A stretch of DNA of 29,328 nucleotides from an uncultured Nitrososphaera sp. (lineage in GTDB: Archaea; Thermoproteota; Nitrososphaeria; Nitrososphaerales; Nitrososphaeraceae). The notes below the pieces were generated by a model. It made no database searches. It had not been told where the DNA came from and was given only the letters and a program-made list of their open reading frames with translations. Positions 1-29,328 of the stretch are shown here, piece after piece. The stretch spans positions 1-29,328 of the forward strand of contig CAMLKF010000016.1 in the NCBI GenBank assembly GCA_946480575.1. The letters are read 5' to 3'. The translations under genes and the position numbers were made by a program. The first letter of the stretch is position 1, and every line of letters starts with the position of its first letter.

Positions 1-203
1 CTTGCCTTCATGTAGGCGCGAAACTCTTCGATAATTGTCGCATTGGTCTTGTTCGGAACGAGTGGTATTTTTGAGAGCGTCGTGATCAGCTTTGCCGGGC
101 ATTGGGTTTCTGCACTCCTTCTGTCGGCTTGCTCCTTTCGGTAGCCAGTTACCGTAGTTTCCTTATGCCCGGCCAGAGAAGAGCTAGTAGTAGGTGAACC
201 CAT
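1..203 (-). CDS. Tyrosine recombinase/integrase, N-terminal part (runs off the left edge)
   Basis: An open frame without stops runs from an ATG at 203 to the window edge, giving 67 codons. After a Ser/Thr-rich start it reads IPLVPNKTNATIIEEFRAYM. This resembles the SAM-like, core-binding N-terminal domain of archaeal phage-type integrases, where a short helix bundle precedes the catalytic domain. The catalytic Arg, His and Tyr residues would lie outside the window, so activity cannot be judged. The start codon is 8 bases past the 3' end of tRNA-Pro, the usual place for an integrase whose attachment site is the tRNA 3' half. No TATA box of its own is visible, so it may be read from the tRNA promoter. 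The family call is inference from a short N-terminus. Confidence 0.55.
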   Translation of the reverse strand, partial: MGSPTTSSSLAGHKETTVTGYRKEQADRRSAETQCPAKLITTLSKIPLVPNKTNATIIEEFRAYMKA

Positions 204-211
204 TACGATGG

Positions 212-315
212 TGGGGCCAGTGGGATTCGAACCCACGATCTCCAGCGCCCCAGGCTCGTCGGTCGTTTTTTCAGGACAACCTCTGACATCCTAGACCAAG
301 CTAGACTATGGCCCC
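212..315 (-). tRNA. tRNA-Pro(GGG) with an intron
   Basis: The minus strand folds as a tRNA. The acceptor stem is GGGGCCA/TGGCCCC with discriminator A. The D arm is GTCT/GGAT. The T arm is GTGGG-TTCGAAT-CCCAC, and the variable loop is AGATC. Removing 28 bases restores a five-pair anticodon stem TCAGC-type (TCAG+C with G+CTGG) and a seven-base loop CTGGGGC with T33 and anticodon GGG. The mature RNA is 76 nt. CCA is not encoded. Other splits give no U33 or leave the stem unpaired, so Pro(GGG) is the only consistent reading I found. Confidence 0.85.
255..282 (-). other. tRNA-Pro intron, non-canonical position 30/31
   Basis: A 28-nt insert interrupts the 5' side of the anticodon stem, between positions 30 and 31, instead of the common 37/38 site. 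The intron can form its own hairpin (GGTTGT paired with ACGACC), as expected for a bulge-helix-bulge substrate of the archaeal splicing endonuclease. The exact junction could shift by one or two bases. Confidence 0.65.
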
Positions 316-339
316 TCGTTAGAGTCACATCGCAAGACC

Positions 340-348
340 ACTTTTAAA
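340..348 (-). promoter_or_regulatory. TATA box of tRNA-Pro
   Basis: The minus strand reads GTTTAAAAG centred about 29 bases upstream of the tRNA 5' end, the expected spacing for an archaeal box A. Confidence 0.5.
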
Positions 349-366
349 CCTACAGACAGAAATTCT

Positions 367-597
367 CTAGTCTTTCGTAAACTCGATCTCGACATTCCTA
401 TTCCTGATGCTTATGGTGTACGCTTCATAGTCGTTGACAGGTATCGTATCCAATCTGGCGTTGCCGCACACCTGGCAGGATGTAAAGCCGGGCGAGCCCT
501 TCAGGAGCGACGCTGCCCACTGGCATTCGTTGCATATGACAAGGTCGCGGTATTCTTCGCTGGGCGTCACAACAACATTATTCTCGCGGCCCGGCAA
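367..597 (-). CDS. Small zinc-ribbon protein
   Basis: A protein of up to 76 residues with two CxxC pairs (CNEC near residue 22 and CQVC near 41), spaced as in a rubredoxin-like or zinc-ribbon fold. The C-terminal 25 residues lack Cys and look like a short beta domain. The frame opens just after the stop of the ABC permease 28 bases upstream, so it is probably co-transcribed with the exporter. The start is uncertain: the TTG at 597 gives 76 residues, and a GTG nine codons later gives 67. No function can be assigned beyond metal binding, and no family name is recognised. Confidence 0.6.
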   Translation of the reverse strand: MPGRENNVVVTPSEEYRDLVICNECQWAASLLKGSPGFTSCQVCGNARLDTIPVNDYEAYTISIRNRNVEIEFTKD

Positions 598-625
598 TAA
601 GAACCAGATCGCTCTCGTACAATCA

Positions 626-1408
626 TCAGACGGCCTTCATCCTGCCAAATGAGTAGACTCCAAAGAGCCCGAGCGCTGCAGTATAACCAACAAGAATCAG
701 CATATTAAGCTCCATCGGGCTGCTGCCGACGCCAAGCGTCGCATTTCTCAGCGCGTCAACTCCATAGGTTGCAGGGTCCACCGCAGTCAGGATACCCAGC
801 CAGCTTGGTAGGTTGTCAAGTGGAAAGAGCGCGCCAGAAAGAAAGAACAGCGGGAATACGACAAAGCTCACGATCATCTGGAACCCTTCGAGGCTGTACA
901 TATAGCTTCCAAGTGCAAGACCAAGCGACGTAAGCCCAAATGACATGAGCAGGATTATCGCCACTGCCTGGATAAGCGACAGCGGGGTAAATCCTATCCC
1001 GATAGCGACGCCGATGGCAAGCAGTATTGACGCCTGGATAAGCGATGTGGTCATGCCGCCCAGAGTCTTGCCCACGAATACGCTTCCCCTGCTGACAGGC
1101 GCCACCATGACACTTTTTAGGAAATCAAACTTTCTGTCCCAGATGATGTACGAGCCATAAAAAACCGAGCTAAATATTATCGACATGGCGACAATGCCGG
1201 GAAAGATGAATTGCTGGTAGTCTTCTACGCCGGGCACGGTGGTCGGGTTGGCGGCGCCAAGGCCGGAGCCGATTACGAATAGCCACAGTATCGGTGTAAA
1301 TGTCGATGCCACAAGCCTGCTTTTTTCTCGCAAAAACACCTTGAATTCGCGCAGCCATATCGCGTAGATCTTGGCCAGATGATCTTCTATGCTAATCGTA
1401 CCTTGCAT
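626..1408 (-). CDS. ABC-2 type exporter, membrane subunit (DrrB-like)
   Basis: A 260-residue membrane protein with about six hydrophobic segments and the ABC-2 permease layout: a short cytoplasmic N-terminus, a first helix near residues 33-53, and a later segment with the family-typical VVFPLFFLSGALFPLDNLP. It would form the transmembrane half of a drug, lipid or polysaccharide efflux pump. Its ATG lies inside the 3' end of the ATPase gene (17-base overlap), so the two are translationally coupled. The substrate cannot be inferred; DrrB homologues in archaea are mostly uncharacterised. Confidence 0.88.
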   Translation of the reverse strand: MQGTISIEDHLAKIYAIWLREFKVFLREKSRLVASTFTPILWLFVIGSGLGAANPTTVPGVEDYQQFIFPGIVAMSIIFSSVFYGSYIIWDRKFDFLKSVMVAPVSRGSVFVGKTLGGMTTSLIQASILLAIGVAIGIGFTPLSLIQAVAIILLMSFGLTSLGLALGSYMYSLEGFQMIVSFVVFPLFFLSGALFPLDNLPSWLGILTAVDPATYGVDALRNATLGVGSSPMELNMLILVGYTAALGLFGVYSFGRMKAV

Positions 1409-2351
1409 ACCTCTCCATGAATCCCCCTTCCGCCTGCTCTTTGTCAGTATTGCGCCCGGTCAGCTGTATAAAGACATCATTGAGAGTAGGGCTTGTAAAC
1501 TCGGCAGACTCGGCTTCGACATTTTGCAGCAGGACCGGCAGGTCGCGCTTGGCGTTATCCACCGACAGCACAAGAAAGCCGTCGCTCTGCTCTAGCTTGT
1601 GCACAAAGCTAAACTGTCTGATTTTGTCAATGTCCTGTTGCATGAATTTTTTTGTCTTTATCCTGATAATGTCTCCTCCAAGCCCGGCCTTCAATTTTGC
1701 CGGCGTGTCAAGCGCGACTATCCTGCCCTTGTCAATTATCGCAATCCTGTCGCACAGCATATCTGCCTCTTCCATGTAATGTGTTGTCAGGATTATCGTC
1801 ACCTTTTCCTCTTCCACAAGGCGCCTGACGTACTTCCACATCGACTCTCTGCTTGCAGGGTCCAGCCCCAGCGTCGGCTCGTCAAGAAACATCACCTTTG
1901 GCTTATGGAGCAAGCCGCGCGCGATTTCAAGGCGCCTTCGCATGCCGCCGGAGTACGTCTTGACCTGATCGTGCTTTCGCTCGGTTAGGCCGACAAGCTC
2001 TAGCACTTCTTCGATCCTCTGCTTCCGCGTGTGGCGGGGCACACTGTAGAGCATAGCATGCAAATGCAGATTTTCATAACCGGTGAGCATGTCATCGCTG
2101 CTTGGCGCCTGAAACACTATGCCAATGCTTGCGCGCACCTTTGCCGGCTGGTTTGTTATGTCGTAGCCGTTCACAGTTGCGGTGCCGGAGGTGGGCTTGA
2201 GCAGCGTGGCAAGCATGTGTATGGTGGTAGTCTTGCCGGCGCCGTTTGAGCCAAGCAAGCCGAAAACCTCATTCTCGCTGATATCAAGCGTAAGGTTATC
2301 GACGGCTGTCAAGTTGCCATATTTCTTGACAAGATTCAGTATCTTTATCAA
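1392..2351 (-). CDS. ABC transporter ATP-binding protein (DrrA-like)
   Basis: A 319-residue nucleotide-binding subunit that would drive export through the adjacent ABC-2 permease. Visible motifs in order are Walker A GSNGAGKTT (about 34-42), Q-loop VFQAP (near 80), signature YSGGM (about 134), Walker B VMFLDEP with LGLDP (about 154-165) and the switch His in TTHYMEEAD. The roughly 90-residue C-terminal extension is typical of the DrrA/CcmA type. The frame opens at a TGA immediately before the TTG at 2351, so TTG is the only plausible start that keeps the MIKILNLVKKYG strand. This is the first gene of the exporter operon; a weak TATA-like GCATAATAC lies about 35 bases upstream. Confidence 0.92.
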   Translation of the reverse strand: MIKILNLVKKYGNLTAVDNLTLDISENEVFGLLGSNGAGKTTTIHMLATLLKPTSGTATVNGYDITNQPAKVRASIGIVFQAPSSDDMLTGYENLHLHAMLYSVPRHTRKQRIEEVLELVGLTERKHDQVKTYSGGMRRRLEIARGLLHKPKVMFLDEPTLGLDPASRESMWKYVRRLVEEEKVTIILTTHYMEEADMLCDRIAIIDKGRIVALDTPAKLKAGLGGDIIRIKTKKFMQQDIDKIRQFSFVHKLEQSDGFLVLSVDNAKRDLPVLLQNVEAESAEFTSPTLNDVFIQLTGRNTDKEQAEGGFMERYARYD

Positions 2352-2401
2352 TCAATAGAACAGAGCGCGCTTGAGGGTATTATGCCTTAACCCGGGCAGA
2401 A

Positions 2402-2420
2402 ACAAAAAATGTGCAAAAAA
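2402..2420 (-). terminator. T-rich terminator after the DUF5679 gene
   Basis: Reading the minus strand just past the stop at 2426 gives two runs of six T separated by five bases, a typical archaeal oligo-T terminator. It would end the operon that starts with the siroheme reductase. Confidence 0.5.
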
Positions 2421-2425
2421 GACTA

Positions 2426-2563
2426 TTACTTGCCTATCTTGAACATCTTTGTTCCGCAGACTGTGCAGATGCCCTGGGTGGCCGGCTTGCCGTTCTTCAT
2501 TGTGACCTTTTTCTCGTCTTTCATGTCTCTCTTGGCTTTACATTTGACGCAATACGCTTCCAT
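2426..2563 (-). CDS. DUF5679 small zinc protein
   Basis: A 45-residue protein starting MEAYCVKCKAKRDM and ending with ICTVCGTKMFKIGK. Two CxxC pairs (residues 5-8 and about 33-36) make one zinc ribbon. The length, the N-terminal MxAYCVKC motif and the GTKMFKIGK tail match DUF5679, a family common in archaea and some bacteria with no assigned biochemical role. It lies 39 bases after the UPF0201 gene on the same strand and is probably the last gene of that operon. Confidence 0.88.
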   Translation of the reverse strand: MEAYCVKCKAKRDMKDEKKVTMKNGKPATQGICTVCGTKMFKIGK

Positions 2564-2602
2564 AAAGCCCGTACAGAGGCAGGGATAAAAGAAGCTTTCC
2601 AC

Positions 2603-3040
2603 CTATGAAGTCTCAGGGACCAGCCAGTCTACTAGAGCATCCAGCTCCTCGCAGCTTATTGCCACCCTGATGGGCCCAAGGGGTGACTCCTGCTCTTCCT
2701 CAATGACAGCAGCGATGCCGGCAGTGGCCGCTTGCTTGTTGAGCAGGAACCAAGTGCTGTCACCGGCGCGGTTGTCTAAAAGCATTCTCCTCAATACGCC
2801 CATCGCAGACCTTGAACGCACCTGCTCGTACAGTATCGACAGCGGCTCGGCGCCTGTGGCCCTGCCCACCACCCTGCTGCCGTAGCGGAACTCTGGGGAG
2901 CATCGTCCTACGACGTTTGTTATCGCGTCTATAACCTTTTGCGGATCCTCCGACGAGTTGACTGGCGCCTCCACTTTCAGCTCTATTGGCGACGCAATCT
3001 GGAGCCGCCTCAACTGTTGTTCTTTGCCTCCCTGAGCCAT
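2603..3040 (-). CDS. UPF0201 family RNA-binding-like protein
   Basis: A 145-residue protein of the archaeal UPF0201 family (COG1931). Family marks are the N-terminal beta strand IELKVEAPVNSSEDPQKVIDAI, the central QVRSRSAMGVLRRML region and the C-terminal GPIRVAISCEELDALVDWL. The fold resembles ribosomal protein L5/RNA-binding domains. No enzymatic role is established. The gene overlaps the 3' end of the UPF0200 gene by 31 bases; this UPF0200-UPF0201 neighbourhood is conserved in many archaea and suggests a shared task in RNA or nucleotide metabolism. Confidence 0.85.
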   Translation of the reverse strand: MAQGGKEQQLRRLQIASPIELKVEAPVNSSEDPQKVIDAITNVVGRCSPEFRYGSRVVGRATGAEPLSILYEQVRSRSAMGVLRRMLLDNRAGDSTWFLLNKQAATAGIAAVIEEEQESPLGPIRVAISCEELDALVDWLVPETS

Positions 3041-3594
3041 TCTTCAACTATAGAATGGGCGCGCTCTTTGAGCTGCTCTAGTGTCAAGTCGTTGTTTGAG
3101 AGCGTTTCGTCGGCAAGTGCTATCGCCTCGCTTATCCCGACAGAAAGCTCGCGTTTGTCCCTGCTAGCAAATTCGTCACTGTTTGTGGGCGCGTCTGGCC
3201 TGCCCCTGTCTTGCAGGTGCTTGAGCCTTGTATCTTGCGACGCGTGGATTGCAAGCAGCCTGACGTGCCCGACCTTCTTGAGCACTTCGACTTCGGGTAT
3301 GCTGCGGATGCCGTCTATGACGATGTTGCCGGTCTTGCCGTCCCGCTCCAATTTCCTCAAAACAAGATGGGCCACGGCTCCCTGCCCAAGCTCCTGCCTG
3401 AGCTTTAGCATCAACCTGCCGAGGTTGACATCGGTCGGCTCGAGCCCCTGCCTTTTCGCTTCTTCCCTGATGGCGTCACCCATAGTCACAATAGCAAACC
3501 CTCTTTCCTTGAGAAATGACGCGACGGTAGTCTTGCCGGCTCCCGGCATTCCAGTAAGACAGACGATGAGCCTTTTGTCGCTAGCCATGATCAT
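3010..3594 (-). CDS. UPF0200 family P-loop NTPase (dephospho-CoA kinase-like)
   Basis: A 194-residue P-loop protein with Walker A GMPGAGKTT at residues 15-23, followed by a strand and VTMGDAIREEAK. The middle holds IVIDGIRSIPEV, and the lid-like segment contains RGRPDAP and the SRDKREL Arg cluster. This architecture is that of UPF0200, related to dephospho-CoA kinases and adenylate kinases, with unknown substrate. Two ATGs are available (3594 and 3585); either leaves the P-loop intact. It starts 11 bases after the rhodanese stop and overlaps UPF0201. Confidence 0.88.
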   Translation of the reverse strand: MIMASDKRLIVCLTGMPGAGKTTVASFLKERGFAIVTMGDAIREEAKRQGLEPTDVNLGRLMLKLRQELGQGAVAHLVLRKLERDGKTGNIVIDGIRSIPEVEVLKKVGHVRLLAIHASQDTRLKHLQDRGRPDAPTNSDEFASRDKRELSVGISEAIALADETLSNNDLTLEQLKERAHSIVEEWLREAKNNS

Positions 3595-3605
3595 TATTCA
3601 TGATT

Positions 3606-4460
3606 TTATTCTGCAGACAGATCCCAGTAGGTGGCGTCCTTGAACTCTTCCTTTGGCTTGCCAAGCGCCTTCCATTCTTTGAACGACTTGGGGTACAGCT
3701 TGACATTCTGAAAGCCGGCCAGCTTGAGCGCATAGTATGTCAGTCCTGAAAGCGTCCCGACGCTTCCGCAGTAGGTGATTATTTCAGAGTCGCTAGTAAT
3801 GCCACGGTTTTCGATAAACCGCTTTAGGTCCTCAGCCTTTCTCAGGATGCTCCCATTTGAGCCGACCATCGTATAGGGTATGTTCTTTGCCCCCGGTATG
3901 TGCTCTGTGAGGAAGTTCAGCCGCTCCCTTGAATCGACCAGTAGCTTGCCCTGCTGCGACTTTGCAGACTCGACGTATGAAGCGTCGGCATAAATGTTCT
4001 TGTTGATGTTGAGCGAGTGCTCCGCCTTTGGGTAGGTGCGCGCCTGTGTCTCGGTCTCAAGCCCGAGCTCCTTCCACTGGCGAAAAGTCATTTCAAGGAG
4101 CGCGATGTTTGTGTGACCAACGTACTGGAACGTCCACGCCACCCTGGCGGCTAGGGCCCCAAAGGTGTCGTCGTAAATGACGACAGGCATCGAGTCTGAT
4201 ATGCCAAGCTCGTCCATTATCGCCACTATTTTTTCCGGCGCATCGTTTTCAAGCACGCGTGCAAGCGGCAGAGAAACCGCGGTGGGTATGTGCCCCTTCT
4301 GGTAGTCGTCTGCCTTGCGCACGTCGACCACACGCACCGCCTTTTTGCGCACAAGCGACCGGAGGGTGTCGGCGTCGCACACTATCGAGAGCCGGAAATC
4401 CTCTGATTTTGCTGCTGCATTTTTCTTCTTTTTTGCAGCTCCTGCGGTCAAGCTGCGCAT
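3606..4460 (-). CDS. Tandem-domain thiosulfate/3-mercaptopyruvate sulfurtransferase
   Basis: A 284-residue protein with two rhodanese domains (about 28-135 and 155-275). The C-terminal domain has the catalytic loop with Cys231 in TYCGSVGT. The equivalent loop of the first domain reads YDDTFGALAARV with Asp in place of Cys, as in most tandem sulfurtransferases where the N-terminal domain is inactive. It would move sulfane sulfur from thiosulfate or mercaptopyruvate to cyanide, thiols or a protein acceptor. A Lys/Ala-rich N-terminal tail precedes domain 1. It overlaps the siroheme reductase by 13 bases, so the two products are made together, which favours a sulfur role for the pair. Confidence 0.88.
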   Translation of the reverse strand: MRSLTAGAAKKKKNAAAKSEDFRLSIVCDADTLRSLVRKKAVRVVDVRKADDYQKGHIPTAVSLPLARVLENDAPEKIVAIMDELGISDSMPVVIYDDTFGALAARVAWTFQYVGHTNIALLEMTFRQWKELGLETETQARTYPKAEHSLNINKNIYADASYVESAKSQQGKLLVDSRERLNFLTEHIPGAKNIPYTMVGSNGSILRKAEDLKRFIENRGITSDSEIITYCGSVGTLSGLTYYALKLAGFQNVKLYPKSFKEWKALGKPKEEFKDATYWDLSAE

Positions 4461-6289
4461 TCTCCCCTAGCAGTCTTGGCGCTGAACTGTGAGTCGCTGC
4501 CGTAGTCCCTGTAGGCGTCAGGGTCCTGCTCCGGCGTAGGCAGCTGTATCACCTGCGCAAGAGCAGCCTTCATGTCTTCGAGGTTCTTGATGCCTGCGAT
4601 GCCCTGACCCTTTGTCACCTTAGTTATCCACTGATGCAGCGTCTCATTTTCAGACTTTTGCTGCCTATAGAGGTCTACCACCTTCAGTATCGTGTCAATC
4701 ACGCGCTTGGCCGGCACGCGCATCGCAGCTTTTCCAAGCTCGCCCTGCTCGCCGGCGCTGCCGCCAAACAGCAGGGTATAGGTCGGGGTCATCGAGTTGT
4801 TCATTCTCGTGGCGCCTCCAAAGAATCCGATTGTCGCGATTTCGTGCTGGCCGCACGAGTTTGGGCAGCCACTTATCTTGATTGTTGCGTCGCACAAGGA
4901 GTCGTCAGTGTCAAGCCCGAGCTCGAGGAACCTGCGCTGCACTTCCTTGGCAAGCCTGTGCGAGTTTGTGATTGCAAGGTTGCACGACGTAGTGCCAGAG
5001 CATCCCACTGCCGACGCTATGGTGAGCGCGCCAGGGTTTGCAAGGCCGGCAGACGCAAGCTTTTCGTAAAAGTCGCGCAAGTCCGTCCCGCGCACGTAGC
5101 GGATCGCAAAATTCTGCTGGGGCGTATTCCTTGCGACGCCTTCTGCCGAATAGTCGCGGATTGCAGAGGCAAGCACCCTCAGCTGGCTTGCAGTAATGTC
5201 GCCGGCTCCAAGGGTGACAAACACTGCAAAGTAGCCGTCCTGCTTTTGCGAAACGACGTTTGTGTGGAGCCAGTGCTCAAACGCCGGGCTTTCCTTTGTG
5301 ACCTGCTCGTTTAACACCGGCAGCTTCGCCATCCGGGGCGCTTTTGGCAGCTGCCTTGTGTCCTCCTGTGCCTTGACGTCAAACATCTTCGCAGTTGAAT
5401 ATGATGTGGTCATTTCCACTATCGAGCGCTCCTTGAGGACCATCTTTTGGAACTTCTCCCAGCCCGTTTCATGCACGAGGTAGCGCATCCTGTTCCTCGC
5501 CATGTTTTCGCGGTTGCCGTGCCTGTCAAACAGCCTGACAGTAGCCATGCAGGTCGAGAGCAACCTGTCCTCCGGCGTGAAATCTTCAAGCAGGTGACCT
5601 ATGAACGACGCTGCACCGAGGCCGCCTCCGAGGTAGACCTTGAATCCTCTGACCATGCTGCCATTTTCTTCCCTGACGGCTGGCACAAGTCCAATGTCTG
5701 CAATCCTTACTAGCCCATGCTTGTCGCAGCAGGAAAAGTTGATCTTGAACTTTCGGGGCAGGTTCTGGCACATTGGGTTGCGGAGGAAGAACCTTGCAAT
5801 CGCCTTAGAGTATGGCGTGGCATCAAAGGCCTCGTCTGGGCAGACGCCGGCAAAGTGGCTGCACATTACGTTTCTGATGGTGTTGCCGCATGCCTCCCGG
5901 GTAGTTAGGCCGGCCTCGACAAGCCCTCTCATGACCTCGCTTACGTCCTCCAGCTGCACCCAGTGGAGCTGGATGTTCTGGCGGGTTGAAACGTGAGCGG
6001 AGCCTATAGAGAACGCTTCTGATAGGCTGGCTATTTTTTCAATCTGATCCGGAGTCATCTCGCCTCCAGGCACCTTTATCCGGACCATGCTGTAGTCCAT
6101 GCGGAGGCGCGAGCCATAGGCTCCATGCTGCAGGCGGAAGCGCCTGAAATCGTCCTCTGAAATCTTGCCCTGCCTGAAAAGCTTGACCTTCTTGGCAAAG
6201 ACCTCTGTCTCTTCTTCCCGGCCCCACTTGGGGTTGGGCTTGGGCAGAGAGACGCCCTTTTGTCTAGGGTTCACTGTAGGCTTCTTCAT
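4448..6289 (-). CDS. Ferredoxin-dependent sulfite/nitrite reductase (siroheme, 4Fe-4S)
   Basis: A 613-residue one-chain reductase with the pseudo-twofold layout of the NirA/Sir family. The four cluster-siroheme Cys are C430 and C436 (GCSGTTSCNLA) and C475 and C479 (CPNSCGQHE), the same spacing as in classical hemoprotein subunits. The N-terminal half carries FSIGSAHVSTRQNIQLHWV. It catalyses six-electron reduction of sulfite to sulfide or nitrite to ammonium in the cytoplasm. Motifs alone do not decide between them. The co-translated rhodanese, and the fact that ammonia oxidisers do not need nitrite for nitrogen supply, favour sulfite assimilation. First gene of the operon; ATG start 6289. 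Confidence 0.88.
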   Translation of the reverse strand: MKKPTVNPRQKGVSLPKPNPKWGREEETEVFAKKVKLFRQGKISEDDFRRFRLQHGAYGSRLRMDYSMVRIKVPGGEMTPDQIEKIASLSEAFSIGSAHVSTRQNIQLHWVQLEDVSEVMRGLVEAGLTTREACGNTIRNVMCSHFAGVCPDEAFDATPYSKAIARFFLRNPMCQNLPRKFKINFSCCDKHGLVRIADIGLVPAVREENGSMVRGFKVYLGGGLGAASFIGHLLEDFTPEDRLLSTCMATVRLFDRHGNRENMARNRMRYLVHETGWEKFQKMVLKERSIVEMTTSYSTAKMFDVKAQEDTRQLPKAPRMAKLPVLNEQVTKESPAFEHWLHTNVVSQKQDGYFAVFVTLGAGDITASQLRVLASAIRDYSAEGVARNTPQQNFAIRYVRGTDLRDFYEKLASAGLANPGALTIASAVGCSGTTSCNLAITNSHRLAKEVQRRFLELGLDTDDSLCDATIKISGCPNSCGQHEIATIGFFGGATRMNNSMTPTYTLLFGGSAGEQGELGKAAMRVPAKRVIDTILKVVDLYRQQKSENETLHQWITKVTKGQGIAGIKNLEDMKAALAQVIQLPTPEQDPDAYRDYGSDSQFSAKTARGECAA

Positions 6290-6316
6290 TATTCAATATA
6301 AAAAGCGTACTTCAAA

Positions 6317-6329
6317 TCATATATTTTTT
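6317..6329 (-). promoter_or_regulatory. TATA box of the sulfite/nitrite reductase operon
   Basis: The minus strand reads AAAAAATATATGA centred about 34 bases upstream of the ATG, which puts the likely transcription start just ahead of the start codon. Confidence 0.45.
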
Positions 6330-6397
6330 GTGGATATAGGAGATATTGGCAGCAATTCTTGAGAACAGCGGCAATATACAGCATCTATATGCACAAG

Positions 6398-6408
6398 CTT
6401 TTTAATAC
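6398..6408 (+). promoter_or_regulatory. TATA box of the VOC gene
   Basis: CTTTTTAATAC is centred 26 bases upstream of the ATG at 6429, predicting a leaderless transcript. It shares the 139-base divergent intergenic region with the reductase promoter. Confidence 0.55.
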
Positions 6409-6428
6409 AACCTGAATGCAAACTCGGC

Positions 6429-6947
6429 ATGGCCACCAAGGCTAAAAAGAAGAGCAAGGTCAAGGCAAAGACCAAGGTCGGTCCTATTCCAAAGCAATAC
6501 CACACCGTTACCCCAACTCTTGTCGTCCGCAACGCCCCTGAGGCGATAGAATTTTACAAGAAGGCATTTGGCGCAAAGGAAAAGTACAGAATGTACATGC
6601 CAGACGGCAAGATGATAATGCACGCCGAGATCAAGATCGGCGATTCAAGCATCATGCTGGCAGACGAGAATCCACAGTGGAAGATCCTATCTCCGCAGTC
6701 CATTGGCGCAACCGGCGTCACGCTGTATACGTACGTCAAGAACGTTGACAAGGTATTCGAACAGGCAGTTGCCGCAGGCGCAACTGTGACCATGCCGGTA
6801 ATGGACGCGTTCTGGGGTGACCGCAACGGCCAGCTTATGGACCCGTCAGGGCACTTGTGGTCGATTGCGACACACAAGCGCGACATGTCAGCAAAAGAGA
6901 TGCAAAAGGCGCAGGAAGAATGGCTGGCCCAGCAGCAGCAGCAATAG
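6429..6947 (+). CDS. VOC-family (PhnB-like glyoxalase/bleomycin-resistance fold) protein
   Basis: A 172-residue protein. A roughly 25-residue Lys/Ala tail precedes a single VOC domain (about 25-150) with TPTLVVRNAPEAIEFYKKAF, the MHAEIKIGDSSIMLADE strand, and WGDRNGQLMDPSGHLWSIAT. This arrangement is that of the PhnB-type subgroup. Metal-ligand candidates are the His in MHAEI and the acidic positions around DPSG; the substrate is unknown. The C-terminus ends in five Gln. The basic tail is unusual for a VOC enzyme and may bind nucleic acid or a partner. Leaderless promoter. Confidence 0.82.
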   Translation: MATKAKKKSKVKAKTKVGPIPKQYHTVTPTLVVRNAPEAIEFYKKAFGAKEKYRMYMPDGKMIMHAEIKIGDSSIMLADENPQWKILSPQSIGATGVTLYTYVKNVDKVFEQAVAAGATVTMPVMDAFWGDRNGQLMDPSGHLWSIATHKRDMSAKEMQKAQEEWLAQQQQQ

Positions 6948-6952
6948 CACAA

Positions 6953-6961
6953 GCTTAAAAT
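6953..6961 (+). promoter_or_regulatory. TATA box of the uL2 gene
   Basis: GCTTAAAAT begins 5 bases after the VOC stop and is centred about 37 bases upstream of the uL2 ATG. This allows a leader of roughly ten bases. Confidence 0.4.
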
Positions 6962-6993
6962 CACCTACCCGACGGCTGGTTTTACACTGAAAA

Positions 6994-7740
6994 ATGGGCA
7001 AGAGAACACTCGTCCGCAGAAGGGGCCGCGGAGGCAAGCAGTTCCGAGCAATAATTATCGGCAAGATTGCGCCAGCAAAGTACCCCAACTTTAAGCTAGA
7101 AGAGCATCACACAGGTAGGGTGGTTGACATTGTTCACGAGCGGGGGCGCGATGCGCCGCTTGCAAAGATCCTCTTTGACGACGGCAGGTATTCGTACGTC
7201 CCGGCGCCAGAAGGCACTATAGTTGGAAACACCATAGAGGCAGGCACTGGCACGGCTGCAAGGGCTGGCAACATCATTGCCCTTGAATCAGTACCGGATG
7301 GCACGGTCGTCTGCAACATCGAAAAGAATGCCGGCGACGGCGGCAAGCTGATAAAAGCAGCGGGCTCATCGGCAGTGGTGTTTGCTCACGGCACAGAAGG
7401 AGTCACAATCAAGTTCCCGTCAGGCAAGTCCCTCACGCTCAACTCAAAATGCAGGGCGATGGTGGGCGCAATTTCGGGCGGCGGGCACAAAGAAAAGCCG
7501 TTCCTGAAGGCAGGCATCAGGGCAAAATACATGCAGGCCCATGGAAGGCTGTACCCGACTGTCAGGGGCATCGCCCAGGCTGCAGTCTACCACCCGCATG
7601 GAGGTGGAAGGCACCAGCATATCGGCCGCCAGTCATCTGTGGGCAGGACAACCCCGCCTGGCCGCAAGGTTGGCAACGTTGCCCCGCGCAAGACCGGCCG
7701 CGGCAGGATAAGGGACCCGAAGCAGCAAAAGGCTCGCTGA
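6994..7740 (+). CDS. rpl2: Large ribosomal subunit protein uL2
   Basis: A 248-residue uL2 of archaeal length. It starts MGKRTLVRRRGRGGKQF. The C-terminal third holds the peptidyl-transferase-proximal loop HPHGGGRHQH followed by TTPPGRKVGNVAPRKTGRGR. It binds 23S rRNA near the peptidyl transferase centre and helps join the subunits. Its neighbours here are not the usual S10-operon ribosomal proteins: a VOC gene lies upstream and a DUF6659-like gene downstream, and the gene seems to have its own promoter and terminator. Confidence 0.97.
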   Translation: MGKRTLVRRRGRGGKQFRAIIIGKIAPAKYPNFKLEEHHTGRVVDIVHERGRDAPLAKILFDDGRYSYVPAPEGTIVGNTIEAGTGTAARAGNIIALESVPDGTVVCNIEKNAGDGGKLIKAAGSSAVVFAHGTEGVTIKFPSGKSLTLNSKCRAMVGAISGGGHKEKPFLKAGIRAKYMQAHGRLYPTVRGIAQAAVYHPHGGGRHQHIGRQSSVGRTTPPGRKVGNVAPRKTGRGRIRDPKQQKAR

Positions 7741-7742
7741 CC

Positions 7743-7769
7743 TTTTTCTCCTTTTTTTGGCAATTTTTT
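7743..7769 (+). terminator. T-rich terminator after uL2
   Basis: Three T tracts (5, 7 and 6 T) follow directly after the uL2 stop codon, a strong archaeal oligo-T termination signal. Confidence 0.65.
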
Positions 7770-7776
7770 CGCAACG

Positions 7777-7790
7777 GCTATATTCTATTC
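7777..7790 (+). promoter_or_regulatory. TATA box of the DUF6659-like gene
   Basis: GCTATATTCTATTC is centred about 30 bases upstream of the ATG at 7815, just after the uL2 terminator. Confidence 0.45.
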
Positions 7791-7814
7791 ATTATTTTAG
7801 GGATATCAACAAAT

Positions 7815-8327
7815 ATGAGGGCGGAGCAATTTTCAAAGAACGTGTTGTCGCTTGACTCCCAGATCAGGTTTGCCGGGGTGATGGAAAAATCCGGCCATCT
7901 TTATGCCAGCGCCTGGAGCAATGAAGCTGAGGAGTATCTCAAAGGCCGGAACCCCGAGGTCAGCCTTGCCCAGTCTGTCTACATCGTCGACCTGCGCAAA
8001 ATGTTCACGCAGGAGCTTGGCAGCCTAAAGGCCGTCACTTACATCTATGACAAGGTCAAGCTGATAAGCCTGCCAGTCAAGGAGCACGTCCTAGTCGTTT
8101 CTACAGAGACCAGAATCGGCTCTGACGAGCTGATCGAGAAAATCCTAAAATATGTGAAATCTGTCGAGCAGGAACTGTCGCTGTACTCGCCTGGCAACAT
8201 CGTGAACGAGGAAAAGAAGGAGGCGCTGAGGAACCTGCGCGATTCAGGGATTGCAGAAGATTTGATAGCAGAGCAGCTCGACCTTGACGTCAACACAGTC
8301 AAGATGCTCATCGCTGAGATGAAATAG
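7815..8327 (+). CDS. DUF6659-like (roadblock-type) protein with C-terminal helical region
   Basis: A 170-residue protein. I place the start at the ATG 7815 because it follows a TATA box; the open frame extends further upstream only as a shadow of uL2. Residues 1-115 show a profilin/roadblock-like pattern (LSLDSQIRFAGVMEKSGHLY, then HVLVVSTETRIGSDELIEKIL). This resembles the DUF6659 proteins common in Thaumarchaeota, which may sense or scaffold small GTPases. The last 50 residues include SGIAEDLIAEQLDLDVNTVK, which resembles a helix-turn-helix. Monocistronic. Function unknown. Confidence 0.72.
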   Translation: MRAEQFSKNVLSLDSQIRFAGVMEKSGHLYASAWSNEAEEYLKGRNPEVSLAQSVYIVDLRKMFTQELGSLKAVTYIYDKVKLISLPVKEHVLVVSTETRIGSDELIEKILKYVKSVEQELSLYSPGNIVNEEKKEALRNLRDSGIAEDLIAEQLDLDVNTVKMLIAEMK

Positions 8328-8332
8328 TCATC

Positions 8333-8557
8333 CTATCCTATTCCCTTGAACTGCTCCAGCGACTTCCACAGATACCATGTGGCGACGCTGCAGCATGGCT
8401 TCCACGCACCCTCGTTGAGCAGTATCGCAGGTATCCCGGCTACCAAGCCGCTGCCAAGGGTTGGAATGCCGGCGTCTTTTGCCCGCTTGAGAGCCTTTTT
8501 GGTACTTCCTACTGCGTACACCTGCGGCGTCATCTTTTGGCCCGTCGCCTTCTTCAT
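8333..8557 (-). CDS. PAC2-family protein, C-terminal part of a split gene
   Basis: A 74-residue frame starting with the ATG that overlaps the stop of the upstream part (ATGA). It carries the PAC2 signature VYAVGSTKKALKRAKDAGIP and SGLVAGIPAILLNEGAW. In intact PAC2 proteins these follow directly after the IISAAG-type segment that ends the other frame. After LNEGAW the sequence stops resembling the family, and about 50 expected residues are missing. The gene is therefore probably both frameshifted and C-terminally truncated. It could still be translated as a coupled second chain. Confidence 0.55.
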   Translation of the reverse strand: MKKATGQKMTPQVYAVGSTKKALKRAKDAGIPTLGSGLVAGIPAILLNEGAWKPCCSVATWYLWKSLEQFKGIG

Positions 8558-8892
8558 AAGGTAATGCCTGCGGCGCTTATGACAAGCTCGCAGCCGCTGT
8601 CGGCGGCCCACTGAAGCATAGTGTTTGCCACGGGCCGGAACATCGACTGGTCAAGCTTCAGCTTGGAAACGAAAAATGCTAGCTTTAGCTCTTCGTTGGC
8701 ATAGACTCTTGCAGGAAAGTTAGGAGCTGAGTTGCAGATCACGGACAGCGCTGGGAAAGCTGGCGGGTCGAGCACTGCCACGAACTCTGTCTTGAGCGAG
8801 TGGATGAGGCACTCTGACGCAATGGCGTTTGCAAGATCAATGCTTGGAAAGCCGTCAAGGACTATGCCGCCTTTAAGATCCACATCTTTCAT
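8554..8892 (-). CDS. PAC2-family protein (proteasome-assembly-chaperone-like), N-terminal part
   Basis: The N-terminal half of a PAC2 (DUF75) protein: MKDVDLKGGIVLDGFPSIDL, then AVLDPPAFPALSVI and ELKLAFFVSKLKLDQ, ending at CELVISAAGITL. PAC2 proteins in archaea are related to eukaryotic proteasome assembly chaperones; their archaeal role is unproven. An upstream TTG at 8916 is in frame, but the ATG at 8892 gives the usual N-terminus of the family. The frame ends at a TGA inside an ATGA overlap, and the rest of the domain is in the next frame. It lies 32 bases downstream of the kinase gene. Confidence 0.65.
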   Translation of the reverse strand: MKDVDLKGGIVLDGFPSIDLANAIASECLIHSLKTEFVAVLDPPAFPALSVICNSAPNFPARVYANEELKLAFFVSKLKLDQSMFRPVANTMLQWAADSGCELVISAAGITL

Positions 8893-8948
8893 TCCGCGGA
8901 TCTCGGGTTCTGCCAAACAATGCAGCTTTAGCTTTGCCAGAATAAAAG

Positions 8949-9731
8949 CTATATCTGGAGCGAGTCAAGCACTGCCTGCAAGTTAGCATCTGTCTGGTCT
9001 TGCTTGTAGATCCTGAGCACGGCCAAGGCTGCATCCCTGTCGACCTCGCCTAGGATTTTTTTCACCTGGCCTGCCACCGCACCATGAAGAAATATCGACT
9101 GCGCCGCGGCAGTGACGTTGCTTGTTTTCCTCGCCGTGCTGGCGCTCTCAAAATCAATGATGCAGGCTTTGTTGTTATTGTTATTGCCAACAATTACGTG
9201 GCGGTTCGGCCGGTTCAGCTCGCCGTGGTCAAGGCCTGCCCTGTCGAGGCTGTAGCATTGCTCAAGGACGGATCTTGCCATTCCGCGCACTTGTTTACGC
9301 GTCGCAGAGCTGACCCAATCGACTATACTCTGACCCTCGATAAACTCCATCGCGATCAGGTTCTTCGTGTGTCCTTCAAGGCGCGGGCCTATGCCGGCAT
9401 CATTTGCTATTTTGTGCAGGCGCGCCTCTTCGTTCATGCTCTTTCTGTCGGCGTCGACCCTCCTTACCTTGAGCGCGCAGGTTTTACCTCCGATCTTTGC
9501 TTTAAGCACAACCCCCACGCAGCCCTTGCCTGCAATGCGGGTGCCGTTTATGATTGTTCTTCCTCCAAGCACAAGCGACGTTACACCAAGCGACCTCATC
9601 TCTGCCAAGCGCTCGGCGTAGGCATCTTCAGTAAAGCGCGGATAAGAAATTATCCTGACAAGCCTGTCTGCTGACCCTATGCCCAGCTCGTCATCTGAAA
9701 ATGAGATGTTCTGTCGAGACAACTTCGCCAA
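8949..9731 (-). CDS. Predicted Ser/Thr kinase, RIO/Bud32-like (COG2112 type)
   Basis: A 260-residue atypical protein kinase. The glycine-rich start is RIAGKGCVGVVLKAKIGG, the ATP-binding Lys is in CALKVRR, the hinge is NLIAMEFIEG, the catalytic loop is HGELNRPNRHV (169-179) and the Mg-binding motif is IDFES (192-196). In the loop, Glu stands where most kinases have the catalytic Asp, which appears characteristic of this archaeal family. Five Asn in a row sit between the loop and IDFE. The frame overlaps the 3' end of cca by 41 bases and begins with TTG. The association with cca and thpR suggests a role in tRNA or translation control. Confidence 0.8.
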   Translation of the reverse strand: MAKLSRQNISFSDDELGIGSADRLVRIISYPRFTEDAYAERLAEMRSLGVTSLVLGGRTIINGTRIAGKGCVGVVLKAKIGGKTCALKVRRVDADRKSMNEEARLHKIANDAGIGPRLEGHTKNLIAMEFIEGQSIVDWVSSATRKQVRGMARSVLEQCYSLDRAGLDHGELNRPNRHVIVGNNNNNKACIIDFESASTARKTSNVTAAAQSIFLHGAVAGQVKKILGEVDRDAALAVLRIYKQDQTDANLQAVLDSLQI

Positions 9732-11061
9732 CAGCCTCCAGAGCCAATCCCTTGATTTTCCTCTCGCTTCCGCTATAAATTCGGAGCTTCTTTCTATCTG
9801 CTATCAGGTCCTTTGCGACACCGCTGTTTTCAATGCGGTCAAGCAGGAGCGACCTGGCAAATTGCCGCGCGTCGGTTGATTTCCTGTCCACCAGCACGGC
9901 GACCCTCATTTCCCTGTCAACCCACGTCACAAGCGGCTTCTTGTTTTTCGTCTCTGAAATAAAGCTGACAGTATCCTTTCTCCGGAATACCTCAGGCCCC
10001 TTTCTTTTTGTATAGGGCGGCAGCGTTATCGACTCGAGTAGAAACGCAAGCGCAGCTGAAGTTTTCTCGTCAGTGATACACGAGCTACGCAGTACGATAA
10101 AGTCGGCGATCTCTAGCTGCTTTGCCATTGCGTTGAGGCTGCGCTTGAGCTGTCCCCATATGATGTCTGGGCTTCGCTCTTTGTGTGTAAATTCTACCAC
10201 AAGCACATTTGGATACAGTTTTGCCGACGCTTTGGCATGCTTGTTTTTTTCCCTGAAGATTTGAAGCGAAGGGCTTGCAAGAAACGCCCTTGCAGCCAGC
10301 ACAAACCTGCCAACGCTTTCCGGCGATATAGCTGTCCCAAGGTTCCGCCTGCTATCGACGGGATCGATAATGATTACCGGGCTCCGGAACCCCTTGACGA
10401 TGTCAGAGTCGTAGTCGCCGGCGGCGATGACCTGCCGGTCCTGCATGTCTGCCGCCGCGCGTAGCACATTTTCAAACGAGCCGTACTTTAGCACGAGCAC
10501 TTCAGAGACGTAGCCGCTAAAGCCGCCCGTCGAAATCTCAGCGCCGTATATCCCTACTCCCTTGAAGAACTTTTTCAAGAGCCTTGCCTGCATCCTCTTT
10601 TCGTCGTCGAAATTGCTGCTTATGTATTCGGTGTGAAAGGGCGACCTGTCTGCCGCGCTCTGCCACTTGCCCTGCTCGACGTTGTAGCAGGGCACGACGT
10701 TCACCCTAATGCCCCTGACAAAGGCTTCAACGTAAGGATGATCGGAATATCGCAGCTTGGGCTTGTGCTTCTTCAGCGCTTCCTGTCCTATGCTTTTGCC
10801 GAGCACTTCGAATCTTTCTACGCTGACAGACGGCTTGATCTTGACGAAAATGTCAATGTCTGCATCGCCTCGCAGCCAGGTGCCCTTTGCAAACGACCCG
10901 CCAAAGATCACGTCTACAACCTCGTCCAGACTGGCGACCTGGTTTTCCACCAGCCGCTTTGCCTCCTGCGCTATTTTTGTCAGCTTGCTTGCCTCGCTCT
11001 TGGTAGGCTCGCAGAGTGAAAGCGCCTTGGGTATGACTGCGCTGACGTCAGGTGATGGCAT
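9691..11061 (-). CDS. cca: CCA-adding tRNA nucleotidyltransferase, archaeal class I
   Basis: A 456-residue enzyme that adds and repairs the CCA end of tRNA. This is needed here because the tRNA-Pro in this window does not encode CCA. The nucleotidyltransferase signature is FGGSFAKGTWLRGDADIDIF (53-72); Asp68 and Asp70 are the metal ligands. It is followed by the central domain (HPYVEAFVRGIRVNVVPCY) and tail domains of the archaeal class I enzyme, whose usual length is about 440-460. It starts 9 bases after thpR, with which it is commonly paired, and its end is overlapped by the kinase. Confidence 0.95.
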   Translation of the reverse strand: MPSPDVSAVIPKALSLCEPTKSEASKLTKIAQEAKRLVENQVASLDEVVDVIFGGSFAKGTWLRGDADIDIFVKIKPSVSVERFEVLGKSIGQEALKKHKPKLRYSDHPYVEAFVRGIRVNVVPCYNVEQGKWQSAADRSPFHTEYISSNFDDEKRMQARLLKKFFKGVGIYGAEISTGGFSGYVSEVLVLKYGSFENVLRAAADMQDRQVIAAGDYDSDIVKGFRSPVIIIDPVDSRRNLGTAISPESVGRFVLAARAFLASPSLQIFREKNKHAKASAKLYPNVLVVEFTHKERSPDIIWGQLKRSLNAMAKQLEIADFIVLRSSCITDEKTSAALAFLLESITLPPYTKRKGPEVFRRKDTVSFISETKNKKPLVTWVDREMRVAVLVDRKSTDARQFARSLLLDRIENSGVAKDLIADRKKLRIYSGSERKIKGLALEAVGEVVSTEHLIFR

Positions 11062-11070
11062 ATCTTCTTT

Positions 11071-11625
11071 TCACTTCTTTGCTGCTACGGTATAAATGTT
11101 CGAGTAAACTGGGCCGGAGGACGTGAGGTCGCTTTTCTTTAGGTGCACCCTGTCCACCGTGTCGATGCCAAAGGTCGCGCCTCGGTATTTTGAGGCGATG
11201 TCGGCCATTCTGACAGGCCGGCCCTTGGCACGGAAAATCGTGATGTGTGGCGAGAACGGCTTGTCGGCTTGAAATCCAAGCCCGGCCATCTTTGACACCA
11301 CATCGCCTGCAAGTGTAGACAGCTTTTGCCCGCCCGCAGAGTCGACGCCGACCCATATGACTCTGGCGGCGTCTGACTTTGGAAACGCGCCGACGCCGAC
11401 GTAGGTGATAGTAAACGGCTCAAACTTCACCTCTGACAGTTTTGCCTTTATGCTGTCGGCGTCGCCGTCGCGTATTTCGCCCAAGAAGATAAGTGTGAAA
11501 TGGAAATTGTGGGCCTCGATCGGCTTGACATCCCTTGCGCTCCACCCCTGTGCCGACATTATGTCGCTCTGCAGCCTGCCGATTGTTGCACTGCTGGCCA
11601 CGTCGACTGCGATAAAGGTGCGCAT
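11071..11625 (-). CDS. thpR: RNA 2',3'-cyclic phosphodiesterase (LigT/2H family)
   Basis: A 184-residue 2H phosphoesterase with both catalytic motifs, HFTL (His42) and HITI (His127), and the family start MRTFIAVDV. It opens 2',3'-cyclic phosphates to 2'-phosphates and is known as the archaeal and bacterial 2'-5' RNA ligase in vitro. The gene directly precedes cca, an arrangement conserved in archaea that implies cooperation in RNA 3'-end processing. Length is normal for the family. Confidence 0.93.
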   Translation of the reverse strand: MRTFIAVDVASSATIGRLQSDIMSAQGWSARDVKPIEAHNFHFTLIFLGEIRDGDADSIKAKLSEVKFEPFTITYVGVGAFPKSDAARVIWVGVDSAGGQKLSTLAGDVVSKMAGLGFQADKPFSPHITIFRAKGRPVRMADIASKYRGATFGIDTVDRVHLKKSDLTSSGPVYSNIYTVAAKK

Positions 11626-11668
11626 CGTTGTCCAACCGCCGATGTTTGTGACGTCTTATTATTACTTA

Positions 11669-11800
11669 TTACATGTCATGCTCTCGCTTCTGGTGCTCAC
11701 CCAGCTTGTCAAGGCTGTCAAACGACTTGCGGCATATATCGCACGTAAGCGGGTTGAGGTTGGGCTCGTTATAGTCTACTCCAGGCTCTCCTTGGTCCAT
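11669..11800 (-). CDS. Small single C2H2 zinc-finger protein
   Basis: A 43-residue protein. An acidic, Pro-rich N-terminus is followed by CDICRKSFDSLDKLGEHQKR and then EH, a C-x2-C-x12-H-x4-H finger that is classical except for its short end. Small one-finger proteins of this kind are frequent in Thaumarchaeota and may bind DNA, RNA or protein. The ATG is 25 bases from a TATA box centre, so the transcript is probably leaderless. It lies 43 bases upstream of thpR on the same strand and is likely the first gene of the thpR-cca-kinase operon. Confidence 0.78.
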   Translation of the reverse strand: MDQGEPGVDYNEPNLNPLTCDICRKSFDSLDKLGEHQKREHDM

Positions 11801-11820
11801 GAGTATCGTGTTGCAGCATC

Positions 11821-11830
11821 GAATAAAAAG
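11821..11830 (-). promoter_or_regulatory. TATA box of the C2H2/thpR/cca operon
   Basis: The minus strand reads CTTTTTATTC centred 25 bases from the ATG at 11800. No other good box is visible before thpR. Confidence 0.5.
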
Positions 11831-11867
11831 CAATTACAAAAAATTTTCAAGTTAAATATATGGCAGA

Positions 11868-12269
11868 ATGGCAGAAAATGTCGTGGCAGGCGCAGACAGC
11901 TTTGCAGTGGAGCAGGGCAAAGCACAAGAAGCGATCGAGTGGATGAACTCGTACGCCAAAAAGAACAGCCTGAAATTTGAGGCAAGGCTGGCGGGGCACT
12001 CGATGCAGACTGTCAAATTTGGCAGTTTTGAAATGATAGAATGGAGCGGCGATTGGTCGTCCGCCCGCAACATCATACGCAAGGCAAGCGGCAAGGTCAA
12101 AACCAGAACGATCGAGTCGGGCTACCATGAAAAGCGCGACTTGCTATCAGCGTTCTTTGGCGGCGGGACCGAGTACGCCAAGGTGTACTCTAATGGCAAG
12201 ATAGCAGGTCAGCTAGAGCTTGAAAAAAAGTCCGGCAGGTGGGCGGCCAAATCGGAAGCGTTTGTCTGA
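11868..12269 (+). CDS. Hypothetical protein, 133 residues
   Basis: The open frame shows good codon bias and starts at an ATG 68 bases from the divergently read zinc-finger gene. The protein has no membrane segment or signal peptide. It has an amphipathic helix (EQGKAQEAIEWMNSYAKKN), several predicted strands and many Lys, Arg and aromatic residues. One stretch reads FGSFEMIEWSGDWSSARNII, and the GGGTEYAKVYSNGKIAG segment looks like a beta hairpin. I do not recognise a family. A TTA-repeat and the convergent deoxyhypusine synthase-like gene follow immediately. Confidence 0.7.
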   Translation: MAENVVAGADSFAVEQGKAQEAIEWMNSYAKKNSLKFEARLAGHSMQTVKFGSFEMIEWSGDWSSARNIIRKASGKVKTRTIESGYHEKRDLLSAFFGGGTEYAKVYSNGKIAGQLELEKKSGRWAAKSEAFV

Positions 12270-12278
12270 TTATTATTA

Positions 12279-13349
12279 TTATTTGTTTTTGAAGTATATC
12301 CTCTTCATTTCTTGCACCCATAGGTCTTTTTTCTCGTATATCCGCTTGTGTTTCCTCGGCTTGCAGACAGACAGCGCGTAGGAGCAGAGTAGCGGGAAAT
12401 ACACCGACGAATCGCCGTACACGATGACGTTGCCCCTGTGGGACGTCTTTATCTTGCCCCAACTCTTGCCTTCCTGCAGTGTTGCGCCAGAGAGGCCGCC
12501 AGTGTCAGGGCGTGCGTCTGTCATCTGGATTAGGTAGTCCTGCCCGCTCTCCTTTATCTTCAAGATTTGATACAGTGTCGGGCCGGTCTGCTGGAAAAAG
12601 TTCTTGGGGACCCCGCCTCCAAGCTCGAGGCCGCCGGAGCGCTCGCTCTTCCACAGTATCGCGGCTGACTCGGCAATGTCCAGTATGACGTTAGGGAAAA
12701 CGCCCTTGCCTTCGAGCAGCAGCGGCAGCATGTTGAGACCAATCGACGAGTCGCCTATCGCCGGCATGTAGACCGGCACTTTATGTTCAAAAGCCTTGAC
12801 AAGGAACGACTTGTCAGGGTTCTTGGCGTTCTCCTTGGCAGCCTTGCCGAGCGCGTAGGCAATGTCGGCGGTGGACGCGTTCTGCGGGATGATGCCTTTT
12901 GCGCGCTTGATTTCCTTTTGCACGATAATGTCCTGCGCCTGCAGCGTTCCCATCTCCTTTATGTAAACGTCGTAAATCCTCACTATCTGCCTTGAATACA
13001 GGACGTCGTCATCCACGTCAAAATGCCCCTGCCTGACGGGAAGGTCGTACGCAAAGTGCAGGTCGTGGTAGACGTTGGCTCCTGTTGCCACTATCCAGTC
13101 AATAAAGCCGGCCTCTATCATCGCAGAAAGGGTCCGGCCAAGGCCAATAGGCGTCATGGCGCCTGCAAGCGTCAGGCATACTGTCGAGTTGGTGTCTATC
13201 ATGTCCTGCAGGATCTCTGCCGCTTCGGCCAGCCGCCGGGCGTTGTAACCGGTCGAGCCGTAAAATTTTATCAAGTCTGGAACGGTCATGTTTGCCAAAA
13301 CTTTTGGTGGGTCGATCTTCCTGCCGGTGAATGTATGCCTGCTATCCAC
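12279..13349 (-). CDS. Deoxyhypusine synthase-like protein (divergent, SpeY/homospermidine-type)
   Basis: A 356-residue member of the deoxyhypusine synthase fold. It keeps the catalytic Lys in SWGKI (Lys299). However, GGGVPKNFF (244-252) has Asn where true synthases have His in GGG-x-x-KHH, and the DYLIQMTDARPDTGGLSGAT segment matches bacterial deoxyhypusine synthase-like enzymes. Known family chemistry is NAD-dependent transfer of the aminobutyl group of spermidine. The acceptor here may be a polyamine such as putrescine (giving homospermidine) and not aIF5A. The start is GTG at 13349, about 25 bases from an ATATTTTAAAAG TATA-like box. A canonical paralogue lies at 18.8 kb. Confidence 0.82.
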   Translation of the reverse strand: MDSRHTFTGRKIDPPKVLANMTVPDLIKFYGSTGYNARRLAEAAEILQDMIDTNSTVCLTLAGAMTPIGLGRTLSAMIEAGFIDWIVATGANVYHDLHFAYDLPVRQGHFDVDDDVLYSRQIVRIYDVYIKEMGTLQAQDIIVQKEIKRAKGIIPQNASTADIAYALGKAAKENAKNPDKSFLVKAFEHKVPVYMPAIGDSSIGLNMLPLLLEGKGVFPNVILDIAESAAILWKSERSGGLELGGGVPKNFFQQTGPTLYQILKIKESGQDYLIQMTDARPDTGGLSGATLQEGKSWGKIKTSHRGNVIVYGDSSVYFPLLCSYALSVCKPRKHKRIYEKKDLWVQEMKRIYFKNK

Positions 13350-13383
13350 CCTTTTGCTAAAAAGACACTTGCTTTTAAAATAT

Positions 13384-14268
13384 TCACTTCTTTTTCAGGA
13401 GCAGGCAGGCGCAGGCGGCGCTGTGGAAGTGCAGAGGGACCTGTGGATCTGCCCTGCCTGCATCGGCCTGGCTGCACTTTACCCATTTCCCGGCATCGTA
13501 GCGGTAGAATTCTTTCCTTGACACCGAAAAACGATCAACAAGCTTAGCAAGCGTCTCTCTGTCGTAGACTCGGTGCTTCGGTTTTTTGCTCTTGCCATAA
13601 GGCACCGTAATTATCGCGGTGCCGCCTTTTTTTAGCACCCGGAAAATTTCCTTCATCGCCTTTGCGTCGCCGCTTTTGTCGCTGACGCCGCGGTCAAAAC
13701 CAATGTGCTCGATCGTGCTTATCGATATCACTTGGTCAAATGCCCCGTCCCGGAATCCTGCTGATCCGGCGTCCATCATCGCGTCGCAGCCTTGTACCAG
13801 ATCGATCCCAAGCACTTGCCACCTGCTGCTTCCAAATTCTCTCATTGCTTGTGCAAGAGCGGAACCCGCAGACCCGACATCAAGTATCGCCGCGCTCCTT
13901 CGGGACGACATGAGGTTTCTGGCCAAAAAGTCATACTCGACTAGTCTTTCTGATGTGACGCCTGTGAGAAGGCTGTGGACGTCAAGCCTGACGTGCTTGC
14001 CGGCTGCTGACAGCGAATAAACAGGGATGTCCAGACCTGTCCGCTCGTTCTTCCTGTACCTGACAACGTGGATGATTTTCTTTTGCTGCAGCTCTGCGAT
14101 TGTTTTTATTATTTCAGACATGCTGCTGACTCCACCTGCCTGCCGGAATAGCAAATATTGATCGGCAGGTGTTTGTTTCAAAATTGACATTATGCGATCC
14201 TGAAGCCGCTGCAAACATTGCAAGCTAGCGGCTGATCCTTTTTTTATCTTTCTTAAATTAACTGTCAC
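13384..14268 (-). CDS. Class I SAM-dependent methyltransferase with N-terminal winged-helix-like domain
   Basis: A 294-residue protein. Residues 1-100 look like a winged-helix domain (SMSEIIKTIAELQQKKIIHV). A Rossmann methyltransferase domain follows: motif I AILDVGSAGSALAQA, then LGIDLV, FDQVISISTIEHIG and the EIFRVLKKGGTAIITVPYG motif of methyltransferase type 11. The start is uncertain: GTG 14268 opens the frame, but an ATG at 14190 (MSILKQTP) lies after an AT-rich TTAATTTAAG and may be the real one. The substrate is unknown; the DNA-binding-like domain could mean a regulatory role. Confidence 0.78.
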   Translation of the reverse strand: MTVNLRKIKKGSAASLQCLQRLQDRIMSILKQTPADQYLLFRQAGGVSSMSEIIKTIAELQQKKIIHVVRYRKNERTGLDIPVYSLSAAGKHVRLDVHSLLTGVTSERLVEYDFLARNLMSSRRSAAILDVGSAGSALAQAMREFGSSRWQVLGIDLVQGCDAMMDAGSAGFRDGAFDQVISISTIEHIGFDRGVSDKSGDAKAMKEIFRVLKKGGTAIITVPYGKSKKPKHRVYDRETLAKLVDRFSVSRKEFYRYDAGKWVKCSQADAGRADPQVPLHFHSAACACLLLKKK

Positions 14269-14318
14269 AGCTTGCCATGTACCTGATCGTGAGATTGGCT
14301 GACTACACTGTTAGAACG

Positions 14319-14486
14319 TCAAGCGCTTTTTCGCAGTGTTTTCACTTTTTCGAAAAGCTCTTTCGGAAAAACATCTGCAAACTGCTCAAAGCTCTGCACG
14401 CCGTACTTTGCCCTGTATTCCTGCTTTCTCTTTTCATACTCTTCTGCAAGCTAGCGAAAGTCGGCTTCCTTGATCCTGACTTCCGT
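14319..14486 (-). pseudogene. Remnant of a small helical protein with an in-frame stop
   Basis: One minus-strand frame reads VRIKEADFR, a TAG stop (14451-14453), then LAEEYEKRKQEYRAKYGVQS and a further 24 residues ending in TLRKSA. The continuity of charge pattern and helix propensity across the stop suggests a disrupted gene. No start codon is present upstream of it. The family is not recognised. Confidence 0.35.
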
Positions 14487-14537
14487 ATTTAATATATGTT
14501 GTGACTCATATCTCTACTAAATGAGTTATAATAGTCT

Positions 14538-16067
14538 TTACGCGAGCTTGCCACCGACAGGGGGGACGTACCCCTTCAGGTCCTCTCCCCTGACGATGTC
14601 TTCTTCTGGCGGCACATAATCGACTACTCCATGCCTCTGCTCTCCTAGATACTTCTTTTGTGTGGCCAACGCGACACCAATAAAGATCGCAAACGATATT
14701 GGCGGTGGTATCATTGTGTCCAAACCTACGAGATCTGCAGGGATTGTGAAGAATAACGCCAGCCTTAGAATGGTTCCTGCTATGAGCGATGCGACGGCGG
14801 CAGGCATGTTGGCCTTCTTCCAGAACAGACCTAGTGTCAAAGGCGCGAGCGCGCCGGCAAACACAATGTCAAACGCGACTATCAGGTAGATGCCAGGCTG
14901 CGGCAGCATGTATGCCAGTATGAATGCAGCAACCATCATAGGTATTGTGAATATCCTGGTTGTCATCAGCAGCTTCTTGTCCTCCATGCCTGGTTTCTTT
15001 TGCAATCCGCGCAGGATATCGCGCTGTATAAGGTTCCTAGAGATGACGCTAGATATTGCAAGCAGGCCGCCATTTGCAGTAGACATCGATGCGCCGAGCA
15101 CACCCATCAAGAGCGCAGCCCCGACTGCAAATGGCATGTGGTTCAGTGCAAGCTCCGGATATGAGAGGAAGGGATCAGCAATGTTGGGCAGGAAGAATAA
15201 CGCCACAATCCCTAGCATGCTTGTTGGAATCACTGTGAGCAGCGTGAGGCCGCCGCCCATGGCAGCTCCCCTTTGCGCAGTCTTTGGATCTCTGGCCGCA
15301 AACACCCTTTCCATAAAGTCCAGCGCAACAATGTCTCCAAACCCGAGCGCCGCAATGGCTGCCCAGTTTACGTACGCGCCGGCGGCAGGGTCTGTCAGCC
15401 CGGACATATCAAGATAGCCCGGCGGTGCGGCTCCAATGATTGTGGCAAAGTCAACGCCGGCGTATCCACCGTAGAAGAACAGGAACGCTGCCCAGAATGC
15501 AATGATGGCTAGGTATATCTGGAAAATGTCGGTGTATGCCGAAGAGAACAGACCGCCTGCAAAGGTATAAACCAACACTACTGCGGCGCCAATGAGCACT
15601 GCCCAGAAAAAGTCAATCCCAAGAACAGCTTGCAGGATAAAGCCGGTCGCTGCAAAGTTGCCTGCAACCAGAATCGTAAAGCTAATCATCAGCAGAACGC
15701 TGGATATTGCCTCTGGACCCTTGCCAAACCTCCTGTAGTAAAAGTCCGGCAGGGTCAGCATCGACATCTTGTTTAATTTCTTTCCATAGAATGCCGCCGT
15801 CAGGAAAAGGCATGTTGAAAGCCCAATTGGAATCGCTGCTCCGGCCCAGAAACCGAATGAATAGACCAGCGACGCGTTGCCAAGTGACGAGTTGCCGTCG
15901 ACGGATTGCGCTGCGAGCATTGTCCCCACGAAGAAGAGAGGAAGGCTTTTTCCTGCGATCATGTATCTCTTGCTGCTCTTTCTGACAAGCCTAGAGGTCA
16001 GCGTGCCAACGACAATAGAAAGTACCAGAAAACCGATTATAGCTATGCTGTATTCTATCCCCGCCAT
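14538..16067 (-). CDS. SSS-family Na+/solute symporter
   Basis: A 509-residue membrane protein with about 13 hydrophobic segments and the sodium:solute symporter fold. Marks are the TM1-TM2 loop MIAGKSLPLFFVGTMLAAQ, the FAGGLFSSAYTDIFQ segment typical of TM5, and the Na+-site region LLMGVLGASMSTANGGLLA of TM8. Substrates in this family include urea, proline, acetate and other small solutes. Group I.1b ammonia oxidisers use SSS members for urea, but nothing nearby proves that here. The gene stands alone with a TATA box 25 bases before the ATG. Confidence 0.88.
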   Translation of the reverse strand: MAGIEYSIAIIGFLVLSIVVGTLTSRLVRKSSKRYMIAGKSLPLFFVGTMLAAQSVDGNSSLGNASLVYSFGFWAGAAIPIGLSTCLFLTAAFYGKKLNKMSMLTLPDFYYRRFGKGPEAISSVLLMISFTILVAGNFAATGFILQAVLGIDFFWAVLIGAAVVLVYTFAGGLFSSAYTDIFQIYLAIIAFWAAFLFFYGGYAGVDFATIIGAAPPGYLDMSGLTDPAAGAYVNWAAIAALGFGDIVALDFMERVFAARDPKTAQRGAAMGGGLTLLTVIPTSMLGIVALFFLPNIADPFLSYPELALNHMPFAVGAALLMGVLGASMSTANGGLLAISSVISRNLIQRDILRGLQKKPGMEDKKLLMTTRIFTIPMMVAAFILAYMLPQPGIYLIVAFDIVFAGALAPLTLGLFWKKANMPAAVASLIAGTILRLALFFTIPADLVGLDTMIPPPISFAIFIGVALATQKKYLGEQRHGVVDYVPPEEDIVRGEDLKGYVPPVGGKLA

Positions 16068-16085
16068 AGGCTTTCCACATATATA

Positions 16086-16097
16086 GTAAATATATAA
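16086..16097 (-). promoter_or_regulatory. TATA box of the SSS transporter
   Basis: The minus strand reads TTATATATTTAC centred 25 bases before the ATG, so the transcript should be leaderless. Confidence 0.6.
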
Positions 16098-16141
16098 GCA
16101 TTGCAGAAGTCATAAATACGCCCAAAGTTCGACTGCCGAAC

Positions 16142-16398
16142 TCATGGTCTGCATATGCCCGACACTTGCAGAAGGTGGAAGCAAAAGCTGATGTCCTCCT
16201 TCCTGATGTCCGGAACCTGTCTGCCGGCTTCGTGCTTCAAGTCCTGAATAAAGTCATAGATCTCGTCGACCGTGACAGGCGCGTCCGGATATCCGACGTC
16301 TTTGTTCACGGTATTGTACATCGAAATGTAATAACTAAGGAAAGCAGCTTGACGGCGGTCTGCTCTTCCCGCAGCACCTCGCTCATGTTATTTTTCAT
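16142..16398 (-). pseudogene. Small hypothetical gene with an apparent frameshift
   Basis: The minus strand opens with MKNNMSEVLREEQTAVKLLS (ATG 16398). Its frame soon ends, and a protein-like sequence resumes one frame over: YYISMYNTVNKDVGYPDAPV and then TVDEIYDFIQDL through to the stop at 16142. A downstream ATG (16321) would give an intact 59-residue protein on its own. Joined by a one-base correction the gene would encode about 85 residues, soluble and mixed alpha/beta. Family not recognised. It may be a frameshifted gene, a sequencing indel, or a genuine short ORF from 16321. Confidence 0.4.
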
Positions 16399-16444
16399 TC
16401 TCTGAAAGTTATCTAAAAATGATATAAGGTTTGGGGTAAAAAAT

Positions 16445-16487
16445 GTAAACTACATATCATTTTTTCGTATTGAGATGCGTAGTTTAC
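16445..16487 (+). repeat. 9-bp inverted repeat upstream of the ParB-like gene
   Basis: GTAAACTAC (16445-16453) and GTAGTTTAC (16479-16487) form perfect arms 25 bases apart, with partial symmetry beyond them. The repeat lies 78-120 bases upstream of the ParB-like start and may be an operator or centromere-like site; it could also form a hairpin. Confidence 0.55.
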
Positions 16488-16527
16488 TTTTAGAGCCACG
16501 AAAAGGAAAATTTTGCTTATCCGAAAA

Positions 16528-16543
16528 GATATTTATAAATATC
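16528..16543 (+). promoter_or_regulatory. Palindromic TATA box of the ParB-like gene
   Basis: GATATTTATAAATATC is a perfect 16-bp palindrome with a TATA core centred 29 bases before the ATG. CGAAAAG just upstream can serve as the BRE. The symmetry could allow binding by a dimeric regulator, including the gene's own product. Confidence 0.6.
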
Positions 16544-16564
16544 ATTATTAGTAATTAGCTGGCT

Positions 16565-17311
16565 ATGAAGGTCAAGAACATCCCCGTCGAGCTGATCGAC
16601 GTTGCGAAGGAAAACGTGCGCAAGGACCAGGATTTTGGCAAGGACATCAGCGACAGGCTGATGAAGGAACATTTATCAAAATTTGATCTGCTCCAGCCGG
16701 TGGTTGTTCGATTTGACGATGAAAGCAGGCGCTACAAGCTGCTGATCGGCCGCAGGAGGTTCTTTGCTCTGAACGCCAAGGGGGTCAAGGAAGTGCCAGC
16801 AGTCATCACCGAGCTTGAAGGTGCCGAAGCGGAGGCCGCGTCGCTCTTTGAAAACCTGATCCGCAAGGACCTGTCGCCTCTAGAAAAGGCACACATGGTG
16901 AAAAAGCTTGTCGACTCGACAAAAGGCGGGATAACCGGCGCGTCTGCAAAGTACGGCCTGCCAAAGAGCACGATAAGCGAATGGCTCAGCATACTGACAC
17001 TTCCGCAGCCGCTGCAGGATCAGATAGAGGGTGGCAAGATCACCTCTTATGAAGCTATCAGGATCGCAAGGAGGCCCGACATACACAGTAGGCTGGTGGA
17101 AGCAGCCGCGCAGTCTAGGCTGCAGGAGGAGATGATCTCGGCAGGAGTCAAGCGCGGAGCGCCAAAGGGGCTCCTGACCGTGCGCCTTGTGTTTGACCCG
17201 CGCAAGAAACCAGACAGAAAGATCTGGGAACGCCTCAATGAAAAAGCAAGCCAGAGCGGCCTTGAGGTCACCGACTATGTCAGGAACATCGTTGCAAAGC
17301 ACATGCAGTAA
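16565..17311 (+). CDS. ParB/RepB/Spo0J-like DNA-binding protein (orphan)
   Basis: A 248-residue protein. The N-terminal ParB domain (about 1-95) includes YKLLIGRRRFFALNAKG, the counterpart of the GERR motif, and LFENLIRKDLSPLEKAHMV, matching the ENLxRxxLxPxExA box. A helix-turn-helix region follows (GITGASAKYGLPKSTISEWL, about 120-140). The C-terminus (LTVRLVFDPRKKPDRKIWER onward) replaces the usual dimerisation domain. Bacterial ParB proteins bind CTP and slide from parS; no parA gene is adjacent here, so a role in chromosome organisation or transcription is open. Preceded by an inverted repeat and a palindromic promoter, which suggests autoregulation. Confidence 0.85.
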   Translation: MKVKNIPVELIDVAKENVRKDQDFGKDISDRLMKEHLSKFDLLQPVVVRFDDESRRYKLLIGRRRFFALNAKGVKEVPAVITELEGAEAEAASLFENLIRKDLSPLEKAHMVKKLVDSTKGGITGASAKYGLPKSTISEWLSILTLPQPLQDQIEGGKITSYEAIRIARRPDIHSRLVEAAAQSRLQEEMISAGVKRGAPKGLLTVRLVFDPRKKPDRKIWERLNEKASQSGLEVTDYVRNIVAKHMQ

Positions 17312-17318
17312 GCCCGAA

Positions 17319-17330
17319 CTATATTTATAC
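17319..17330 (+). promoter_or_regulatory. TATA box of the ArsB/NhaD permease
   Basis: CTATATTTATAC lies 8 bases after the ParB-like stop and is centred about 30 bases before the TTG start at 17355, which supports a leaderless TTG start. Confidence 0.55.
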
Positions 17331-17354
17331 GGCGATTTAATAACTACGTAGGTT

Positions 17355-18797
17355 TTGGAAGTTCCCGAGCAGCCGCCAAAAGCTGCCCCGAAAAAAATTG
17401 CGATAGGCATCGGCCTCATAGCAGCTTTTGCTGCCCTGATATTTTCTATCCCGCCGGCGCTAGGTCTGGACATACACCCGATGATCCTAGTTTCGGCACT
17501 CATCCTTGTTTCTGTCTACATTGTGTTATCGTTTGAATTCTACCACAGAAGCACGGTCGCGCTCATTGGCGCAATAGTGATTATTGGCGCCGCGATCGCC
17601 CTTGGGACCCTGCAGGCAGAGGAGAGCTTTGAGTTTGTTGTTGGTGCCGTCGACTACAACACCATCGGGCTCCTGCTTGGCATGATGATAATAGTTGCGA
17701 TCCTTGCTGAGTCGGGCGTCTTCCAGTGGGTCGCCATAAGGGCAAGCAAGGTCAGCAAGGGAAACCTGTGGAAGCTGATGCTGATCCTGTGCACCTTTAC
17801 AGCAGTGGTATCGATGTTCATCGATAACGTCACAACAGTCCTTTTGATGATTCCAGTCACGATATCTGTTTTCAGGATCTTCAAGATCTCGCCGATCCCG
17901 TTCATCCTTGCTCAGGCTCTGGCGTCAAATATTGGGGGCACAGCCACGCTCATTGGTGACCCGCCCAACATAATCATAGGCTCTGCAGCCAACATCGACT
18001 TTAACACGTTCATAATACACATGGGCCCTACCGTAGCAGTGACGTTCGTGGCGTCACTCTTCCTCCTCAAGTTCATTTTCAGGAAAGATCTGAAGGCCCA
18101 GGTGCAGAACTTGGAGCAGCTTATGAAGGAAGATGAAAACGCTTACCTGAAAGACAGGGGCTTGCTGAAAAAATCTCTTGGCGTCCTGCTTGGAGTCATT
18201 GCGCTTTTTGTTGTGCATGGGGCTCTCCATATCGAGCCGTCCGTAATTGCGCTTGGCGGTGCAGCTGTCCTCCTGGTGGTCACGAGGGCGAGCCCCGAAA
18301 GGGTCTTTCACGAAATAGACTGGCCAACCCTGATGTTCTTCACCGGCCTTTTCATTATCGTTGGAATTGCAGAGCATGCCGGCATGATAGGCTTGCTGTC
18401 GTCTGCCACTATCTCTGCAACAGGCGGCGACCCGTGGCTCACATTCCTTTCCATAATATGGCTTGCCGCAATCGCAAGCGCGTTCGTAGACAACATACCG
18501 TTTACCGCTACGATGGTCCCGGTTATCCAGACGCTCAACACCAATCCGAATATTGCAGCACTTTTTGGCGACTTCCAGACAAGCCCGCTCTGGTGGGCGC
18601 TGGCCCTTGGCGCGGACTTTGGCGGCAACGGAACACTTGTCGGGTCAAGCGCAGGCATAATAGCCGCCGGCATCAGCGAAAAGCACGGCCACAAGATAAG
18701 TTTCAACAGGTGGTTCATCGTCGGCTTCCCCTTCATGATAATGACTGTTGCGATAGGGACTGCAGTCCTTATCATAGACATAATGCTGCGCATCTGA
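17355..18797 (+). CDS. ArsB/NhaD-type ion transporter (SLC13/IT superfamily)
   Basis: A 480-residue membrane protein with about 12 hydrophobic segments and a duplicated helix-hairpin layout. Marks are the two symmetry-related signatures, NVTTVLLMIPVTISVFRI with GGTATLIGDPPNIIIG in the first half, and VDNIPFTATMVPVIQT with GADFGGNGTLVGSSAG in the second. The family exports arsenite or exchanges Na+ for protons, and related members move other anions. No arsenic genes lie nearby, so Na+/H+ exchange or a general anion role is as likely. The start is TTG just downstream of the TATA box; the N-terminus is short and Pro/Lys-rich before the first helix. Confidence 0.87.
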   Translation: MEVPEQPPKAAPKKIAIGIGLIAAFAALIFSIPPALGLDIHPMILVSALILVSVYIVLSFEFYHRSTVALIGAIVIIGAAIALGTLQAEESFEFVVGAVDYNTIGLLLGMMIIVAILAESGVFQWVAIRASKVSKGNLWKLMLILCTFTAVVSMFIDNVTTVLLMIPVTISVFRIFKISPIPFILAQALASNIGGTATLIGDPPNIIIGSAANIDFNTFIIHMGPTVAVTFVASLFLLKFIFRKDLKAQVQNLEQLMKEDENAYLKDRGLLKKSLGVLLGVIALFVVHGALHIEPSVIALGGAAVLLVVTRASPERVFHEIDWPTLMFFTGLFIIVGIAEHAGMIGLLSSATISATGGDPWLTFLSIIWLAAIASAFVDNIPFTATMVPVIQTLNTNPNIAALFGDFQTSPLWWALALGADFGGNGTLVGSSAGIIAAGISEKHGHKISFNRWFIVGFPFMIMTVAIGTAVLIIDIMLRI

Positions 18798-18804
18798 CAG
18801 CGAT

Positions 18805-18815
18805 ACATTTTATAC
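18805..18815 (+). promoter_or_regulatory. TATA box of the deoxyhypusine synthase gene
   Basis: ACATTTTATAC is centred 28 bases before the ATG at 18838, predicting a leaderless transcript. Confidence 0.5.
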
Positions 18816-18837
18816 TGTAGCGCCAATATGCCTCAGC

Positions 18838-19800
18838 ATGGCCGGCAGAGTGAAAAAGGGCAGGGATCTTTTGCACAGCTCGGTTAAGGATTATGCAATC
18901 AAACAGAATGACGTGAATTCGATATTTTCAAACATGGCAAATTCCGGCGGCTTTGAGTCGCGGAACCTTGCAGATGGTGTTGACATTTTGCGCAGGATGC
19001 TGGATGACAAGAGCTGCACCAAGTTCATGTCGTTTGTAGGGGCATTGATGTCGACAGGCGCAAGGGGCATCATACGCGACATGATAAAAAACAGGATGTG
19101 CGACGTCATAATCACCACTTGCGGCGCGCTGGACCACGACATCGCAAGGGCCTATGACAAGTATTACGCCGGCGACTTTCGCATGGACGACAGCATGCTG
19201 CTGAACAAGAACATCCACCGGCTTGGAAATGTGCTTGTTCCGATGGACAACTATGGCCCGCTCATCGAGGAAAAGATGCAAAAGCGCCTGAGTGCAATGT
19301 ACAAGGATGGCAGGCGCAGCGTTGCCACGTACGAGATAACCGATTATATCGGCAGCACACTTGACAGGTCATCCTTCCTGTACTGGGCGCACAGGAACAA
19401 GATCCCAGTCATTGTGCCGGGCATAGTGGACGGCGCGGTCGGAAGCCAAGTGTGGTTCTTTTACCAGCAGCACAAGGACTTTAAAGTAGACATTTTGAAG
19501 GACGAAAGCAGGTTATCTGACATTGTCTTTGAAGCTAAAAAGGCAGGCGCGTTCATGATAGGAGGCGGCATTTCAAAGCACCACACGCTCTGGTGGAACC
19601 AGTTTAGGGGCGGGCTTGACTACGCGGTCTATATCACCACGGCGCCGGAATGGGACGGGAGCCTGAGCGGCGCGCTGGTTGCTGAAGCTATATCGTGGGG
19701 CAAGGTGACCACAAAGGCCCGCCAGACTACGATACACGGCGAAGCGACCACACTTTTGCCCTTTATCTACGCCGCGCTTCTTGCAGGAAGGAAAGCGTAG
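18838..19800 (+). CDS. dys: Deoxyhypusine synthase
   Basis: A 320-residue NAD-dependent enzyme that transfers the aminobutyl group of spermidine to a lysine of translation factor aIF5A, the first step of hypusine formation. Present are the NAD and spermidine site IVPGIVDGAVGSQ, GGGISKHH (242-249) with the catalytic His, DYAVYITTAPEWDGSLSGAL, and the Schiff-base Lys289 in AISWGKV. Length and motifs fit archaeal enzymes. The ureohydrolase that can supply putrescine follows 114 bases downstream. aIF5A is not in the window. This is the canonical copy, unlike the paralogue at 12.3-13.3 kb. Confidence 0.92.
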   Translation: MAGRVKKGRDLLHSSVKDYAIKQNDVNSIFSNMANSGGFESRNLADGVDILRRMLDDKSCTKFMSFVGALMSTGARGIIRDMIKNRMCDVIITTCGALDHDIARAYDKYYAGDFRMDDSMLLNKNIHRLGNVLVPMDNYGPLIEEKMQKRLSAMYKDGRRSVATYEITDYIGSTLDRSSFLYWAHRNKIPVIVPGIVDGAVGSQVWFFYQQHKDFKVDILKDESRLSDIVFEAKKAGAFMIGGGISKHHTLWWNQFRGGLDYAVYITTAPEWDGSLSGALVAEAISWGKVTTKARQTTIHGEATTLLPFIYAALLAGRKA

Positions 19801-19831
19801 ATTACGCTTTTCCCTGCCTATTGCCGAAGGT

Positions 19832-19848
19832 CGTTCGGCGGCCGAACG
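19832..19848 (+). promoter_or_regulatory. Hairpin/palindrome between direct repeats ahead of the ureohydrolase
   Basis: CGTTCGG-CGG-CCGAACG is a 7-bp perfect stem with a 3-base centre. It lies between two copies of CGTAGATTAC (19796-19805 and 19858-19867). It may terminate the deoxyhypusine synthase transcript or act as an operator for the ureohydrolase promoter. Confidence 0.45.
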
Positions 19849-19878
19849 AATCCAAAACGTAGATTACTTAGCAATGTT

Positions 19879-19889
19879 TAAAAAATACT
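19879..19889 (+). promoter_or_regulatory. TATA-like box of the ureohydrolase gene
   Basis: An AT-rich TAAAAAATACT is centred about 31 bases before the ATG at 19915 and gives a very short or absent leader. Confidence 0.4.
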
Positions 19890-19914
19890 TACTAATTAAC
19901 TACCTCGACCTCAA

Positions 19915-21030
19915 ATGGGGATGGAATTTTACGGAGATTCATACAAGGGAAACGACGAGCCAATCTTTGTAGGCATACCGACATTTCTGAAGCTGCCATG
20001 GCTGCGAAGCCAAGCAGAGCTCAACAAAGTCAAGCCGGACGTGGCGATAATAGGCGAGCCTTTTGACTTTGGAACTACCATTCGCCCCGGGGCAAGGTAC
20101 GGCCCAAGGGCAATACGGGCGGCTTCAACCGTGCCATCCCCGCCTTATGAACATTTCAATATCGAGACAGGTGTTGACCCTTTTGGGGTGTTTCGCACGG
20201 CCGACTATGGCGATGTTGTTGTTTCACCCGGCGACGTGGTGGAGTCGCACAGGAGGATGACTGACAAGGTAAAAGAGGTTCTTGACATTGATGGCATCCC
20301 TGTGATGCTTGGAGGCGATCACTCTATCACGTTTGCAAACGTCAGGGCGTTTGCCAAGAAGTACAAGAACATTGGCATGATCCACATCGACACCCACGCA
20401 GACTGCGCACCGCAGGGCCTCTGTGGCTTCAAGTATGACCACGGCGCGCACATCAGGAGGATAATGGAGCTTGGCTGCCTCAAGGGCAAGAACTACACCC
20501 TCATTGGCCCGCGGGGCTACTGGCCGGGACCAGACCTCTACAAGTGGATGGCCGACCAGGACTTCCAGTGGTTCACGATGCTTGATGTTGAAGAGCTTGG
20601 CATAGACCAGATAGCCAAGGAGGCTGCCGATAGGGCTAATGACAACGTTGACGGCGTATACATCAGCTGGGACATCGACACGTTTGACCCTGCTTATGCG
20701 CCGGGGACGGGCGAGCCGGAGCCAAACGGTCTGACGTCGAGGGAAGGCATGAGGCTCATGCGATTGCTCTCGACCTCGTTTGACCCAGACAAGTTTGCCT
20801 TTGACCTTGTAGAAGTGGCGCCAAACTATGACGTGAGCGACGTCAACTCGTATAATGGCGGCATTACGTCTGGTCTCGCAAACAGGCTGATAGTGGAGCT
20901 ACTGGCAGGGCTTTCGCTCACAAAGAAGGGGCAGATGGAGGGCAAGCCAGTGAGGCCGAGGCAATACCGCGGTAAGGGACACACGTACAGCTTTGGCGGA
21001 CGCAAGGCAAAGGTGCCTGGGCGCAAATGA
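19915..21030 (+). CDS. speB: Agmatinase-family ureohydrolase
   Basis: A 371-residue arginase-fold enzyme. All binuclear metal ligands are present: His136 (GGDHS), Asp159, His161 and Asp163 (HIDTHADC), Asp253 and Asp255 (SWDIDTFDP). The ARYGPRAIR segment and APGTGEPEPNGL loop are typical of agmatinases. It would split agmatine to putrescine and urea. The protein is 50-70 residues longer than a classical agmatinase, with an N-terminal extension and a basic C-terminal tail, as also seen in ureohydrolases acting on other guanidino compounds, so the substrate is not certain. The stop overlaps the next gene's start (ATGA), coupling it to a urease-gamma-like protein; deoxyhypusine synthase lies upstream. 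Confidence 0.88.
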   Translation: MGMEFYGDSYKGNDEPIFVGIPTFLKLPWLRSQAELNKVKPDVAIIGEPFDFGTTIRPGARYGPRAIRAASTVPSPPYEHFNIETGVDPFGVFRTADYGDVVVSPGDVVESHRRMTDKVKEVLDIDGIPVMLGGDHSITFANVRAFAKKYKNIGMIHIDTHADCAPQGLCGFKYDHGAHIRRIMELGCLKGKNYTLIGPRGYWPGPDLYKWMADQDFQWFTMLDVEELGIDQIAKEAADRANDNVDGVYISWDIDTFDPAYAPGTGEPEPNGLTSREGMRLMRLLSTSFDPDKFAFDLVEVAPNYDVSDVNSYNGGITSGLANRLIVELLAGLSLTKKGQMEGKPVRPRQYRGKGHTYSFGGRKAKVPGRK

Positions 21031-21410
21031 TCCACGTCAAGGCGACAATCTGGGGCGAGCCTGACGTGCTCCCCTTTACGCGGATATTTGATTATGGCAG
21101 CGCTGATGAAGAAATTTTCTTTAGCTCTGCCGCCATGATACAGGAAAAGCTTGCCCGCAAGATGAAGATAAACGCCAACGAAGCGCTAGTAACATACTGC
21201 GTGTGTGTCGTAAAATCAATTCGCGCCGGCAGGCCCGAGAGCGACATTCAAGAAGACGCTCAGGAAATCCTATCTGCCGACAAGGTGATGGTAGGCGTCC
21301 CGGAGACCCTGCGCGTAATCACATTTGAGGCAAAGATAGACAGCATGCCGGCCATAAAGATAACATTCAAGGAGCCGATACCAACAAGCAGCTACATGCT
21401 GGCAGGCTGA
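21027..21410 (+). CDS. Orphan urease gamma-subunit-like protein
   Basis: A 127-residue protein whose residues about 40-120 align by eye, with nearly the same spacing, to urease gamma (UreA). LARKMKINANEAL corresponds to LARGLKLNYPES, then RAGRP to RDGKS, VMVGVPETL to VMEGVPEMI, and ITFEAKID to the VEATF strand, ending at KEPI like HNPI. The first 38 residues (MIHVKATIWGEPDVLPFTRI onward) are not from UreA. No beta or alpha urease subunit lies in the window. Its ATG overlaps the TGA of the ureohydrolase, so the two are co-translated. It could be a regulatory or structural partner of that enzyme. Homology is inferred from motif reading only. Confidence 0.65.
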   Translation: MIHVKATIWGEPDVLPFTRIFDYGSADEEIFFSSAAMIQEKLARKMKINANEALVTYCVCVVKSIRAGRPESDIQEDAQEILSADKVMVGVPETLRVITFEAKIDSMPAIKITFKEPIPTSSYMLAG

Positions 21411-21416
21411 GGCGTG

Positions 21417-21460
21417 AAAAAAAAATGATATAGCAGAACCATTCAATCACCTAATTGAAT
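21417..21460 (-). terminator. Hairpin plus T-run terminator between convergent genes
   Basis: ATTCAAT (21441-21447) and ATTGAAT (21454-21460) form a perfect 7-bp stem with a 6-base loop. On the minus strand the stem is followed by a run of nine T (21417-21425). It would end the small membrane-protein transcript and lies directly after the plus-strand urease-like gene. Confidence 0.5.
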
Positions 21461-21493
21461 CAGATTAATGCTTGTTCAACCAAATGCTTAAAG

Positions 21494-21781
21494 CTAAGTC
21501 CTTCTGTAGATTGGAATGAAGCAAAAAGAGGAGACGACGATAACGACGGCTGCGACTACTACCACTGCAAGCGACTGAAAGATTATAACGCTTTCGTTTT
21601 TCTTCATTAGCGAAGTACCACCAGACCTTCGTTCATAGTCGATTATCAATGGCAATTCCAAGTAGGCCAGCTCTTTAAGCTTCTTCTTTAGGCGGTATCT
21701 CACGTTGGATGTGGCCTTTTCGTCTAGCTGTAATTTGCCACCCAGGTAGTCAAGCTCAAACTTTGACAGCATGCCAGTCAT
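21494..21781 (-). CDS. Small tail-anchored membrane protein
   Basis: A 95-residue protein. The N-terminal 45 residues are charged and helical (MLSKFELDYLGGKLQLDEKA and then NVRYRLKKKLKELAYLELPL), a pattern seen in several short thaumarchaeal proteins that resemble a DNA- or RNA-binding helical domain. A single hydrophobic helix (VIIFQSLAVVVVAAVVIVVS) near the C-terminus would anchor it in the membrane, with a short RRT tail. Function unknown. Convergent with the ureohydrolase pair. Confidence 0.6.
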   Translation of the reverse strand: MTGMLSKFELDYLGGKLQLDEKATSNVRYRLKKKLKELAYLELPLIIDYERRSGGTSLMKKNESVIIFQSLAVVVVAAVVIVVSSFCFIPIYRRT

Positions 21782-22124
21782 TTCAGTTCACAGCTGTATT
21801 ATTATCTCTCGACAGAAAAAAGGATTGTGCAGTTGGGTTCCACGTTCAGAGAAGTTTAGATTCCAACCAATTACGCTTTGCTGTATTCCGAAGTATCAAC
21901 TTCCTCTGATTTGACAGCACAATGAGATGGGAAGCACTATTTTCCTAATGCATCATCTTTTAATCTGGCATATCTAGACGACCTCGGAGGCAAGAGTCCC
22001 ACTAGAGCCGAGATGTCAATGGACTTGGTCGGGCTTCTACTACATGAAATCTTTCTTGACAGCGTATACCTTAAGGTAATCCGGTCTAGAAGCTCAATAA
22101 CTAGGACTAGTAGAAGCAGTGGCA
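21782..22124. other. Intergenic stretch with a possible gene remnant
   Basis: I see no confident gene. A plus-strand frame ending at 22141 contains AEMSMDLVGLLLHEIFLDSV, with an internal ATG at 22013, and looks protein-like but has no proper start or promoter. The opposite-strand frame (21937-22176) is richer in Ser, Arg and Leu and looks like its shadow. Confidence 0.4.
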
Positions 22125-22136
22125 CCTTTTTTATCG
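22125..22136 (+). promoter_or_regulatory. TATA box of the multicopper oxidase gene
   Basis: CCTTTTTTATCG is centred 27 bases before the GTG at 22158. This supports transcription starting at the signal-peptide frame and not at the downstream frame. Confidence 0.5.
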
Positions 22137-22157
22137 AATGATTGCAGGTTCTGACGC

Positions 22158-22454
22158 GTGTCTGAGCAACACTCAAGAAAATATTTTCTCATGCTTTTTG
22201 CTGCTACATCGTTTGCTATCTTGCTGCTAATTCCGGCGACCGGCCTTTCTAAAACTATCACTAGCATAGCTTCAGAAAGTTTCGCGCAAAAGGCAGAAGC
22301 TATTTCCGTAAAAGACTATGATGCAATGAAAAACTGTACAACTGATACAAGCAAACAGCCCACTTCAATTGAATACCTTACCTTTTTCAACTGTGGAAGA
22401 GTGTCCGAATCACAAGATGGGCAGAGACGGTCAGAGAGTTTACCCTTATTGTGA
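22158..22454 (+). CDS. Multicopper oxidase, N-terminal signal-peptide part (frameshifted)
   Basis: A 98-codon frame from GTG 22158. It has a basic N-terminus (RKYFLMLFAATSFAILLLIP), a hydrophobic export signal, then a mature segment through IEYLTFFNCGRVSESQDGQR. Up to there it reads like the start of a thaumarchaeal multicopper oxidase. Beyond about 22429 it turns into non-homologous sequence, and the expected VREFTLIV continues one frame over. The stop at 22452-22454 overlaps a GTG in the other frame, but the homology break is upstream of that overlap. Most likely the two parts were one secreted protein. Confidence 0.5.
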   Translation: MSEQHSRKYFLMLFAATSFAILLLIPATGLSKTITSIASESFAQKAEAISVKDYDAMKNCTTDTSKQPTSIEYLTFFNCGRVSESQDGQRRSESLPLL

Positions 22455-23350
22455 GCGAGAACAAGACTGTAGACATTATGGATGGCGGCTACAAGTTCAA
22501 AGCATGGACTTTCAATGGTACCGTACCCGGGCCTACAATGAGGGTGACTGAAGGCGACCTTGTAAGGATAACTCTCATCAACCCAGAGAGCAACACGCAT
22601 TCGCACTCTTTGCACATGCACTCGGTACATCCCGCAGCAATGGATGGAGTGGAAGGTGAAGGCATCGTAGCTACCGGAAAGAGCTTTACTTATGAATTTG
22701 TTGCTCAGCCGTTTGGAGTTTATCCATACCACTGCCACGTGGCGCCAGTAGCCGACCATGTTAACCGGGGTCTTTATGGCATGCTCATCATAGACCCAAA
22801 GGAGCCAAGACCACAGATGCACGAGATGGCGATGCTGATGAATGGATACGATCTAAACTTTGACCAGGAAGGCCCGAACTTTATCCCCACACCAGAAGAA
22901 GCCAACAATGACGAAATGCCAGAGATTGAAGAGCGCGACAATGAGCTATACTCTGTCAACGAGAAGGCGTTTGATTACATGTACCACCCAATAGAGCTCG
23001 TCCAGGGAGAAAAATATCGAATATATCTCGTGAACATGCTCGAGTTTGATCTCGTCAATTCAATACACATACACGGCGGCATGTTTGAATACTATCCGGC
23101 AGGCACGTCAAAGACTCCACAAATGGTAAATGACGTTATAATACTTGGCCAAGGAGATAGGGGAATAATAGAATTGTCATATCCATATCCGGGCAAGTAC
23201 ATGTTCCATACTCATATCAATGAATTTGCAGACAAGGGATGGATGAGTTTCTTTAACGTAGTACCCAATAACGGTACTACAACTGACACTGCCGCCCCCA
23301 CAGCAAATAGCACTACGAGTAGTAGCAGCAGTCCTCCTCATGACATGTAG
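22451..23350 (+). CDS. Two-domain multicopper oxidase (laccase/NirK-like), main part
   Basis: From the GTG at 22451 the frame encodes 299 residues; homologous sequence starts upstream of it (VREFTLIV). Domain 1 carries HSLHMHSVHPAA and YHCHVAPVADHVNRGLYGML, so the type-1 copper Cys sits in domain 1. Domain 2 has NSIHIHGGMFEYY and FHTHINEFADKGWMSFF without a Cys. This is a two-domain oxidase with a single blue-copper site plus a trinuclear cluster. It acts outside the membrane; roles proposed for such enzymes in ammonia oxidisers include nitrite reduction and electron transfer. The C-terminal 25 residues are Ser/Thr-rich. Without the upstream signal peptide the product would not be exported. 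Confidence 0.78.
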   Translation: MSENKTVDIMDGGYKFKAWTFNGTVPGPTMRVTEGDLVRITLINPESNTHSHSLHMHSVHPAAMDGVEGEGIVATGKSFTYEFVAQPFGVYPYHCHVAPVADHVNRGLYGMLIIDPKEPRPQMHEMAMLMNGYDLNFDQEGPNFIPTPEEANNDEMPEIEERDNELYSVNEKAFDYMYHPIELVQGEKYRIYLVNMLEFDLVNSIHIHGGMFEYYPAGTSKTPQMVNDVIILGQGDRGIIELSYPYPGKYMFHTHINEFADKGWMSFFNVVPNNGTTTDTAAPTANSTTSSSSSPPHDM

Positions 23351-23670
23351 AGTCTGAAAAAACACCAGCGGTCAACCAAGTATCTGGCAACTCATTTAAG
23401 CGATATTGCCACCTACAAACTACTGAAAGTCCGTTACCCCGGAAGCTGGGTGTCAATCGCAACATATCACACCTAGCTTTCAGGGCAGGATTTCTAGTTG
23501 CGAACTAATTACAAGGTTGACCCAGAATGGAGCTTGGGGATTCCTTGCTCGTACTATCGAAACTCCTGAAAACCTAGGACAGTTACACAATATTGTACCA
23601 AGATAAAAACTCAGAAGACTCAAATTGAAAGATGTTGAAAGAAATTCTCCCAATCGAGCTATCGCACCTG
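23351..23670. other. Non-coding stretch with one hairpin
   Basis: No convincing gene on either strand. AAGCTGGGTGT (23443-23453) and ACACCTAGCTT (23469-23479) pair over 11 positions with one G-T and a 15-base loop. This could be a terminator-type hairpin or a small RNA. The short minus-strand frame 23480-23680 has no supporting features. Confidence 0.4.
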
Positions 23671-23682
23671 ATAAATACATTA
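23671..23682 (+). promoter_or_regulatory. TATA box of the NosD-like gene
   Basis: ATAAATACATTA is centred about 26 bases before the ATG at 23702, predicting a leaderless transcript. Confidence 0.5.
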
Positions 23683-23701
23683 TACAAACCTATCTATCGT
23701 A

Positions 23702-24550
23702 ATGCGGCGAACTGCTATCATCTTTTTGGCTATCGCGCTTGTCTCAATGACGTCCGGTGTCGTACGGACACAGTCAACCACCACACTGGCGCAGGAAAGC
23801 GAGGATTTGTGCGGAACAGAAGTAAGGGGAGATCTTGAACTCAGCTCAGATCTAGTATGCGATGGCGATGGACTGCACGTTGCTGCGAATGACCTGACCA
23901 TATTTTTGAATGGCCATACTATTAGAGGGCCCGGAACCGATAGCAATACCACCGGGATACATGTAGACGGAGTTCGAGAGGTCAGAATCAGAGGACCCGG
24001 TCTAGTTACAGGTTTTGGCACAGGCGTCGCGTACACGGATTCGAGCGGGGGAGCCATTCGAGATACCTACCTCTTGCGCAACGATATTGGAGTCTTGTTA
24101 GACGCTACTACTGATACCCATGTTAAGCAGGATCATATCTCCGAAAGTCGCATTGGTGTTCTTAACAGGGCATCTGACAATACCGAGGTAGAGATTGCCA
24201 TATTGACTGGCAACAAAGAAGGAATCCGGCTCGAAAATAGCCAAAGTGTCGATGTAGACTTTAACATCATCATGGATGGCGGTACAGGTGTGTACATGGA
24301 CGAAGATAGCATAGACAACGAGCTATTCTACATGATCATGTTTAGGAATCAGGGGCCAGATGCAGTCTTTGCTAATCCAGGTGAAGGAGGACTCAAAAAC
24401 ACCTTTGGCAATAATGAGTGTATTCAAAGCGTACCAGCTGAGATTTGTACAGTTGGAATAGAGAGTACAAGTCAAAACCAAACACAACCTGAAGCCGGCA
24501 ATTCAGCAAGCTCAGGCCCAGACGATGAAGCAGAGGCAACGGATGGCTAA
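23702..24550 (+). CDS. Secreted parallel beta-helix protein (NosD-like)
   Basis: A 282-residue protein with a signal peptide (MRRTAIIFLAIALVSMTSGV, cleavage near TLAQES). Repeated beta-helix turns of about 22-24 residues follow: DLTIFLNGHTIRGPG, TGIHVDGVREVRIRGPG, DIGVLLDATTDTHV, RIGVLNRASDNTEV, GIRLENSQSVDVDF. This is the PbH1/NosD pattern of carbohydrate-binding or copper-insertion periplasmic proteins. Four Cys could form disulfides. The C-terminus is a Ser/Gln/acidic linker without an anchor. It is a free-standing gene 351 bases after the multicopper oxidase; a copper link is tempting but unproven. Confidence 0.8.
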   Translation: MRRTAIIFLAIALVSMTSGVVRTQSTTTLAQESEDLCGTEVRGDLELSSDLVCDGDGLHVAANDLTIFLNGHTIRGPGTDSNTTGIHVDGVREVRIRGPGLVTGFGTGVAYTDSSGGAIRDTYLLRNDIGVLLDATTDTHVKQDHISESRIGVLNRASDNTEVEIAILTGNKEGIRLENSQSVDVDFNIIMDGGTGVYMDEDSIDNELFYMIMFRNQGPDAVFANPGEGGLKNTFGNNECIQSVPAEICTVGIESTSQNQTQPEAGNSASSGPDDEAEATDG

Positions 24551-24781
24551 GACGTAAAACAACTCCTCCCTCTTTTGTTCCCCGTCTTCCGTTTCAGGAA
24601 TCACATTAGTGTCGCTATGCACAGGTACATTATTACGATTGTTGCATATGAGATATATCTGAGTATCGCAGCCACAGTGGTTTTTTGTGTTGTTATCTAA
24701 AACTGGCGAATCGGCTATAAGGTTTCAAGACACTCTTCTGATGCTAATTTGGTACATGTAAAGAGGACCCGAATCAGCTCC

Positions 24782-25930
24782 ATGCCGACGCTAACTTTTC
24801 TGACGATTCTCTTGAGTCTATTCATTCTCGATATCTTCTGTGCCAATGGCAAAAGCGCAGGGGGAAGAAGAAGAAGGCTGGTCCAGTAACAGCGAAGGAG
24901 CAATTTTGATAGCATGCGACACAACCTTTGAGCAGGCAGCCAAGAATATCAACCAATGATTCCGTTCTGAGGAGTCTTGGAAATGGAGAGTATATCTTTT
25001 CTCTCAATTCAGACCTCTAGGTAGACGAAGGAGCCGGACTGACGATTTTGCTTCTCCAGAAGTCAAATTGGTAAAAAAATAAGCAATCGGCATCTCCCCA
25101 GAACAGCATTTTGTTGTAAACGGTTACATGGATATCGACGAGGGAAAGAAAGAGACGCCTTTCACTCGGCGGGACGGCGGCTGCCAATATTTTGATCAGA
25201 AACAACGATTTCCATCACTGGTGGTACGCATTCTATTCAGCCGGGTCCAGAAACGTTACAATAGACGACAACAACGAATACCATGATAATTACATGTACG
25301 CAATAGATCCGCATTCAAGCACCAGCGACATGAATACAACAAACAACTGTTATATTCATCACAATAGATACGACGCAATTATTTGCTCTGAAGACTGCTC
25401 CAACCTCCTGATTTAAGGAAATGTTGTGCATTATCATATATAATGAGTGGAATATTATTACTCTCCAAGAACATATGCATGATTCGACAGTGAGGGACAA
25501 CAACCTTGTCTATAACCCAGAAGAAGGAATCAACAACGTCTAGAGATCCCCGGACAACGAAATATACAATAATACAATACGCAACGTGTCTACTGCATTT
25601 TACCTTTCAAATCCTTCCTCTAGCAATATCGGAGTTACTACAGGAAACAAAACAAAGTGTGTACAAGAACAATGTGGAAAGTGCCGAGTTTGGAGTGGCA
25701 TCTTTCGACACAGAGGACAACGTGTTTCGCAACAATACTTTTGTAAAGACTCGTTCTCACAAGTTCTATCTATCTGTGTGAGGATCGGAAATGAAAGTAG
25801 AGGATCAGGCATTCACAAATTTTACAAGATAGCGGGAGATTCAGGGGATAATATTATTCGCAACTCAGGAGTGATTCAAGTTGAAGGAGGGCAGACTTTT
25901 GACACAATTGGCGGTCCACATGACATGATT
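24782..25930 (+). pseudogene. Decayed secreted beta-helix gene (NosD/epimerase-like)
   Basis: Protein-like segments in shifting frames follow in order. First is an export signal MPTLTFLTILLSLFILDIFC at 24782. Next come LRSLGNGEYIFSLNSDL, stop, VDEGAGLTI near 24975-25046, and FVVNGYMDIDEGKKE near 25110. NILIRNNDFHHWWYAFYSAG and NVTIDDNNEYHDNYMYAIDP precede a TAA near 25415. DSTVRDNNLVYNPEEGINNV, TAG (25541), then NEIYNNTIRNVSTAFYLSNP come next. The last segments are SVYKNNVESAEFGVASFDTE and GDNIIRNSGVIQVEGGQTFD. These are turns of a right-handed beta-helix. At least four frameshifts and three stops break it. Short frames such as 25192-25416 are fragments of it, not genes. Confidence 0.75.
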
Positions 25931-25937
25931 CAGTATC

Positions 25938-25947
25938 TCATAAATAC
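25938..25947 (+). promoter_or_regulatory. TATA box of the sugar dehydrogenase gene
   Basis: TCATAAATAC is centred 27 bases before the ATG at 25970. It marks this ATG, and not the long upstream open frame, as the real start. Confidence 0.55.
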
Positions 25948-25969
25948 CTTGAAAACACTTAGTTTTAGC

Positions 25970-27397
25970 ATGGCTTCGAATAGAATTCTAACATTCAAAA
26001 CTTTTCTGTCACTATCAGTCATCTTGGCTGTCACTGCATTAGTTAGTGCAATATTTTCTTCAACAATACCATTCTCCACATACGCCCAAGAAGAACAAGA
26101 CTCTGAAGGAGATGTCGATTCTGAGGAACAACAGCAACAACCGTCTTTCCCAACATTAAAAGATGGCTCACTTGGGGTAGAATTAGTTGCAGACGGGCTG
26201 GATAATCCGACAAGTATGGAATTCATAAGCAATAATGATATGATTATTCTGCAAAAGGACGGAGAAGCGGTGCTTGTATCAACAAGTGGCGGCGAAGCAA
26301 GTCAAAACGGCGATCCGCCCATGGTTGTTGACGTTCCAGTTAATACTGCTAGTGAGAGAGGATTGTTGGGCATAGCGGTTGCAGACCCCAGTTCTGACAA
26401 CAATAATACCGGCGCCACCAAGACCTTTGTGTTCTTGTATTATACTGAATCCAGCGAAGGCGATTCCAACATCAGGAATAGGATATACCGGTATGAATGG
26501 GATGCTGGGAATATGATGCTTACCAGACCGACATTGATTTTGGATCTCCCGGCAGAACCAGGCCCTAATCACAATGGAGGCAAGTTAATAGTTGAGAAAG
26601 ACGGAGGAAATGCAAGTCCCCAAGGTAGCCAAGATGATTATCATTTGTATGCAGTTATTGGAGATCTAAACAGGGATGGAATACTGCAGAATTTTGAAAA
26701 TGAGACAGCAAGTCCCGATGGTACATCTGGAGTATTTCGTTTAACACTCAATGGTGCTGCACCAACCGATAATCCTTTCTTTGATAGTAGTAATGTCAAC
26801 GGTGAAAACAATGAATTGAGCAAGTACTTTGCTTACGGCATAAGAAATAGTTTTGGGTTAACCGCCGATCCATTAACTGGCACTATGTGGATGACAGAGA
26901 ACGGGCCTAAGAACTATGATGAAATAAATATAGTTGAGCAAGGCTTTAACAGCGGCTGGCAACAGGTCAGGGGGCCGATAGAAAGGGACAACAAAAATAT
27001 AGATGACCTCGTACAACTGGACGGATCACATTACGCTGACCCTGTTTTTTCTTGGTTAGAATCTATTGGAATAACTGATATTGAATTTCTTGATTCTACA
27101 AAGCTCGGATCAAAGTATGCCAACAACATATTCGTAGGCGACATAAACAACGGCAACTTGTATTTTTTCACAGTAAATGAAAGTCGAACAGGGATAACCT
27201 TTGAGGGGAGCGAGAATGGCGCACAGAACAATCAAGACAGCCTTATGGATCTAGTAGCCGACAATCAGGATGAACTTTCTGCTATCACCTTTGGTACGGG
27301 CTTTGAGGGAGGAGTATCAGACATCGAGACAGGCCCTGACGGATATCTGTATATTCTGTCCTATGACGGTCAGCTGTACAGAATTGTTCCAAGGTAG
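25970..27397 (+). CDS. Secreted glucose/sorbosone dehydrogenase-family protein
   Basis: A 475-residue protein from the ATG at 25970. It starts with a signal peptide (TFLSLSVILAVTALVSAIFS, ending at TYAQE) and a Glu/Gln-rich linker, then a six-bladed propeller of the GSDH (soluble PQQ sugar dehydrogenase) family. Marks are the N-terminal LVADGLDNPTSMEFI, RGLLGIAV, GPNHNGGKL, the YGIRNSFGLTADPLTGTMWM segment followed by TENG, DEINIVEQGFNSGWQ, and SDIETGPDGYLYILSYDGQL. It would oxidise aldose sugars outside the cell if PQQ is available; ammonia oxidisers may lack PQQ synthesis, so the role is uncertain. The same open frame runs upstream into the decayed beta-helix gene, which is not part of this protein. 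Confidence 0.88.
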   Translation: MASNRILTFKTFLSLSVILAVTALVSAIFSSTIPFSTYAQEEQDSEGDVDSEEQQQQPSFPTLKDGSLGVELVADGLDNPTSMEFISNNDMIILQKDGEAVLVSTSGGEASQNGDPPMVVDVPVNTASERGLLGIAVADPSSDNNNTGATKTFVFLYYTESSEGDSNIRNRIYRYEWDAGNMMLTRPTLILDLPAEPGPNHNGGKLIVEKDGGNASPQGSQDDYHLYAVIGDLNRDGILQNFENETASPDGTSGVFRLTLNGAAPTDNPFFDSSNVNGENNELSKYFAYGIRNSFGLTADPLTGTMWMTENGPKNYDEINIVEQGFNSGWQQVRGPIERDNKNIDDLVQLDGSHYADPVFSWLESIGITDIEFLDSTKLGSKYANNIFVGDINNGNLYFFTVNESRTGITFEGSENGAQNNQDSLMDLVADNQDELSAITFGTGFEGGVSDIETGPDGYLYILSYDGQLYRIVPR

Positions 27398-27622
27398 AGT
27401 ACGCTGTAGAAAATCACTTACCCTGAGGACCCACTTAAAAATATATGATAAAGTCTAAAGCTAAGAAAGCGTATGAACTCATCACTATTATGACAACAAC
27501 AACAACACCAAATCCCACCGAACCCAAAAAATACATGTATTCTAAATATATGTAAATTAATTCAGCGGCTGATATAAGTTATCTTGTAACCATTGTTATT
27601 ATTGTTGTCGCAGTTGTTGCTG
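27398..27622. other. Intergenic, AT-rich
   Basis: No gene is supported. A (CAA)n-type microsatellite at 27493-27508 lies in a 21-codon open frame (27491-27556) that I do not consider coding. Confidence 0.4.
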
Positions 27623-27763
27623 CTAATATCTTCTTGGGTTTTTACCAACTGCTACAATTTCGTCTACATCCTCGATATTGTGTCTGCAAAAATGACAGAG
27701 ACCATCCTGCCTTACAATGATGTGCCTTTTTACTCTGTTAGCAGAAATAATAGTAAAAGACAT
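27623..27763 (-). pseudogene. Truncated small Cys-containing protein
   Basis: A 46-residue minus-strand frame begins MSFTIISANRVKRHIIVRQD and contains LCHFCRHNIEDVDEIVAVG, ending KNPRRY then TAG. Related short thaumarchaeal proteins usually continue with a YYHExC segment that completes the metal site after the CxxC. Here the stop falls exactly before it, so the gene is probably truncated. It may still be expressed as a short peptide. Confidence 0.45.
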
Positions 27764-27822
27764 TCATGATCTCATGCACTTGGCTTCTTTGCTTAAAAAG
27801 ATATAGAGTTGTTTTTACAATT

Positions 27823-28359
27823 CTATCTTTCTATGTCACGCTTGACTGTCCTGTAAGTGTCTGATAACTCTCTGGTTGTTTGTTCGATGTTGTGCATTGT
27901 TCCTGACCTCTTGGATTCGGCGACGGTGACTTTTAACTCATCTACAAGACCTTTGATGGACTCTAGCATTTCTTTGACAGCAGTGGTCATCTCCTTCAAA
28001 TCTTGCATTCCCATGCCTCCTCCACCGCCTTCTGTTCCACCAAATGAGCCAATCTTTTCTTTGGCAGTTTTGATCAGCTCTTTTGCATCGTCAATGACAC
28101 CTGTCTCATTCAGCTCTTTCATAGTATTATCCATTCTTTCAGATGCTTGGTTAAAATTCTGAGAAATTATGCGTATATTTTCCATATTTCGCTGCCATTC
28201 AGGCGCCTTCATTATTTCCATTATTTCCTTAGCAGTAATTGCAACCTCTCTAATGTTGTCAAACGTCTCTTGGACACCTGGGGTTCCAAGTTCACGCATT
28301 ATTTCTACTGCATCAGAAGCTGTTTCTTTAATATCTGAAAGCTTGCCGCCACCTGTCAT
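27823..28359 (-). CDS. Coiled-coil protein with Gly-rich hinge
   Basis: A 178-residue hydrophilic, almost entirely helical protein. Heptad-like repeats cover 1-105 and 118-178, joined by a hinge (FGGTEGGGGGMGMQD). It has no signal peptide, membrane helix or Cys. The arrangement resembles the helical parts of chemoreceptor or MlaD-type proteins, without their catalytic or membrane domains. It is the last of three minus-strand genes that share small size and stress-protein-like composition. Function unknown. Confidence 0.65.
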   Translation of the reverse strand: MTGGGKLSDIKETASDAVEIMRELGTPGVQETFDNIREVAITAKEIMEIMKAPEWQRNMENIRIISQNFNQASERMDNTMKELNETGVIDDAKELIKTAKEKIGSFGGTEGGGGGMGMQDLKEMTTAVKEMLESIKGLVDELKVTVAESKRSGTMHNIEQTTRELSDTYRTVKRDIER

Positions 28360-28468
28360 AACTATAGGTGGATGTACTTTTCCACCTTAAGTGCACTTGG
28401 AAAAAATAATACAAGTACAACGTTCATAGTTTTGTTATTAGAGAAACGTTAAAGAAAAAAGTGGGTAG

Positions 28469-28630
28469 TTATTGTGAGTCAAGCCGAGTTTTCTCTTTGA
28501 ACTTTTCCTTCTCGTATTCTGTTTCAAGATCCCTATTCGGGTCTTCCGCTTTCTTGCCAATTGCTTTTGCCCCTGCTTTAATTTTGTCACCCGCGTCTTC
28601 TACACCTCTACGTGCTTCACTTTCTGACAT
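28469..28630 (-). CDS. Small LEA/CsbD-like hydrophilic protein
   Basis: A 53-residue, highly charged protein (MSESEARRGVEDAGDKIKAG, then AIGKKAEDPNRDLETEYEKE). Its Ala/Gly/Lys/Glu composition and DKIKAGAKAIGKK helix resemble small stress-induced CsbD or LEA proteins. The frame could start at an ATG at 28675, but the ATG at 28630 follows a TATA-like CATTATATCC and gives the more typical N-terminus. Expected to be cytoplasmic and disordered. Confidence 0.55.
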   Translation of the reverse strand: MSESEARRGVEDAGDKIKAGAKAIGKKAEDPNRDLETEYEKEKFKEKTRLDSQ

Positions 28631-28656
28631 GTTGGTAATAGTTGGCTGATTGGTAT

Positions 28657-28670
28657 CGGATATAATGAAT
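28657..28670 (-). promoter_or_regulatory. TATA box of the LEA-like gene
   Basis: The minus strand reads ATTCATTATATCCG about 34 bases before the ATG at 28630. It lies inside the longer open frame and so supports the shorter start. Confidence 0.4.
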
Positions 28671-28708
28671 TGCATAGATTATTTCAATACCTATTGCCGG
28701 CTTGAAAT

Positions 28709-29047
28709 CTAACTGGCAGGTGCAGCTTTAGCTCTTTTGCGCTCTGCTTCTCGGGTGGGATACCTCTTTAAGTGTCTGCCACGATAGCGATACTCATACC
28801 TGTGAATTTTACGTCTCTTTAGAAGCTGTCCAAGAAAGATGAAGGCCGCTGCTGCCAAGATCGCATTGAATATTCCGGGCGCAATGTGACCCCAAACGAA
28901 CAGATCGAGATAAGCGAGAATCAGATTAAGTGTTGCAAAGCCAGCTATCATAAGAGGAAGGTACTTTCCTATGGTGATTAGGAGTCCAAGTGAATGTATC
29001 ATCGCTTCTAGCTTTGCAGTATCAGACATTGAAATGCCGCTTACCAT
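28709..29047 (-). CDS. Small two-helix membrane protein with basic tail
   Basis: A 112-residue protein. Two hydrophobic helices (about 18-50, SLGLLITIGKYLPLMIAGFA onward, and about 55-78, APGIFNAILAAAAFIFLGQL) are followed by a strongly basic cytoplasmic tail rich in Lys, Arg and Tyr. The basic tail suggests contact with phospholipid heads or nucleic acid. The ATG at 29047 lies about 32 bases from a CTAATATAG box; the second ATG (MSDTAK) is also possible. Family not recognised. Confidence 0.6.
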   Translation of the reverse strand: MVSGISMSDTAKLEAMIHSLGLLITIGKYLPLMIAGFATLNLILAYLDLFVWGHIAPGIFNAILAAAAFIFLGQLLKRRKIHRYEYRYRGRHLKRYPTREAERKRAKAAPAS

Positions 29048-29328
29048 CTCAATATGACAATAGGCATTATTGGCTATATTAGATAACCTTTAAAGCTCTG
29101 GCAGTCGGACCCTTTTACATGCAGGAATCTAATCCCTCCGAATCCGCACGACCAATAAACTTTATAGCTTTTGTTGTGTGCTTCAATGGTCTCTTAATGA
29201 GAGAATTGAACCCTCGTTATGAAGTAAAGAGGTTCAAATCCCTCTCCCTGTGCAAAGACGTTCCACGATTTATAGAAATCTTAAAAGCTCAGGATGCACA
29301 TGAACCCATCAACATGACGAGGTCAAAT
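29048..29328. other. Right-edge intergenic region with a tRNA-like fragment
   Basis: No protein gene is seen. The plus strand at about 29229-29246 contains AGAGGTTCAAATCCCTCT, close to a tRNA T arm and B box, but its stem is one base short. No acceptor stem complementary to the following CCCTGTG exists upstream. It may be a decayed tRNA or chance. Confidence 0.3.

Follow-up and report, generated by a model that had tools for sequence, protein, structure and literature searches.

Several described systems resemble in part the gene pair analysed here, in which a ureohydrolase of the arginase/agmatinase family (hereafter AgmB) is followed by a protein similar to the gamma subunit of urease (UreA). 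The guanidinase GdmH and the Nitrospira inopinata guanidinase (7ESR, 9FEK) share with AgmB the ureohydrolase family, the six metal ligands and the equivalents of T105, H222 and E344, but not W313 of 9FEK. To our knowledge, no guanidinase has a UreA-like partner. The metformin hydrolase operon, as described in PMC11399263, likewise encodes a ureohydrolase together with a second protein and a nickel transporter, near urea genes in one strain; its partner protein is a ureohydrolase-family subunit without a metal site, accompanied by HypA/HypB, whereas the partner of AgmB is a urease-gamma paralogue. Agmatinase (SpeB), the database name for AgmB, shares PF00491 with it, but AgmB stays below the NCBIfam agmatinase cut-offs, is linked to urease and is mostly additional to other PF00491 genes. 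Most ammonia-oxidising archaea are reported to have 2-3 speB copies (PMC10753782), and an SSS transporter clustered with agmatinase (SpeB) has been described in Nitrososphaera NS-delta MAGs, with a suggested role in urea concentration (PMC11131427). Judged by its description, this cluster is probably the same symporter-ureohydrolase neighbourhood as ours; the description mentions no UreA-like gene, and the main text of that paper does not contain the word "nickel".

The UreA-like protein resembles UreA (PF00547) in exceeding the Pfam cut-off, in its predicted helical core and in a predicted C-terminal hairpin with a PI end. It differs from UreA in an extra N-terminal hairpin, in the few canonical positions that it keeps, in falling below the NCBIfam cut-offs and in its neighbour, a ureohydrolase, with no ureB or ureC in the window, in genomes that usually also encode a true ureA. 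Our literature search returned no description of a UreA paralogue associated with a ureohydrolase; the queries in which UreA was matched as "urea" are weak tests of this.

The AgmB and UreA-like genes of the window

The whole stretch of DNA analysed, called the window, comprises 29,328 nucleotides from an uncultured Nitrososphaera sp. and contains the following features:

14538 to 16067, reverse strand: sodium:solute symporter (PF00474), 509 aa, whose presence tracks AgmB
16565 to 17311, forward strand: ParB-like DNA-binding protein between symporter and AgmB, found in only part of the loci
18838 to 19800, forward strand: deoxyhypusine synthase, directly upstream of AgmB
19915 to 21030, forward strand: ureohydrolase AgmB, arginase/agmatinase family (PF00491), 371 aa, with six metal ligands
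21027 to 21030, forward strand: ATGA overlap, with the UreA-like start inside the ureohydrolase stop
21027 to 21410, forward strand: UreA-like protein, 127 aa, with a urease-gamma domain at residues 31-117 and an N-terminal beta hairpin at about residues 1-23

An initial annotation, made from the letters of the window, had described the last ORF as urease gamma-like, with a start codon that overlaps the ureohydrolase stop, and both points were borne out. The ORF list gives an ATG start and a length of 127 aa, and the ATG (21027-21029) and the ureohydrolase TGA (21028-21030) together form the 4-nt overlap. In Pfam, residues 31-117 aligned to positions 13-98 of the PF00547 profile with an E value of 3.2e-10 and 40.7 bits, versus a gathering cut-off of 23.9. 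Four NCBIfam urease models also matched, all of them under their cut-offs by a wide margin, the best being urease subunit gamma (40.6 bits versus 123), while TIGR00193 gave 34.5 bits versus 82.3. The top PDB match was 1a5k_A, a urease gamma subunit (E 5.7e-8). A protein search returned 181 relatives at E 0.1 or better, the best 120 of which are 55-98% identical; among the relatives listed, any name attached was urease gamma and any organism stated was Nitrososphaera. Pfam, the PDB match and these relatives exclude a chance similarity to UreA. A wider profile search gathered 1484 proteins (the best 120 listed), a total that does not separate UreA-like from true UreA sequences, and plasmid records yielded nine weak matches (28-36% identity, each over less than 80% of the query), five annotated as urease subunits and four without annotation.

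The AlphaFold2 model of the protein, built from a 26-row alignment (mean pLDDT 89.5, pTM 0.83), predicts three long helices (25-43, 50-66 and 71-81), a C-terminal hairpin (97-104/110-115) and an N-terminal hairpin (2-9/17-23), the last of which is absent from the true UreA of these archaea.

AgmB scored 266.5 bits against PF00491 in Pfam, which places it in the arginase/agmatinase superfamily, and all six metal ligands are kept (H136, D159, H161, D163, D253 and D255). Its closest solved structures are a guanidinobutyrase (181 bits) and then the guanidinases 7ESR (166.5) and 9FEK (165). A plain agmatinase was rejected as its identity because AgmB misses the NCBIfam cut-offs (155.5 versus 174.3 bits for TIGR01230, 199.7 versus 302 for a second model). 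Four guanidinase positions, T105, H222, W313 and E344, are described for 9FEK (PMC11410670); the first two and the last are kept in AgmB as T55, H176 and E300, but W313 is replaced by a glutamate, E267, for which reason a plain guanidinase was rejected as well. Speculatively, a glutamate in place of that tryptophan might suit a guanidino compound that is longer and positively charged. The same paper, a 2024 survey, reports no guanidine-degradation genes in ammonia-oxidising archaea (PMC11410670), and therefore the substrate of AgmB is probably another guanidino compound. A PF00491 search of eight genomes found two to four such genes in seven and one in G117; besides AgmB, this leaves two or three other genes in six genomes, one in G138 and none in G117. 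As a separate observation, an otherwise 97% identical AgmB copy (L003:7364-8476) contains an in-frame TAG, with 226 codons to the stop, which may be either an error or a recent loss.

Distribution, pairing and loss of the UreA-like gene

The distribution of both proteins was determined in 330 genomes drawn evenly from the class, a sample without completeness figures, by calling the UreA-like protein at E 1e-15 or better and AgmB at E 1e-100 or better. The UreA-like protein is present in 66 genomes and AgmB in 76, with both in 64. A neighbourhood survey, proposed in the initial annotation, finds the UreA-like gene directly behind AgmB in 64 of 66 genomes. These 64 genomes offered 66 UreA-like places for comparison, and AgmB lies upstream on the same strand in every one of them; measured from the last matched codon of AgmB, the gap is within 70 nt in 64 of the 66 (37 of these within 8 nt), the longest being 72 nt in G227 and 188 nt in G117. 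This spacing count leaves out G113, a fragment without an AgmB hit, and G294, where AgmB is cut by the contig end but still adjoins the UreA-like gene. A scan of genome contigs provided 21 loci, 20 of them titled as Nitrososphaera or Nitrosopumilus ammonia-oxidising archaea and one as "archaeon", and AgmB is directly upstream on the same strand in all except L021. The UreA-like proteins are a conserved family, and the suggestion that a re-purposed UreA domain is tied to the ureohydrolase gains support from the distribution, from the pairing and from the residue loss described below. Two members, L093 and L102, are strongly diverged (31-35% identity) and have an N-terminal part that no longer matches the window protein; they still stand directly behind AgmB.

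The initial annotation had also deduced a stoichiometric partner of the ureohydrolase, which was too strong a reading, as 12 of the 76 AgmB genomes have no UreA-like hit and six of the 76 lack the gene between intact flanks (G110, G158, G187, G192, G245 and G263). Behind AgmB, five of these six contain no ORF of 40 codons or more, and G192 contains four ORFs, none matching the UreA-like profile. Two short remnants in two frames are left in G149, the contig ends at or inside AgmB in G189, G241, G251 and G259, and AgmB itself is incomplete in G229. Moreover, one stop lies inside the UreA-like match of G213, the single such case among 68 places, and in L001, a close relative, a stop after 69 codons interrupts the UreA-like frame (L001:9662-10042), which may reflect either an error or a recent loss. 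Because of these absences, remnants and interrupted frames, we regard the UreA-like protein as common but dispensable. In L021 and L098, which belong to the same contig, AgmB is missing and the last third of the UreA-like gene is left in L021; the NicO-like gene and the urease set are both still there, with ureD broken into three pieces, perhaps by sequencing errors.

Urease genes and other neighbours

Taking PF00547 matches of 83 bits or more as true ureA, we found this gene in 118 of the 330 genomes. It is present in 59/66 genomes with the UreA-like protein versus 59/264 of the others, and in 70/76 AgmB genomes versus 48/254 of the others. Because related genomes within the sample are not independent, Fisher p-values for the co-occurrence of urease, and of the symporter discussed below, overstate certainty. 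The UreA-like gene and the true ureA share a contig in 43 of the 59 genomes, within 20 kb of each other in 39 of these 43, and lie on different contigs in the other 16; in G138, G085, G105 and G098, ureA is 93 kb to 2.2 Mb away by contig coordinates and the UreA-like gene is still behind AgmB. In relatives, the separate true ureA stands beside ureB. The seven UreA-like genomes in which true ureA was not found are, judged by contig numbers, multi-contig drafts; UreD was found in two of them, the urease-alpha N-terminal domain in none of the seven, and in one of them, G177, a contig end holds about two thirds of ureC.

No urease gene turned up in the window when UreA-G of locus L011 served as tblastn queries (E 1e-8), in agreement with the earlier statement that urease beta and alpha genes are missing there, and the window also has no NicO gene. 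The description of the UreA-like gene as an orphan therefore stands for the window and fails for its relatives, where urease genes lie near the pair in 11 of the 21 loci (L002, L003, L004, L006, L009, L010, L011, L012, L016, L018 and L021), several with a complete ureABC-DEFG set; the loci were cut at 10 kb or at contig ends, and weak partial ureC matches in L005 (41-45%) were not counted. These nearby genes and the co-occurrence with true ureA favour the link to urease that had been proposed at the outset. In the genome nearest to the window by AgmB (G259, 99%), other contigs carry the symporter, ureA and a NicO-like gene. In G137 (L096) and also in G141, two ureA copies on the same contig flank the AgmB/UreA-like pair on either side.

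Of the 330 genomes, 72 encode close relatives of the SSF symporter, and AgmB is present in 69 of these 72; the symporter occurs without AgmB in three genomes and AgmB without the symporter in seven. Within the 118 urease-positive genomes, 65 of 68 symporter carriers have AgmB and the symporter occurs in only 3 of the 48 genomes without AgmB. Because the symporter tracks AgmB and is rare in urease-positive genomes lacking it, this distribution is the best hint that the symporter brings in the substrate of AgmB and not urea. In relatives, the symporter is accompanied by a protein of about 170-190 aa that has no Pfam match; in the window it is matched only by a 51-residue piece (14337-14489, reverse strand), and it has possibly decayed in this genome. 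Also on the reverse strand, 12279-13349 encodes a second deoxyhypusine-synthase relative that passes the NCBIfam model "homospermidine biosynthesis protein" (476.6 versus 450 bits).

In 16 of 30 loci the gene after the UreA-like one encodes a NicO-like permease, a family that tracks AgmB poorly (39 of the 76 AgmB genomes plus 32 others). Two of these proteins scanned against PF03824 scored 21.3 and 21.4 bits, under the cut-off of 27.7; all eight aligned NicO-like proteins carry the HxxxxDH signature, which we take to be typical of NiCoT/NicO nickel permeases.

Haloarchaeal AgmB homologues (three of five plasmid hits viewed) are 51-52.5% identical to AgmB. In Natronorubrum bangense the gene is beside ureBCAGDEF, in Halalkalicoccus jeotgali it is beside an SSF symporter, and in Haloarcula marismortui it is again beside an SSF symporter, with chaperonin and formamidase genes further off. 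No ORF of 70-260 residues in the three regions matched the UreA-like profile better than that of true UreA. Since these regions have the pairing without a UreA-like gene, the association of symporter, ureohydrolase and urease appears to predate the UreA-like protein.

Origin and possible role of the UreA-like protein

To describe what separates the family from UreA, we compared 40 UreA-like with 37 true UreA proteins of these archaea, collapsing identical rows and leaving out the divergent or intermediate L055, L090, L092, L093, L100 and L102, shorter fragments and haloarchaeal UreA. At 51 positions, 90% or more of the true UreA proteins agree; only eight of these (N49, E52, R66, L82, V87, V91, P117 and I118) show that residue in 85% or more of the UreA-like proteins. 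The remaining 43, to which most of the C-terminal hairpin belongs, have lost this shared conservation; at some of them the commonest residue is still the same in both groups, at a lower frequency. Residues that are fixed in the UreA-like group alone include G10, D13, P16, E28 and F100, and 15 positions are invariant across 26 members. A replacement UreA working inside urease is unlikely, since canonical residues have been lost and a true ureA is usually there as well.

An intermediate form is present in G117 (L090), where AgmB, UreA-like, NicO-like, ureA, B, C, E, F, G and D genes follow each other on one strand. Its UreA-like protein has 110 aa, lacks the N-terminal GEPD stretch and scores 61 bits against the UreA-like profile and 56 against that of true UreA. 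In a tree of 60 rows, L055, from the same genome, sits between the two groups: one branch (98/97) splits L055 plus 39 other UreA-like rows from 20 UreA rows, and another (100/99) splits L055 plus the UreA rows from the 39 UreA-like rows, in an unrooted tree with several long branches and a bootstrap that had not settled. By a simple counting method applied to 12 hand-picked pairs, some with dS above 1, dN/dS was 0.12-0.39 for the UreA-like gene and 0-0.04 for AgmB, which puts the UreA-like values roughly 4- to 50-fold higher; one pair shows no amino-acid difference in AgmB, and in the two L003 pairs the AgmB comparison covers 226 codons owing to the in-frame stop of that copy. These values indicate that the UreA-like gene is under purifying selection but far less constrained than AgmB.

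Taken together, we consider it somewhat better than an even bet that, in ammonia-oxidising archaea, a UreA paralogue left urease and now serves a catabolic ureohydrolase as its accessory protein. The gene arrangement suggests a putative side branch that feeds urea, and so ammonia, to many of these organisms. To judge from co-occurrence, the Na+-coupled SSF symporter would import a guanidino compound, which AgmB, by the chemistry of its family, would cleave to give urea plus an amine; urease, whose genes are often no more than 20 kb away, would then turn urea into ammonia for oxidation and assimilation. The UreA-like protein, presumably made by coupled translation, would bind AgmB and aid its folding, metal loading or regulation. 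Its gene is probably a duplicate of ureA that originated within an ancestral ureohydrolase-ureA'-NicO-ureABCEFGD operon, a gene order kept in L090; the N-terminal hairpin would have been gained, and most positions conserved in true UreA freed, after that event. Counting against the accessory role are the AgmB-only genomes, the interrupted frames and the haloarchaeal regions without a UreA-like gene, and the large difference in rate between the two proteins would be unusual for two subunits of a tight complex. The seven UreA-like genomes without a true ureA hit, the window itself with neither urease nor NicO genes, and the ten genomes in which symporter and AgmB do not occur together likewise speak against the reading.

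Among more specific proposals, the UreA-like protein could be a nickel-loading adaptor through which UreDEFG dock on a Ni-dependent AgmB and insert the metal, HypA being missing; we hold this to be unlikely. Known nickel ureohydrolases use nickel chaperones: the Ni-dependent metformin and dimethylguanidine hydrolases are reported to depend on HypA/HypB, the guanidine hydrolase GdmH to be activated by nickel chaperones, and the metformin operon to carry a HupE nickel transporter as well (PMC11399263). Together with the detection of HypA at cut-off in 0 of 12 hand-picked genomes, this makes a metal-loading reading attractive, and the NicO-like permease downstream of the UreA-like gene and the nesting of the pair largely within urease-positive genomes are in line with it. 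On the other hand, Mn is described as the commoner metal of the ureohydrolase family (PMC11399263), the NicO-like family tracks AgmB poorly and its two scanned members are under the Pfam cut-off, G110 has UreEFGD and AgmB without the UreA-like protein, partial HypA-like matches below cut-off occur in 2 of the 12 genomes, and we found no evidence that UreDFG recognise UreA. The fuller version, in which an exapted adaptor lets UreDEFG mature a Ni ureohydrolase and so gives HypA-lacking ammonia oxidisers a guanidino-to-urea-to-ammonia pathway, is a shade more doubtful. A scaffold that tethers AgmB to urease, so that urea passes between them, perhaps through a UreA-like face still in contact with UreC or UreB, would suit the descent from UreA and the co-occurrence with urease, but the lost conservation at 43 of 51 true-UreA positions, with most of the C-terminal hairpin among them, and the four genomes with a distant ureA make it rather improbable.

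A role of AgmB in removing urea from agmatine-modified aIF5A, made by the nearby deoxyhypusine synthase, is suggested by the adjacency of the two genes in the window and by the 10 of 21 loci, Nitrosarchaeum, Nitrosotenuis and Nitrosopumilus among them, that have a deoxyhypusine synthase no more than 10 kb from the pair, with the genes in either order. The modification of aIF5A should, however, be general, whereas AgmB is absent from 254 of the 330 genomes at E 1e-100 and tracks urease, two or three PF00491 genes besides AgmB occur in six of the eight genomes searched, and direct adjacency is limited to the window, L001-L004, L068, L089 and L099. Such a role is thus very improbable; because AgmB tracks urease, we read the proximity as loose synteny, and deoxyhypusine synthase is probably not part of the module. 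We give least credence of all to a leftover second ureA copy, drifting without function and carried along by its neighbour: its fast evolution and its loss, interruption or decay in some genomes would fit, but dN/dS is below 0.4 in 12 of 12 pairs, the 15 invariant positions persist, a stop falls inside the match in one of 68 places and the spacing is short in 64 of 66.

If the accessory-protein reading is true, a sizeable share of ammonia-oxidising archaea possess an overlooked way of using organic nitrogen, equipped with a dedicated importer and hydrolase, and the UreA-like protein is a case of a urease subunit used outside urease. There is also a consequence for annotation, in that UreA-like proteins carrying a source name are called urease gamma among the matches listed. 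Counts that take "at least one urease subunit" as urease, as described in PMC12625717, could for this reason overstate urease carriers, though only slightly because 59 of the 66 UreA-like carriers have a true ureA anyway.

Finally, as an observation in its own right, a thermosome/cpn60 chaperonin gene recurs near the module in L002, L003, L011, L112 and others, as well as in Haloarcula marismortui.
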